A DNA stretch of 64,000 nucleotides, from NCBI GenBank assembly GCA_021813365.1, contig JAKALB010000002.1:1-64000 (forward strand), in the 5' to 3' direction. Within the stretch, counting starts at the first letter, position 1, and the number at the start of each line of letters is the position of its first letter. Positions 1 to 64,000 of this stretch are shown piece by piece. Made by a program: the position numbers and the translations under genes. The notes under the pieces were generated by a model. That model was not told where the DNA came from and did not search any database. It worked only from the letters and a program-made list of their open reading frames with translations. The stretch comes from Pseudomonadota bacterium. Lineage in GTDB: Bacteria > Pseudomonadota > Alphaproteobacteria > Rhodobacterales > Rhodobacteraceae.

Positions 1-13
1 GCGGGCGGGCTGC

Positions 14-67
14 GGGAGGGCTGTCTGCCCTCCCGGACCCTCCCGAGGATATTTGGGGCAAGATGAA
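14..67 (+). repeat. intergenic hairpin-GATATTT element, copy A
   Basis: GGGAGGGC-TGTCT-GCCCTCCC GGACCCTCCCGAGGATATTTGGGGCAAGATGAAG. Confidence 0.85.
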
Positions 68-76
68 GGCAGCGGG

Positions 77-823
77 ATGGAGTTTCTGACAACGGCCTCC
101 GGGCGGCGGCTGGCTTATGATCGGGTGGCGGGGCAGGGGCCCGGCGTGGTGTTTCTGGGCGGCTTCCGTTCGGACATGACCGGGACCAAGGCGGTCTGGT
201 TGCAGGAATGGGCGCAGGCGCAGGGGCGGGCCTTCCTGCGGTTCGACTATTCCGGCCATGGCGCGTCGGAGGGGGATTTTCTGCAACTCGGCATCGGCGA
301 CTGGCTGGCCGATGCGCTGGAGATGGTGGACCGGCTGACCCGGGGGCGCCAGGTGCTGGTGGGCTCGTCCATGGGCGGCTGGCTGGCGCTGCCGGTGGCG
401 CAGGCGCGGCCCGAGCGGGTGCAGGGTCTGGTGGGGATCGCCGCGGCGCCGGATTTCACCATGGATGCGATGGAGCCGGGTCTGACGCCGGCCCGGCGTG
501 CCGAACTGGCAGCGCGGGGGTTCTACATCGAACCGTCCCCTTACGACCCGGCCGGCTATCCGATCACCCGCGCGCTTCTGGAGCAGGGAGCGCGCCATCT
601 GGTGCTGCGCAGCCCGCTGCACCTGCCCTTTCCGGTGCGGCTGCTGCATGGCACGGCCGACCGCGACGTGGATGTCTCCGTCGCCCTGCGCCTCTTGTCG
701 CACATGACCTGTCCCGACGCCCGCCTGATCCTGGTCAAGGACGCAGACCACCGCTTTTCGGCCGTGCCGAACCTGGAATTGACCGCATCGGTGATTGCCG
801 AACTGCTGGCCTGCGGTTCGTGA
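77..823 (+). CDS. alpha/beta hydrolase
   Basis: ORF 53..823; ATG at 77 gives MEFLTTASGRRLAYDR; GSSMGG nucleophile elbow, FDYSGHG motif, C-terminal HGTADRDV and DADHRF. Confidence 0.85.
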   Translation: MEFLTTASGRRLAYDRVAGQGPGVVFLGGFRSDMTGTKAVWLQEWAQAQGRAFLRFDYSGHGASEGDFLQLGIGDWLADALEMVDRLTRGRQVLVGSSMGGWLALPVAQARPERVQGLVGIAAAPDFTMDAMEPGLTPARRAELAARGFYIEPSPYDPAGYPITRALLEQGARHLVLRSPLHLPFPVRLLHGTADRDVDVSVALRLLSHMTCPDARLILVKDADHRFSAVPNLELTASVIAELLACGS

Positions 824-897
824 GGCCGGCCCGCGCCCGGCGGGGCAAGGCTGCCGGGCCGGATGCGTATCGCCGGGGCCGGCGGGGGGAGGACGGC

Positions 898-2178
898 TCA
901 GGTGGTTGCCGCCAGCCGCACGCCGGGCCTCGCCTGCCGGCCGGGCTGGCCGGAATGCGCGTCGATGAAGCCCAGAACCAGCGGGCGGATGTTCAGCCGC
1001 CAGCTCTTTCCGGCAAAGATGCCGTAATGTCCGGCGTCCGGCTCCAGATGGTGCGCCTTCCTGGAGGCATCGAGCCCGGTCAGCAGGCTCAGCGCCGCCA
1101 CGCATTGTCCGGGGGCCGAGATGTCGTCCTTCTCGCCCTCGACCGTCATCACCGCGACACGGCTGATCGCGCCGATATCGACCCGCTTGCCCGCCACGAC
1201 GAAGGCATTCTTCGCAATCTCGCGGTTCTTGAAGATCCGCTCGACCGTCGACAGGTAGAATTCCGCCGTCATGTCCATCACGGCCAGATATTCGTCATAG
1301 AACCGGTTGTGCGCGTCATGATCGGCGGCCTCGCCCCGGGCCACGCGCATCACCTGTTCGGCAAAGGCGCGGGCATGGCGCTCGGCGTTCATCGACATGA
1401 AGCCCTGCAGTTGCAGCAGCCCCGGATAGACCAGCCGCCCCACGCCCTTGTAGGTGAAGCCGACGCGCTGGATCGCCAGGTTCTCCAGCTGGCCCATCGT
1501 TACCCGCCGGCCAAAGTCGGTCACATCGGTCGCCGCGGCGTCAGGGTCCACCGGCCCGCCGATCAGCGTCAGGCTGCGCGGCTGTTCCTCGGGGTGTTCG
1601 CCCGCCAGATAGGCCGTGGCGGCCAGGGTCAGCGGCGCGGGCTGGCAGATGGCGATCACATGGGTGTCCGGCCCCAGGTGGCGCATGAACTCCACCAGAT
1701 AGAGCGTGTAATCCTCGATATCGAACTTGCCGACACTGACCGGGATGTCGCGCGCATTGTGCCAGTCCGTCACATAGACGTCGCAATCCGGCAGCAGGCT
1801 CTGCACCGTCGAGCGCAGCAGGGTGGCGTAATGTCCCGACATCGGCGCCACCAGCATCACCTTGCGCGCCATGGGCGGGCGCCGGCGCACCAAAAACCGG
1901 ATCAGGTTGCCAAAGGGCTTTTCGACCGCCGTGACCACATCGACCAGGTGATCCTGCCCCTGTGGCCCCACGATCGACCGGATGCCCCAGTCCGGCTTGG
2001 CGGTCATCCGGGCAAAGCTGCGTTCGGTCACTTCGCCCCAGGCGGCGATCAAGGGGATCGCCGGGTTCATCGACAGGGCGAAGGCCGGATAAGAGGCCAT
2101 GGCCCGAGCGGTGGCGCCCACCCACTCGGCCGTGTTGCGGGCGCTTTCCATCCAGTCGTAGGTGGCCATATACTTCAT
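898..2178 (-). CDS. phaZ: intracellular polyhydroxyalkanoate depolymerase
   Basis: MKYMATYDWMESARNTAEWVGATARAMASYP... PhaZ-type protein, divergent from phaC; internal ATG chosen within ORF 898..2247. Confidence 0.88.
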   Translation of the reverse strand: MKYMATYDWMESARNTAEWVGATARAMASYPAFALSMNPAIPLIAAWGEVTERSFARMTAKPDWGIRSIVGPQGQDHLVDVVTAVEKPFGNLIRFLVRRRPPMARKVMLVAPMSGHYATLLRSTVQSLLPDCDVYVTDWHNARDIPVSVGKFDIEDYTLYLVEFMRHLGPDTHVIAICQPAPLTLAATAYLAGEHPEEQPRSLTLIGGPVDPDAAATDVTDFGRRVTMGQLENLAIQRVGFTYKGVGRLVYPGLLQLQGFMSMNAERHARAFAEQVMRVARGEAADHDAHNRFYDEYLAVMDMTAEFYLSTVERIFKNREIAKNAFVVAGKRVDIGAISRVAVMTVEGEKDDISAPGQCVAALSLLTGLDASRKAHHLEPDAGHYGIFAGKSWRLNIRPLVLGFIDAHSGQPGRQARPGVRLAATT

Positions 2179-2204
2179 GTCGGGTCCTTGCCTTGAGCCG
2201 GCCG

Positions 2205-2256
2205 TTTCGTCGCATCGCAGCGACGTCGACGCAACTTTATGCTGCATAGCGGCAAG
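2205..2256. promoter_or_regulatory. candidate PhaR operator region in phaZ/phaC divergent intergenic region
   Basis: GTCGCATCGCAGCGACG...GCAACTTTATGCTGCATAGCGGC; shares core GCATCGCAGC with the phaP upstream inverted repeat. Confidence 0.6.
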
Positions 2257-2276
2257 ATTAGGGAAGAAAGTTTAAC

Positions 2277-4070
2277 ATGGCAACCGAAGACGGCGATGAC
2301 GCAGCGGCCCGGCTGGAAAAACTGCAGGCCAATCTGGCTCGCCTCGAGGTGCTGAACGCACGGCTTGTCGCCGCCCTCTCCCGCCGCAAGCCGCATGACC
2401 CGGCGCTGGATGGCCCCAGCCAGGAGGTCTATCTGAAGGCCGCCCAGGCCTGGCTGGCCGGCATGATGCAGAATCCGGCGCGCGTGATCGAACATCAGGT
2501 GAACTACTGGGGCAAGACGCTGCAGAACTATGTCGCGACCCAGCAGGCCCTGCTGAAGGGCGAAAAGGTCGAGCCCGTGGTCGAGGCGAAGGACAAGCGG
2601 TTCGCCAATCCGATCTGGGATGAAAACCCCGCCTTCGCCTATCTGAAGCAGCAGTATCTGCTGAATGCCAGGGCCGCGCAGGATGCCGTGGCCGACATGA
2701 CCGACATCGATCCGAACGATCGCAAGCGGGTGGAATATTTCACCAGGGTGATCGTCGACATGTTGGCGCCGACGAACTTCCTGGGCACCAACCCCGATGC
2801 GCTCGAGAAGGCCATCGCCACCGATGGCGAAAGTCTGGTGCAGGGCCTGGAAAACCTGGTGGCCGATATCGAGGCCGCCAATGGCGAGTTGCAGGTGAGC
2901 CTGGCCGATCGCAACGCCTTTACCCTGGGCGAGAACATCGCCGCCACCCCCGGCGGCGTGGTGTTCCGCAACCGCCTGTTCGAGCTGTTGCAGTACACGC
3001 CCGGCACCGCGACCGTGCACAAGATACCCCTGCTGATCTTTCCGCCCTGGATCAACAAGTTCTATGTCCTGGACATGAAGCCTGCGAATTCGCTGATCAA
3101 ATGGATCGTGGACCAGGGCTTCACCGTATTCGTGGTGTCCTGGGTCAACCCCGACCCGTCCTATGCCGAAACCTCGATGGACGACTACATCCGCGAAGGT
3201 TTTCTCACCGCCATGGCCGAGGTGCGGCGGATCACGGGCGAGCCGCAGATCAACACGGTGGGCTACTGCATCGCCGGTACGACGCTGGCGCTGACCCTGG
3301 CGCATCTGCACCGCGCCCGGGACCGTTCGGTGAATGCCGCCACCTTCTTCACCACGCTGACCGACTTTTCCGATCCGGGCGAGGTGGGCGTGTTCCTGGC
3401 CGACGATTTCGTCGACGGGATCGAGCGTCAGAGCCAGATCGACGGGATCCTGTCAAAGACCTTCATGGCGCGGACGTTTTCCTTCCTGCGTCCGAACGAG
3501 CTGATCTATCAGCCGGCGATCAAGAGCTACATGCTGGGCGAGGCGCCCCCGGCCTTCGACCTGCTGTTCTGGAACGGCGACGGCACGAACCTGCCCTGCC
3601 GGATGGCGCTGGAATACCTGCGCGGCCTGTGCCAGGACAACGGGCTGGCCAGGGGCACCTACAAGGTGTTCGGCAAGGCGGTGCACCTGTCCGATGTGCA
3701 GGTGCCACTCTGCGCCATCGCCTGCGAGACCGACCACATCGCCGCCTGGCGGGCCAGCTTCAACGGCGTGGCGCAGATGGGCTCGCCCGACAAGACCTTC
3801 ATCCTGTCGCAGTCAGGCCATATCGCCGGGATCATCAATCCGCCCTCCAAGGGCAAATATGGCCATTACGCCGGCCCCGCGCCGGAAGGATCGCCCGACG
3901 ACTGGCTGAAGGCCGCGCATTTCCACCCGGGCAGCTGGTGGCCGCGCTGGGGCGCCTGGCTGGCCGAACGCTCGGGGCCGCTGATCCCCGCCCGGCCGCT
4001 GGGCGATTCGGCGCATCCGGTGCTGGCCCCGGCCCCCGGCACCTATGTGGCCGCCGTCCCCGCGGCCTGA
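2277..4070 (+). CDS. phaC: class I poly(3-hydroxyalkanoate) synthase
   Basis: lipase-box-like GYCIAGT, NPxxxNPDPSYAETSMDDY, GHIAGIINPPS; pha locus context. Confidence 0.95.
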   Translation: MATEDGDDAAARLEKLQANLARLEVLNARLVAALSRRKPHDPALDGPSQEVYLKAAQAWLAGMMQNPARVIEHQVNYWGKTLQNYVATQQALLKGEKVEPVVEAKDKRFANPIWDENPAFAYLKQQYLLNARAAQDAVADMTDIDPNDRKRVEYFTRVIVDMLAPTNFLGTNPDALEKAIATDGESLVQGLENLVADIEAANGELQVSLADRNAFTLGENIAATPGGVVFRNRLFELLQYTPGTATVHKIPLLIFPPWINKFYVLDMKPANSLIKWIVDQGFTVFVVSWVNPDPSYAETSMDDYIREGFLTAMAEVRRITGEPQINTVGYCIAGTTLALTLAHLHRARDRSVNAATFFTTLTDFSDPGEVGVFLADDFVDGIERQSQIDGILSKTFMARTFSFLRPNELIYQPAIKSYMLGEAPPAFDLLFWNGDGTNLPCRMALEYLRGLCQDNGLARGTYKVFGKAVHLSDVQVPLCAIACETDHIAAWRASFNGVAQMGSPDKTFILSQSGHIAGIINPPSKGKYGHYAGPAPEGSPDDWLKAAHFHPGSWWPRWGAWLAERSGPLIPARPLGDSAHPVLAPAPGTYVAAVPAA

Positions 4071-4133
4071 GGCCGGGCTGAATCCCAGTCCGCTCAACCG
4101 CTTGCGTCCTGCGCCGCCCATGCCGCCACGGCA

Positions 4134-4196
4134 ATGCTGCGATGCAGAAAAACCCTTGAATTTCTGCATCGCAGCATGTATATCTGTTGCATCGCA
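4134..4196. promoter_or_regulatory. phaP promoter/PhaR operator: perfect 17-bp inverted repeat plus third half-site
   Basis: ATGCTGCGATGCAGAAA (4134-4150) and TTTCTGCATCGCAGCAT (4161-4177) are exact reverse complements; TTGAAT (4156-4161) N17 TATATC (4179-4184); extra GCATCGCA at 4189-4196. Confidence 0.75.
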
Positions 4197-4241
4197 AACG
4201 GGCCGACCGTCAAACCCGCCGACCCCACAGGAGCACATGAA

Positions 4242-4691
4242 ATGACCAAGACCCCGGATTACACCAAGGTGATGCAGGACATGATGGCCTCTTTCCCGGT
4301 GGACATGTCGGCCTTCCAGAACGCCTTCAAGAGCCAGGCCGCCTTTGGCGAGAAGCTGTCGAAAGTGGCGCTGGAAGCCGCTGAAAAGTCGACCGAAATC
4401 TCGTCCAAATGGGCCAGGGAAACCATCGCCCGGCTGGGCGTGGCCGCGAAGGCCAAGGTCGAGGTGGCCGATTACGCCAGGTCCGCGACCGATTTCGCGA
4501 CCCAGCTGGCCGAACTGGCCGCCGAGAATCTGGCCGCCTACGCCGAAGTGGCGAAGAAGGTCCAGATGGACACCGTCGAACTGATGCTGGCCGCCGGCAA
4601 GGATGCCTCCGAAGAGGCCACCGCCGCCGTGAAGAAGGCCACCGCCGACGTGACGAACGTGGCCAAGAAGGCCGCCGCCGCCGCCAGGTAA
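4242..4691 (+). CDS. phaP: phasin family protein
   Basis: MTKTPDYTKVMQDMMASFPVDMSAFQNAFKSQAAFGEKLSKV..., Ala/Lys-rich amphipathic protein after phaC. Confidence 0.88.
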   Translation: MTKTPDYTKVMQDMMASFPVDMSAFQNAFKSQAAFGEKLSKVALEAAEKSTEISSKWARETIARLGVAAKAKVEVADYARSATDFATQLAELAAENLAAYAEVAKKVQMDTVELMLAAGKDASEEATAAVKKATADVTNVAKKAAAAAR

Positions 4692-4748
4692 GGCGCACCG
4701 GAGCGCAAGCGACGTCTCCTCCCTTCCTCCTCCCCGGGAGTCGAGACG

Positions 4749-4782
4749 AAGGGCGGGCGAAAGCCCGCCCTTTCCTTTTTTC
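4749..4782 (+). terminator. intrinsic terminator after phaP
   Basis: AAGGGCGGGC-GAAA-GCCCGCCCTT followed by TCCTTTTTT. Confidence 0.9.
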
Positions 4783-4844
4783 TGCACCCGCCCTAAGCTT
4801 CTCTGCGGTTGCACATCGCCCGTGCAGGCTGGGAGGGTCGAAGA

Positions 4845-5414
4845 ATGGCTGAAGCCACCAAACCGCTGCTGATCAAGCGCTATGCCAGCCGGCGTCTCTA
4901 CAATACCGAAACCTCGGATTACGTGACGCTGGAAGACATCTCGGGTTTCATCCGCGCCGGCCGCGAAGTGCAGATCGTCGATCTGAAGACCGGTGACGAC
5001 CTGACCCGGCAATACCTGTTGCAGATCGTGGCCGAACACGAATCCAAGGGCGACACGGTGCTGCCGACCAATGTGCTGACCGATCTGGTGCGCAGCTATA
5101 CCACCGGCATGCAGGCCGTGCTGCCGCAATTCCTGTCGGCCAGTTTCGACATGCTGCGCGAAGGCCAGTCCAAGCTGCTGGAAAACCTCAACGCCATGCC
5201 GAACCCGCTGGTCGGCCTGCCCGCCTTTGATGCGCTGCGCAAGCAGCAGGAAGCCTTCCTGAAAACCATGATGGGCGGTTGGGGCGCCGCCGGTGGCACC
5301 ACCGGCCCGGCCAAGGAAGACGCAGCCGCGGGAGATGCCCCGGCCGGCGCCGATGAGCTGGCCGAGATCAAGCGCCAGTTCGCCGAGTTGCAGAAGAAAC
5401 TGTCCAAGCTCTGA
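4845..5414 (+). CDS. phaR: polyhydroxyalkanoate synthesis repressor PhaR
   Basis: LIKRYASRRLYNTETSDYVTLEDI typical PhaR DNA-binding N-terminus; pha locus. Confidence 0.93.
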   Translation: MAEATKPLLIKRYASRRLYNTETSDYVTLEDISGFIRAGREVQIVDLKTGDDLTRQYLLQIVAEHESKGDTVLPTNVLTDLVRSYTTGMQAVLPQFLSASFDMLREGQSKLLENLNAMPNPLVGLPAFDALRKQQEAFLKTMMGGWGAAGGTTGPAKEDAAAGDAPAGADELAEIKRQFAELQKKLSKL

Positions 5415-5431
5415 CCAAAGGCGCGCCCCGG

Positions 5432-6379
5432 ATGCCAGACACCTCGGGAAGGGTCACGCTCTGGGGCATCGAGGTGTTCCTGGCCGTGGCAGAAGAAGGC
5501 GCCATTTCGCTGGCCGCCCGGCGGCTGGGCGTTTCACCCTCGGCCGTCAGCCAGCAACTGACCGGAATCGAATCCGCGCTGGGCGCCGTCCTGCTGGATC
5601 GCTCGGCCCGGCCGATGCGCCTGACGCCGGCCGGCGCCATGTTCCGCCGCCACGCCCAGACCATCCTGAATGAAGAGGCCGCCGCCCGGGCCGAACTGGC
5701 GGTCTCGGACCTGACCGGCCTGACCACGTTGCGCCTGGGCATGATCGAGGATTTCGATGCCGAGGTGACGCCTGCGCTCCTGACCGCGCTCAGCCTGGAT
5801 CTGAAGGGCTGCCGGTTCCTGCTGGAAACCGGGGCCAGTCACCGCCTGCTGGATGCGCTGGAATCGCGCGCGCTGGATGTGATCGTGGCGGCCGAGGCCG
5901 GGGCAGACGCCAGCGACGATGGCTGGCGCGAGGTGCATGCGATCCTGGTGGAACCCTTTGTCGCGGTGACGCCCAGGGGCCGGGGCACCGATGGTCTGCC
6001 CCTGATCCAGTATACCGCCCGGCATCTGATGGGGCGCCAGATCGCCGGCCACCTGGCCCGGCAGAACCTGCACCTGTCACACCGTTTCGAACTCGACAGT
6101 TACCACGCCATCCTGGCCATGGTCGCCGCGGGCGAAGGCTGGACGATCCTGACCCCGCTGGCCCTGCACCACGCGGCCAGGTTCCGTGCCGGGGTGGATG
6201 TGGCGCCATTGCCCTTCGCCGCGCTGGACCGCAGCCTGTCGCTCTCGGCGCGGGGCGGGGTTCTACAGGACATCCCGGGTCAGGTGGCGGGCCGGCTGCG
6301 CAGCCTGGTGCAGTCCCGCGTCATTGCCCCGGCACTGGCCGACTGGCCCTGGATGACAGACGCGCTCCGCCTGCTGTGA
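5432..6379 (+). CDS. LysR family transcriptional regulator
   Basis: N-terminal HTH: GIEVFLAVAEEGAISLAARRLGVSPSAVSQQLTGIESALGAVLLDR. Confidence 0.9.
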   Translation: MPDTSGRVTLWGIEVFLAVAEEGAISLAARRLGVSPSAVSQQLTGIESALGAVLLDRSARPMRLTPAGAMFRRHAQTILNEEAAARAELAVSDLTGLTTLRLGMIEDFDAEVTPALLTALSLDLKGCRFLLETGASHRLLDALESRALDVIVAAEAGADASDDGWREVHAILVEPFVAVTPRGRGTDGLPLIQYTARHLMGRQIAGHLARQNLHLSHRFELDSYHAILAMVAAGEGWTILTPLALHHAARFRAGVDVAPLPFAALDRSLSLSARGGVLQDIPGQVAGRLRSLVQSRVIAPALADWPWMTDALRLL

Positions 6380-6545
6380 CCCCACCGCATCTTTCGGCCG
6401 GATTTCCCTGATGGCCTCGTCGCGGGGCTCGAAACCCTGACCCTGCGGCCCGGCCCGACCGGGCCGGCGCGACGGCAGAGCCGGCACGAACGCCGCACCG
6501 CAATCACGCCGGATTCGCCCCGGTTTCCTCGGCAATATCGGCGGT

Positions 6546-7733
6546 TCAGCCCTTCACATCCTCGGCCGCGCCCACCAGCGCCGCCGCGATGAAATCCAGC
6601 TCCGCCTCGGAAAGACGGGTCGGCAGGCGCACATCGCAGGCCCGCATCAGCATGGCGCGGGTCTGCGGCAGGTCGGGCATCTCACCCAGGAACTGCCAGT
6701 TCCAGAACGCGCGGGCATTGTCCTGCGACAGGCCGAACACCTGCACGGAAACACCACGCCGCTTGGCCGCCGCCTGAAAGGCCCGCGCCTCGGCATCCGA
6801 CCAGTCACCGGCCAGGTTGAACTGGATGGAATCCGGCGCCCGTTCCTCTGGCGGCAGGGCCGGCGGCACGCTCAGCCAGGCGCTGTCATTCAACCGGGCG
6901 GCCACCCGGTCATGCCCGGCCCGGCCCTTGGCCACCCGGGCGTCAACCTCGGGCAACTGCGGGCGGATCACCGCCGCCGACAGGTTCTGCATGCGCATGT
7001 TGTAAAGCGGCAGCTTGTTCTGCCACAGCATGTAGCTGTTCTGCAGCCCAGGATGCTTCTTCCAGTTCTGCTCATAGGCGCCCGACATGATGACGGCCCG
7101 CGCCGCCAGTTCGGGATCGTCGGTGATCAGGATGCCACCTTCGCCGGCATTGACCAGCTTGTAGGACTGAAAGCTGAAACAGCCAAGCTTGCCGATCGTG
7201 CCGATCTTCCTGCCCGCCCATTGCGTGCCCAGCGAATGCGCTGCATCCTCGATCACCGGGATCCGGGCGGCATCGCACAGGGCCATGATCGCATCCATGT
7301 CCGAAGTATGCCCGCGCATATGGCTGATCAGCACGGCCCCCGCGCCTGGCAGCTTGGCGGCGAAATCGTCCATGTCGACGCGATAGTTGCTGCCCACCTC
7401 CACCAGCACCGGCACGCAATCGGCATGCACCACGGCCGACGGAACGGCGGCAAAGGTAAAGGCCGGGATCAGCACCCTGGCTCCGCGCGGCAGGTCCAGC
7501 GCCTTCAGGGACAGGAACAGCGCCGCCGAGCAGGACGAAACCGCCAGCGCATAGCGGCTGCCCATCATCTCGGCAAACTCCTGCTCCAGCAGCGCCACCG
7601 GCGCGCCCTCGGCGGCGGTATAGCGGAACAGATCGCCCGAGATCAGCAGGCGCTCGATTTCCAGCCGCGCCGCGTCCGGGATCGGCTCGGCGTCATAGAC
7701 ATTGGGGGCGAGGATCTGTCCGTCTGGCGCCAT
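6546..7733 (-). CDS. DegT/DnrJ/EryC1/StrS family aminotransferase
   Basis: VLIPAFTFAAVPSAV, PVIEDAAHSLGT, GCFSFQSYKLVNAGEGGIL; start MAPDGQILAP inside ORF 6546..7937. Confidence 0.85.
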   Translation of the reverse strand: MAPDGQILAPNVYDAEPIPDAARLEIERLLISGDLFRYTAAEGAPVALLEQEFAEMMGSRYALAVSSCSAALFLSLKALDLPRGARVLIPAFTFAAVPSAVVHADCVPVLVEVGSNYRVDMDDFAAKLPGAGAVLISHMRGHTSDMDAIMALCDAARIPVIEDAAHSLGTQWAGRKIGTIGKLGCFSFQSYKLVNAGEGGILITDDPELAARAVIMSGAYEQNWKKHPGLQNSYMLWQNKLPLYNMRMQNLSAAVIRPQLPEVDARVAKGRAGHDRVAARLNDSAWLSVPPALPPEERAPDSIQFNLAGDWSDAEARAFQAAAKRRGVSVQVFGLSQDNARAFWNWQFLGEMPDLPQTRAMLMRACDVRLPTRLSEAELDFIAAALVGAAEDVKG

Positions 7734-7908
7734 GGCGATTCTCTGCGGCTTTCCTGAAACTCTTGTTGAGGAAATCTTAAACAGACTGGACGTGACACGC
7801 CAGTGACAAAGGCGACCGATCGGGGAAATGCGCCGACCCGGGGCGGCGTGCCGGTGCCATGCACCGCCCGCGCGATGATCGGCCCGGGCTGTCGGCTGGG
7901 CTGGTCGG

Positions 7909-9210
7909 CTACAGCCCCAGCCGGTCGCGCAGCCCATACCAGGTCATCGCCAGCACCAGCAGCGGCCAGCGCAGCGCCACGCCGCCGGGGAAGCGGGGCT
8001 GGGGCAGGCTGGCCATCAGGTCGAAGCGTTCCGCCGTGCCCGCCACCGCCTCGGCCATGAGCGCGCCGGCCAGCGTGGCCATCGCCACGCCATGCCCGGA
8101 ATAACCCGAGGCCGAAAAGACGCCGGCCGCCGGCCGCGCGAAACAGGGCATCCGGTTCATGGTGATCGCCAGCGTCCCGCCCCAGGCATAGTCGATCCTC
8201 GTGCCGGCCAGTTGCGGATAGATCTCCAGCATCGGTTTCCTGACCGTCTTCACGATGTCGGGAAAGCGCCAGCCGTAGCTTTCGCCACCTCCGAACAACA
8301 GTCGCCCGTCTTCGGTCAGGCGCCAGTAATTCACCACGAATCGGGTATCCGCCACCGCCACCGGCTCGGCCAGGATCTCGCGTGCCATCTCGCCCAGAGG
8401 CTCGGTCGCAAGGACGAAATTGTTGATCGGCATCACCCGTGCCGCCACCGTCCTGTCCAGCCGCCCCAGATAGCCATTGCCGGCCAGGATCACATGGTCG
8501 CAGCAAACCTCGCCCCCGGCCGTCCGCACCACCGGCTTCGGCCCCGGCACGACCTGCACCACCTCCGACCTTTCGAAGATCTCGGCCCCGGCCGCCTGCG
8601 CCGCCCGGCCCAGGCCGATCGCATAGTTCAGCGCATGCAGATGACCCGCATCGCGGTCGATCTCGCCGCCCTTGAACACTTTCGATCCGATCAGCCGCCC
8701 GATCGCACCACGATCCAGCGGCTCCAGATGCGGATAGCCGTAATCGCGCCGCAGCTTCTCGGCGTAACGATGCGCATCGCGCACCTGGGCCTGCGTCCAG
8801 CAGGCATGTGCCACGCCGGGATGCAGGGTCACCGGCATCGCATGATCGACGATCAGCCGCTTGACCAGCCCCTTCGCCGCTTCGGCCAGGTTCCACAACG
8901 CATGTGCCGCATCGCGCCCCGCCTGCCTTTCCAGCCAGACCTGATCCTGCCGCTGGCCCGACCCGACCTGACCGCCGTTCCGCCCCGAGGCGCCAAAGCC
9001 CACGCGCTGCGCCTCCAGCACCACGACGTGGTATCCCCGTTGGGCCAGATGCAGCGCCGCAGACAGGCCGGTATACCCCGCGCCCACCACGCAGACATCG
9101 GCCCGCACCGCCCCCGCCAGCGCCGGCTGTTCGGCAAAGGCCGCCCGCGTGGCCGCATACCACGAGGCGGGATACTCCCCCGCCTTGTCATTCACATGCA
9201 AGAGGTTCAT
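7909..9210 (-). CDS. NAD(P)/FAD-dependent oxidoreductase, PuuB-like (gamma-glutamylputrescine oxidase family)
   Basis: DVCVVGAGYTGLSAALHLAQRGYHVVVLEA dinucleotide fold; DAO-family C-terminus; next to GS-like genes. Confidence 0.82.
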   Translation of the reverse strand: MNLLHVNDKAGEYPASWYAATRAAFAEQPALAGAVRADVCVVGAGYTGLSAALHLAQRGYHVVVLEAQRVGFGASGRNGGQVGSGQRQDQVWLERQAGRDAAHALWNLAEAAKGLVKRLIVDHAMPVTLHPGVAHACWTQAQVRDAHRYAEKLRRDYGYPHLEPLDRGAIGRLIGSKVFKGGEIDRDAGHLHALNYAIGLGRAAQAAGAEIFERSEVVQVVPGPKPVVRTAGGEVCCDHVILAGNGYLGRLDRTVAARVMPINNFVLATEPLGEMAREILAEPVAVADTRFVVNYWRLTEDGRLLFGGGESYGWRFPDIVKTVRKPMLEIYPQLAGTRIDYAWGGTLAITMNRMPCFARPAAGVFSASGYSGHGVAMATLAGALMAEAVAGTAERFDLMASLPQPRFPGGVALRWPLLVLAMTWYGLRDRLGL

Positions 9211-9214
9211 GCGC

Positions 9215-10570
9215 CTACACGTTCAGCAACAGATGTTCCCGCTCCCAGGGCGAGATCACCTGCTGGAACTCCTTGTATTCGTTGCGCTTGACCGAGTTGT
9301 AGACCTTGTGGAAATCCGCGCCGATCACTTCGATCAGCGCCGCATCGGCCTCCAGCAGATCCAGCGCATCGCCCAGCGTCAGGGGGATCTGGTCGCTGTC
9401 GGCATAGGCGCTGCCCACGAATTCCGGACGCGCGCCCTTCTTTTCCATCAGCCCCAGATAGCCGCAGGCCAGCGTGGCGGCGATCCCCAGATAGGGGTTG
9501 CAATCCATCCCCGGCAGCCGGTTTTCCACTCGCCGCGCCGCATGGCCCGAAATCGGCACGCGCAGCCCGGTGGTGCGGTTGTCGCGCGCCCATTCCAGGT
9601 TGATCGGAGCCGAGAAGTCCGGGACATAGCGGCGATAGGAATTCACATAGGGCGCCAGCAGCGCAATCGCCGCCGCCAGATGGTTCTGCAAGCCGCCGAT
9701 GAAATCCAGAAAGGCCGGAGTTTCGGCACCCTTGGGCCCGGAAAAGATGTTCCTTTCCGTCTTGCTGTCGACGACCGAAGTGTGGATATGCATGGCCGAG
9801 CCCGGCTCGCCCGCGATGGGCTTGGCCATGAAGGTCGCAAAACAGTCGTGCCGCAGCGCCGCCTCGCGGATCAGCCGCTTGAAGAAGAACACGTCATCGG
9901 CCAGCCTGACCGGGTCGCCATGCGCCAGATTGAGCTCGATCTGACCGGCGCCGCCTTCCTGCAGGATGCCGTCGATTTCCAGGCCCTGCGCTTCGGCATA
10001 GTCATAGATGTCGTCGATCACCTTGCCGTATTCGTCCACCGCCGACAGCGAATAGGCCTGCTTGCCGGCCGCGCGCCGGCCCGATCGGCCCATGGGCGGC
10101 TCGACCGGCTGGTTCGGGTCGATGTTGCGCGCGGTCAGGAAGAATTCCATCTCGGGTGCCACGACCGGCGTCCAGCCCTGGGCTTCATACAGCCCGACGA
10201 TCCGCTTCAGCACGTTGCGCGGCGAGTAGGCGATCGGATTGCCCTGCTGGTCCACCGCGTCATGGATGACCTGCAGCGTCACATCCGCGGTCCAGGGCGC
10301 CGCCGTGGCCGTGGTGAAATCGGGCACCAGGATCATGTCCGGCTCGGTGAATGCGTCAAACGGGTTGTCGGCCCATTCGCCGGTGATGGTTTGCAGAAAG
10401 ATCGAATTCGGCAGGAAGTAATTGGCCTGTTTGGCAAATTTCGAGGCCGGCATCGCCTTGCCCCGCGCCACCCCGGCGATGTCGCCGATCACGCACTCCA
10501 CTTCGTCCACCCGGCGCCCGGCAATGTATTCGCGGGCGGCTTCGGGCAATTGGTCGGTCCATCTGGACAT
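9215..10570 (-). CDS. glutamine synthetase family protein (gamma-glutamyl-amine ligase type)
   Basis: GAGQIELNLAHGDPVRLADD, SAMHIHTSV, RRVENRLPGMDCNPYLGIAATLACG. Confidence 0.85.
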   Translation of the reverse strand: MSRWTDQLPEAAREYIAGRRVDEVECVIGDIAGVARGKAMPASKFAKQANYFLPNSIFLQTITGEWADNPFDAFTEPDMILVPDFTTATAAPWTADVTLQVIHDAVDQQGNPIAYSPRNVLKRIVGLYEAQGWTPVVAPEMEFFLTARNIDPNQPVEPPMGRSGRRAAGKQAYSLSAVDEYGKVIDDIYDYAEAQGLEIDGILQEGGAGQIELNLAHGDPVRLADDVFFFKRLIREAALRHDCFATFMAKPIAGEPGSAMHIHTSVVDSKTERNIFSGPKGAETPAFLDFIGGLQNHLAAAIALLAPYVNSYRRYVPDFSAPINLEWARDNRTTGLRVPISGHAARRVENRLPGMDCNPYLGIAATLACGYLGLMEKKGARPEFVGSAYADSDQIPLTLGDALDLLEADAALIEVIGADFHKVYNSVKRNEYKEFQQVISPWEREHLLLNV

Positions 10571-10610
10571 GGAATCACACTATGTTGGCGGTCCGGCGGC
10601 GCGCTGGGCG

Positions 10611-11291
10611 TCAGGCCCGGGCCTGTTTGAAGAAAGCTGCGATCCGGTCGGCCATTTTCCGGTCGTCGATCGGCAGATGCAGTCGGGCGGTGGCCTCGGC
10701 CATGCGGTCCTCGGGCACCACGCCCTTGCCCCGGGTCTCCATCAGCCCGGCGACGAATTCGGGCCGGAATTCGGGATGGGCCTGCACGGTCAGCGCGCGG
10801 GTGTCGTACAAGAGCCCGGCGATCTCGCAGAACGGATTCGAGGCGATCACCCTGGCCCCGGGTGGAGCGGCAGTCACCTGGTCGCGATGCCAGGCGTTCA
10901 GGCGCAGGGTTTCGCCGTCAAAGTCGTAGTCCTGCGCCCCGACCGCCCAGCCGGCGCCAAAGCGTTCCACCTTGCCGCCCATGGCCTGCGCCACGATCTG
11001 ATGGCCGAAACAGACACCCACCACCGGCACTTTCGCCGCAAAGGCATCACGGATGAACTGTTCCAGCCGCGGGATCCAGGGGTGATCCTCATAGGTGCCA
11101 TGGCGCGACCCGGTGATCAGCCAGCCGTCGCAGGCCGTGACGCTGGCCGGAAACTGGCCCTCCACGACGCGATAGGTCTCAAAGTCAAAGCCCTTGTCCG
11201 CCAGAAGCCGCGCGAACATGTCCGGATAGTCGCCCATCTCGCTGGCGAGGGTTTCCGGCGCAAGGCCCGTCTGCAGGATACCGATCTTCAT
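10611..11291 (-). CDS. type 1 glutamine amidotransferase
   Basis: VVGVCFGHQIVAQAMGG nucleophile motif; VQAHPEF catalytic His. Confidence 0.88.
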   Translation of the reverse strand: MKIGILQTGLAPETLASEMGDYPDMFARLLADKGFDFETYRVVEGQFPASVTACDGWLITGSRHGTYEDHPWIPRLEQFIRDAFAAKVPVVGVCFGHQIVAQAMGGKVERFGAGWAVGAQDYDFDGETLRLNAWHRDQVTAAPPGARVIASNPFCEIAGLLYDTRALTVQAHPEFRPEFVAGLMETRGKGVVPEDRMAEATARLHLPIDDRKMADRIAAFFKQARA

Positions 11292-11360
11292 GGAATTGCC
11301 CGTGCTTGGTGGCTTCAGGGTAGTCCAGCGCCCCCCGGGGTCGTCAAGGGGGGCGTCTGG

Positions 11361-11373
11361 AATTTGATCAAAA
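11361..11373. promoter_or_regulatory. palindromic site AATTTGATCAAAA upstream of amidotransferase
   Basis: TTTGATCAAA palindrome; same 12-mer occurs at 12991. Confidence 0.5.
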
Positions 11374-11535
11374 TCAGGCGGCCGTGCCGGGCGCCCCGGC
11401 GCCCCGGGCCGCGACGTTGCGGCAAAGGTTCACGGCCCGGCGGCGTTCATGGTTAACGCTTTCTGAACAAGAAAGGGTGTTTTTCTGTTGAAACAATGGG
11501 TTACGCAATCTCCCGCGCGTGTTACCCGCGCTGTT

Positions 11536-12882
11536 TCACACCGTGTCCAGATACAGCTCGACCTTCTCTGCCTCGCTCAGCTCGTTCAGGTAGTGCAATT
11601 CCTGCCGCTTGGTCGAGATCAGGTTCTTGATCAGCTCCGGATGGATGAACCGGGGCACGATGGACGAGCCTTCGAGGGCATCTATCGCCGCTTCCCAGCT
11701 GGGGGCGATCTGGGGCAGGCCCTCCATGGCATAGGCATTGCCCACGATCGGGCTGGGCGGCTCCATCTCGTTCTCGATCCCGTCCAGCGCCGCGCCCAGG
11801 ATCCCGGCCAGCATCAGATAGGGGTTCACATCACCCCCCGCCACCCGATGCTCGATCCGCCGCGCCGCCGGATTGCCGGCCGGGATGCGGATCGCCGCGG
11901 TCCGGTTTTCATAGCCCCAGCAGACGGCGGTCGGGGCGTGCTTGCCCGGCACCAGCCGTTCGTAGGAATTCTGGTGCGGCGCGAACAGCAGCGTCGAGTC
12001 CGCCATCGCATTCAGACAACCCGCCACGGCCTGCCGCAACACCGCCGTCCCCTTGGGACCGCCCGAGTCGAACACGTTGCGCCCGTCATTGTCGACCAGG
12101 CTGAAATGGGTATGCAGGCCCGAGCCGGAATATTCCGGGTAGGGCTTGGCCATGAACGACGCCGCAAAACCGTGCCGCCGCGCCAGGCCCTTGACCAGCA
12201 TCTTGAACAGCCAGGCATCGTCAGCGGCGCGCAGGGCGTCGTCGCAATGCATCAGGTTCACTTCGAACTGGCCGAGTCCGGTTTCGCTGGTCGAGGTATC
12301 GGCCGGAATGTCCATCGCCTCGCAGGCATCATAAAGATCGGTGAAGAACGTGTCGAACGCATCAAGCGCGCGGATCGACAGCGTCTCTGCCGCTTTCCGG
12401 CGCTTGCCGGACCGCGGCGAGGGCGGAACCTGCAAGGTCTTGCCCGAGTCGTCGATCAGGAAGAATTCCAGCTCCATCGCGACCACGGGGGTCAATCCTC
12501 GGGCCTTGAACCGCTGCACCACCGCGTTCAGCGCATGCCGCGGGTCGCCTTCATAGGGCGCGCCGTTTTCACGGAACATCCAGATTGGCAGCAGGGCAGT
12601 GGGCGCCTCGAGCCAGGGCATCGGCATGAAACCGCGCTCGGTGGGCTTCAGCACGCCGTCCTGGTCGCCCTGTTCGAACACCAGCGGGCTTTCGTCGATA
12701 TCCTCGCCCCAGATGTCCAGATTCAGCACCGAAAACGGGAATCGTGTCCCCTCTTTCACCACCTTGTCGGCAAAACGTGCCGGCACGCGCTTGCCGCGAG
12801 CCTGTCCGTTCAGGTCTGCCGCGGCCACCCGGATCGTGCGCACATCCGGATGCTTTCTCAGCCAGTCTTTCATCATTTTCAA
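11536..12882 (-). CDS. glutamine synthetase family protein (second paralogue)
   Basis: GLGQFEVNLMHCDDALRAAD, GSGLHTHFSLVD, RRIEHRVAGGDVNPYLMLAGILG. Confidence 0.85.
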   Translation of the reverse strand: MKMMKDWLRKHPDVRTIRVAAADLNGQARGKRVPARFADKVVKEGTRFPFSVLNLDIWGEDIDESPLVFEQGDQDGVLKPTERGFMPMPWLEAPTALLPIWMFRENGAPYEGDPRHALNAVVQRFKARGLTPVVAMELEFFLIDDSGKTLQVPPSPRSGKRRKAAETLSIRALDAFDTFFTDLYDACEAMDIPADTSTSETGLGQFEVNLMHCDDALRAADDAWLFKMLVKGLARRHGFAASFMAKPYPEYSGSGLHTHFSLVDNDGRNVFDSGGPKGTAVLRQAVAGCLNAMADSTLLFAPHQNSYERLVPGKHAPTAVCWGYENRTAAIRIPAGNPAARRIEHRVAGGDVNPYLMLAGILGAALDGIENEMEPPSPIVGNAYAMEGLPQIAPSWEAAIDALEGSSIVPRFIHPELIKNLISTKRQELHYLNELSEAEKVELYLDTV

Positions 12883-12990
12883 TCAGGAGGGCCGCCCGCC
12901 GTCCAGCGGCCTTGGCCCGGACAGGTGGGGATCATGCCCTTGATCCTTCCCTTCTTGCGATCCTGGCGGGCCCCGTCGTGGAGCTCGCAT

Positions 12991-13003
12991 AATTTGATCA
13001 AAT
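12991..13003. promoter_or_regulatory. palindromic site AATTTGATCAAAT upstream of second GS-like gene
   Basis: perfect 12-bp palindrome ATTTGATCAAAT; matches site at 11361. Confidence 0.5.
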
Positions 13004-13060
13004 ATGACGATAGCCGAGGAAGGGCGATTCCGGCAAGGGGAATCGGATGGGCAAAGCACC

Positions 13061-13110
13061 GGGGGCTTTCCGCCCCCGGACCCCCGAGGATATTTCGGGC
13101 AAGATGAAAG
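13061..13110 (+). repeat. intergenic hairpin-GATATTT element, copy B
   Basis: GGGGGC-TTTCC-GCCCCC GGACCCCCGAGGATATTTCGGGCAAGATGAAAG. Confidence 0.85.
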
Positions 13111-13112
13111 GG

Positions 13113-13862
13113 TCAGGGCGACGGCGGCGTGGGAATGGCCAGATAGGCGGCGGCCGGGATGCGGACCAGGCCCTTCAGGTGCAGCAGGGCCCGGTCGGCG
13201 GGCGCCAGGGTGGCCATGGCTTCGGTCACGGCGTCGTAGATTGCCTCGGCGCGGGCGTCCGGAGCGGAGATCAGGGGAAGCCCGGGCGTGGGATCGGTCA
13301 GGGCCACCTCGCGCAGGGCGCCGGCCAGGGCGGGATCATGCTCGCCGATCATCGCCCAGGTGACGGCATCCAGCGCCGCCAGATCGGCCTGGCCGCTGGC
13401 CACCGCCCTGGCCGAGGCGACATGGCCGCCGGTGCACGGACCGGGGGGGAAGGTCAACCCCAGCCTGGCCGCATGGTTCTGCGGGGCCGCCCAGCCGGAC
13501 TGGCTCAGCCCGTCGTTGTAGGCGATCGGTGTGCCATCGAAATCTGCCAGGTCGCGCGGGTCATCGGCGCGGGTGACCAGGACGCTGCGGTAATGGCCCG
13601 GCGGGCAACCCGTGACGCCATAATCCGGCGTGCCGATCAGGGTCACGCGACCATGCAGACGCGCCCGATAGGGAAAGCCGCAGGTCTGGCTCAGCACCAG
13701 ATCAGGCGACAGCCAGCCCGGCATATAGGCCATCTCGCCCCGTGTCAGGGTATCGGGCGCGGCAATGTCGCGGGCGCGCAGGCCGTCCCGGATCAGCGCC
13801 CACAGGCGGTCGTTGGCGGGTTGCACCTCTGGCCGATCATACATGCCCAGGGCGGCGATCAT
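13113..13862 (-). CDS. PhnD-like phosphate/phosphonate-type substrate-binding protein
   Basis: MIAALGMYDRPEVQPANDRLWALIRDGL..., DFDGTPIAYNDGLSQSGW; start inside ORF 13113..13988. Confidence 0.7.
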   Translation of the reverse strand: MIAALGMYDRPEVQPANDRLWALIRDGLRARDIAAPDTLTRGEMAYMPGWLSPDLVLSQTCGFPYRARLHGRVTLIGTPDYGVTGCPPGHYRSVLVTRADDPRDLADFDGTPIAYNDGLSQSGWAAPQNHAARLGLTFPPGPCTGGHVASARAVASGQADLAALDAVTWAMIGEHDPALAGALREVALTDPTPGLPLISAPDARAEAIYDAVTEAMATLAPADRALLHLKGLVRIPAAAYLAIPTPPSP

Positions 13863-14293
13863 CTCGCGGCCGCCCTTTGCCGGGCGCGGGCGCTGTCCTG
13901 GTCGGACACGCCCAGAAGGCTGGCCACAAGGCGGATCAGCGCCTCTTCGTCGGCACCGCGCTGGCCATCGGACAGGGCGACCGACCACAGGGCCTGAATC
14001 AGGCCGGTGCGGTCCTCGAGCGCCACGCCGTCCTTCAGGGCGCGGGTGAAGCGGACGGTGTCGGGGGCCGCGGCCTCGAGCTTTTCGGCCGCACCGCGCA
14101 GTCGGGCGGCCTCGAACGGCCCCATGCCGTGCCAGGCGATCAGGGCCTGGTCGATCCGCCGGGCCTCGGCCTCGTCATAATGGCCATCGGCGCGGGCGAC
14201 GCGGACCAGCAGGGCAGCCAGGGCCAGCTCCTGCGCCGGAGTTTCGGAGCGGCCTTGCAGACCAAGAAGGCGGGCGAGGAAGGGTTCAGCCAT
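13859..14293 (-). CDS. TerB family tellurite-resistance-like protein
   Basis: LALAALLVRVARADGHYDEAEARRID ... ALWSVALSDGQRGADEEALIRLVASLLGVSDQD. Confidence 0.75.
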   Translation of the reverse strand: MAEPFLARLLGLQGRSETPAQELALAALLVRVARADGHYDEAEARRIDQALIAWHGMGPFEAARLRGAAEKLEAAAPDTVRFTRALKDGVALEDRTGLIQALWSVALSDGQRGADEEALIRLVASLLGVSDQDSARARQRAAAR

Positions 14294-14333
14294 GCGGGCC
14301 AAGATAGGCGGGGGGCGCGACGGTGGGAAGGGG

Positions 14334-15104
14334 TCAGCGGAACAACGATTCGATCCGCTTCAGCTCCTGGTCCAGGCCGAAGGGCGGGTTCACGATGGCC
14401 AGGCCGGACCCCACCATCCGGTGCCCCTCGCGCACGGGCGGAAAGCGCACCTGGCTGACCAGAAGTTCGGGCAGGTCCTGCTGCAGGGCCGCGATCATCG
14501 GCCTGTGCGGCGCCTCGGTCAGGATCGGATACCACAGCATCAGGACGCCCACGTTCCATTTGCGTGCCACCTGGGCCATCACCCTGGCTGCGCGGTCATA
14601 GTCGGACTTCACTTCATACGACGGGTCGATCAGCATCAGGCCGCGCCGCGGCGTGGGCGGCGACATGGCCAGGGCGTGATCCCAACCGTCGCGCTGCACA
14701 ATTTCGCCCGGATAGCCCTGCATCGCGGCACGCAGGGCCTGGTATTCCGCCGGATGCAGCTCGGCCAGGCGCAGGGCGTCACCGGGCCGCATCGACAGGC
14801 CGGCGATCAGCGGCGAGCCCGGGTAGGCGCTGGCCCCAAACCGCGTGCGGGCCCTGTCCAGGATCCGGCGATAGGGGTGGCTGCGGGCAAGGCGGGCCTC
14901 GAGACGCAGGATGCCGGCGGCAGCCTCGCCAGTCTTGGCGGCTTCGGCGGAGGTCAGGTCATACAGGCCCCGCCCGGCGTGGGTTTCGATATAGGTCAGT
15001 GGTTTGTCCTTGGCCGTCATATAGGCCAATACCCAGGCCAGGGTGGCGTGCTTGTGCACGTCGGCCAGGTTTCCCGCGTGGTAGTTGTGCTGATAAGACA
15101 ACAT
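14334..15104 (-). CDS. rlmJ: 23S rRNA (adenine(2030)-N(6))-methyltransferase RlmJ
   Basis: MLSYQHNYHAGNLADVHKHATLAWVLAYM, LMLIDPSYEVKSDYD. Confidence 0.93.
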   Translation of the reverse strand: MLSYQHNYHAGNLADVHKHATLAWVLAYMTAKDKPLTYIETHAGRGLYDLTSAEAAKTGEAAAGILRLEARLARSHPYRRILDRARTRFGASAYPGSPLIAGLSMRPGDALRLAELHPAEYQALRAAMQGYPGEIVQRDGWDHALAMSPPTPRRGLMLIDPSYEVKSDYDRAARVMAQVARKWNVGVLMLWYPILTEAPHRPMIAALQQDLPELLVSQVRFPPVREGHRMVGSGLAIVNPPFGLDQELKRIESLFR

Positions 15105-15208
15105 CGGCCGGGGGTAACGCGACGTGGTTCTGCTCGCAAGCGGGGTTTTCGGTTGAAAGCGGACGCGCGGGTGCCTACGTAAGCCTCACCGCGCTGCAAG
15201 GAGCCGCC

Positions 15209-15865
15209 ATGGATCTACTTTCGCCCGAGGCCTTGACCGCATTGGCCAGTGTCATCGGCATCGATCTGGTCCTGGCCGGCGACAATGCCATCGTCATCGG
15301 CATGGCGGCTGCCGGTCTGCCCAAGGCGCAGCGGACGCGGGCGATCCTGGTCGGGATCGTGGCCGCGACGGTCCTGCGGATCGGATTTGCCCTGGCGGCG
15401 ACCCAGTTGCTGGCCATCACCGGACTGGGGCTGGCAGGGGGGATCCTGCTGCTCTGGGTCTGCTGGAAGATGTGGCGCGAACTGCGGTCGCATCACGCCG
15501 AGACCGAGGCCGCCGAGGTTCTGACGCAGGCCGACCTGAACACCGACGGCGCGGTGGGCGGGCCCGTGACCGGCAAGACCTTCTCGCAGGCCGCCTGGCA
15601 GATCGTCGTCGCCGACGTCTCGATGAGCCTGGACAACGTGCTGGCCGTGGCGGGCGCCGCGAAAGAGCATCCGGGGGTGCTGATCTTCGGCCTCGGCCTG
15701 TCGATCGCCCTGATGGGGCTGGCCGCAGGCTTCATCGCCCGGCTGTTGAACCAGCACCGCTGGATCGCCTATGTGGGCTTCCTGATCATCCTCTATGTGG
15801 CGCTGCACATGATCTGGGAGGGGTTCTTCGAAGTGGCCCCGGCGATGGGGATGGCCCTGGGCTGA
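15209..15865 (+). CDS. TerC/YjbE family integral membrane protein
   Basis: VIGIDLVLAGDNAIVIGMAAAGLP, ADVSMSLDNVLAVAGAAKEHP. Confidence 0.9.
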   Translation: MDLLSPEALTALASVIGIDLVLAGDNAIVIGMAAAGLPKAQRTRAILVGIVAATVLRIGFALAATQLLAITGLGLAGGILLLWVCWKMWRELRSHHAETEAAEVLTQADLNTDGAVGGPVTGKTFSQAAWQIVVADVSMSLDNVLAVAGAAKEHPGVLIFGLGLSIALMGLAAGFIARLLNQHRWIAYVGFLIILYVALHMIWEGFFEVAPAMGMALG

Positions 15866-16234
15866 GGCGGGGCGGGGGCCTCCCACGCGTGTTACGTCAT
15901 GCAAGTCATTGATATAACACGAATTTAAAAAATCTGTTCAGGTTTCGTTAACCATGATTTTGCGATGGCGCACTCTTGCGCCCTGATCGCCGCCGGAGGG
16001 AGCCCCGGCGCCGCCGGTCGGGTGGGCCGCTGGCCTGGCTGGCTCTGGCGGTCGGTCTTCGGGATGCAAACCGGCGAAGAAACCGGCACGCCGGCTCATG
16101 ATGCGAAGCGGACGGCTGACGCAAAGCGGGCGGCAGCGCGCGGCCGCCGGTCATGGCGCCGATGGCGAGGGCGTGCGCCGGTCCTGCCCGGACAGTTTGC
16201 CGGTCGGGCGGATCGGGAGTCTGAGGGGCCCCCC

Positions 16235-16298
16235 GTGCCCCCTTGCCCCCGTGCCCCCTTGCTCCGTGCATCCCTTGCCCCGTGCATCCCTTGCCCGC
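16235..16298. repeat. C-rich tandem repeat, about 16-bp unit x4
   Basis: GTGCCCCCTTGCCCCC / GTGCCCCCTTGCTCC / GTGCATCCCTTGCCCC / GTGCATCCCTTGCCCGC. Confidence 0.85.
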
Positions 16299-16299
16299 G

Positions 16300-17943
<1,644 letters not shown>

Positions 17944-18086
17944 GGGGCCCCCGTGTATTCAGGCGATTCGGGTTGGCGGAATCGCAGCACCACGGGATTC
18001 GGACCCTAAGCCAAACTCAGGCAAAGCGCAACCGGACCGCTAGATGCTGTCGACGCCGGCGGGGAAGTCTCAAAAGCTAGTGGTGG

Positions 18087-18476
18087 TCAGTTGGCGACCT
18101 TGGGCGGGGTCGCCGGTGCATCCCCATTCGAGGGCACGGCGCCCAGATCCGGCGCGGCCGGGGCGGTCGGCGGGGTGGTTTCCGGGGTGGTTTCCGGGGT
18201 GGTTTGCACCGGTGCCACCGTGCCGCCGATCTGGTCGATCACCGACGAGGACGAGGAGGACGAGGCCGAAACCACGGTCAGCAGGATCGAGGTGGCGACG
18301 AAGGCCGCCGCCAGGGCCCAGGTCAGCTTGCCCAGCGCGGTGGCCGCCGCCCGGCCCGAGACAACGCCGCCGCCCGTGCCCATGCCCAGCCCGCCGCCCT
18401 CCGACCGTTGCAGCAGCACCACGCCCACAAGCAGCAGGGCAAGGATCAGGTGGATGGCAAGCAGGACGTTTTCCAT
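18087..18476 (-). CDS. secG: preprotein translocase subunit SecG with extended repeat-rich C-terminus
   Basis: MENVLLAIHLILALLLVGVVLLQRSEGGGLGMGTGG; C-terminal TTPETTPETTPPTAP. Confidence 0.9.
   Translation of the reverse strand: MENVLLAIHLILALLLVGVVLLQRSEGGGLGMGTGGGVVSGRAAATALGKLTWALAAAFVATSILLTVVSASSSSSSSVIDQIGGTVAPVQTTPETTPETTPPTAPAAPDLGAVPSNGDAPATPPKVAN
18172..18207. repeat. 12-bp tandem repeat x3 within secG C-terminal coding region
   Basis: GGGGTGGTTTCC, GGGGTGGTTTCC, GGGGTGGTTTGC. Confidence 0.9.
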
Positions 18477-18589
18477 GGGGTCGGGCCTTCAAAGGTGACG
18501 CGCCTATCTAGGGCCAAGTCGCGCAGGCCGCAAGGGCTTGGGCGGGTGTGACCGGAATGGCCGCTCATCCGGCGGGCGCATGGCCGGGC

Positions 18590-18637
18590 GCAGGGCTGGG
18601 CGCCGGGCTGGGCGCAGGGCTGGGCGCCGGGCTGGGC
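18590..18637. repeat. 12-bp tandem repeat x4 (24-bp higher order) in intergenic region
   Basis: GCAGGGCTGGGC GCCGGGCTGGGC GCAGGGCTGGGC GCCGGGCTGGGC. Confidence 0.9.
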
Positions 18638-18673
18638 GCGCGGGGGCCGAAAATCCGGGCCGGGGCGGGAACC

Positions 18674-21184
18674 CTAGGCCGCCAGACGGCCGCGGAACGC
18701 TGCCTTGGCCAGTTCAAGCCCGGCGAACAGCGCCATGGCGGCGCCAAGCGCAGTGCCGAGATTGGCGCCGTGCAGCGGCCCGAAGCCGAACATCCCTGCG
18801 GCCTGGGGCAGCAGGACCACCAGGGCCAGCGCCGCGGCGACCAGGGTCGGCACCAGGACCATGGTGCGGTTGCCGCCGCGCAGCGCGGCCAGCGGCGCGG
18901 GCGAGAAGCTGCGATTGACGAAGATCAGCGCCAGGATCACCAGGACCAGGGTGAAGAACGACAGCACCCGCAATTCATTGACCGGCAGGCCCTGCGACAC
19001 GCCATAGGCATAGACGCCGGCCACGGCGGCCAGCGCGCCGGCGCCCTGGACCGCCGACCAGGCCAGCATGGCGCGCGAGAACAGGGCCGCTCTCGGGTTG
19101 CGGGGCGGGCGGCGCATGACATCGGCTTCCTCGGCCTCGGCCTCGAAGACCAGGGTGCAGACCGGGTCGACGATCATTTCCAGAAAGGCGATATGCACCG
19201 GCAGCAGCAGCATCGGCCGCCCCAGGACCAGCGGCAGCAGGGCCAGACCGGCGATGGGCACATGCAGCGCCAGGATGAAACTCATGGCCTTGCGCAGGTT
19301 GTCAAAGATGCGCCGGCCCAGGCGGATGGCGGCGACGATCGCGCCGAAGTCGTCGTCGAGAAGCACGATGGCGGCGGCCTCGCGCGCCACATCGGTGCCG
19401 CGCCCGCCCATGGCGATGCCGATATGGGCGGCCTTCAGCGAGGGCGCGTCATTCACGCCGTCGCCGGTCATCGCCACGATCTCGCCCCGGGCTTTCAGCG
19501 CCGTGACCAGCCGCAGCTTCTGGTCGGGCATGACGCGGGCGAAGATGTCGGTATCGGCCACGGCCCGGATCAGATCCTGGGGCGTGAGGGCTTGCAGGTC
19601 GCTGCCGGTCAGGACGCGATCCGGGGCGAGGCCGGCCTGAGCGGCGATCGACAGCGCGGTGGCGGGATAGTCGCCGGTGATCATCACCACCCGGATGCCG
19701 GCCGCGCGGCAGTCGGCCATCGCGGCCGGCACGCTGTCGCGCAGGGGATCGGCCAGTCCCGCCAGGCCCGCAAAGCGGAAGGCGATGTCCCGGGCCTGGG
19801 CAGGCGGGGCCGGAGACGCAAGATCGGCACGGGCCAGGCCCAGGACGCGCAGGCCGCGCGCCGCCATGGCGTTGACCTGGGCTTGCAGGGCCTGGGTTTC
19901 CTGCGCCGACATGCGACACAGGGTGGCGATGGCCTCGGGCGCACCCTTGGCGGCGGCGATCATCGGGCCATCGGGGCGCGACCAGACCTGCGTGACGGCC
20001 AGCAGATCGGGACGCAGGCCGAAGGCGGCCTGCAACCGGAGCCCGTCCAGGAGGGCCCGGGTATCGACGCCCAGCGAACCGGCAAGGTCATGGAAGGCAC
20101 GGTCCATCGGGTCAAAGGGCGTGGGGGCCGAGGCGAGCAGGCCGACCAGCGCGGCATCCAGAAAGGCTGGCGCCGCCGGGTCGAAGGGCGCGACATGGCC
20201 ATCCAGTTCGGCCACCGACATCTGGTTGCGCGTCAGCGTGCCGGTCTTGTCGGTGCACAGCACGGTGGCGGCACCCAGGCTTTCGATGGCGGCGGCACGG
20301 CGGGTCAGGACGCCGGCCTGCGCAATGCGCCAGGCGCCGACAGCCAGAAAGACGGTCAGCACGACGGGAAATTCCTCGGGCAGCAGCGCCATGCCGATGG
20401 CGATGCCGGACAGGGCACCCTCCAGCCAGTTGCCGCGGGCCAGGCCATAGAGGACGGCCACCAGAAGCGCCGCCGCGCCGCCCGCGATCCCGGCCAGCCG
20501 CACGACGCGCATGGTCTGGGCGCGCAGGCGGGGCGGTTCGGTCTCCAGCTGCGACAGGCTCTTGCCGATCTTGCCGATTTCGCTGTGGACGCCGGTGGCG
20601 GACACGACCATCCGGCCGGTGCCGCCCACCACGAGAGTGCCCGCGAACAGCATCGGGCTGCCGTCGCCGCCCGGAGGCGGAGCCGGAACCGGCGGCGCGG
20701 CGGTCGATGTCTTGCCCACCGGCACGGATTCGCCCGTCAGCATGCTTTCGTCCAGCCGCAGATCCTGCGCGCCGGCCAGCCAGCCATCGGCGGCCACGCG
20801 GTCGCCTTCCGCCACCAGAAGCACATCGCCGCGCACCACCTCGCGCCCCGGGATGCGCAGGGGGACGCCATCGCGCAGCACCAGAGCGCGGGGCGCGGTC
20901 AGGTCGCGCAGGCGCTCCAGGATGCGTTCGGTGCGCGATTCCTGCACCGTGGTGACCAGGATGGAAAAGCTGGCAAAGATGAGCAGGATGATCGCCTCGG
21001 CATGATCGCCGAAGATCAGGTAGATGGCGCCGCCGACCAGCAGCAGCAGCAGCATGGGTTCGCGCAGCACATCCAGCAGGATGGCCGGCAGGCCGCGGCG
21101 GCCGGCCCGCGGCAGCTCGTTCGGGCCTTCGGAGGCCAGGCGGCGGGCCGCCTCGGCGCTGGTCAGACCGGCGGGCCCGGTCAT
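18674..21184 (-). CDS. cation-translocating P-type ATPase
   Basis: LDESMLTGESVPV, LCTDKTGTLTRNQM, MTGDGVNDAPSLKAAHIGIAMG. Confidence 0.93.
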   Translation of the reverse strand: MTGPAGLTSAEAARRLASEGPNELPRAGRRGLPAILLDVLREPMLLLLLVGGAIYLIFGDHAEAIILLIFASFSILVTTVQESRTERILERLRDLTAPRALVLRDGVPLRIPGREVVRGDVLLVAEGDRVAADGWLAGAQDLRLDESMLTGESVPVGKTSTAAPPVPAPPPGGDGSPMLFAGTLVVGGTGRMVVSATGVHSEIGKIGKSLSQLETEPPRLRAQTMRVVRLAGIAGGAAALLVAVLYGLARGNWLEGALSGIAIGMALLPEEFPVVLTVFLAVGAWRIAQAGVLTRRAAAIESLGAATVLCTDKTGTLTRNQMSVAELDGHVAPFDPAAPAFLDAALVGLLASAPTPFDPMDRAFHDLAGSLGVDTRALLDGLRLQAAFGLRPDLLAVTQVWSRPDGPMIAAAKGAPEAIATLCRMSAQETQALQAQVNAMAARGLRVLGLARADLASPAPPAQARDIAFRFAGLAGLADPLRDSVPAAMADCRAAGIRVVMITGDYPATALSIAAQAGLAPDRVLTGSDLQALTPQDLIRAVADTDIFARVMPDQKLRLVTALKARGEIVAMTGDGVNDAPSLKAAHIGIAMGGRGTDVAREAAAIVLLDDDFGAIVAAIRLGRRIFDNLRKAMSFILALHVPIAGLALLPLVLGRPMLLLPVHIAFLEMIVDPVCTLVFEAEAEEADVMRRPPRNPRAALFSRAMLAWSAVQGAGALAAVAGVYAYGVSQGLPVNELRVLSFFTLVLVILALIFVNRSFSPAPLAALRGGNRTMVLVPTLVAAALALVVLLPQAAGMFGFGPLHGANLGTALGAAMALFAGLELAKAAFRGRLAA

Positions 21185-21319
21185 CTGCGGGCGGGCCGCC
21201 TGCCGGCTGGATCGGGGATAATCATGGCCATGGGGCCCTTCCTGGCATTTTGCTGTTTCGCTGCGCCGCGCGCATCGCTATAGGACGCGCGGTTTCCCGA
21301 ACACGCAAGGATCGCAGGC

Positions 21320-22612
21320 ATGGCCAACGTGGTTGTCGTGGGCGCCCAATGGGGCGACGAAGGCAAGGGCAAGATCGTCGACTGGCTGAGCGAGCGCGCC
21401 GACGTGATCGCGCGATTCCAGGGCGGGCACAATGCCGGCCATACGCTGGTGATCGACGGCAAGGTATTCAAGCTGAGCCTGCTGCCGAGCGGCATCGTGC
21501 GTGCGGCCAAGATGAGCGTGATCGGCAACGGCGTGGTGCTGGACCCCTGGCATCTGGTGGCCGAGATCGCCAGTCTGCGCGAGCAGGGCGTCGACGTGGG
21601 GCCGCACAACCTGATGGTGGCCGAAAACGCCAGCCTGATCCTGCCGATTCACGGCGAGCTGGACCGGGCGCGGGAAAACCAGAACACGCTCGCCAGGATC
21701 GGCACCACGGGGCGCGGCATCGGCCCGGCCTATGAAGACAAGGTGGGCCGCCGGGCGATCCGCGTGGCGGACATCTTCGACGCGGCCACGCTGGAGACGC
21801 GAATCGGCCGGCTGCTGACGCATCACAACGCGCTGCGTGCCGGGCTGGGGCTGGCGCCGGTCGATGCCGCGGCGCTGATGGCGCAGATCCAGGCGATCGC
21901 GCCGCAGATCGCGCCCTATGCCGGGCCGGTGTGGAAGGTGATGACCGATGCCCGTCGGGCCGGCAAGCGCATCCTGTTCGAGGGGGCGCAGGGTTCGCTG
22001 CTGGATATCGATTTCGGCACCTACCCCTTTGTCACCTCGTCGAACACGATCGCGGGGCAGGCGGCGACGGGGACCGGCGTCGGCCCGACCGCCATCGACT
22101 TTGTGCTGGGTATCGTGAAGGCCTATACGACGCGCGTCGGCGAGGGCCCGTTCCCGGCGGAGCTGCATGACGACGATGGCGAGCGGCTGGGCGTGCGGGG
22201 CCATGAATTCGGCACGGTCACGGGCCGCAAGCGGCGCTGCGGCTGGTTCGATGCGGTGCTGGTGCGCCAGACCTGCGCCACCAGCGGCGTGTCGGGCATC
22301 GCCCTGACCAAGCTGGACGTGCTGGACGGGTTCAAGACCCTGAAGATCTGCGTGGGCTATGATCTGGATGGCAGGCGGATCGACCATCTGCCCATCGCCG
22401 CCGACAGCCAGGCACGCTGCAAGCCGATCTACGAAGAATTGGAAGGCTGGAGCGAAACCACTGCCGGCGCGCGATCCTGGGCCGAGTTGCCGGGGGCGGC
22501 GATCAAGTATGTGCGCCGGATCGAGGAGCTGATCCACTGTCCGGTGGCGCTGCTGTCCACCAGCCCGGAACGTGACGACACGATCCTTGTCACCGATCCC
22601 TTCGCGGATTGA
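21320..22612 (+). CDS. purA: adenylosuccinate synthase
   Basis: [42 protein letters not shown]. Confidence 0.98.
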
Positions 22613-22616
22613 GGCC

Positions 22617-22841
22617 ATGGCGTTGAGCTACAAGGCCCGCCGAAGGCTGTCGCTGCTGCTGCTGGTGGTGGGGCTGCCGGTCTATGTGGTGGTGTCGATC
22701 ACGGTCGTGGGCCTGTTCGACCGCCCGCCGTTCTGGCTGGAACTGGCGATCTATGTGGCCCTGGGCATCCTGTGGGCGATGCCGTTCAAGGCGGTCTTTG
22801 CCGGGATCGGCCAGGCCGACCCCGACCGCGACGCAGAATGA
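22617..22841 (+). CDS. DUF2842 family small membrane protein
   Basis: MALSYKARRRLSLLLLVVGLPVYVVVSITVVGLFDRPPFWLELAIYVALGILWAMPFKAVFAGIG; position after purA. Confidence 0.8.
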   Translation: MALSYKARRRLSLLLLVVGLPVYVVVSITVVGLFDRPPFWLELAIYVALGILWAMPFKAVFAGIGQADPDRDAE

Positions 22842-22869
22842 CACGGCGGGGCAGGGCCCCGCCGTGTCA
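22839..22869. terminator. perfect 14-bp stem hairpin between convergent genes
   Basis: TGACACGGCGGGGC-AGG-GCCCCGCCGTGTCA; no U tract. Confidence 0.6.
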
Positions 22870-22887
22870 GGATATCGGCAATCCGGA

Positions 22888-25542
22888 TCAGCCGATCAGG
22901 CGCTTGGCCTCGGTCAGGGCGGTGCTGGCTTCGGGCAGGCCGAACTGGCCGCGCCGGGTTTTCACGATCCGACCCTCGCGCAGCAGTTTGCCAAAGCTGC
23001 GCAGCCCATCCTCGCGGCTGGGGGCGACCACGCTGGGCAGGGTTTCCAGCTGACGGAACAGGGTCTGGCGCGGGAACTGCGGGCGATCCAGGACCACGGC
23101 GTTGTAGGCGGCGGCGGCCTCGAGCAGCTCGGCCAGGCCCGTCGCGCCGAACTGTTCGACGAAGGCCGCGAAGGGCAGTTTCGCGGCGTCGCCGAACAGG
23201 TTTTCTCCGGCGCCGTCCTCGTCGGCATCTGCGTCGTCGAGGTCGGCCGCCATCGTGCCGACCGCCAGCCCGCCGGCCCGGAAGCGGCGCGGGCTGACCG
23301 GGACCAGCCTGGTCGGCTGGGCCGGCGCCGGGGCGTTCGGGACGTTCGGGGCCTCGGCCGGCTGGAGCGCGGGTTCGGGCGCGGGCATGGTCGGATGATT
23401 CGTCACGGGGGTCAGGATGGGCGCTGGCGCGTCGCCGCGCCGATTGCTGCGCCGGTCGCCGGTCCGGTCGCCGGGCCGATCGCCGGGCCGGTCGATACGC
23501 TGAGCCGAGACCAGGACCAGGGGCGGCGGACGGTCGCCCTGGCGGGCTGCGGCCGCGGCTTCGACCTGGGCGGCAGAGGGGCGCACGACGCTGCTGAGGT
23601 CGCTGCGATAGGGATGGGCGCGGGCCTCGTCCTGCGCTTCCTGCCCCTGGGGATTGACCTTGCGTTCGGCGATCGTGGCGCGGACGGCGGCCTTGAGATG
23701 GGCGATGGCCGAACGGCGGCGCTTGGATTCCGGGACTTCCAGCGCGTTGTTGGTCTGTTCCAGCAGCCGGGCCACGGCAAGGTCGTTGACCGGGGGCTGA
23801 AGGACGGGCCCGGTCGCCTCGACGGTCGCCTCGGCGGTCGCTTGGGCAGGCGCGTCGGCGCTCGCCTCGGCCAGTGTTTCCAGAGGTGCCTCCAGAGCCT
23901 CGGCCAGGCCTTCGGGCATGGCTTCGGCGGCCGGGGGCATGGCCGGGGAAAGGGCCGGGGAAAGGGCCGGCGTCGTGGCGGGTGACATGGTGGGTTCGTC
24001 GACCAGCACGGCGTCTTCGATGCCCGCCCGTTCGTCATCCGCCCGTTCGTCATCCGCCCGTTCGTCATCCGCCAGTTCGGCGGTCTGCGGCGCAGCCTCC
24101 ATTTCCAGCGCGGCCAGTTCGGCGGCCAGTTGGGCCTCGGCTTCGGCCGAGAGCGGCCGGGTTTCGGCCGCGGCATCCTGTGGCCGGGGCGCGGCCGGGA
24201 TTGCGTCATCGCGGGTCTCGGTCGTGGCGGCCGGCTGGGCCAGGAATTCCGGGGTGAGGCCGGTGTCCTCTCCCGCCGGCTGGTCGCGCCCGGCTCGGCC
24301 GGGTTCGATGCGGCGGACGCGGATGACCCGGGCCTGGGCCCGCCGGGCCCGATCCGGGGTGTCGTCGGCCGAACCGTTTGCGGCAAGCGACGTGAGCGCG
24401 GGCTCTGGTTCTGCCGCGACCTCGGGGGGTTCCTCCGGGGCGGCCTCTTCGGGGGCGGCTCCGGCCTCGGGTTCGAATGTCTGGGCCAGATGAAGCGCAT
24501 GCAGGGTGGCGGCCGGTTCCTCGGCCGGGGCGGCATCCGGCGGCGACATCAGGCCCGACAGGGTTTCCATCAGGGACGACTCGTCGTCGGCGCGTTCGGC
24601 GGCGGCGACTGCGGCGCTGCCTTCGGTCATCGGGGGCGTGATCAGCGGTTCGGCCGCCGCGGACAGGCTGTCCTCGGGCGAGAGAAGTCCGCTCAGGGTT
24701 TCGATCAGCAGGTCGTCGTCCGCCGCGATCGGGGCCGCGATCGGGGCCGCAACCTCGGCGGCCGGGCCGGCCGGTTCTGCGGTCAGGTCCGTGGCCAGTT
24801 CGCCGGTCAGTTCTGCGGCCAGTTCTGCGGCCACCTCACGCGGGGCGGGCGGAGCCTCGGCGGCGAGGAAGGCGGCCCCTTGATCGCCATCGTCGATCAG
24901 GAAGGGCGCAGTGGCTTCGTCTTCCAGGTCGTCGTAAGGCAGAATGCCCGGCGCGGCGCCCGATGTCGCAGAGAGAGGAGCGGGTGCTGCTGCCGGCTCG
25001 GTGGCCGGTGCTGCGGCGGCGGCAGCGGTTGTGGCGGTTGCGGCCCTGAGCGCGGCCGCTTCGGCCCGCAGTCGGGACAGGCGCGCGGCAGCCGATTCCA
25101 GGGCGGCGGGCGCCGGTTCGGGCATCAGGGCCGGCTGCGGCGCCGGGGGCGAGGCGACCGCCGGGGCCGGTGCCGCGGCGCCGGCGGCGACATCGGCTGT
25201 GGCCGTCGGAGACTCTGCCCAGGTTTCGGGTCGGGTCTCGGGTCGGGTCTGCGGGATCGCCGCTGCGGCGTCGGGCGGCGATCCGGCGGCGCGCAGGATC
25301 ACGCCATGGCCGTTTTCCTGGATCTTGGCCTCGACCCGGCGCTGGATCTCGCGCTCGGCGATCCGGTGCAGCATGGCCGCATCCGGCACCGGCGGTTCGG
25401 CCCCGAAGTAGCGGTCGTCGGCGGCCAGGTCGCGGAAATACTCCGCGATGGCCTTCATCGTGTTGAACGGATCGTCAAACCCCTCCAGCGTGCAGGAGAA
25501 GGTTCCGTAGGATACCGTCAGAATTCTACTGGCACCGGTCAT
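22888..25542 (-). CDS. large uncharacterised protein, conserved-looking termini with a long disordered Ala/Pro/Glu-rich middle
   Basis: single 884-aa ORF; N-term [47 protein letters not shown]-term [32 protein letters not shown]...[12 protein letters not shown]. Confidence 0.8.
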
Positions 25543-25680
25543 TGCTCAAGCCTCATGCCCCCAATTGTGCACAAGTTGCCGTATCCGCTGTTCGAATCCG
25601 TGGACAAACCGGGGTGATTTGAAGGATTGATTGTGACCCCGCATCCCCGGCATTGCCGCAATTGAGAGAACAGTATCGCG

Positions 25681-26358
25681 ATGGAATCCGTCATTGTCCA
25701 ATCAGAAGCGGGGGTGACGCTGGCCGGCGGCGGGCGGTTCGGTGCCGGGCTGCTGGCACGGGCGCGGGCGCTGGCGCCCAGGCTGGTGGCGGCGGATGGC
25801 GGAGCGGACCGGCTGCTGGCGCTGGGGGCCGAACCCGAGGCGGTGATCGGCGATTTCGATTCGGTCAGCGCGGCCGCGCGGGCGCGGCTGGCCGGGCGGC
25901 TGCATGTGATCGGCGAGCAGGTGACGACCGATTTCGACAAGGCGCTGCGGTCGATCGCGGCGCCCTTCGTGCTGGGCCTGGGCTTTGCCGGGCAGCGGCT
26001 GGATCATGGCCTGGCGGTGCTGAATGCGCTGGCGGCGCATCCCGATCGGCGTTGCCTGCTGCTGTCGGGCAGTGACGTGACCTTTCTGGCCCCCGAGATT
26101 CTGGCGCTGGATCTGGCCGTGGGCAGCCGGTTGAGCCTGTTTCCGATGGCGGCGGTCGAGGGTGAAAGTCAGGGGCTGCGCTGGCCGTTGCAGGGGCTGC
26201 GCTTTGCGCCCGACGGGATGATCGGCACATCGAACGAGGTCAGCGGGCCGGTGCGGTTGCGGTTCTCGGCCCGCAAGATGCTGGTCATATTGCCTCTGGC
26301 GGCACTTCCGGCGGCACTGGCCGGCCTTGGCGTGCCGCCAGATGTTCGCGGTGGATGA
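25681..26358 (+). CDS. thiamine diphosphokinase
   Basis: ADGGADRLLALGAEPEAVIGDFDSV, EQVTTDFDKAL, GQRLDHGLAVLNAL. Confidence 0.88.
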   Translation: MESVIVQSEAGVTLAGGGRFGAGLLARARALAPRLVAADGGADRLLALGAEPEAVIGDFDSVSAAARARLAGRLHVIGEQVTTDFDKALRSIAAPFVLGLGFAGQRLDHGLAVLNALAAHPDRRCLLLSGSDVTFLAPEILALDLAVGSRLSLFPMAAVEGESQGLRWPLQGLRFAPDGMIGTSNEVSGPVRLRFSARKMLVILPLAALPAALAGLGVPPDVRGG

Positions 26359-27217
26359 TGTAAAGCCCCGCCCCCACGATCACCGCGATGCCGGCCAGCG
26401 TCAGGGCATTGGGGAAGGTGCCCCAGACGACATAGCCGATGACCACGGCCGTCACGATCTCGAAGTAGTGCAGCGGCGCCAGGGTGGACACCGGGGCGAA
26501 TTTCAGCGCGAAGGTCATGGCCAGGTGGCTGACCGCCGCCCAGAAGCCGACACCGGCCAGCCAGAGCCAGGTCAGGCCCTGCGGCATCACCGGGTCGAAG
26601 TCGGTCCAGCCGGTGCCATCGGCCCACCAGATCAGCGGCACGGTGATGGCGCTGCCCCAGATCGAGGTGTGCAACTGCATCGCCACCGGCTGCATGCGGG
26701 GGCCGAGCGCCTGGGTGATCAGCTCGTAGAACGAGAACAGCAGCGCCGTGCCCAGCGGAAACAGCGCGACCAGGCCCCAGTGGGCCAGGCTGGGCTGGAT
26801 GACCAGAAGCGCGCCGCCAAAGCCCACGATCGAGGCGATGATGCGCCGCGGGCCGACCGGGTTGCCGAAGATCGCCCAGCCCAGGAACATCAGCATGAAG
26901 GGCATGACGAAGACGATGGCCAGCGCATCGGCGATGGGCATGACCGCCACGCCGGCGATGAAGCAGAAGGTCGAGCCGATCAGGAAGGCAGCGCGCCAGA
27001 AGGCCAGCCAGTGATCGCGCCAGCTGGCCCGCCAGGAGGTCTTCATCGCCAGGGCCACCGGGATCATGCAGGCCAGCTGGCCGACAAAGCGGGCCATGGT
27101 GATTTCGCCCACCGGCGTGGTTTCGGTCGCCAGCTTGGAGCTCATGTCGAGGAGCGGCGCCAGGATGCAGAAGGCAACCATCAGTCCGACGCCGAGCGGG
27201 GTGCGGGTTTGCGTCAT
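26285..27217 (-). CDS. DMT (EamA) family transporter
   Basis: 10-TM hydrophobic ORF with two EamA-like halves (ETTPVGEITMARFVGQLACMIPVAL...). Confidence 0.88.
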   Translation of the reverse strand: MTQTRTPLGVGLMVAFCILAPLLDMSSKLATETTPVGEITMARFVGQLACMIPVALAMKTSWRASWRDHWLAFWRAAFLIGSTFCFIAGVAVMPIADALAIVFVMPFMLMFLGWAIFGNPVGPRRIIASIVGFGGALLVIQPSLAHWGLVALFPLGTALLFSFYELITQALGPRMQPVAMQLHTSIWGSAITVPLIWWADGTGWTDFDPVMPQGLTWLWLAGVGFWAAVSHLAMTFALKFAPVSTLAPLHYFEIVTAVVIGYVVWGTFPNALTLAGIAVIVGAGLYIIHREHLAARQGRPVPPEVPPEAI

Positions 27218-27244
27218 GCGGGCCTTCGTTCCTGGGGTTTGCCT

Positions 27245-27316
27245 GGGGGTAGAGGGGGAGGGGTTGCGGGGGAGGGGGGAGGGTTGAGGGGGAAGGGTTG
27301 CGGGGGAGGAAAGTGC
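27245..27316. other. G-rich/C-rich strand-asymmetric tract
   Basis: GGGGGTAGAGGGGGAGGGGTTGCGGGGGAGGGGGGAGGGTTGAGGGGGAAGGGTTGCGGGGGAGG on + strand. Confidence 0.8.
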
Positions 27317-27370
27317 CGGGGGGTTTCACACCCCCCGGACCCCCCGTGGGATATTTGTGAACAGATGAAG
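27316..27370 (+). repeat. intergenic hairpin-GATATTT element, copy C
   Basis: CCGGGGGGT-TTCAC-ACCCCCCGG ACCCCCCGTGGGATATTTGTGAACAGATGAAG. Confidence 0.85.
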
Positions 27371-27375
27371 GGGCT

Positions 27376-28755
27376 CTAGCAGTTTGGCACGTTGACCGCG
27401 AGGCCGCCCAGCGAGGTTTCCTTGTATTTCTCGTGCATGTCGCGTCCGGTCTGGCGCATGGTCTCGATGCAGACATCGAGCGAGACGAGGTGCTGGCCGT
27501 CGCCACGCAGTGCCAGGCTGGCGGCGGAGACCGCCTTGATGGCGCCCAGGCCGTTGCGCTCGATGCAGGGCACCTGGACCAGGCCCTTCACCGGGTCGCA
27601 GGTCATGCCCAAGTGATGTTCCAGCGCGATTTCGGCGGCGTTTTCCACCTGTTCCGGCGTGCCCCCCAGCACGGCCGCCAGACCTGCGGCGGCCATGGCA
27701 GCGGCAGAGCCGACCTCGGCCTGGCAGCCGCATTCCGCGCCCGAGATGCTGGCGTTGTGCTTGCACAGGCCGCCGACGGCGGCGGCGGTGAGCAGGAAAT
27801 CGGCGATTCGGGTCCGCGAGGCGCCGGGGACATGGTCGAGGTAGTAGCGCAGCACGGCGGGCAGCACGCCGGCGGCCCCGTTCGTGGGGGCGGTGACGAC
27901 CTGGCCGCCGGCGGCATTTTCCTCGTTCACCGCCATGGCATAGAGGCTCATCCAGTCGTTGATCGTGTGCGGCGGGGTCATGTTGAGCCCGCGTTCGGCC
28001 AGCAGCGCATCGTGGATGCCCTTGGCGCGGCGACGGACCTTCAGCCCGCCGGGCAGGATGCCCTCGGCGTTCATGCCGCGGTCGATGCAGGCGTTCATCA
28101 CCTCCCACAGCCGGTCGATGCCGCGGTCGATTTCGGCTCTCGAGCGGAATGTCAGTTCGTTGGCCAGCTTCATCTGGGCGATGGTCAGGCCGGATTTCCT
28201 GGCCATGGCCAGCATCTCGGCCGCGGTTTCGAAGGGCCAGGGCACCTCGGCCCGCGTCCTGGACCTGGCGCCGCCGGCAGCCTGGAGTTCGGTCTCGGTC
28301 ACCACGAAGCCGCCGCCGATGGAGTAGTAGGTTTCCTGCAGGATCACGTCGCCCTGGGCGTCGGTGGCCTTGAGGATCATGCCATTGGCATGGCCGGGCA
28401 GGTTCGGGCCGTAGTCGAAGGTCAGATCGCGTGCCGGATCGAAGGCCAGTTCGGGCAGGCCGGGGGGCTGGATGCGGTGTGTGGACCTGATGCTGGCCAG
28501 CGCCGCCTCGGCCCTTGCCGCGTCATAGGTGGCGGGGTCGAAGCCCGCGAGCCCCAGGATCGTGGCCCGGTCGGTGGCATGGCCCACGCCGGTGAAGGCC
28601 AGCGAGCCGTGCAGCGAGGCCTTCACGCCCCTGAAGTGGAACGGCGAGGCGCGCATCAGGTCCAGGAAGCGGCTGGCGGCGACCATCGGCCCCATCGTGT
28701 GCGAGGAGGACGGGCCGATGCCCACCTTGAACATGTCGAAGACAGAGAGGAACAT
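27376..28755 (-). CDS. sdaA: L-serine ammonia-lyase
   Basis: [53 protein letters not shown] cluster motif. Confidence 0.95.
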
Positions 28756-29417
28756 CAGGTTTCCGCAAGGGTGAAGAGGGTGGGGCCGAGGGCTTCTGCC
28801 CGGGCGGCGCGTCGGGCGGCGGGGCGCGCTTCCAGCGCGGCCAGGACGGCGTGCAGCGCGGGGTAGTCGGTGCTGGCGACATGGCCGGGAGAGCCGGGGG
28901 GCAGTTGCGCCAGCCAGCGCATCTGCACCGCGAGGTAGTAGCCAAGAACCGAAGGGGCGGTCGACAGGAAGGCTGGGGCCTCGTGGGCCACCATGCGCTC
29001 CAGCACCTGAAGGAAGCCTGTGACCCTCGGCCCGGCATGGGCCAGAACTTGCGGTGCGGCCTGGGGGCCCGCAACGCGGTCGGGGTAGAAGACCTCGAGC
29101 AGGGTGGCATGCAGATTGAAGCTGGTGAAGCACAGCCATTTCAGAAAGGCGGCACGGTCCGGTGTGCCGGGCAGCGGGGCGAGCGCGGCGTGCCTTTCGG
29201 ACAGATAGAGCAGGATCGCAGCGGTTTCGAACATGGGCCCGTCGGGCGTTTCCAGCACCGGAATCTTGCCCAGCGGGTGCAGGGCCCGGTAGGCGGGGCT
29301 GTCCAGTTCACCCGCGGCACGGTCGATCCTGCGCGCCTGAAACGGCACGCCAAGTTCCTCGAGGACCAGCCGGACGATCAGCGAGGCGCTGTCGGGCCAG
29401 TAGTGCAGCACATACAT
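28755..29417 (-). CDS. glutathione S-transferase family protein
   Basis: SASLIVRLVLEELGVPFQARRID... GKIPVLETPDGPMFETAAILLYLSE. Confidence 0.88.
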   Translation of the reverse strand: MYVLHYWPDSASLIVRLVLEELGVPFQARRIDRAAGELDSPAYRALHPLGKIPVLETPDGPMFETAAILLYLSERHAALAPLPGTPDRAAFLKWLCFTSFNLHATLLEVFYPDRVAGPQAAPQVLAHAGPRVTGFLQVLERMVAHEAPAFLSTAPSVLGYYLAVQMRWLAQLPPGSPGHVASTDYPALHAVLAALEARPAARRAARAEALGPTLFTLAET

Positions 29418-29578
29418 CGGAGCCTCCGTTCCCGTCGACTATGCCGGGGTCGGGTCGAAGCCCTGCGCCAAAATGCGACTCTTCCTGTCAAATTTCACCG
29501 ATGCCGGGCGGGGGCGCTCCGGCACTGGGCGGCACCGGGCGGCACCGGGCGAAAACCCGGGTTCCGGACCCGGGAAAC

Positions 29579-30910
29579 CTAGCCCGGGATGACATCCCAC
29601 AGGAATTTCAGGTTCAGCGCCACGATGCCGGCGGCGACGACCCAGGCCAGCACGGCCAGCCAGCGCGGCGCCGCCAGCTCGCCCATCCTTGCCCGGTCGG
29701 TGGCAAAGCGCACCAGCGGCAAGACGGCAAAGCTGAGTTGCAACGACAGGACCACCTGGGTCAGGATCAACAGGCGCCCGGTGCCTTCGGGTCCGGCCAG
29801 GATGGTGACGCCCGCGGCGGGCAGGATGGCGATGCCGCGGGTGATCAGCCGGCGCAGCCAGGGCGCCAGGCGGATGTGCAGGAAGCCCTCCATCACCGCC
29901 TGGCCGGCCAGGGTGGCCGTGACGGTGGAGTTCAGCCCGCAGGCCAGAAGCGCCACCGCAAACAGCGTGGGCGCCAGGCCCGCACCCAGAAGCGGGCCGA
30001 TCAGACGGTGCGCGTCGCCCAGTTCGGTCACTCCGGTCTGGCCCGAGGCATGGAAAGAGGCGGCGGCCAGGATCAGGATCGCGGCGTTGATCGTCAGGGC
30101 AAACATCAGCGCCACGGTCGAATCGATCGTGGCATAGCGCAGCGCCTCGCGCTTCTCGGGCAGGCTGTCGCCCCAGTCGCGGGTCTGGATGATGGCCGAA
30201 TGCAGGTAGAGGTTGTGCGGCATCACCGTGGCGCCCAGGATGCCCAGCGCCAGATACAGCATGTCGGGATCGCTCAGCAGGCGCCGATCCGGGGCAAAGC
30301 CCATCAGCACCCCGCCCCAGTCGGGCCGGGCCATGATGACCTGGGCCGCAAAGGACAGGGCGATGACGCCCAGAAGGGCGATGACGAAGGCCTCGAGCTT
30401 GCGAAAGCCGCGGCGCTGCAACCACAGCACCAGGAACACGTCGAGCGCGGTGATCAGCACCCCCCAGGTCAGCGGAATGCCCAGCAGCAGATTGAGGCCG
30501 ATCGCGGTGCCGATGACCTCGGCAATGTCGGTGGCGATGATGGCGACTTCGGCGGCCAGCCACAGCGGAATGGCGACATAGGGCGGAAAGGCATCGCGGC
30601 AGGCCTGCGCCAGGTCGCGGCCCGTGGCGATGGCCAGTCGCGCCGACAGCGATTGCAGCACGATGGCCATCAGGTTGGACAGAAGCGCCACGAACAGCAG
30701 CGCATAGCCGAACTTCGAGCCGCCAGCCAGGGATGTGGCCCAGTTGCCCGGGTCCATATAGCCCACGGCCACCATGTAGCCCGGCCCCAGGAAGGCCAGA
30801 AATCGCCGCCACGCACCCTGGGGCAGACGGACGGAACGGTGGACATCGGCCAGGGCGGCTTCGCCCCGGTCATTGCGCCATGTCTTGGAAGATGCGGACA
30901 GGAAGGTCAT
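29579..30910 (-). CDS. mntH: Nramp family divalent metal transporter
   Basis: [44 protein letters not shown]. Confidence 0.95.
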
Positions 30911-30925
30911 CCCACAAATCTGTGA

Positions 30926-30942
30926 TTGAGAATTATTCTCAA
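30926..30942. promoter_or_regulatory. Fur/Mur-type operator upstream of mntH
   Basis: perfect palindrome TTGAGAAT-T-ATTCTCAA (7-1-7 TGAGAATTATTCTCA). Confidence 0.8.
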
Positions 30943-31054
30943 TTTAGGCTGCCGGGCGCAACTGTCAAGATCATCTGGCCGGGCGCGGCTGGCGCATCGC
31001 CCGGACCCGCGTCTGACGCCCCTCGGCCCCCAGGGCCGTGCCGGCGGCTTTCCC

Positions 31055-31107
31055 CTGATCCCCTGATCCCCTGATCTCCTGATCTCCTGATCCCTGATCC
31101 TCTGATC
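31055..31107. repeat. 8-bp microsatellite, 7 copies of CTGATC(C/T)C
   Basis: CTGATC begins at 31055, 31063, 31071, 31079, 31087, 31094, 31102. Confidence 0.88.
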
Positions 31108-31200
31108 CCTGGCATGTCCGCCCATTCTGCAGGATTCGCGCTCAAGGCACACTGCGACCAGGTGATCGGACGATCCTCTGGCGAAACTCCGAGGCAGAAT

Positions 31201-31260
31201 CGATATCGCGATCGATATCGCGACCGATATCACGCCCGATGTCGCACCCGGTATCGAACG
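31201..31260. repeat. 12-bp tandem repeat, 5 progressively degenerate copies
   Basis: CGATATCGCGAT CGATATCGCGAC CGATATCACGCC CGATGTCGCACC CGGTATCGAACG. Confidence 0.88.
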
Positions 31261-31315
31261 GGTGGCGGGCGCCGCGCAACTTGCTATAAACGGTCTGGAT
31301 TCCGGGGAGACTGCC

Positions 31316-32101
31316 ATGCCTGCTGACCTGTCACCCATCGACAAGGCCAAGTTCGTCGCCGCCAGACGCGCGGTGGAATTCGTGCAGCCGGGGATGAAGC
31401 TGGGGCTTGGCACCGGCTCGACCGCCGCCTGGATGGTGCGCTGCCTGGGCGAGCGCATAAGGGAAGAGGGGCTGAAGGTGGTGGGGGTTCCGACCTCGAC
31501 CCGCACCGCCGAACTGGCGCGGCAGGTCGGCGTGCCCATCACCTCGCTGGACGATGCCAAGTGGCTGGACCTGACGATCGACGGCGCCGACGAGTTCGAC
31601 CCTGACCTGGCGCTGATCAAGGGTGGCGGCGCGGCGCTGTTGCAGGAAAAGATCGTGGCGACGGCATCCGATCGGATGATCGTGATCGCCGATGCCGCCA
31701 AGGAGGTGGCGGCGCTGGGCGGCTTCCCGCTGCCGGTGGAAATCATCCCCTTCGGCTGGCAGACCACCAAGGCGCTGATCGAGGAGCTTCTGGTCTCGAT
31801 GGACGTGCTGAACCGCGACGTCACGCTGCGGATGAACGGCGACCGGCCGCTGGTCACGGACGAGGCCAATTACATCGTCGATCTGCATCTGCAGCGCATC
31901 GGCAACCCGCGGCAACTGTCGCTGGTCTTGAACCAGATCCCGGGCGTGGTGGAAAACGGCCTGTTCATCGACATCTGCGACATCGTGGTGATCGGCCACG
32001 CCGATGGCCGTGTCACGGTGCGCGACATCAACGCCGGAACCGAGAGCGACGACCAGGTGACCTTTGCCCCGGAAGACAACATCTTCGCCAACCTGGATTG
32101 A
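31316..32101 (+). CDS. rpiA: ribose-5-phosphate isomerase A
   Basis: MKLGLGTGSTAAWMV, DLTIDGADEFDPDLALIKGGGAALLQEKIVA. Confidence 0.97.
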   Translation: MPADLSPIDKAKFVAARRAVEFVQPGMKLGLGTGSTAAWMVRCLGERIREEGLKVVGVPTSTRTAELARQVGVPITSLDDAKWLDLTIDGADEFDPDLALIKGGGAALLQEKIVATASDRMIVIADAAKEVAALGGFPLPVEIIPFGWQTTKALIEELLVSMDVLNRDVTLRMNGDRPLVTDEANYIVDLHLQRIGNPRQLSLVLNQIPGVVENGLFIDICDIVVIGHADGRVTVRDINAGTESDDQVTFAPEDNIFANLD

Positions 32102-32154
32102 AACCGGCGCCGATCCGCTGCCCGCCCCGGCTCTCGCAAAGGTCTTCAACCGGG

Positions 32155-32202
32155 CTTTCATCTTGCCGGAAATATCCCGGGGGTCCGGGGGCTGGCCCCC
32201 GG
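32155..32202 (-). repeat. intergenic hairpin-GATATTT element, copy D
   Basis: reverse strand CCGGGGGCCAGCCCCCGGACCCCCGGGATATTTCCGGCAAGATGAAAG. Confidence 0.85.
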
Positions 32203-32250
32203 CCCGACATTCGGCCCGACATTCGGAATGTGCCATGAGCTTTGACCACG

Positions 32251-33609
32251 ATGAACTTTGACTACGATCTCTTCGTCATCGGCGGCGGCTCGGGCGGGGT
32301 CCGGGCGGCACGGATCGCGGCGGCCGAGGCCGGGGTCCGGGTGGGTCTTGCCGAGGCCAGCCGGATGGGCGGCACCTGCGTCATCCGCGGCTGCGTGCCC
32401 AAGAAGCTGATGGTCTACGCATCGGGCTTTCCGGACGAGATCGCGGATGCGCGGGCCAATGGCTGGGACGTGACCGCCGGCGCCTTCGACTGGTCGCGGT
32501 TCCGCGCGGCGTTGGCGACCGAGCTGGATCGGCTGGAGGGCGCCTATCGCGCCACGCTGCGCAGTGCGGGCGTCACGATCCATGACGCGCGGGCCACGCT
32601 GGTCGATGCGCATACGGTGCGGCTGGCCGGCGGGGCAAGCTTTCGCGCCCGCCACATCCTGATCGCCACCGGCGGCCATCCGTTCGTGCCGGACTTTCCG
32701 GGCAGCGAACTGGCCGTCACCTCGAACGAGATGTTCCAGCTCGAGTCCTTGCCGAAACGGGCGCTCTTGGTGGGTGGCGGCTTCATCGCCTGCGAATTTG
32801 CCGGCATCCTGAACGGGCTGGGTGTGCAGGTGACGCAGTATTACCGCGGCGCGCAGATCCTGCGCGGCTTTGATGACGAGGCGCGGGCCCATGTGGCGGC
32901 GGCGATGCGTGCGGCGGGCATCGACATCCATGTCGGCACCGATGTGCTGGAACTGACTCGGGCCGGAGACGGCATCCATGCCACCGCCACCGATGGCAGC
33001 GAGCGGGTGTTCGACCTGGTGATGTATGCCACCGGGCGGCGGCCCAACACCGCCGGACTCGGGCTGGAGTCGCTGGGCCTGAGGCTGGGCGATCGCGGCG
33101 AAGTGCCGGTCGACGACTGGAGCCAGACCGCCGTGCCCTCGATCTATGCCGTGGGCGATGTGACCGACCGGGTCAATCTGACACCGGTCGCCATCCGCGA
33201 GGGCCATGCCTTTGCCGATACGGTGTTTCTGGGCCGCCCGACCCGGGCCGACCACAGCCTGGTGCCGATGGCGGTCTTCACCCGGCCGGAACTGGGCGCG
33301 GTGGGAATGACCGAGGAGGCGGCGCGGGCGCGCGGGCCGGTTCTGGTGTTCAGCACCAGCTTCCGGCCGATGAAATCCATGTTCGCGGGTCGACCGGACA
33401 AGGTGCTGATGAAACTTGTGGTCGACCAGGCCTCGCGCCGGGTGCTGGGTTGCCATATCGTCGGGCCGGACGCCGCCGAGATGATCCAGCTGGCGGCGGT
33501 GGCGATCCGCATGGGCGCCACGAAAGAGGATTTCGACCGGACCGTGGCGGTGCATCCGACCATGGCGGAGGAGCTGGTGACGATGCGCAAGCCGACACGG
33601 GTCGGCTGA
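32251..33609 (+). CDS. gor: glutathione-disulfide reductase
   Basis: YDLFVIGGGSGGVRAARIAA, GGTCVIRGCVPKKLM, dimerisation domain HPTMAEELVTM. Confidence 0.95.
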   Translation: MNFDYDLFVIGGGSGGVRAARIAAAEAGVRVGLAEASRMGGTCVIRGCVPKKLMVYASGFPDEIADARANGWDVTAGAFDWSRFRAALATELDRLEGAYRATLRSAGVTIHDARATLVDAHTVRLAGGASFRARHILIATGGHPFVPDFPGSELAVTSNEMFQLESLPKRALLVGGGFIACEFAGILNGLGVQVTQYYRGAQILRGFDDEARAHVAAAMRAAGIDIHVGTDVLELTRAGDGIHATATDGSERVFDLVMYATGRRPNTAGLGLESLGLRLGDRGEVPVDDWSQTAVPSIYAVGDVTDRVNLTPVAIREGHAFADTVFLGRPTRADHSLVPMAVFTRPELGAVGMTEEAARARGPVLVFSTSFRPMKSMFAGRPDKVLMKLVVDQASRRVLGCHIVGPDAAEMIQLAAVAIRMGATKEDFDRTVAVHPTMAEELVTMRKPTRVG

Positions 33610-33669
33610 GGTGCTTGAAATTCCGGCGCGAGGCCCCAAGTCTGGCCAGAGCGACCGACAGGAGGATTG

Positions 33670-34857
33670 ATGGCTGGCAGCGGTGGCCCCTGGGGGGGCG
33701 GTGGCAAAGGCCCGGACGACGAGGACGACGATCCGCGCGACCGGAGCGGCGGCAGGAACCGGCCGGGCGAGGGGCCGGGCGTGCCCGAGATCGACCGGCT
33801 GGTGAAGAAGGGCCAGGAGCAGCTGCGCGTCCTGATGGGCGGTCGGGGAAATGGCGGCGGCAACGGTGGCGGCTTTGGCCAGGGCCCGCAGGGCGACGGG
33901 CCGATCCGCTGGCTGAACCGGCAGAGCCTGGCCTTCGGCGTGCTGGGCGCGGCCCTGCTGTGGGGCTACATGAGCTTTTACACGGTCAAGCCCGAAGAAC
34001 GCTCGGTCGAGCTGTTCCTGGGCAAGTATTCCCGGGTGGCGGACGAAGGTCTGAACTTTGCCCCCTGGCCGCTGGTGACGGCCGAGATCGTCTCGACCTC
34101 GGGGCAGCGGACCACGGTGATCGGCACTGGCGAGGGTGGCGATCTGGACAACGGGCTGATGCTGACCCGCGACCAGAACATCGTGGACATCGAATTCCAG
34201 GTGGTCTGGAACATCAACGACCCTGCGAAGTTCCTGTTCAACCTGGCCGATCCCGAGGACACGATCCGCGCGGTCAGCGAAAGTGCGATGCGCGACATCA
34301 TCGCACGCAGCGAACTGGCGCCGGTCCTGAACCGCGACCGGGGCTTGATCGCCTCGGATCTGCAGACGGCGGTGCAGAGCACGCTGGACAGCTACAACGC
34401 CGGGATCAGCGTGGTCCGGGTGAACTTCGACAAGGCGGACCCGCCGGCCGAGGTGATCGACAGTTTCCGCGCCGTGCAGGCCGCGCAGCAGGAACGTGAC
34501 CGGCTGCAGAAAGAGGCCGATGCCTATGCCAACAAGGCAACGGCGGCGGCCCGGGGCGCGGCGGCGCAGATGGCGCAGGAGGCCGAGGCCTACCGCGCCC
34601 AGGTGGTCAACCAGGCGGAAGGCGATGCCAGCCGCTTCCTTTCGGTCTATGCCGAATATGCCAAGGCGCCCGACATCACCCGCGAGCGGCTGTATCTGGA
34701 AACCATGGAGCGGGTCCTGGGCGGTGTGAACAAGGTGGTGCTGGACAAGGCCATCACCGGGACGGGCGGCGTTCTGCCCTATCTGCCGCTGGATGGCGTG
34801 AGCCGCAGCCTGCCGCCCGATCCGGCGGCCGCCAATGCGACCGGAGGGCAGAACTGA
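33670..34857 (+). CDS. hflK: FtsH protease modulator HflK
   Basis: Gly-rich N-terminus, SPFH domain, followed by hflC. Confidence 0.94.
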   Translation: MAGSGGPWGGGGKGPDDEDDDPRDRSGGRNRPGEGPGVPEIDRLVKKGQEQLRVLMGGRGNGGGNGGGFGQGPQGDGPIRWLNRQSLAFGVLGAALLWGYMSFYTVKPEERSVELFLGKYSRVADEGLNFAPWPLVTAEIVSTSGQRTTVIGTGEGGDLDNGLMLTRDQNIVDIEFQVVWNINDPAKFLFNLADPEDTIRAVSESAMRDIIARSELAPVLNRDRGLIASDLQTAVQSTLDSYNAGISVVRVNFDKADPPAEVIDSFRAVQAAQQERDRLQKEADAYANKATAAARGAAAQMAQEAEAYRAQVVNQAEGDASRFLSVYAEYAKAPDITRERLYLETMERVLGGVNKVVLDKAITGTGGVLPYLPLDGVSRSLPPDPAAANATGGQN

Positions 34858-35759
34858 TGCGCGCCGCGATTGTGATTCCGATCGTGCTGATCGCCGGCGC
34901 CACGGCGCTGTCGTCGGTGTTCACCGTGGACGAGCGCGAGAAGGTGCTGGTCCTGCAATTCGGCCAGGTGACCCAGGTGATCACCGAGCCCGGTCTGCAT
35001 TTCAAGCTGCCCTTCGTGCAGGAGGTGCTGCGTTACGATGACCGGATCCTGGGCCTGCCGACACGGCCGCTGGAGGTGACGCCGCTGGACGACCGGCGGC
35101 TGGTGGTCGATGCCTTTGCCCGCTGGCGCATCACCGATCTGTCGATGTTCCGCCGCGCGGTGGGGGCCGGCGGCATCGATGCGGCGCGCGACAACCTGGA
35201 CAAGATCATCAACGCGGAAATCCGCGAAGTGCTGGGCGGCGTGCCGAGCCAGAAGGTTCTGTCCGAGGACCGGACTGCGCTGATGAACCAGATCCGCGAC
35301 CGGGCCCGGACCAAGGCGGCCAGCCTGGGGGTCGAGGTGATCGACGTGCGGCTGACACGGACCGACCTGCCGCAGCAGAACCTTGAGGCGACCTTTGCCC
35401 GGATGCGGGCCGAGCGGGAACGCGAGGCCACCGACGAGATCGCCCGCGGCAACGAGGCGGCGCAGAAGGTGCGGGCCGCAGCAGACCGGACGGCGGTGGA
35501 AATCACCTCGGAAGCGCGCAAGAACGCGGAAATCGTGCGCGGCACGGCGGATGCGCAGCGCGTCACGATCTATGCCCAGGCCTATGGCAAGGATCCGGAA
35601 TTCTTCGCCTTCACCCGGTCGATGCGGGCCTATGAGACGGCATTGACCGGTCAGACGACGACCATGGTTCTCAGCCCCGACAGCGCCTTTTTCCGCTATC
35701 TGGGCGACAGCACCGCGGCCGCGGCCGATCCGGTCGCGCCCGAACCTGCGTCGAACTAG
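34857..35759 (+). CDS. hflC: protease modulator HflC
   Basis: FTVDEREKVLVLQFGQVTQVITEPGLHFKLPFVQEV; 1-bp overlap with hflK. Confidence 0.94.
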   Translation: MRAAIVIPIVLIAGATALSSVFTVDEREKVLVLQFGQVTQVITEPGLHFKLPFVQEVLRYDDRILGLPTRPLEVTPLDDRRLVVDAFARWRITDLSMFRRAVGAGGIDAARDNLDKIINAEIREVLGGVPSQKVLSEDRTALMNQIRDRARTKAASLGVEVIDVRLTRTDLPQQNLEATFARMRAEREREATDEIARGNEAAQKVRAAADRTAVEITSEARKNAEIVRGTADAQRVTIYAQAYGKDPEFFAFTRSMRAYETALTGQTTTMVLSPDSAFFRYLGDSTAAAADPVAPEPASN

Positions 35760-35784
35760 CCCCGTGTCGCACCGAACGGGCAAC

Positions 35785-35810
35785 GGGGGGCGGGCGCCGG
35801 CCCGCCCCCC
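35785..35810 (+). terminator. GC-rich hairpin after hflC
   Basis: GGGGGGCGGGC-GCCG-GCCCGCCCCCC, 11-bp stem; no U tract. Confidence 0.55.
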
Positions 35811-36013
35811 ACCTGCCTCTCGCCCTCTTGGGCCTGTCACGGCGCTTCACGTTTGGCTGACCCCGGCGTGACAATCTGTTTCAGGCGCCTCACAGGGCTT
35901 TGACGCCGCTTGAGCCGGTTTGCGTTGCCAAAGCCTTGTCCAGCCCGCACATTCGCCACATCCGCGGACCGGGGGGAATGCAGCCGGGTCCGGCACCGAA
36001 AAGGAGATCAGTG

Positions 36014-37516
36014 GTGTTCAGCTCGAAAGTCATACCCTTTGCGCCCCGGCCCTCTGCACCTCGCGCCCTCGGCGGGCCGCGCAGGGTCGCCGCGGCCCTG
36101 GCGCTGGGCCTGGCCCTTGCCTCCGGGCCGGCCCCGGCGCTGTGGGCCGAAGGCATGGCGCCGTCCAGCTTTGCCGATCTTGCGGCCCAGGTCAGCCCGT
36201 CGGTGGTGATGATCACCACCACGTCGCAGGTGGCGGCCCCGACCGCAGACGGCGGCGGGCCGGTGCTGCCCGAGGACAGCCCGTTCAAGAAGTTCTTCGA
36301 CGACTTCCTGGAAAAGAACGGCCAGCCGCCGATCGATACGCCGCAACGCTCGGAGGCGCTGGGGTCGGGCTTCGTGATTTCGGCCGACGGCTATATCGTC
36401 ACCAACAACCATGTCATCGAAGGCGCCGATGACATCGAGATCGAATTCTTCAACCACGACCAGCTGAAGGCCAAGCTGATCGGCACCGACAAGAAGACCG
36501 ACATCGCGCTCTTGAAGGTGGAGAGCCCGACGCCGCTGCCCTTCGTGCCCTTTGGCGACAGCGACAAGATGCGGGTCGGCGACTGGGTTCTGGCGATGGG
36601 CAACCCGCTGGGCCAGGGCTTTTCGGTCAGCGCCGGGATCGTTTCGGCGCGCGGGCGGGAGTTGTCGGGCACCTATGACGATTTCATCCAGACCGATGCC
36701 GCGATCAACAAGGGCAACTCGGGCGGGCCGCTGTTCAACATGGATGGCCAGGTGGTCGGCGTGAACACCGCGATCCTGTCGCCCACCGGCGGGTCGATCG
36801 GGATCGGCTTCTCGATGGCGTCGAACGTGGTTGCCCATGTGGTCGACCAGTTGAAACAGTTCGGCGAAACCCGCCGCGGCTGGCTGGGCGTGCGCATCCA
36901 GGACGTGACGCCGGATGTGGCCGATGCGATGGGCCTGAAGTCGGCGACGGGCGCGCTGGTCACGGATGTGCCGGATGGCCCGTCGAAGGATGCGGGCATC
37001 CAGTCGGGCGACGTGATCGTCAAGTTCAACGGCAAGGACGTGCCTGACAGCCGTGCGCTGGTGCGCGAGGTGGCCGATGCGCCCATTGGCGAGAAGGTGC
37101 CGGTGGTCGTGATGCGGGCCGGGGCCGAAGTGACGATCGACGTGGTGCTGGGCCGCCGCGAGACCGCCGAGGCCGACCAGCCGCAGCCTGCCGCCGCCCA
37201 GCCCCCGGCCGCGCCGGTCACTGGCGACGTGCTGGGCATGACGCTGATGCCGGTCACCCCGGAAATGGAGGCCGACCTGGGGTTGCAGGCCGGAACCACC
37301 GGGCTGGTCGTGACCCGGATCGACCTGAACAGCTCGGCCTACGACAAGGGGCTGCGCGAGGGCGACGTGATCACCGAGGCCGGCCAGCAGAAGGTGGAAA
37401 CGGTGAAGGATCTGGAAGACCGCGTGTCGGAAGCCAGGGATGCCGGGCGCAAGTCGCTGCTGCTGCTGGTGCGCACGCAGGGCGATCCGCGCTTTGTGGC
37501 GCTGGCGCTGGACTAG
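36014..37516 (+). CDS. Do/DegP family serine endopeptidase
   Basis: GSGFVISADGYIVTNNHV, NKGNSGGPLFNMDG, two PDZ domains; AAGGAG RBS at 36001 before GTG start. Confidence 0.92.
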   Translation: MFSSKVIPFAPRPSAPRALGGPRRVAAALALGLALASGPAPALWAEGMAPSSFADLAAQVSPSVVMITTTSQVAAPTADGGGPVLPEDSPFKKFFDDFLEKNGQPPIDTPQRSEALGSGFVISADGYIVTNNHVIEGADDIEIEFFNHDQLKAKLIGTDKKTDIALLKVESPTPLPFVPFGDSDKMRVGDWVLAMGNPLGQGFSVSAGIVSARGRELSGTYDDFIQTDAAINKGNSGGPLFNMDGQVVGVNTAILSPTGGSIGIGFSMASNVVAHVVDQLKQFGETRRGWLGVRIQDVTPDVADAMGLKSATGALVTDVPDGPSKDAGIQSGDVIVKFNGKDVPDSRALVREVADAPIGEKVPVVVMRAGAEVTIDVVLGRRETAEADQPQPAAAQPPAAPVTGDVLGMTLMPVTPEMEADLGLQAGTTGLVVTRIDLNSSAYDKGLREGDVITEAGQQKVETVKDLEDRVSEARDAGRKSLLLLVRTQGDPRFVALALD

Positions 37517-37650
37517 CGGCTGCGGGGCGCGCGCGCGGTCCTGCGGGCCGAATGCCGGGCGCGGCGGGGCAACCTGCCGCGCCTTCTGCCTGCGGTTGCC
37601 GGCGGCGACGGCGGCGGCGGGGTGAGGGCAGCGCGCGACCTGCCGGTGCG

Positions 37651-38196
37651 TCACCGCAACTGATCCGGCGGCACGGCCACCAGGCCCAGATCCTGCGCGG
37701 CGGCCAGCGACAGGATCGGGCTGTCGAGGCCACGTTCGGACTGGAACCGGCGCACCGCTGCCGCCGTGGCGGGGTCGTTTTCTCCGGTCAGCGGCAGCAG
37801 GTAATAGCCCCGCGCCTTCAGCGCCCGCTGGACCGAGGCCCAGAAGGTCGCATCCTCGATTTCGGGGCAGGGCACGCGGAACCACACTTCGGACCGGTCC
37901 TGGATCATCCGCAGCCGCGCAACCGATCGGTAGGTGGCGGGCGCGACGACATTGCCCTGATCATCGCGGATCTCGGCCGAGACCAGGGTCTGTTCGGTGA
38001 CCGTCTCGATCACGGCGGGAAGGGTGTCGGTGTCCCAGCATTCGCCCTCCGCCGGGGCGGCAGGTTTCTGTGCGCGGACGGTGATGACTTCGGCGGTCAG
38101 GTCGGGACCGCGGACCCTGCCCTGCGGCGGCAGCGGGCCGCAGGCGGCCAGGCCGAGGAGCGCCAGCAAGAGCGTGGGCCGGGCGCGGCGGATCAT
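37651..38196 (-). CDS. lipoprotein with peptidoglycan-binding-like domain
   Basis: LLLALLGLAACGP lipobox; VQRALKARGYYLLPLTGENDPATAAAVRRFQSERGL. Confidence 0.72.
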   Translation of the reverse strand: MIRRARPTLLLALLGLAACGPLPPQGRVRGPDLTAEVITVRAQKPAAPAEGECWDTDTLPAVIETVTEQTLVSAEIRDDQGNVVAPATYRSVARLRMIQDRSEVWFRVPCPEIEDATFWASVQRALKARGYYLLPLTGENDPATAAAVRRFQSERGLDSPILSLAAAQDLGLVAVPPDQLR

Positions 38197-38200
38197 CGGG

Positions 38201-39079
38201 TCAGAACTGCATCGACAGGCTGACGCCCGCGCTATCGGGGCCAAGCACCGGCAGGGCCGTGACCTGGCCCGCCCGCCAGGCCCTGTCATTGGCCAGCACC
38301 AGGCTGCCGATGCCATAGCCGATCAGCGACCCGGCCACCATGTCGCTGACCCAGTGATGGTGCCCCTCGATGTTGGACACCGCCAGGAGCGTCGCGATGC
38401 CATAGGGCACGGGGCTGTTGTCATAGAGGCCGGAATAGACCCGCGCGACCGAAAAATACTCGGTGAAATGATAGGACGGCATCGACCGGCCCGAGCGACC
38501 CGGCGACAGGAAACTGCCCGAGAAGTTGAAGAAGTCCCAGGGGTCGGTGGTGTAGAGATCGGGGTCGCCCGCGGGGTTGTCGAGGTCGGGGTAGGGGCGC
38601 TTGCGGCTGAAGGCGGTTTTCAGCACCAGTTGCGAGGTGAGAACCGAATAGGCCAGCGCCTTGCCCGAGAGCAGCGCGGCGCGGGCGGCGCGGTCATCGC
38701 CCGCCAGGCTGCCGTAGACATAGCTGCCCGCGATGCCGGTCAAGAGCCAGACATCCTCTGATACGACGCCGTATTGCGGCCAGCTGATCGGCGCTTCGGG
38801 CAGGGCAAAGCCGCTGAACGCCTTTTCGATCGTGTTCTGGTAGAACCGGGTCAGCGGCTTGTCGAGCAGCACCAGCAGGCCGATGCCCAGGGCGGCGCGG
38901 GTGAAATCGCGCGGATGGTCGATGGGGTATAGCGCGATGTCGCGCGCATCCTGCGGCACGGTGGCGAAGGTTTCGCGCCACAGGCTGGCCGTGGGGGTGA
39001 AGGGGATGTCCCCGGCGTGCAGGGGCTGGGCAAGGCCCGCGATCAGGGCGAGACAGGGCATTGGCCGGGCGGGGCGCAT
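38201..39079 (-). CDS. PAP2 superfamily phosphatase
   Basis: KTAFSRKRPYPD, FLSPGRSGRSMPSYHFTEYFSVARVY, SNIEGHHHWVSDMVAG. Confidence 0.82.
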   Translation of the reverse strand: MRPARPMPCLALIAGLAQPLHAGDIPFTPTASLWRETFATVPQDARDIALYPIDHPRDFTRAALGIGLLVLLDKPLTRFYQNTIEKAFSGFALPEAPISWPQYGVVSEDVWLLTGIAGSYVYGSLAGDDRAARAALLSGKALAYSVLTSQLVLKTAFSRKRPYPDLDNPAGDPDLYTTDPWDFFNFSGSFLSPGRSGRSMPSYHFTEYFSVARVYSGLYDNSPVPYGIATLLAVSNIEGHHHWVSDMVAGSLIGYGIGSLVLANDRAWRAGQVTALPVLGPDSAGVSLSMQF

Positions 39080-39218
39080 GAAAACCTCGGACACGGATAT
39101 CGCGCCCGGATCCGGGCTGCGCTGCCAGACTAGGGCCTGTCGGGCGAAAGGGGAATCCGCTTTCGTCGGCCCGTGGCCGGCCCGGACCGGCCTGTGTCGG
39201 ATGGGTGTCAGATGGGCA

Positions 39219-39656
39219 TCAGGGCTGATCGCCGGCGCGGGCGATGTCTGCCCGGAAATCGGCGCTCAGCAGACGATCCAGCAGGGACGACAGATCCTCG
39301 ATCAGCTCGGCCACGACATGCACCACCCCGGCTTCGCGTTGCACTCGGCCCGTGACGCGCAGCAGGCGGCCCGCGATCACCGCGCGGCGGAAGCGTTCAT
39401 AGACATTGGCCCAGACCACGACATTGGCGACACCGGTTTCATCCTCCAGCGTGACGAAGATCACTCCCTTGGCGGTGCCGGGCCGCTGCCGCACCAGAAC
39501 CAGCCCGGCCACGCAGACCCGGGCGCCGGCGGGCGGTTCGTGCAGGCGGCCGGCGGGCAGGGCGGCGGGCGGGCGTGGCCAGCTGCCGGGCGGGGGGCTG
39601 GGCGCCAGCCAGTCGATCGGGCGGGTGACAGAGGGTGGCGGCTTTGGCATGGTCAT
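39219..39656 (-). CDS. stand-alone OB-fold protein equivalent to the C-terminus of error-prone polymerase DnaE2/ImuC (possible remnant)
   Basis: [78 protein letters not shown]; no polymerase domains in window. Confidence 0.75.
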
Positions 39657-39658
39657 GT

Positions 39659-39673
39659 GAACGAATGTAGAAC
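39659..39673 (-). promoter_or_regulatory. LexA (SOS) box GTTC-N7-GTTC
   Basis: + strand GAAC GAATGTA GAAC; predicted -35 TTGGCC N17 -10 TACATT on minus strand. Confidence 0.75.
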
Positions 39674-39697
39674 AAAGGTCACGCATGGCCAAGCCCC

Positions 39698-39753
39698 GGC
39701 ACCGGGCCAGGCACCGGGCCAGGCACCGGCACGCCCGGATGCACGCCCGGATG
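39698..39753. repeat. two abutting 12-bp tandem arrays
   Basis: GGCACCGGGCCA x2 plus partial, then CACGCCCGGATG x2. Confidence 0.85.
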
Positions 39754-39834
39754 CGCACGCGGGTTCCCAGCCATCGGTTTCCGGCCAGCGCCGGGCCTGC
39801 CCCGCAGGGCCCGGCGGCCGGCGGGGGCCGATGA

Positions 39835-40413
<579 letters not shown>

Positions 40414-40449
40414 GGCCCGGATCGGGCCGGGATCAGGCGGGCGCCCGGG

Positions 40450-41409
40450 TCAGGCCTGGGCCAGGATCAGTTCGATCATCCGGGCCGCGGCGGCATTGGG
40501 TTCGGTGTTGCGCCGGGTGACCAGGCCGAAATCGGGCACCACGATGCCAAGGTCGATCGGCACCACGCCGAAGGCCGCATCCTCGCCAGCGGCAAAGCGG
40601 TCGGCCACGGCGCGGGCCAGGGGGGCGATGGCGTTGGATGACCGCACCAGCGCCAGGGTGAACAGGAAGGATGTGGTCGTCACCCGCACCTGCCCCAGGT
40701 CAAAGCCCAGCCCCGCCATCCGCGCGCTGACCGCCCGGCCGATCGGGCTGTCGCTGCCGGGCATCACCCAGTCATAGGCCTGCAGATCCGCCAGGTTGAC
40801 CTGGGATTCCGTGGTCAGGCGATGGCCGCGGCGGACGATCAGGGCGACCGGCTCGTGGCCGATGGGGCGCATGTCCAGAAGCAGGCGATCCTGGGTTTCG
40901 GGCAGGCGGCCCAGCACGAAATCCAGCTTGCCCGCCAGAAGCAGGGCGCAGAGTTCGGCCGAGGGCAGAACCTCGACTTCCGCCGTCAGGCTGGGATGGG
41001 CCAGCCGCGCGGCGCGCAGCGCCGGCAACACCAGGTCCAGCGCCGGGGCGGTGACCGCGCCGATCCGCACATGGCCCAGGCCGCCGCCGCGGATCGAGGC
41101 CAGTTCGCGTTCGGCCTCGTCCATCTCGATCTGGACGCGGCGGGCCCGGCGGGCCAGGGCCTCGCCCGCGGGCAGCAGCCAGATGCCCCGGCCCGACCGG
41201 TCGTGCACCTTCTGGCCCACGATCTGCTCGACCTCGGCCAGAAGGCGCGAGGCGGCGGGCTGGGTGATCGACAGGCGCTGGGCGGCCAGGCTCAACTGCC
41301 CGGTCTCGGCAATCTGCGCCAGGAGTCGCAGGTGTGTGAGCTTCAGCCCCCGACGCAGGAAAACGTCGTTCTGGGGTGGGCCGGATTGGGGTGGGCTGGA
41401 TTGGGGCAT
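40450..41409 (-). CDS. LysR family transcriptional regulator
   Basis: LKLTHLRLLAQIAETGQLSLAAQRLSITQPAASRLLAEVEQIVGQKVHDRSGRG. Confidence 0.92.
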   Translation of the reverse strand: MPQSSPPQSGPPQNDVFLRRGLKLTHLRLLAQIAETGQLSLAAQRLSITQPAASRLLAEVEQIVGQKVHDRSGRGIWLLPAGEALARRARRVQIEMDEAERELASIRGGGLGHVRIGAVTAPALDLVLPALRAARLAHPSLTAEVEVLPSAELCALLLAGKLDFVLGRLPETQDRLLLDMRPIGHEPVALIVRRGHRLTTESQVNLADLQAYDWVMPGSDSPIGRAVSARMAGLGFDLGQVRVTTTSFLFTLALVRSSNAIAPLARAVADRFAAGEDAAFGVVPIDLGIVVPDFGLVTRRNTEPNAAAARMIELILAQA

Positions 41410-41497
41410 ATCAATTCCGCCATGTCAGCATCGAGAATCCTTATTTGACGGATATGCGTCGCGCCTGCAACGTGGCGGCATCAGGAAGGAGTCCCCG

Positions 41498-42490
41498 ATG
41501 CTGATTTCGCAGATCCGCAGGCCCGACGGGCAGCTGCAGGTTGTGGCGCGCGACGGCGCCGAGGCGGCGGTGGTGCGCGGCGCGGCCTCGACCTATGCGC
41601 TGGCGCAGGAGGCGATTGCGGCGGGTCAGGGCCTGACCCAGGTGATTGCCGCGCATGGTCTGGGCGAGGCGGTGGATCTCATGGGGCTTCTCGAGGCGGG
41701 CCGGGTGGCGCTGCCGATCACCCATCCGGATCCGGCGCATCTGCACATCACGGGCACGGGGCTCACCCATCTGGGCAGCGCCTCGGCCCGCGATGCGATG
41801 CATGCCAGCCTGTCGGGGGCGGAAACGCTGACCGATTCGATGAAGATGTTCCGCATGGGGCTGGAGGCCGGGCGTCCGGCGGCTGGCAGGGTGGGCGTGC
41901 AACCGGAGTGGTTCTACAAGGGCAATGGCCATGCGGCCGTGGCGCCCGGCGCCCCGCTGGTGGCGCCGGAATTCGCGGAGGATGGCGGCGAAGAGCCGGA
42001 GATCGCGGGCATCTACCTGATCGGGCCCGATGGCACCCCGCACCGGCTGGGCTGGGCCCTGGGGAACGAGTTTTCCGACCACATCACGGAACGGGTCAAT
42101 TACCTGTGGCTGGCCCATTCCAAGCTGCGGCCGGCCAGTTTCGGCCCGGAAATCCTGGTGGGTGCGCCGCCGGCCGACATCCGCGGCACCTCGCGCATCC
42201 GCCGCGGGGGGCAGGTCGTCTGGGAAAAGCCCTTCCTGTCGGGCGAGGCCAACATGTCGCACAGCTTTGCGAACCTGGAGCATCACCACTTCAAATACGA
42301 TCTGTTCCGCCAGCCCGGCGATGTGCATGTGCACATGTTCGGCACGGCGACCCTGTCATTTGCCGATGGCATTCGGGCGCTGGACGGCGATATCTTTGAA
42401 ATCGAGGCCGCGTCCTTTGGCCTTCCTCTGAAAAACCCCCTGCGCCGTCTGCCCGCCACCGAGCGGGCGATGCAGGTCCAACCGCTGTGA
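41498..42490 (+). CDS. AraD1 (GguC-like, fumarylacetoacetate hydrolase fold) family protein
   Basis: THLGSASARDAMH, QPEWFYKGNG, EPEIAGIYLIGPDGTPHRLGWALGNEFSDH. Confidence 0.85.
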   Translation: MLISQIRRPDGQLQVVARDGAEAAVVRGAASTYALAQEAIAAGQGLTQVIAAHGLGEAVDLMGLLEAGRVALPITHPDPAHLHITGTGLTHLGSASARDAMHASLSGAETLTDSMKMFRMGLEAGRPAAGRVGVQPEWFYKGNGHAAVAPGAPLVAPEFAEDGGEEPEIAGIYLIGPDGTPHRLGWALGNEFSDHITERVNYLWLAHSKLRPASFGPEILVGAPPADIRGTSRIRRGGQVVWEKPFLSGEANMSHSFANLEHHHFKYDLFRQPGDVHVHMFGTATLSFADGIRALDGDIFEIEAASFGLPLKNPLRRLPATERAMQVQPL

Positions 42491-42497
42491 GAGCCCG

Positions 42498-44240
42498 ATG
42501 ACCTTCAAGCCCGCCGCATGGCCCCGCAAACTCCGCTCGCAGTCCTGGTTCGGCGGCACCGAAAAGGACAACATCTATTACCGCGCCTGGATGAAGAACC
42601 AGGGCTTCCCGCCCGATCTGTTCGACGGCCGCCCGGTGATCGGCATCCTGAATACCTGGAGCGAGCTGACCCCCTGCAACGCCCATCTGAACGATCTGGC
42701 CCAGCGGGTGAAGCATGGCATCTACGAGGCGGGCGGCTTTCCGGTGGAAGTGCCGGTGTTTTCCACCTCGGAAAGCGCTTTCCGTCCCACCGCGATGATG
42801 TTTCGCAATCTGGCGTCCATGGCGGTTGAGGAACAGATGCGCGGCCTGCCGATGGATGGCTGCGTGCTGATGGTGGGCTGCGACAAGACCACGCCCAGCC
42901 TGCTGATGGCGGCAGCCTCGACCGATCTGCCCTCGATCATCCTGACCGGCGGGCCGATGCTGAACGGCTATTACAAGAACGAGCGGGTGGGCTCGGGCAC
43001 GCATCTGTGGAAATTCTCCGAGGCGGTGAAGGCCGGCACGATGACCAAGGAGGAATTCCTGGAGGCCGAAGGCTCGATGAGCCGCAGCCCGGGGTCGTGC
43101 AACACGATGGGAACGGCCAGCACGATGGCCAGCATGGCCGAGGCGCTGGGCATGGCGCTGTCGGGCAATGCGGCGATCCCGGCGGTCGACAGCCGCCGCC
43201 GGGTGATGGCGCAACTGACCGGGCGGCGGATCGTGCAGATGGTCAAGGACGATCTGAAACCCTCCGACGTGCTGAAGAAGCAGGCCTTCGAGAACGCGAT
43301 CCGCACCAATGCGGCCATCGGCGGGTCGACCAATGCCGTCATCCACCTGCTGGCCATCGCCGGCCGGGTCGGCGTGGACCTGACCCTGGACGACTGGGAC
43401 CGCTGCGGGCGCGACGTGCCGACGATCGTGAACCTGATGCCCTCGGGCAAATACCTGATGGAAGAGTTCTTCTATGCCGGCGGCCTGCCGGTGGTCATCA
43501 AGCGGCTGGGCGAGGCGGGGCTCCTGCACAAGGACGCGCTGACCGTCTCGGGCGAGACGATGTGGGACCAGGTGAAGGATGTGGTCAACCACAACCCCGA
43601 CGTGATCCTGCCGACCGACAAGGCGCTGACCAGGTCGGGCGGCGTGGTGGTGCTGAAGGGCAATCTGGCGCCCAGGGGGGCGGTGCTGAAACCCTCGGCG
43701 GCGACGCCGGCGCTGATGGTGCACCGCGGCCGCGCGGTGGTGTTCGAAGACATCGACGACTACAAGGCCAAGATCAACGACGAGACGCTGGACATCGACG
43801 AGACCTGCGTGATGGTCCTGAAGAACTGCGGGCCCAAGGGCTATCCCGGCATGGCCGAAGTCGGCAACATGGGCCTGCCGCCCAAGATCCTGCGCAAGGG
43901 CATCACCGACATGGTGCGGATTTCGGACGCGCGCATGTCGGGCACGGCCTATGGCACGGTCTGCCTGCACACCAGCCCCGAGGCGGCGGCCGGAGGCCCG
44001 CTGGCCGTGGTGCAGAACGGCGATTTCATCGAACTGGACGTGCCGAACCGCCGCCTGCACCTCGACATTTCCGATGCCGAACTGGCGGCGCGGCTGGCCA
44101 GATGGAAGCCCAGCCATGTGCAGGCGGATTCGGGCTATCTGTGGCTGCACCAGCAGAACGTGCTGGGGGCGGATACCGGGGCCGACCTGGGCTTTCTGAG
44201 GGGCTGCCGCGGCGCGGCGGTGGGCAAGGATTCGCATTGA
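42498..44240 (+). CDS. IlvD/Edd family sugar-acid dehydratase (L-arabinonate dehydratase-like)
   Basis: LNTWSELTPCNAHLNDLAQRVK, VGCDKTTPSLLMAAAS, SPGSCNTMGTASTM. Confidence 0.9.
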   Translation: MTFKPAAWPRKLRSQSWFGGTEKDNIYYRAWMKNQGFPPDLFDGRPVIGILNTWSELTPCNAHLNDLAQRVKHGIYEAGGFPVEVPVFSTSESAFRPTAMMFRNLASMAVEEQMRGLPMDGCVLMVGCDKTTPSLLMAAASTDLPSIILTGGPMLNGYYKNERVGSGTHLWKFSEAVKAGTMTKEEFLEAEGSMSRSPGSCNTMGTASTMASMAEALGMALSGNAAIPAVDSRRRVMAQLTGRRIVQMVKDDLKPSDVLKKQAFENAIRTNAAIGGSTNAVIHLLAIAGRVGVDLTLDDWDRCGRDVPTIVNLMPSGKYLMEEFFYAGGLPVVIKRLGEAGLLHKDALTVSGETMWDQVKDVVNHNPDVILPTDKALTRSGGVVVLKGNLAPRGAVLKPSAATPALMVHRGRAVVFEDIDDYKAKINDETLDIDETCVMVLKNCGPKGYPGMAEVGNMGLPPKILRKGITDMVRISDARMSGTAYGTVCLHTSPEAAAGGPLAVVQNGDFIELDVPNRRLHLDISDAELAARLARWKPSHVQADSGYLWLHQQNVLGADTGADLGFLRGCRGAAVGKDSH

Positions 44241-45151
44241 TGAAGATTGCCCTGGTCGGCATCGGCAAGATCGCCCTGGATCAGCATGTGCCCGCCATCG
44301 CCGCCTCGCCCGATTGGGAGCTGGCGGCGACCGTGTCGCGCAAGGGCCGGGTGGACGGCATCGAATCGCATGCGGACTTCGCCAGTTTTCTGGCCGCGCG
44401 CCCCGATGTGGGCGTGGTCAGCCTGACCATGCCGCCCGCGCCGCGCTTTGCCTTTGCCGAGGCGGCGCTGCGGGCCGGCCGCCATGTGATGCTGGAAAAG
44501 CCACCCGGCGCGACCCTGGCCGAAGTGCATGAACTGGCCGCGCTGGCGGCAGCGCGGGGCCTGACGCTCTTCGCCACCTGGCACAGCCGGATGGCCCTGG
44601 CCGTGGCCCCGGCCAGAGCCTGGCTCAGGGGCCGGACGATCACCCGCGCCCATGTCACCTGGCGCGAGGATGTGCGGCGCTGGCATCCCGGGCAGGACTG
44701 GGTGTTCGAACCCGGCGGCATGGGCGTCTTCGACCCGGGCATCAACGCCCTGTCGATCCTCACCGAAATCCTGCCCGCCCCGGTGCACCTGACCGGCGCG
44801 ACCCTGACCTACCCTGAGAACTGCCACACCCCGATCGCGGCCGAACTCACCTTCAGCGGCGGCATCACCGCGGATTTCGACTGGCGCCAGCAGGGCCCGC
44901 AGACCTGGGATATCGACATCCACACCGATGCGGGCCACCTGGCCCTGCGGATGGGCGGCAACCGGCTGTTGATCGACGGCGTCGAAAGTGCGGGCGAGAA
45001 TTCGATCATGGGCGAATATCCCGCGCTTTATGCCCGCATGGCGCAACTGGTGAAAACCGGCACCTCCGACGTCGATCTGGCGCCGCTGACCCATGTCGCC
45101 GATGCGATGACCCTGGGGCGCCGCGTGATCGTGCCGCCCTTCCACCTCTAG
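44240..45151 (+). CDS. Gfo/Idh/MocA family oxidoreductase (D-galactose/L-arabinose 1-dehydrogenase-like)
   Basis: MKIALVGIGKIALDQHVPAIA; MLEKPPGATLAEV; WREDVRRWHPGQDWVFEPGGMGVFDPGINALSI. Confidence 0.87.
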   Translation: MKIALVGIGKIALDQHVPAIAASPDWELAATVSRKGRVDGIESHADFASFLAARPDVGVVSLTMPPAPRFAFAEAALRAGRHVMLEKPPGATLAEVHELAALAAARGLTLFATWHSRMALAVAPARAWLRGRTITRAHVTWREDVRRWHPGQDWVFEPGGMGVFDPGINALSILTEILPAPVHLTGATLTYPENCHTPIAAELTFSGGITADFDWRQQGPQTWDIDIHTDAGHLALRMGGNRLLIDGVESAGENSIMGEYPALYARMAQLVKTGTSDVDLAPLTHVADAMTLGRRVIVPPFHL

Positions 45152-45153
45152 AC

Positions 45154-45206
45154 CTTTCATCTTGCCTCAAATATCCCACGGGGGTCCGGGGGTGTGAAAC
45201 CCCCGG
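45154..45206 (-). repeat. intergenic hairpin-GATATTT element, copy E
   Basis: reverse strand CCGGGGGT-TTCAC-ACCCCCGG ACCCCCGTGGGATATTTGAGGCAAGATGAAAG. Confidence 0.88.
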
Positions 45207-45260
45207 CCCCAACCGAAAAGCCGGGCGTGATACCCCCGCGGGGCAACCAAGGAGACCGAC

Positions 45261-46766
45261 ATGCTGACCGGAAAACACCTGATCGCCGGCCAATGGATCG
45301 CCGGAGCCTCGACGTTCCAGTCCTCGCCCGCCTCGGGACCGGCGCTGACGTTTTCGGTCGGTACACCCGATCATGTCGATCAGGCCGTGACCGGGGCCGA
45401 GGCGGCTTTCCCCTCGTTCAGCCAGATGCCGCGCGCGGCGCGGGCCGATTTCCTGGACCGGATCGCGGACGAGATCGAGGCGCGCGGCGCCGAGATCACC
45501 GCCATCGGCACCAGCGAGACCGGGCTGCCCGCCGCCCGGCTGGAAGGCGAACGCGGCCGCACCACCGGCCAGTTGCGGCTGTTTGCCGATCACATCCGCA
45601 AGGGCGACTATCTGGACCGGCGGCATTCGCCCGCCCAGCCCGACCGCAAGCCCACACCGCGCCCCGACCTGAAGCTCATGCAGCGGCCGATCGGGCCGGT
45701 GGCGGTGTTCGGGGCTTCGAACTTTCCCCTGGCCTTCTCGACCGCGGGGGGGGATACGGCCTCGGCCCTGGCCGCCGGCTGCCCGGTGGTGGTGAAGGGA
45801 CATTCCGCGCATCCGGGGACGGGCGAGATCGTGGCCCAGGCCGTGGATGCCGCGATCAGGGCCCTGGGCCTGCATCCGGGCGTCTTCAGCCTGGTTCAGG
45901 GCGGCAAGCGCGACGTGGGCGAGGCGCTGGTGACCCATCCGCTGATCAAGGCCGTGGGCTTTACCGGCTCGCTGGCCGGGGGGCGGGCGCTGTTCGACCT
46001 GTGCGCGCGCCGGCCGGAACCCATTCCGTTCTTTGGCGAACTGGGCTCGGTCAACCCGATGTTCCTGCTGCCCGCTGCGGTTGCGGCGCGCGGCGCGGCC
46101 ATTGCGGCGGGCTGGGCCGGTTCGCTGACCATGGGGGCGGGACAGTTCTGCACCAATCCCGGCATCGCCGTGCTGATCGACGGTCCCGAGGCCGAGGCCT
46201 TTGTCGCGGCAGCGCGCGAGGCGGTGGGGCAGGTGGGGGCGCAGACCATGCTGACCGACGGGATCGCGGCGGCCTTCCGGCAGGGTCGCGATCGGGTGGC
46301 GGCGCAGACCGGCGTGCGGGCGGTGCTGACCAGCGTCTGCGATCTGCGCCAGGCGACGCCCTATCTGTTCGAAGTGACGGGAGACGCCTGGATCGGCAAC
46401 CATGCGCTGGCCGAGGAAGTGTTCGGCCCGCTGGGCCTGATCATCCGGGTCAGGGATCAGGACCAGCTGGTCGAGGTCGCCCAGAGCTTCGAAGGCCAGC
46501 TGACCTGCACCCTGCATCTCGACGAGCAAGACATGGGGCTGGCCGAGAGGCTGATGCCGGTGCTGGAGCGCAAGGCCGGCCGGGTTCTGGCCAATGGTTT
46601 TCCGACCGGGGTGGAAGTGGTCGATGCCCAGGTGCATGGCGGCCCCTATCCGGCCAGCACCAATTTCGGCGCGACCAGCGTCGGCACCCTGTCGATCCGC
46701 CGCTGGCTGCGGCCCGTGGCCTACCAGAACATGCCCCAGGCGCTGCTGCCCGCCGACCTGCGCTGA
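45261..46766 (+). CDS. aldehyde dehydrogenase (NADP+), alpha-ketoglutarate semialdehyde dehydrogenase-like
   Basis: VFGASNFPLAFSTAGGDTASALAAGCPVVVKGH; FFGELGSVNPMFLLP; GQFCTNPG. Confidence 0.9.
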   Translation: MLTGKHLIAGQWIAGASTFQSSPASGPALTFSVGTPDHVDQAVTGAEAAFPSFSQMPRAARADFLDRIADEIEARGAEITAIGTSETGLPAARLEGERGRTTGQLRLFADHIRKGDYLDRRHSPAQPDRKPTPRPDLKLMQRPIGPVAVFGASNFPLAFSTAGGDTASALAAGCPVVVKGHSAHPGTGEIVAQAVDAAIRALGLHPGVFSLVQGGKRDVGEALVTHPLIKAVGFTGSLAGGRALFDLCARRPEPIPFFGELGSVNPMFLLPAAVAARGAAIAAGWAGSLTMGAGQFCTNPGIAVLIDGPEAEAFVAAAREAVGQVGAQTMLTDGIAAAFRQGRDRVAAQTGVRAVLTSVCDLRQATPYLFEVTGDAWIGNHALAEEVFGPLGLIIRVRDQDQLVEVAQSFEGQLTCTLHLDEQDMGLAERLMPVLERKAGRVLANGFPTGVEVVDAQVHGGPYPASTNFGATSVGTLSIRRWLRPVAYQNMPQALLPADLR

Positions 46767-46834
46767 CCGGGCGTTGAAAGGGCGCTGACCGGGCCCTGAC
46801 CGGACCCCGCCCGATCACGCACCCGGCGTTGCAC

Positions 46835-46876
46835 GGCCCGGTTCAGGCAGCCCGGTTCAGACAGCCCGGTTCAGGC
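46835..46876. repeat. 14-bp tandem repeat x3 spanning the tldD stop codon
   Basis: GGCCCGGTTCAG GCAGCCCGGTTCAG ACAGCCCGGTTCAG GCGGCC. Confidence 0.85.
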
Positions 46877-48292
46877 GGCCGAGCCGCCCACCGTCAGGCC
46901 GCCGATCATCAGGGTGGGCTGGCCCACCCCCACCGGCACCCATTGCCCGGCCTTGCCGCAGTTGCCGATGCCGGGGTCCAGCGCCAGATCGTTGCCGATG
47001 GCGCGGATCTGGCGCAGCGCGGTCGCGCCATCGCCGATCAGCGTGGCGCCCTTGATCGCCTCGCCCACGACGCCATTGCGCACGCGGTAGGCTTCGGTGC
47101 AGGAAAACACGAATTTTCCGCTGGTGATGTCGACCTGGCCGCCGCCAAAGCCCACGGCATAGATTCCGTCCTTCAGATCGGCGAGGATCGCCCCCGGATC
47201 GTCCTTGCCGCCCAGCATGTAGGTGTTGGTCATGCGCGGCATCGGGATATGGGCAAAGCTTTCGCGCCGCCCGTTGCCCGTGGGGGCCGCACCCATCAGG
47301 CGGGCATTCTGCCGGTCCTGCATGTAGCCCACCAGCACGCCATCCTCGATCAGCACATTCCGTCCCGAGGGTGTGCCCTCGTCGTCGATGGTGATCGAGC
47401 CGCGCCGGTCGGGAATCGTGCCATCGTCCAGCACGGTCACGCCGCGCGCCGCCACCTGCTGGCCCATGCGCCCGGCAAAAGCCGAGGTCTGCTTGCGGTT
47501 GAAGTCGCCCTCAAGCCCGTGGCCCACGGCTTCGTGCAAGAGAACGCCGGGCCAGCCCGGGCCCAGCACCACATCCATCATGCCGGCCGGAGCGGCCACC
47601 GCGCCCAGATTCACCCTGGCGATGCGGATCGCCTCGTCGATCAGAGGTTTCCAGTTTGACGGCTCCAGCAGTCGCGTCAGGCCGAACCGTCCGCCGCCGC
47701 CATGCCCACCCTGTTCGCGGCGGCCCGCATCCTCCAGGATGACCGAGACATTCATCCGCGCCATCGGCCGGACGTCCTTGATGCGCAGCCCTTCGGGGCG
47801 CAGGATTTCCACCTCCTGCAACCCCGCCGACAGGGTGGCCGAAACCTGGATCACGCGGGGATCGGCGGCGCGGGCATAGGCGTCGATTTCGCGCAACACC
47901 TCGATCTTGGCGGCAAAGTTCGCATCGGCCATCGGATCGGCGTCGCCGTAGAGCCGCAGGTTGGTGGCACGGGGCGGCGGGGCCAGCACGCCGCCACCCC
48001 GGCCCACGGCCAGCCGCGCGGTTTCGCCCGCCCGGATCAGCGCGCTTTCGGAAATCTCGGTCGAATGGGCGTAACCCGCCACCTCGCCCCGCACGGCGCG
48101 CAGGCCGAAGCCTTCGGAGGCGTCGTAGCTGGCGGTCTTGATCCGGCCGTCGTCCAGCACGATCGCCTCCGACCGGCGGCGCTCGAGGAAAAGCTCACCA
48201 TCCTCGGCGCCGGCCAGCGCCGCGCGCAGATGGGCCAGGGCGCGGGCCTCGTCCAGTCTGGTCTCGAACGGGCGGAAAGGGGTATCGGTCAT
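46871..48292 (-). CDS. tldD: metalloprotease TldD
   Basis: GPGWPGVLLHEAVGHGLEGDFNRK; DDEGTPSGRNVLIEDG; MLGGKDDPGAI. Confidence 0.95.
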   Translation of the reverse strand: MTDTPFRPFETRLDEARALAHLRAALAGAEDGELFLERRRSEAIVLDDGRIKTASYDASEGFGLRAVRGEVAGYAHSTEISESALIRAGETARLAVGRGGGVLAPPPRATNLRLYGDADPMADANFAAKIEVLREIDAYARAADPRVIQVSATLSAGLQEVEILRPEGLRIKDVRPMARMNVSVILEDAGRREQGGHGGGGRFGLTRLLEPSNWKPLIDEAIRIARVNLGAVAAPAGMMDVVLGPGWPGVLLHEAVGHGLEGDFNRKQTSAFAGRMGQQVAARGVTVLDDGTIPDRRGSITIDDEGTPSGRNVLIEDGVLVGYMQDRQNARLMGAAPTGNGRRESFAHIPMPRMTNTYMLGGKDDPGAILADLKDGIYAVGFGGGQVDITSGKFVFSCTEAYRVRNGVVGEAIKGATLIGDGATALRQIRAIGNDLALDPGIGNCGKAGQWVPVGVGQPTLMIGGLTVGGSAA

Positions 48293-48483
48293 GGGAATAT
48301 GGCTTTCGCTTCGGGAAGTGCCCCGGATAGGTGCATGAAAGGGGCGCAATTTGCCGCATCGGTTTCTCTTGTCCCGGCGGGCTTTATATGGTTTCACCGG
48401 CAACGGAAACAAAGGGATTCTGCGCCGGGCCCGGACAGAATTCCGAGCTGGCCGTCGAACGGCCCAGGGAACGGGAAAAGAAC

Positions 48484-49368
48484 ATGCGTCTTCTGACCAA
48501 AGTGAGCGGTCTGGCGGCCTTGGCGCTGGCGGGTCTGATGAACGGGACGGCCTTGGCCGAGGGGCTGGAGGCCATCGGCCGGCCTGTGCCCGACGGAATG
48601 GGCCTGCAACCCGCCGCGACGCCGGTGGCCGAGCAGATCGTGAGTCTGGATTCGATGGTGCTGATCATCATCACGGTGATCGTGGCTCTCGTGCTGGCCC
48701 TCCTGCTGATCGTGATCCTGCGCTACAATCAGCGCATGAACCCCAAGGCGGCCAAGTTCACGCACAACACGCCGCTCGAGATCGTCTGGACGCTGGTGCC
48801 GGTTCTGGTTCTGGTGTTCATCGGTTCGTTCTCGCTGCCGGCGCTGTTCAACCAGATCGAGATGCCGGCCACCGACATGACCATCAAGGTCACTGGCAAC
48901 CAGTGGTACTGGACCTATGAATATCCCGATGAGGGCATCAGCTTCGACAGCAACATGATCGGCAACGCGACCACCGCGGAAGACGGCGTGACGCCCTTCG
49001 TGCTGGACGACAAGATGGAAGCGCAACTGGTCAGGGCTGGCTACACCCGCGACGATTTCCTGCTGGCGGTCGACAATCCGCTGGTCGTGCCGGTGGGCAA
49101 GACGGTCAAGGTCATCATCACCGGGTCGGACGTGATCCATGCCTGGCAGGTTCCGTCCTTCGGCGTCATGCACTCGGCCGTTCCGGGCCGCCTGGGCGAG
49201 CTGTGGTTCCGCGTCGACAAGCCGGGCATCTACTACGGCCAGTGCACCACCCTGTGCGGCCAGGCCCATGCCTACATGCCGATCGAAGTGAAGGCCGTGC
49301 CGGAAGACGTCTATGCCAGGTGGCTGGAACAGGCCAAGGCCGGCAACGTCCAGTTGGCATCGAACTGA
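48484..49368 (+). CDS. ctaC: cytochrome c oxidase subunit II
   Basis: NQWYWTYEYPDEGISFDSNMI, DVIHAWQVPSFGV, GQCTTLCGQAHAYMPIEV Cu-A motif. Confidence 0.97.
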   Translation: MRLLTKVSGLAALALAGLMNGTALAEGLEAIGRPVPDGMGLQPAATPVAEQIVSLDSMVLIIITVIVALVLALLLIVILRYNQRMNPKAAKFTHNTPLEIVWTLVPVLVLVFIGSFSLPALFNQIEMPATDMTIKVTGNQWYWTYEYPDEGISFDSNMIGNATTAEDGVTPFVLDDKMEAQLVRAGYTRDDFLLAVDNPLVVPVGKTVKVIITGSDVIHAWQVPSFGVMHSAVPGRLGELWFRVDKPGIYYGQCTTLCGQAHAYMPIEVKAVPEDVYARWLEQAKAGNVQLASN

Positions 49369-49383
49369 GACCTGACGCAACAG

Positions 49384-49405
49384 GCGGGGCCCAGCCAGGC
49401 CCCGC
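49384..49405 (+). terminator. hairpin downstream of ctaC
   Basis: GCGGGGCC-CAGCCA-GGCCCCGC; no U tract. Confidence 0.5.
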
Positions 49406-49423
49406 TGTCTGAACGGGCGCCCC

Positions 49424-50356
49424 ATGGCCGATATCCTGACCCACGACACCCAGACCGAGGCGAGCCTCAGCGACTTCGTGCAGCTGCTGAAGCCGCGCGT
49501 GATGTCGCTGGTCGTCTTCACGGCCATGGTGGGGCTGTTGGTGGCGCCGGTGCATCTGCCGCCCGTCACCGCGCTGGCGGCCATCCTGTTCATCGCGCTG
49601 GGCGCGGGGGCCTCGGGGGCGCTGAACATGTGGTGGGATGCCGATATCGACGCCGTGATGCGGCGCACCAGGGGTCGGCCGGTTCCGGCGGGTCGGGTGC
49701 AGCCGGGCGAGGCGCTGGCCTTCGGCGCCGTCCTGTCGGTCTTTGCCGTGGTCATGCTGTGGCTGGCCACCAACCTGGTGGCGGCGGGACTGCTGGCCTT
49801 CACCATCTTTTTCTATGCCGTCGTCTACACGATGGGGCTGAAGCGCTGGACGCCGCAGAACATCGTGATCGGTGGCGCGGCGGGGGCCTTCCCGCCCATG
49901 ATCGGCTGGGCGGCCGCCACCGGATCGGTCGGGATCGAGGCCTGGCTGATGTTTGCGCTGATCTTCATGTGGACCCCGCCGCATTTCTGGGCGCTGGCGC
50001 TGTTCATGAAGGATGATTATTCCAACGCCGGCGTCCCGATGCTGACGGTGACCCATGGCCGCAAGGCGACGCGGGCGCATATCCTGGCCTACACGATCCT
50101 GCTGGCTCCGGTGGCCATCGGCGCCGCGCTGACCTCGATCGGCGGGCCGCTGGTGCTGGCGGTGTCGGCCGTGCTGAACCTGTGGTTCCTGAAGGGTGCC
50201 TGGGCGATCCGGGCCCGCGACGAGAGCGAGGCCGAGGCCGATGGCTACCGGGTCGAAAAGGCGTTCTTCCGCTTTTCGCTGATCTATCTGTTCCTGCATT
50301 TCGGCGCGTTTCTGGCCCAGGCCGCGCTGCGACTGAACGGCATCTGGAGCTGGTGA
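49424..50356 (+). CDS. ctaB: protoheme IX farnesyltransferase (heme o synthase)
   Basis: LLKPRVMSLVVFTAMVGLLVAP, NMWWDADIDAVMRRTRGRPVPAG. Confidence 0.97.
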   Translation: MADILTHDTQTEASLSDFVQLLKPRVMSLVVFTAMVGLLVAPVHLPPVTALAAILFIALGAGASGALNMWWDADIDAVMRRTRGRPVPAGRVQPGEALAFGAVLSVFAVVMLWLATNLVAAGLLAFTIFFYAVVYTMGLKRWTPQNIVIGGAAGAFPPMIGWAAATGSVGIEAWLMFALIFMWTPPHFWALALFMKDDYSNAGVPMLTVTHGRKATRAHILAYTILLAPVAIGAALTSIGGPLVLAVSAVLNLWFLKGAWAIRARDESEAEADGYRVEKAFFRFSLIYLFLHFGAFLAQAALRLNGIWSW

Positions 50357-50357
50357 G

Positions 50358-50555
50358 ATGAGCTTTCGCCCCGATCACGAACTGCATCGCCGGCGCCTGG
50401 GGCGCAACCTGGGCCTGGGCGGGGCGCTGCTGGTCTTCGTGCTGCTGGTGTTTGGCATGACGATCGAAAAGGTTCGCAACGGTGTTCCGGCCGAGGCGAT
50501 GCTGGGCGAAGCCAACACGGCCCAGCCCTCGACCGGCGCGGGGACCGGCCCATGA
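50358..50555 (+). CDS. small oxidase-cluster membrane protein (CoxF-like)
   Basis: 65-aa single-TM ORF between ctaB and ctaG, overlapping ctaG start. Confidence 0.72.
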   Translation: MSFRPDHELHRRRLGRNLGLGGALLVFVLLVFGMTIEKVRNGVPAEAMLGEANTAQPSTGAGTGP

Positions 50556-51148
50556 GCGCGCCCGTGAAGCCGGGCAACGCCCAGAAGCGCACCGCGCTGT
50601 GGCTGGTGTCGATTGCGGCGACCATGGCGGCTCTCAGCTTTGCTGCCGTGCCGTTCTATTCCTGGTTCTGCAAGACCACCGGCTTTGCCGGCACCACGCA
50701 GCGCGCCGCCGAGGCGCCGAAGGGCGACCAGATCCTCGATCAGACCATCGTGGTGCGGTTCGACGGCTCGAAAGAGGCCGGCATGCCGTGGGAGTTCAAG
50801 CCGGTGGTCAGCACCATGACGGTCCGCATCGGCGAGACGGGTCTGGCCTTCTTCGAAGCCTACAACCCGACCGACAGGGCCACCGCGGGGCAGGCCAGCT
50901 ATAACGTCACCCCCGATCTGGCGGGCGGCTATTTCACCAAGATCGCCTGTTTCTGCTTTGACCTGCAGGTTCTGCAACCGGGCGAGCGGGTGCAGATGCC
51001 CGTGACCTTCTATGTCGATCCCGCCATCGTGCAGGATCCCGAGGCCAAGTACATCAAGGAAATCACCCTGTCCTACACGTTCCACTCGGCGCCCCTGCCC
51101 GATCAGCAGGCGGCCCTGGGTGCGGGATCGGGGCAGCCGGTAAACTGA
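50552..51148 (+). CDS. ctaG: cytochrome c oxidase assembly protein CtaG (Cox11 family)
   Basis: [50 protein letters not shown]. Confidence 0.96.
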
Positions 51149-51173
51149 CAAGAATGAACGAGGGATGACTGAC

Positions 51174-51977
51174 ATGGCTCACGCCAAGAACCACGACTAC
51201 CACATCCTGCCACCGTCGATCTGGCCCTTCCTGGGGGCGGTTTCGGCTTTCGTCATGCTGTTCGGCGCAGTGCTGTGGATGCACGGCAGCGGCCCGTGGA
51301 TGGGGCTGATCGGCCTTGTCGGCGTGCTCTACGTGATGTTCGGCTGGTGGGCGGATGTGGTCCACGAAGGCAATAGCGGCGATCACACGCCGGTGGTGCG
51401 GCTGGGCCTGCGCTGGGGCTTCATCCTGTTCATCATGTCCGAGGTCATGTTCTTCTCGGCCTGGTTCTGGACCTTCTTCAAGCACGCGCTCTATCCGATG
51501 GGGCCGGACAGCCCCAATGTGGACGGCGTCTGGCCGCCGGTCGGCATCGAGCCGCTTGACCCCTGGCACCTGCCGATCATCAACACGCTGATCCTGCTGT
51601 GCTCGGGCGCGGCCGCCACCTGGGCGCACCACGCGCTGGTGCACGAGAACAACAACCGCCCGGCGATCAAGCAGGGTCTTTGGCTGGCGATCCTGCTGGG
51701 CCTGATGTTCACCTTCTTCCAGGCCTATGAATATGCCCATGCCAGCTTTGGCTTTGCCGGCAACATCTATGGCGCGACCTTCTTCATGGCGACGGGCTTC
51801 CACGGCTTCCATGTGATCATCGGCACGATCTTCCTGTTCGTCTGCCTGGTGCGGGTGTATCGCGGCGACTTCACCCCCGAGGCGCATGTCGGCTTCGAGG
51901 CGGCGGCCTGGTACTGGCATTTCGTCGACGTGGTCTGGCTGTTCCTGTTCGCGGTGGTCTATGTCTGGGGCTCGTGA
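51174..51977 (+). CDS. ctaE: cytochrome c oxidase subunit III
   Basis: [47 protein letters not shown]; start 51165 or 51174. Confidence 0.97.
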
Positions 51978-51999
51978 GCCCTGATCCATCACGACCTCT

Positions 52000-52021
52000 G
52001 CGCGGGCCTTCGGGCCCGCGC
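52000..52021 (+). terminator. UUCG-tetraloop hairpin after ctaE
   Basis: GCGCGGGCC-TTCG-GGCCCGCGC; no U tract. Confidence 0.6.
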
Positions 52022-52049
52022 CTGCATTTGAGGGGCCACGCTGTTGCGC

Positions 52050-52715
52050 CGGATGATCTTTCCGATTCTGCTGGGCCTGGTGGGCTGCACCATCCTGATC
52101 GCGCTGGGGGTCTGGCAGGTGCAGCGGCTGGCCTGGAAAGAGGCGGTGCTGGCCCGGATCGAGGCCAGGATTCACGATGCGCCCGTAGCCCTGCCGGCCG
52201 TGCCGGACGAGGCGCGCGACAAATATCTGCCGGTGCGTGTGACCGGGGTGTTCACGGGGCAGGAGATCTTCATGCTGCAGGGCATGAAGGACACGTCGCC
52301 CGGGGTCGAGGTGATCGCGGCCTTCGAGACGACGGACCATCGCCGCATCCTGGTGGACCGCGGCTTTCTGCCCGACCAGGCCCGCGGCAGCCCTCGGCCA
52401 GCCGGCGTGCCGGTGGTGCTGACCGGCAACCTGCACTGGCCGCACGAGGCCGACAGCTATACCCCGCCGCCCGATGCCAGGTCTGGCCTGTGGTTCGCCC
52501 GCGACGTGACGGCGATGGCCCGGGCGCTGAACACGGAACCGACAATGATTGTCGCGAACGGGCCAGCCGTTGACGGGATTGCGCCGATGCCGATCGATAC
52601 CTCGTCTATCCCGAACAACCACAGGAACTATGCGATCACATGGTTCTCGCTGGCCGCGGTATGGGCGGGGATGACTCTGTTTCTGCTGTGGCGTATCAGG
52701 CAGCGCCGGGTCTGA
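52050..52715 (+). CDS. SURF1 family protein
   Basis: LGVWQVQRLAWKEAVLARIEAR; RNYAITWFSLAAVW C-terminal signature. Confidence 0.93.
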   Translation, partial: RMIFPILLGLVGCTILIALGVWQVQRLAWKEAVLARIEARIHDAPVALPAVPDEARDKYLPVRVTGVFTGQEIFMLQGMKDTSPGVEVIAAFETTDHRRILVDRGFLPDQARGSPRPAGVPVVLTGNLHWPHEADSYTPPPDARSGLWFARDVTAMARALNTEPTMIVANGPAVDGIAPMPIDTSSIPNNHRNYAITWFSLAAVWAGMTLFLLWRIRQRRV

Positions 52716-52767
52716 CGGCCGGGAATTCTGGGCCCGAGATCGAAGGCCCGAAGTCGAAGGGGAGACG

Positions 52768-54153
52768 ATGCGATACATTTCCACCCGCGGGGCGGCACCG
52801 GTTCTGGATTTTGGCCAGGCGATGATGACCGGACTGGCGCGCGACGGCGGGCTCTACGTGCCTCAAACCGTGCCGGTGCTGTCGGCCGACGACATCGCGG
52901 CGCTGGCCGGCCTGCCCTATGAGACGGTGGCCTTGCGGGTGATGAAGCCTTTCGTGGGCGGGTTCTTTGCCGATGACGAGTTGCAGGCGCTGCTGGCCAA
53001 GGCCTATGCGGGCTTTGGCCATGCGGCCCGTGCGCCGCTGACGCAACTGGCGGCGAACCACTTCCTGCTGGAACTGTTCCACGGGCCGACCCTGGCCTTC
53101 AAGGACTTTGCCATGCAGATCATCGGCCAGATGATGCAGGCGGCGCTGGCGCGCAGCGGGGCGCGGATCACCATCGTGGGCGCCACCAGTGGCGATACCG
53201 GATCGGCCGCGATCGAGGCGTTCCGCGGCCTGCCGAATGTCGATGTGTTCATCCTGTTCCCGCATGGCCGGGTCAGCGAGGTGCAGCGCCGCCAGATGAC
53301 CACGCCCACCGAGGCCAATGTGCATGCCCTGGCCATCGAAGGATCCTTTGACGACGCCCAGGCCCGGCTGAAGGACATGTTCAACGATTTCGCCTTTCGC
53401 GATGCCGTGGGACTGGCGGGGGTGAACAGCATCAACTGGGCGCGGATTCTGGCCCAGGTGGTCTATTACTTCTATGCCGCCGTGGCTCTGGGTGCGCCGC
53501 ATCGCGCGGTCAGCTTCACCGTGCCCACCGGCAATTTCGGCGACATCTTTGCCGGCTATATCGCCAGGCAGATGGGGCTGCCGGTCGAAAGGCTGGTGAT
53601 CGCCACCAACCAGAATGACATCCTGGACCGGGCGATGCGGACCGGTCAGTACCGGACCGACGGCGTGCGCCCCTCGCTCAGCCCGTCGATGGACATCCAG
53701 GTGTCGTCGAATTTCGAGCGCGCGCTGTTTGATGCTCTCGGCCGTGACGGCCGGGCGACGGCTGCGCTGATGGACGACCTGAAGGCGGGCGGCTTCAGCC
53801 TTTCCCAGGGGGTGCTGCAAGCCCTGCGCGCCACATTCGCCAGCGGCCGCTGCGGCGAGGCAGAGACGCTGGCCACGATCAGGGACACGCTGGCCGCCAC
53901 CGGCGAACTGCTGTGTCCGCATAGCGCCGTCGGCGTGCATGTGGCGGCACAGCACCTGTCGGCCACGCCGATGATCACGCTGGCCACCGCCCATCCCGCG
54001 AAATTCCCCGACGCGGTGGAAAGGGCCTGCGGCATCCGCCCCGGCCTGCCGCCGCGCCTAGGCGATCTGTTTGACCGGGCCGAACGCGTGACGCGCGTGC
54101 CCAATGATCTGGCCGCCCTGCAGCGCCTGATCCGCGAAAGGACCGGACGTTGA
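52768..54153 (+). CDS. thrC: threonine synthase
   Basis: MRYISTRGAAPVLDFGQAMMTGLARDGGLYVP; FHGPTLAFKDFAMQ. Confidence 0.97.
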   Translation: MRYISTRGAAPVLDFGQAMMTGLARDGGLYVPQTVPVLSADDIAALAGLPYETVALRVMKPFVGGFFADDELQALLAKAYAGFGHAARAPLTQLAANHFLLELFHGPTLAFKDFAMQIIGQMMQAALARSGARITIVGATSGDTGSAAIEAFRGLPNVDVFILFPHGRVSEVQRRQMTTPTEANVHALAIEGSFDDAQARLKDMFNDFAFRDAVGLAGVNSINWARILAQVVYYFYAAVALGAPHRAVSFTVPTGNFGDIFAGYIARQMGLPVERLVIATNQNDILDRAMRTGQYRTDGVRPSLSPSMDIQVSSNFERALFDALGRDGRATAALMDDLKAGGFSLSQGVLQALRATFASGRCGEAETLATIRDTLAATGELLCPHSAVGVHVAAQHLSATPMITLATAHPAKFPDAVERACGIRPGLPPRLGDLFDRAERVTRVPNDLAALQRLIRERTGR

Positions 54154-55412
54154 GCATCACGCGGCTGACGACGCTGCCCAACGGGCTGCGGGTGGTGACC
54201 GAAGCCATGCCCGGGCTGAAATCCGCCTCGGCGGGACTGTGGGTTCTGGCGGGCGGGCGGCATGAACGCGCCGAACAGAACGGCATCGCGCATTTCCTTG
54301 AGCATATGGCCTTCAAGGGCACGGCGCGACGGTCGGCCCTGCAGATCGCCGAGGAAATCGAGGATGTGGGCGGCTTCATCAACGCCTACACCAGCCGCGA
54401 GGCCACGGCCTATTATGCCCGCGTGCTGGAGGCCGACGTGGCCATGGCGCTGGATGTGATCGGCGACATCGTTCTGAACCCGGCCTTCCATGACGCCGAT
54501 ATCGAGACCGAGCGTCACGTGATCCTGCAGGAAATCGGTCAGGCGCTGGATACGCCGGACGACATCATCTTTGACTGGCTGCAGGAGGTGTCCTATCCGG
54601 ATCAGCCCTTTGGCCGCACCATCCTGGGGCCGGAAGAGCGGGTGTCGTCGTTCGGCCGGGCGGATTTCCAGGATTTCGTCGCAGAGCATTACCGGCCGAG
54701 CCAGATGATCCTGGCGGCAGCGGGGGCGGTGGATCACGACGCCATCGTGGCCCAGGCGAGGGCCATGTTCGGCGCAATCACCGCCCAGGCCAATTCCAGC
54801 TTTGCCCCGGCGCGGTTTCTTGGTGCCGAACGTCGCGAGGTGAAGGATCTGGAGCAGGTGCATTTCGCCATGGCCTTCGAGGCACCAGCCTATCGCGACC
54901 CCGATGTGTTCGTGGCCCAGGTCTATGCCACCGCGATGGGGGGCGGCATGTCCTCGCGCCTGTTCCAGAAGATCCGCGAGGAGCGGGGGCTGTGCTATTC
55001 GATCTTCGCCCAGGCCGGGGCCTATGAGGATACCGGGCAGATCACGCTCTATGCCGGGACCAGCGCCGAAGAGATCGGCGACCTGGTGCGGCTGACCGCG
55101 GCCGAGCTGAAACGCGCCGCCGAGGACATGACCGAGGCCGAAGTGGCGCGCGCGCGGGCGCAGATCAAGGCGGGGATGCTGATGGGGCTGGAAAGCCCCT
55201 CGTCCCGCGCCGAGCGCATCGCGCGGCTGCTGGCCATTCATGGCCGGGTGCCGACGGTCGAGGAGGTGGTTGCCCGGATCGACGCGGTGTCGACCGCCGA
55301 TGTCCGCCGCTATGCCGAGGCACTGACCGGCGCGCCCGCCGCGCTGGCGCTGTATGGCCCGGTCGCGGCCGCGCCTGGGCTCGAGGAGATCCGTGCGGAG
55401 CTGGCCCGCTGA
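54150..55412 (+). CDS. M16 family (pitrilysin/MPP-like) peptidase
   Basis: NGIAHFLEHMAFKGTARRS HxxEH zinc motif; 4-bp overlap with thrC. Confidence 0.95.
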   Translation: MSITRLTTLPNGLRVVTEAMPGLKSASAGLWVLAGGRHERAEQNGIAHFLEHMAFKGTARRSALQIAEEIEDVGGFINAYTSREATAYYARVLEADVAMALDVIGDIVLNPAFHDADIETERHVILQEIGQALDTPDDIIFDWLQEVSYPDQPFGRTILGPEERVSSFGRADFQDFVAEHYRPSQMILAAAGAVDHDAIVAQARAMFGAITAQANSSFAPARFLGAERREVKDLEQVHFAMAFEAPAYRDPDVFVAQVYATAMGGGMSSRLFQKIREERGLCYSIFAQAGAYEDTGQITLYAGTSAEEIGDLVRLTAAELKRAAEDMTEAEVARARAQIKAGMLMGLESPSSRAERIARLLAIHGRVPTVEEVVARIDAVSTADVRRYAEALTGAPAALALYGPVAAAPGLEEIRAELAR

Positions 55413-55996
55413 TGTTCGGCCTGCGCCGCAAACCCCGGATCGAGACCGAGCGGATGACGCTGCGCCTGCCGCAGCATTCCGACTGGCAGGCCTGGGCCGG
55501 CCTGCGCGAAGGCAGCGCCGAGCATCTGATCCCGTGGGAGCCGATCCGGGCCGCGGATCACCTGAGCCGAAGGGCATTCACCAACCGGGTCTATTGGGCG
55601 GCGCGGGCAGAGGCGCAGGGCACGGCGCTGCCCCTGTTCCTGATCCGCCGGTCGGACCAGGTGTTGCTGGGGGCGCTGACGCTGGACAACATCCGCCGCG
55701 GTCCGGTGCAGGCCGGCACGATCGGCTACTGGATCGGCGCGCCCTTTGCGCGGCAGGGCTACATGCGCGAGGCGATCGCGGCCACGGTGCACCACGCCTT
55801 CAGCGTGATGGACCTGAGCCGGATCGAGGCAGCCTGCCTGCCGGAAAACGTGGCCAGCCGCGGCGTGCTGGAGAAATGCGGCTTCAAGTATGAAGGTGTG
55901 GCCCAGGCCTATCTGCAGATCAACGGCCGCTGGCGGAACCACGTGCTTTACGCCAACCTGCGCGGCGACCGGCGCGGCCGGACCGACGCCGGCTGA
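55412..55996 (+). CDS. GNAT family N-acetyltransferase (RimJ-like)
   Basis: IETERMTLRLPQHSDWQAWAGLRE; NVASRGVLEKCGFKYEGVAQAYLQINGRWRNHVLY. Confidence 0.9.
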   Translation: MFGLRRKPRIETERMTLRLPQHSDWQAWAGLREGSAEHLIPWEPIRAADHLSRRAFTNRVYWAARAEAQGTALPLFLIRRSDQVLLGALTLDNIRRGPVQAGTIGYWIGAPFARQGYMREAIAATVHHAFSVMDLSRIEAACLPENVASRGVLEKCGFKYEGVAQAYLQINGRWRNHVLYANLRGDRRGRTDAG

Positions 55997-56078
55997 CGCC
56001 GCGGGCCGCAAGAGCGGCGGAGCGGCTGCGCCGCAAGATCGACTGTCGCCTCTGCGCGTGCCGCGCAACCGGCTCCGC

Positions 56079-56116
56079 GGCCTCCGGCGGGGGTATTTGC
56101 CGCAAGGTGAAAGATG
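56079..56116 (+). repeat. related intergenic element, copy F (GGCGGGGGTATTTG class)
   Basis: GGCCTCCGGCGGGGGTATTTGCCGCAAGGTGAAAGATG. Confidence 0.65.
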
Positions 56117-56154
56117 GGGTTGACCGGAACGGGCGGGCAGGTTCCCCTTGGCGG

Positions 56155-56700
56155 ATGAGTGAACCTGCCGCCCCCGATCCGCGCCGCGTCCTTCTGCTGA
56201 GGGGGGTGAATGTGGGCGGGGTGAGGCTGCCCATGGCGGAGTTTCGCGCGATGCTGGGCGGGTTGGGGTTGCAGGGGGTGCAGAGCTACATCCAGTCGGG
56301 CAATGCGGTGTTCCGGGCCACCGGCGATCCGGGGCCGGCGATCGCGGCCGGGCTGGCGGAACGCTTCGGGCTGAACCTGGGGCTCTTTCTCTATGACCTG
56401 CCGCGCTATCGCGCGATCCTGGCGGCCAATCCCCGTGCCGAGGCGGGGCGGGCGGACGGTGCCAGGGTGTATCTGTACTTTCTGGCCAGGCCGGTCGCCG
56501 TGGATCTGGCGCCGGTCCTGGCCCATGCACGGCACGGCGAGGCGCTGAGCGTGACGCCCGAGGCGATCTATTTCCACGCGCCGATGGGCATGGGCCGGTC
56601 GGTGCTGGCCGAGAAGCTGGCTGGCGCCCTGAAGACCGGGTTCACCGCACGCAATCAGCGCAGCGCCGAGGCGATTCTGGCCCTGGCAGAGGCCCTGTGA
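56155..56700 (+). CDS. DUF1697 family protein
   Basis: VLLLRGVNVGGVRLPMAEFRAMLGGLGLQGVQSYIQSGNAVF. Confidence 0.87.
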   Translation: MSEPAAPDPRRVLLLRGVNVGGVRLPMAEFRAMLGGLGLQGVQSYIQSGNAVFRATGDPGPAIAAGLAERFGLNLGLFLYDLPRYRAILAANPRAEAGRADGARVYLYFLARPVAVDLAPVLAHARHGEALSVTPEAIYFHAPMGMGRSVLAEKLAGALKTGFTARNQRSAEAILALAEAL

Positions 56701-57524
56701 TGCGCCCATGGATGCGCCCGTTGATGCGCTGGGTTGTTGGCTGGCTGCCGGCGCTGCTGGTCTGGCCGGGTCTGGTGGCGGCCGAGGTCCAGTCGAATTG
56801 CCAGGCCCTGGCCGAGGGCCCGCGGCTGGAACTGGCCGCCTTTGGCGCGCCGTTGCAGGATGCGGTGCGGATCCGCTATCTGAGCCATGCCGAATTCGCG
56901 CTGGAAACCCCGGGCGGGGTGCTGGCGGTGACGGATTACAACGGGCTGCTGGGCAATCCCGATGTCGTGCCCGATGTGGCCACGATGAACCATGCCCATG
57001 AAAGCCATTACACCGATGCGCCCGATCGGCGCATACCGCTGCTGCTGAAGGGCTGGCCGCAGGCCGGGCAGCCGGCGTTCTTCGATCTTCAGGTCAGGGA
57101 TCTGCACATCCGCAACGTGACGAGCGACACCCGTGGCCCCTTTGGCGAAGGGGCAGAGCGCGACGGCAACTCGATCTTCCTGTTCGAGGCGGCGGGCCTG
57201 TGCATCGCGCATATGGGGCATCTGCATCAACGGCTCGGGCCGGTGCAGCGCATGGGAATCGGGCGGGTCGATGTGGTCATGCTGCCGGTGGACGGGGGCT
57301 ATACGATGAACCAGGACGCGATGGTGCAGGTGGCGATGGATCTGCATGCGCGGGTGGTGATCCCGATGCACTGGTTCTCGGACGCGGCCCTGGGCGAATT
57401 CCTGGCGCGGATGCAGGGACGGTTCGACATCCGCGATCCGGCCGGGCCGGAGGTGGAGCTTTCGCTCTTCAGCCTGCCGGAGCGGCCCACGGTGATCGTG
57501 CTGACCCCCGCGTTGATCCCCTGA
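56700..57524 (+). CDS. MBL-fold metallo-hydrolase
   Basis: YLSHAEFALETPGGVLAVTDYNG, TMNHAHESHYTD, HMGHLH, PMHWFSD. Confidence 0.82.
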   Translation: MRPWMRPLMRWVVGWLPALLVWPGLVAAEVQSNCQALAEGPRLELAAFGAPLQDAVRIRYLSHAEFALETPGGVLAVTDYNGLLGNPDVVPDVATMNHAHESHYTDAPDRRIPLLLKGWPQAGQPAFFDLQVRDLHIRNVTSDTRGPFGEGAERDGNSIFLFEAAGLCIAHMGHLHQRLGPVQRMGIGRVDVVMLPVDGGYTMNQDAMVQVAMDLHARVVIPMHWFSDAALGEFLARMQGRFDIRDPAGPEVELSLFSLPERPTVIVLTPALIP

Positions 57525-57591
57525 GCCGCAGGATGCGTGGGTGGTTTTGCTTCTGCGCCAGACCGGCTAGCAAGGGGCGAGGAGATTGCCG

Positions 57592-59001
57592 ATGCTGAAC
57601 CCCGCCGATCCCGCCTTTGTGGCCGCACTGGCGGCGCAATTGCCGCCCGAAACGCTGAAAGCGCCCGAGCCGCGCTATCTGGAGGAGCCGCGCGGCCGCT
57701 GGCACGGGGTGGCGGGCGCCGTGGCCCTGCCGCGCACCGCCGAGGAGGTGGCGGTGATCGTGCGGGCCTGCGGTGCAAATCGGGTGGGCATCGTGCCCTG
57801 GGGCGGGGGCACGGGCCTGGTGGGCGGGCAGGTGATGCCCGCGGGGCCCTTGCCGCTGATCCTGTCGCTCGAGCGGATGAACCGGGTGCGCGCGGTTCAT
57901 GCCGAGGAAAACGTGATGCTGGTGGAGGCGGGCGTGACGCTGACCGCGGCGCGGGCGGCGGCGGCGGCAGAGGCGCGGCTGTTCCCGTTGGCGCTGGCGT
58001 CGGAGGGCAGCTGCCGGATCGGCGGAAACCTGTCGACCAACGCGGGCGGGGTCAACGTGCTGCGCTATGGCAATGCGCGAGACCTGTGCCTGGGGCTGGA
58101 GGCGGTGTTGCCGGATGGCCGGATCTGGCACGGGCTGAAGCGGCTGCGCAAGGACAATACCGGCTATGACCTGCGCGGCCTGCTGATCGGGGCCGAAGGC
58201 ACGCTGGGCGTGATCACGGCGGCCAGCCTGCGGCTGTTTCCCCGTCCGGCGCGCGAGGGCGCGGCCGTTCTGGCGGTGCGCGATCCTGCGGCGGCCCTGG
58301 CGCTGATGGCCTTGGCGCAGGGCATTGCTGGCGAGACTCTGTCGGCCTTCGAGCTGATCCACCGCCAGGGCCTGGATTTCCTGTCCGAGACCGGCTTTGT
58401 CTTTCGCCCGCCGCTGGAGCCCTTGCCCGACTGGATGGTGCTGATCGACCTGGGTCTTTCCGTGGGCGACGACCCCGAAGCGCGGCTGGTCAGGATCTTT
58501 GAGGCCGGGATGGCGGCGGGCCTGGTCGGCGAGGGGGTGATCGCCCAGTCCGAGGCGCAGCGAGCCGCCTTCTGGGCGATCCGCGAGACGATCCCGCTGG
58601 CCAATCGCAGGATCGGGGCGATCTCGAGCCATGACATTTCCTTGCCGCTGTCGGAAATCCCCGGGTTTCTGGATCGCGCGGGCCCGGCGCTTACGGCGCT
58701 GGGGGACATGCGGGTGAACTGCTTTGGCCATCTGGGCGACGGGAACCTGCATTTCAACCTGTTCCCGGCCAGGGGGCGGACAGCGGCGGATTACCGTGCG
58801 GTGCGCGACCGGGCCAGGACGCTGGTGCATGACCTGGTGGATGGGCTGGGAGGTTCGATCAGCGCCGAGCACGGGATCGGGCGGCTGAAGGTGGATGACC
58901 TGGTGCGCTATGGCGATCCGGCACGGCTGGCGGCGATGCGGGCGATCAAGGCGGCGCTGGACCCGCTGGGCATCATGAATCCCGGGGCGGTGCTGGGCTG
59001 A
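57592..59001 (+). CDS. FAD-binding oxidoreductase (GlcD/D-2-hydroxyacid dehydrogenase family)
   Basis: VPWGGGTGLVGGQV, CRIGGNLSTNAGGVNVLRYGNARDLCLGLE, SAEHGIGRLKVDDL. Confidence 0.92.
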   Translation: MLNPADPAFVAALAAQLPPETLKAPEPRYLEEPRGRWHGVAGAVALPRTAEEVAVIVRACGANRVGIVPWGGGTGLVGGQVMPAGPLPLILSLERMNRVRAVHAEENVMLVEAGVTLTAARAAAAAEARLFPLALASEGSCRIGGNLSTNAGGVNVLRYGNARDLCLGLEAVLPDGRIWHGLKRLRKDNTGYDLRGLLIGAEGTLGVITAASLRLFPRPAREGAAVLAVRDPAAALALMALAQGIAGETLSAFELIHRQGLDFLSETGFVFRPPLEPLPDWMVLIDLGLSVGDDPEARLVRIFEAGMAAGLVGEGVIAQSEAQRAAFWAIRETIPLANRRIGAISSHDISLPLSEIPGFLDRAGPALTALGDMRVNCFGHLGDGNLHFNLFPARGRTAADYRAVRDRARTLVHDLVDGLGGSISAEHGIGRLKVDDLVRYGDPARLAAMRAIKAALDPLGIMNPGAVLG

Positions 59002-59211
59002 CGGCCGCGGCATCGGCGGCCGGGCCCCGCAGGCGCGGGCGCAGGCGCGGGCCGGGAGCCGCGGCCCCCCCGGAAGACCGCTGCGCCCTGCCGGAGAACC
59101 GACAGGGCGCTGGGGTGGGTGGTGGTCACGTGTTGCAAGCAGCGTGGTCCGGTGGGTAGCCGGACAAGCCTGGCATAGACCGATTCGGGTTATCGGGGCG
59201 TTAACGACAAC

Positions 59212-59751
59212 CTAGAGACCGTCGAATTCGCACAGGGCATGGACTTCCATCCCCATGGCTTCCAGCTTCTTCCGGCCGCCCAGGGCCGGCAGATCCACGA
59301 CGAAGGCGCAACCCACGACCTGCGCGCCCAGGCGTTCGATCAGCTTGATCCCGGCCTCGGCGGTGCCGCCGGTGGCCAGCAGATCATCGACCAGCAACAC
59401 CTTTTCACCGGGCTGCATGGCATCGTCATGCACCTCGACGACCGCCTCGCCGTATTCCAGCTTGTAGGCTTGGGATAGGGTGGCGCCGGGCAGCTTGCCC
59501 TTTTTGCGGATCGGCACGAAGCCGGTCGAGAGCTGATGCGCCACCGCGCCCCCCAGGATGAAGCCGCGCGCCTCGAGCCCCACGACCTTGTCGATGCGCA
59601 TGCCGGCATAGGGTGCCAGCAACTGGTCGACGCACATCCGGAAGCCGCGCGGATCGGCGAAGAGCGTGGTCACATCGCGAAACAGGATGCCTTCGTGCGG
59701 AAAGTCCACGATGGTGCGGATATAGTCGCGGACGGTCTTCCTCGGGGTCAT
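59212..59751 (-). CDS. apt: adenine phosphoribosyltransferase
   Basis: [40 protein letters not shown]. Confidence 0.96.
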
Positions 59752-59771
59752 TGGCCGGGCCTTTCACAGGG

Positions 59772-60638
59772 TCAGAGCACACGTCCGGCCACGGCGTCCA
59801 GCCGGGCCAGCAGGGCGGGGTCGCGCGCATCGGGCGCGGTCATCAGGGCCTGAGTCAGGGCGCGATCGCAGCCATGCGGGCAGGCGGACGGTCGGGGTTG
59901 CAGGGCATGGGGCAGGGCCGCAACCGTCTGGCGCGCGGCTGTGGAATTGGCCGCCAGCGTTTGAAGAACCTGTGAAACCTCGACCGCGCCGTGCTCCTGG
60001 TGCCAGCAGTCGTAATCCGTCACCATCGCCAGCGAGGCATAGCAAAGCTCGGCCTCGCGCGCCAGTTTCGCCTCGGGCTGGCCGGTCATCCCGATCACAT
60101 CGGCGCCCCAACCGCGATAGACCCGGCTTTCGGCCAGCGACGAGAACTGCGGGCCGTCCATGGCCAGATAGGTCCCGGTTTCGTGCAGGTTCACCCCGGC
60201 CGCCCGCGCCGCTGCCGCCACTTCGGCGCCCAGCCGGGGACAGGTCGGCTGCGCCAGGCTGACATGGGCCACGCAGCCCGGCCCGAAAAAGCTCTTCTCG
60301 CGGGCAAAGGTCCGGTCAATGTATTGATCGACCAGCACGAAATCTCCTGGCGCATAGTCGATCCGAAGGCTGCCCACGGCCGAGACGGCCAGAACGTCGG
60401 TCACCCCCAGCCGCTTCAGCGCGTCGATGTTGGCGCGGTAAGGCACCGAACCGGGCGTATGCACATGGCCCCGGCCATGGCGCGGCAGGAAGGCCATCGG
60501 AACCCCGGCCAGCCGGCCCACCAGCACCTCGTCCGAGGGCTTGCCCCAGGGGGTCTTGACCTTGACCCATGAGGCGCCTTCCAGCCCTTCGATCTGATAG
60601 ACGCCCGAGCCGCCGATGACGCCGATCATCCGTTCCAT
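59772..60638 (-). CDS. mtnP: S-methyl-5'-thioadenosine phosphorylase
   Basis: MERMIGVIGGSGVYQIEGLEG, FLPRHGRGHVHTPGSVPYRANIDALKRLGV, VIGMTGQPEAKLAREAELCYASLAMVTDYDCW. Confidence 0.95.
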   Translation of the reverse strand: MERMIGVIGGSGVYQIEGLEGASWVKVKTPWGKPSDEVLVGRLAGVPMAFLPRHGRGHVHTPGSVPYRANIDALKRLGVTDVLAVSAVGSLRIDYAPGDFVLVDQYIDRTFAREKSFFGPGCVAHVSLAQPTCPRLGAEVAAAARAAGVNLHETGTYLAMDGPQFSSLAESRVYRGWGADVIGMTGQPEAKLAREAELCYASLAMVTDYDCWHQEHGAVEVSQVLQTLAANSTAARQTVAALPHALQPRPSACPHGCDRALTQALMTAPDARDPALLARLDAVAGRVL

Positions 60639-60775
60639 GGCCTTCCCCTTGCGGTTGCGGGGCCAGATTAGGGTGCCGCGCCGGCGGCGAAAAGGGCGTA
60701 TGTTTCGCCCGGGTTTCGCCGATGCCGAATATCGAGCGCGACCCGGCCGCGCTGACCGCGGCACGCAGGGCCCGG

Positions 60776-61351
60776 CTAGCGCGGGCGCTTCAGTTCGACG
60801 GTCCCGGTCACCTGGGTATAGTCCATATAGCCCAGCCGGGCCATCATCTGCGCCTTCACCACGTCGAACCGCCCTTCGGTCAGGTAGGCGTCGCCGATAT
60901 GCACGCCTTCGACCCGGCCGATCACCAGGGTGCTTTCGCCGCCCTCCAGGTCGATGATCTGCGTGGCCAGGCATTCCAGCGTCGCGGCCGAACCGGCCAC
61001 CCTGGGGCAGTCGATGGTGACGCATTCGGCCTTGTCCACCCCGCAGGCGGCAAATTCATCCACCCCGCGCGGAAAGCCGGCCGAGGTTTCGTTCATCACC
61101 CGCCATTGGTCGCGGCTGACGGTGTTCACGGCAAAACGCCCGGTTTCGCGCACGGCGGCAACGGTGTCGCTGTGATCGCCCGAAAACATCACCTGCAACG
61201 GCACATAGGCCACGGCATTGAAAAAGCTGTAGGGTGCCAGGTTGTCGCCCATGGACGACCGGGTGGAAATCCAGCCGATGGGGCGCGGAGAGACGATGGC
61301 GCTGAACGGCGAATGCGGCAGGCCGTGACCTTCGGCGGGGCGGTAGAACAT
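60776..61351 (-). CDS. flavin reductase family protein
   Basis: MFYRPAEGHGLPHSPFSAIVSPRPIGWISTRSSMGDNLAPYSFFNAV. Confidence 0.88.
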   Translation of the reverse strand: MFYRPAEGHGLPHSPFSAIVSPRPIGWISTRSSMGDNLAPYSFFNAVAYVPLQVMFSGDHSDTVAAVRETGRFAVNTVSRDQWRVMNETSAGFPRGVDEFAACGVDKAECVTIDCPRVAGSAATLECLATQIIDLEGGESTLVIGRVEGVHIGDAYLTEGRFDVVKAQMMARLGYMDYTQVTGTVELKRPR

Positions 61352-61437
61352 GGCGGCCTCATTGTCGTTTGTATGTGGCTTAATCGCGTGTTACGCGCGT
61401 TTCCAGATGATTCCACCGCTGCCCGGGACCCGCGCGC

Positions 61438-61944
61438 TTGTATCAGCTGGAAGAGGAAACCGAGGACGACTGGTGGGAGGTGGAGGCGCTCTATGACCTC
61501 TGCTTTTCGCCCGGGCGCACGGCGCTGTCCTCCTATCGGCTGCGCGACGGGGTGCCGACGGTGGCGGCGCTGTGCCTGACCCTGCGGCAGGATGGCGTGC
61601 TGGTGGCGGCGATCCGCTACTGGCCGGTCGAGGTGGGCGGGCAGGATGCCCTGCTGCTGGGCCCGGTGGCGGTGCACCCGACGCATCAGGGCGAAGGGCT
61701 GGGCGCGCTGTTGATCAACGAAAGCCTGGCCGAGGCGCGCCGGCTGGGCTGGGAACGGGTGATGCTGGTCGGCGATGCGCCCTATTACCGCCGCTTCGGC
61801 TTTCGCAAGCTGGAAGGGGTCGAGATGCCGCCCCCCACCAACCCCGACCGTGTGCTGGGGCTGGAGCTGAAGCCCGGTGCCTGGAAGGGCGTGACCGGGC
61901 GGGTGGCCAAGCCGCAGGACTATGCCGAACCGGTCAGGGACTGA
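61438..61944 (+). CDS. GNAT family N-acetyltransferase (TTG start)
   Basis: LLGPVAVHPTHQGEGLGALLINESL; MLVGDAPYYRRFGFRKLEG. Confidence 0.87.
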   Translation: MYQLEEETEDDWWEVEALYDLCFSPGRTALSSYRLRDGVPTVAALCLTLRQDGVLVAAIRYWPVEVGGQDALLLGPVAVHPTHQGEGLGALLINESLAEARRLGWERVMLVGDAPYYRRFGFRKLEGVEMPPPTNPDRVLGLELKPGAWKGVTGRVAKPQDYAEPVRD

Positions 61945-61989
61945 TCACCAGCCCTTGCCGGTTTGCCGCTTTGCCCCCAGATTGGGCCC

Positions 61990-62739
61990 ATGGACAACCT
62001 GCCCGCGCTGCCCGGCCCCACGCTGGACGACGAGATCGCCGAACTGGCCCGCCAATGGCGGACGGCCAATCATCCGGTCATGGCGGGGCTGAACGCGCTG
62101 GGTGGCGGGCTGGAGGCGCAACTGTCCCGGCTGCCGACTGCGGCGCGGGCGAGGATCGAAGCCGCGGTGGCGCGCGCACTGGCCCGTGGCCTGGGCCTGT
62201 CTGGCCGCCTGCCGCGGATGGGCAGACGCACCGGCATGGCGGTGGCGGCCGTCACCGGCGCGGCGGGAGGGGCGGCGGGGCTCTTGGGCGCGCTGGCGGA
62301 ATTGCCGGTGGCGGTGACGCTGATCCTGCGGGCCATCCGATCCGAGGCCGAGGCCGCGGGCTTCGACCCGGCGCTGCCCGCGGTTCAGGCGGCCTGTCTG
62401 CAGGTCTTTGCCGCCGGATCGCCGCTGCACGGCGATGACGGCGTGAATTCCGCCTTTCTGTCGGCACGGCTGGCGGTGAATGGCGCGGCGATCGAGAAGA
62501 TGATCGCCACTGTCGCCCCGCAACTGACGGTTCGGCTGGGGGGCAAGCTGGCGGGCCAGACCGTGCCGGTGCTGGGCGCCCTGGCCGGAGCTGCGGTGAA
62601 CGCGGCCTATCTGGCCTATTTCCGCGACATGGCGCGCATCCGCTTTGCCCTGATGCGGCTGTCGGTCCGCCACGGCGGCGAGGCGGTGGTGCAAGCCTTT
62701 CACGCCGCCGCCGGGCCGAAGCGGCTGGGGCCGGGCTGA
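61990..62739 (+). CDS. EcsC family protein
   Basis: LPVAVTLILRAIRSEAEAAGFDP... KLAGQTVPVLGALAGAAVNAAYLAYFRDMARIRF. Confidence 0.8.
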   Translation: MDNLPALPGPTLDDEIAELARQWRTANHPVMAGLNALGGGLEAQLSRLPTAARARIEAAVARALARGLGLSGRLPRMGRRTGMAVAAVTGAAGGAAGLLGALAELPVAVTLILRAIRSEAEAAGFDPALPAVQAACLQVFAAGSPLHGDDGVNSAFLSARLAVNGAAIEKMIATVAPQLTVRLGGKLAGQTVPVLGALAGAAVNAAYLAYFRDMARIRFALMRLSVRHGGEAVVQAFHAAAGPKRLGPG

Positions 62740-62826
62740 GCCGCCGCGCCCTTCGGCCACCACGGGGCGCACGCGGCCATCTGAGGCGCGCCAATGGCGG
62801 TGGGCCCGCGCCCCCGGCCGCCGGCG

Positions 62827-64000
62827 CTATTCCGGATGGTTGGCCAGCCAGTCCATCAGCGCGGGACGCAGGCTTGCGGCCCCCTGCGCCTTGGCGGTTT
62901 CATAAAGTGCGCGGATGGCGCCAAGGTTGGTGCGGCGCAGCAAGGCCTTGACCGGGCCGATCGAGGCCGGGCGCATCGACATGGCCCGCAGGCCCACCGC
63001 GGCCAGGCCCAGCGCCTCGATCGGGCGGCCGGCGTCTTCGCCGCAGAACGACAGCCGGGTGCCATGGGCCAGGCAGCGGCGGGTGATCTGTTCGATGAAG
63101 CTCAGGAACGAGATGTTCAGCGTGTCATAACGCTTGCGGACCCGTTCGTTTTCGCGATCCGCCGCAAAGAAGAACTGCTTCAGGTCGTTGCCGCCGATCG
63201 AGACGAAATCGGCCAGCCGGAAGAATTCGTCCGGCGCATAGGCCAGGGACGGGGTTTCCAGCATCGCGCCGATTTCCAGCTTCTGAGGCACCAGATGGCC
63301 CAGGCTCTTCTCGCGGTGCAACTCGCGGAAGACATGGGCGCGGGCTTCGGTGAATTCGGACAGCTCGCTGATGAAGGGGAACATCACCGTCAGGGGCCGG
63401 CCCTTGGCGGCGCGGATCAGCGCCTGCAACTGCATGCGCAGCACACCCGGCTTGTCCAGGCCGACGCGGATCGCCCGCCAGCCCATCGCGGGGTTGGGTT
63501 CGTCCTGGGGCTTCATGTAGGGCAGCACCTTGTCCGAGCCGATATCCAGGGTGCGGAAGGCGACGGGGCGGCCCTGCGCGGCGTCCAGCACCCGGGCGTA
63601 AAGCTGGGCCAGCTCGTCGCGCTTGGGCATCTGGCTGCGGATCAGGAACTGCAATTCGGTCCGGAACAGGCCCACGCCTGCGGCGCCCGAGCCCTCCAGC
63701 GAAGGCAGGTCGGCCATCAGGCCGGCGTTCATGTAAAGCGTGATGGTCTCGCCGTCGGTCGTGGTGGCGGGCAGATCGCGGTATTCGGCATAGCGCTTCT
63801 GCGCCTCGGCCTGCATGGCGATCTTGTCGCGGAACGACCGCGCCACCGTTTCCTCGGGGCGCAGATGGACAATGCCCTGGTCGCCGTCGACCAGGATCGT
63901 ATTGCCGTTCAGCGCCTCGGCGGTGATGTTCTTGGCGTGGATCACCATGGGAATCGACAGCGCCCGGGCCACCACGGCGGCATGCGAGCCGACCGAGCCG
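62827..64000 (-). CDS. ptsP: phosphoenolpyruvate--protein phosphotransferase PtsP (5' part outside window)
   Basis: GAAGVGLFRTELQFLIRSQMP, FRTLDIGSDKVLPYM, MVIHAKNITAEALNGNTILVDGDQGIVHLRP. Confidence 0.93.
   Translation of the reverse strand, partial: GSVGSHAAVVARALSIPMVIHAKNITAEALNGNTILVDGDQGIVHLRPEETVARSFRDKIAMQAEAQKRYAEYRDLPATTTDGETITLYMNAGLMADLPSLEGSGAAGVGLFRTELQFLIRSQMPKRDELAQLYARVLDAAQGRPVAFRTLDIGSDKVLPYMKPQDEPNPAMGWRAIRVGLDKPGVLRMQLQALIRAAKGRPLTVMFPFISELSEFTEARAHVFRELHREKSLGHLVPQKLEIGAMLETPSLAYAPDEFFRLADFVSIGGNDLKQFFFAADRENERVRKRYDTLNISFLSFIEQITRRCLAHGTRLSFCGEDAGRPIEALGLAAVGLRAMSMRPASIGPVKALLRRTNLGAIRALYETAKAQGAASLRPALMDWLANHPE

Follow-up and report, generated by a model that had tools for sequence, protein, structure and literature searches.

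A dispersed gene-end repeat of the Rhodobacteraceae predicted to form a triple-stranded H-type pseudoknot

The window analysed here, a single stretch of DNA 64,000 nucleotides in length, holds six intergenic copies (A–F) of a short repeated element. Five of these had been claimed by an earlier sequence-only reading of the same DNA; all five lie where it placed them, to within 1–2 bases at either edge, and have in common the hairpin and the conserved block that it described. The sixth, copy F, is a degenerate ‘type III’ copy that it did not list. The parts of the copies, with S1 and S2 denoting stems, C1 and C2 the two C-runs and L3 a connecting loop, are as follows.

Copy A, 13-69, + strand: whole element, 37.7 bits
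Copy A, 13-21/27-35, + strand: hairpin stem S1, CGGGAGGGC:GCCCTCCCG
Copy A, 22-26, + strand: hairpin loop, TGTCT
Copy A, 38-44, + strand: C2, candidate third strand, CCCTCCC
Copy A, 47-54, + strand: GGATATTT, then the tail up to 69
Copy B, 13059-13110, + strand: whole element, 74.7 bits; S1 CCGGGGGC:GCCCCCGG, loop TTTCC, C2 CCCCC
Copy B, 3′ part, + strand: GAGGATATTT after C2, then the tail
Copy C, 27316-27370, + strand: whole element, 56 bits; S1 CCGGGGGGT:ACCCCCCGG, C2 CCCCCC
Copy C, loop, + strand: TTCAC, predicted to pair with GTG(GG)
Copy C, 27349-27356, + strand: GGATATTT
Copy D, 32155-32202, − strand: whole element; S1 CCGGGGG:CCCCCGG, loop CCAG, C2 CCCCC
Copy D, 32177-32170, − strand: GGATATTT
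Copy E, 45154-45206, − strand: whole element, 86.8 bits
Copy E, 45199-45206, − strand: 5′ (purine) arm of S1, CCGGGGGT
Copy E, 45194-45198, − strand: hairpin loop and putative 5′ strand of S2, TTCAC
Copy E, 45186-45193, − strand: 3′ arm of S1 (C1), ACCCCCGG
Copy E, 45180-45184, − strand: C2 run, putative loop L3 and mirror-matched third strand of S1, CCCCC
Copy E, 45175-45179, − strand: putative 3′ strand of S2, GTGGG
Copy E, 45169-45173, − strand: TATTT, directly 3′ of the predicted pseudoknot
Copy E, 45154-45168, − strand: purine-rich tail, ending ...GCAAGATGAAAG
Copy F, 56061-56114, + strand: degenerate type III element, 24.3 bits, E 6e-5; GCCTCCGGCGGGGGTATTTGCCGCAAGGTGAAAG

Copies B, C, D and E are all antisense to genes beside them. 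Copy B is antisense to both of its neighbours, with the stop of the upstream gene (13113-13862, − strand) only 2 nt away; copy C lies downstream of a serine dehydratase gene (27376-28755, − strand); copy D occupies an operon gap between genes for ribose-5-phosphate isomerase and a pyridine-nucleotide oxidoreductase; and copy E lies 2 nt past the stop of a GFO_IDH gene (44240-45151, + strand), ahead of an aldehyde dehydrogenase gene. Copy F is in the sense orientation between two + strand genes. The hairpin of copy D is directly adjoined by a 12-base tandem duplication (CCGAATGTCGGG twice; window positions 32203-32230). Across the window, the motif GG[AG]TATTT/GAGTATTT has a density of 0.86 per kb in intergenic DNA versus 0.04 per kb in genes, and its six intergenic occurrences all belong to these elements.

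The conserved block, written as GGACCCN{1,6}GGATATTTN{2,6}CAAGATGAA, has 35 exact matches in the 3.36-Mb genome, compared with 0 for a reversed control pattern. A covariance model, a check that the sequence-only reading had proposed, gives at least 150 matches in the genome (best E value, 5e-23), a genome-wide enrichment; together, these matches show that the copies are not due to chance. The element is present in 12 of 12 genomes of the same genus, with 42 to 150 matches each, and 81 of 101 Rhodobacteraceae genomes, representing 80 of the 100 sampled genera, have at least one match; named carriers include Rhodobacter, Paracoccus, Thioclava, Sinisalibacter, Gemmobacter, Fuscovulum, Thalassococcus and Tropicibacter. 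A class-wide sample of 190 genomes yielded just two marginal matches outside the family, on which basis we rejected a spread throughout the class. The element is specific to Rhodobacteraceae and essentially absent elsewhere in the class, which agrees with the remark in the earlier reading that similar strings are common in genomes of this family.

The earlier reading gave no assigned function for such strings, and database searches place the element in no known family. Rfam gave 0 matches in the window at the gathering threshold, and a permissive Rfam search of the six loci returned one sub-threshold match and none of relevance. Literature searches on the topic and on sequence strings, which covered open papers, found no account of the element. 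A phage origin was rejected, as there was no match among 50,697 phage records.

S1 is a G-run/C-run hairpin of 7–12 bp. When its two outermost pairs are read without constraint, they are Watson–Crick in 210 and 205 of 216 copies, and all four types (C-G, U-A, G-C and A-U) are seen. The stems therefore vary in sequence yet stay paired, the covariation that had been proposed from the five window copies. Wobbles and mismatches among the 432 outer pairs include only two G·T and three A·C. An RNA that acts as a single strand would not usually show such a scarcity of wobbles, which suggests selection on both strands or on the DNA itself. The earlier conclusion of a selected RNA structure thus stands as to the fold being selected but less surely as to RNA: G·U is nearly absent (2 of 432) and both orientations are used equally, which leaves room for a fold of the DNA or of both strands. 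A test of strand from wobbles had too few such pairs to draw on, and the conserved U·G pairs at the base of S2 vary too little.

The block after the hairpin had been described as single-stranded. Covariation contradicts this, and indicates instead that one part of the block pairs with the loop of the hairpin and another part is a mirror of the stem. The last three bases of the loop covary with the three bases that precede G(G/A)(A/G)TATTT, in the combinations CAC:GTG, CGC:GCG, TGC:GCA and TCC:GGA. Among 187 distinct copies whose loop is 5 nt long, this second stem (S2) is fully complementary in 171; when the suffixes were shuffled in 2,000 trials, the number was 97 on average and never exceeded 111; among copies with loops other than CAC, 42 of 53 are complementary (shuffle maximum, 23). 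When 30 distinct sequences are aligned without gaps, 99.5% of the cells of S1 and S2 are paired, versus 89.2% after shuffling, and the covariation score is 0.350 versus 0.138; neither value was reached in 500 shuffles. Sliding the partner by 1–3 columns destroys the covariation of S1 and S2 (scores of at most 0.107), and double changes are seen at S2 pairs 11:30 and 12:29 of this alignment. The predicted pairing of loop and block is that of an H-type pseudoknot, with an S1 of 7–12 bp, an S2 of 3–6 bp and a connector, L3, made up of A or G followed by the second C-run.

This second run, C2, mirrors the pyrimidine arm of S1 and is not a direct repeat of it. C2 already looked mirror-like in copies from the window’s own genome whose purine arm contains an A, and the pattern was examined in two scans of 397 Rhodobacteraceae genomes in which only S1 was fixed and C2 was left free past its first two C’s. 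For stems GGAGGG:CCCTCC, the first non-C base of C2 is at position 3, as a mirror predicts, in 52 of 52 distinct rows (26 genomes), where a direct repeat would need position 4 or 5; for stems GGGGAGG:CCTCCCC, it is at position 5, again the mirror position, in 22 of 22 distinct rows (14 genomes), where a direct repeat would need position 3 or 4. None of the 74 rows has its non-C base at a direct-repeat position, and that base is T in 62, A in 10 and G in 2. Pure-G stems have CCCC in C2 without exception (193 of 193), and a stem with two A’s (L245; GGAGGAGGGG) is accompanied by the C2 CCTCCTCC, with T’s at both mirror positions.

Because C2 is a mirror and not a direct repeat, it carries the signature of a third strand and not of alternative pairing, and because mirror repeats are not made by template copying, a structural third strand is indicated. 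The register is the one expected of an H-type fold, which lays L3 along S1 parallel to the purine arm. The covariation points to a third-strand code with C opposite G-C; opposite A-U/T the base is U/T in most cases and A in some. The complementary strand of these bases would also yield an H-type fold, with a G-rich loop antiparallel to the purine strand. The code of purine-motif triplexes is A·A-T and T·A-T. The T-or-A choice on the complementary strand equals this code. A minor-groove reading (sense strand) and a purine-motif reading (antisense strand) both fit the third-strand code. Two other arrangements were rejected: a G arm that switches its Watson–Crick partner between C1 and C2, as C2 is the mirror of C1; and a mini-hairpin of C2 with the G’s that follow it, which is not conserved (CCCCCGGG cannot fold).

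Directly after S2, and more than 10 nt past the main stem, comes TATTT. When copies are anchored on the hairpin alone, it is found at a spacing of 9–12, counted from the first two connector bases after S1, in 175 of 183 copies. The purine-rich tail is loosely conserved and differs between lineages; the conserved tail of the sequence-only reading, CAAGATGAAAG, holds in this genome, but outside it is just loosely conserved. Two variants depart from the main form: type II has a mini-hairpin within L3, and type III has a reduced 5′ part, GCCTCCGGCGGGGATATTT. Type II members of tail-to-tail pairs have the form GGGGGGCTCTGCCCCCC-GGCTTCGCC-TCCCCCCGGGATATTT, with the mini-hairpin in the connector (L168, L169, L176, L178, L185 and others), and several such pairs have a common extended spacer, as if paired units of about 150 bp had been copied whole. 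A separate subfamily in one MAG (L090, positions 1088-1142, and L110, position 2340) has another tail (GGATATTTGGATCACTGTTGAG) and a 5′ part consisting of a hairpin and TTCACCCC; L090 also has a tail-to-tail pair.

Placement was assessed with a simple purpose-made open reading frame caller that was checked against three annotated plasmid records. None of 189 copies lies within a gene. Neighbouring genes are convergent in 50 cases, co-directional in 117 and divergent in 12. Most copies follow shortly after a stop codon, whichever way they point, and divergent promoters are avoided. Co-directional gaps hold 54 sense and 63 antisense copies, with 96 versus 98 nt of gap left over (p = 0.54), and 39% of sense copies are in operon-like gaps; operon polarity, in the form of scarcer sense copies in tight gaps, was looked for and not seen. 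Annotated plasmids agree, with a convergent case in Paracoccus saliphilus and an antisense co-directional case in Gemmobacter fulvus. A sense copy lies between bchY and bchZ, amid bch/puf genes, on plasmid pS3A of Thalassococcus sp. S3 (L317), and offers a good natural site at which to test for an effect on expression. Where copies lie close together, 49 pairs are tail-to-tail, 2 head-to-head and 1 tandem; the tail-to-tail pairs have a sharp TATTT-to-AAATA spacing (mode, 45–47), and more than half of them are in convergent gene pairs. None of the nine convergent gaps in the window has an element. Classical U-run terminators are found at 0–12% of the examined gene ends in every class, a rarity that makes mutual exclusion with canonical terminators uninformative.

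The histories of individual sites differ. Copy D occurs in its own genome only and is missing from 13 same-genus orthologues, and copy B is in 3 of the 14 genomes that match its gene, one of these being unreadable. Every one of the 14 readable orthologues within the genus (the window’s own genome included) carries copy E, and S1 is intact in 13 of them, in three compensated forms (CC:GG, CT:AG and GC:GC); the remaining orthologue (L225, genome G009) is split by an apparent insertion sequence inside the hairpin, and its 5′ stem arm is gone. No element accompanies the copy E gene in 16 orthologues from other genera; in those that retain the aldehyde dehydrogenase neighbour, only 15–18 nt separate the two genes. 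Copy E was thus inserted and then maintained. Elements are gained by insertion into the gaps of operons and can persist there while their stems change in a compensatory way; some of this compensation at copy E could be due to gene conversion by other copies and not to selection at the site.

The family also spreads, given that one genome (G407) has 102 matches to a single stem variant that are near-identical among the matches listed; this recent expansion could reveal the mechanism of spreading. The copies in this genome (for example, L288-L297) have two tails, GCAAGATGAAAG and ATGCACAGTGGATGG. The suggestion that a REP-associated transposase might be found was not borne out: Y1_Tnp (PF01797) has 0 matches in the window’s own genome and one sub-threshold match among eight same-genus genomes. 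Regarding features of MITEs, solo copies lack terminal inverted repeats, and the empty sites are too diverged for a target-site duplication to be read.

We tentatively interpret these copies, at somewhat less than even confidence, as a REP-like dispersed element of about 55 bases that folds as a triple-stranded H-type pseudoknot and serves as a gene-end boundary that blocks 3′ exonucleases. Sequence comparison shows a covarying pseudoknot, a third strand matched as a mirror, a position at gene ends in both orientations, gain through insertion, and retention of one site over a long time; the blocking role we infer from placement and by analogy. A very rigid fold, which either complementary strand could form, would mark the boundary of a gene behind its stop codon and would halt 3′-to-5′ exonucleases (PNPase and RNase R), and the halted exonuclease would set the 3′ end and the stability of the upstream message. 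REP elements of E. coli set message 3′ ends and stability in a similar way. The boundary reading is consistent with orientation neutrality, with copies in the gaps of operons as well as between convergent genes, and with the avoidance of divergent promoters; it leaves the conserved TATTT without an explained role.

TATTT would have such a role were the element a pseudoknot-type terminator, in which S2 would form on the sense strand as RNA polymerase reaches TATTT, strip GUGGGA from the RNA–DNA hybrid and free the transcript. The abutment of structure and TATTT, the position of copies at gene ends where classical U-run terminators are rare, and the predominance of tail-to-tail pairs, through which each gene of a convergent pair meets a sense copy, all speak for termination. 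We nevertheless consider it rather unlikely: co-directional gaps contain sense and antisense copies in similar numbers, with equal lengths of gap left over, sense copies sit in operon-like gaps and even between bchY and bchZ, the antisense copy E has been maintained, the U-tract is short, and the window’s convergent gaps are empty. RAYT transposases recognise REP hairpins, and the fold could likewise be a strand-specific substrate for a mobilising enzyme, the element being a purely selfish repeat for which gene ends are harmless insertion sites. This, too, we judge unlikely. The lineage-specific expansion in G407, the insertions of copies D and E into operon gaps, the orientation-neutral avoidance of promoters and genes, and the fixed spacing of tail-to-tail pairs are what such a repeat would produce, but its own genome has no match to a Y1 transposase, copy E is intact and compensated across the genus when a dead copy should decay, and presence in 80 of 100 genera suggests long-term retention.

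It is more improbable still that the structure acts as DNA, with the inverted and mirror repeats extruding an intramolecular triplex or knotted hairpin, the G-rich strand forming a purine-motif triplex, and effects on supercoiling, replication or nucleoid proteins. Against such a structure, the pairing of the loop with the suffix in S2 needs a single strand, the arms (5–8 bases) are short for H-DNA, and the preference for gene ends rather than divergent spacers hints at a connection with transcripts. In its favour are mirror symmetry, strict Watson–Crick pairing with almost no G·T, a purine-motif code opposite A-T and orientation-neutral placement. That the near-absence of G·U and the T-or-A code opposite A-T would also suit a DNA fold is a point against the boundary element that we favour.

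Base triples are hard to detect by comparative analysis because they rarely covary. The clean mirror covariation at A-containing stem positions, seen over dozens of genera and beside Watson–Crick covariation of both pseudoknot stems, could therefore serve as a natural data set on triplex rules and, if the third strand is real, would allow its pairing rules to be derived from covariation in nature. Gene ends are marked by the elements throughout the Rhodobacteraceae, a family that includes laboratory phototrophs (Rhodobacter) and denitrifiers (Paracoccus), and if the elements set the 3′ ends or stability of mRNAs, expression would be affected at hundreds of loci. It is possible, although we put it below an even chance and hold it loosely, that this family-wide repeat, with up to hundreds of copies per genome and an evolution governed by a triple-helical pseudoknot, is a previously undescribed general gene-end signal or boundary.

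Several known systems share parts of this description. Rho-independent terminators also place a GC-rich stem, with A/T-rich sequence after it, at the 3′ ends of genes, but the element has TATTT and no U-run (5 or more) directly after its main stem, shows no sense bias (54 versus 63) and also occurs in operon-like gaps. The mirror repeats of H-DNA share the purine/pyrimidine mirror symmetry, whereas in the element a hairpin stem lies between the mirror arms, and the third strand is on the hairpin’s own strand. Luteoviral frameshift pseudoknots are H-type folds with triple helices. The SAM-V riboswitch (PMC6061858) and the guanidine-III riboswitch (PMC5696562) are likewise reported to be H-type pseudoknots with base triples. 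Riboswitch and luteoviral pseudoknots share with the element the H-type topology and a loop strand in base triples against a stem. The element differs from them in that each base of its third strand changes together with the stem across dozens of genera, and in being a repeat scattered behind genes and not a riboswitch or recoding signal. The motif HRC-8-4 (PMC8632094) is a structured motif near gene ends that is likewise limited to Rhodobacterales; its stem resembles a terminator, with a U-run, and occurs chiefly at the ccoP-ccoG site, and identity was rejected as this motif has the U-run and is not dispersed.

REP/BIME sequences (E. coli, Pseudomonas and the SMAG repeats of Stenotrophomonas) are similar in being short extragenic palindromes with many copies per genome, located at gene 3′ ends with promoters avoided, and in forming inverted pairs at fixed spacing without regard to orientation. 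They differ in that the element has no GTAG-type tetranucleotide foot (its foot varies among CC, CT, GC, GT and TT), in that no RAYT (Y1_Tnp) was found for it, and in that its stem varies while its flank is conserved; to our knowledge, a pseudoknot stem such as S2 and a mirror-matched third strand are no part of the REP definition. Identity with the REP/RAYT system was rejected, with neither a transposase nor a GTAG foot found. The nearest kind of element is thus REP/BIME, with two of its defining features, the foot and the RAYT, failing, and the nearest fold is an H-type pseudoknot with base triples.
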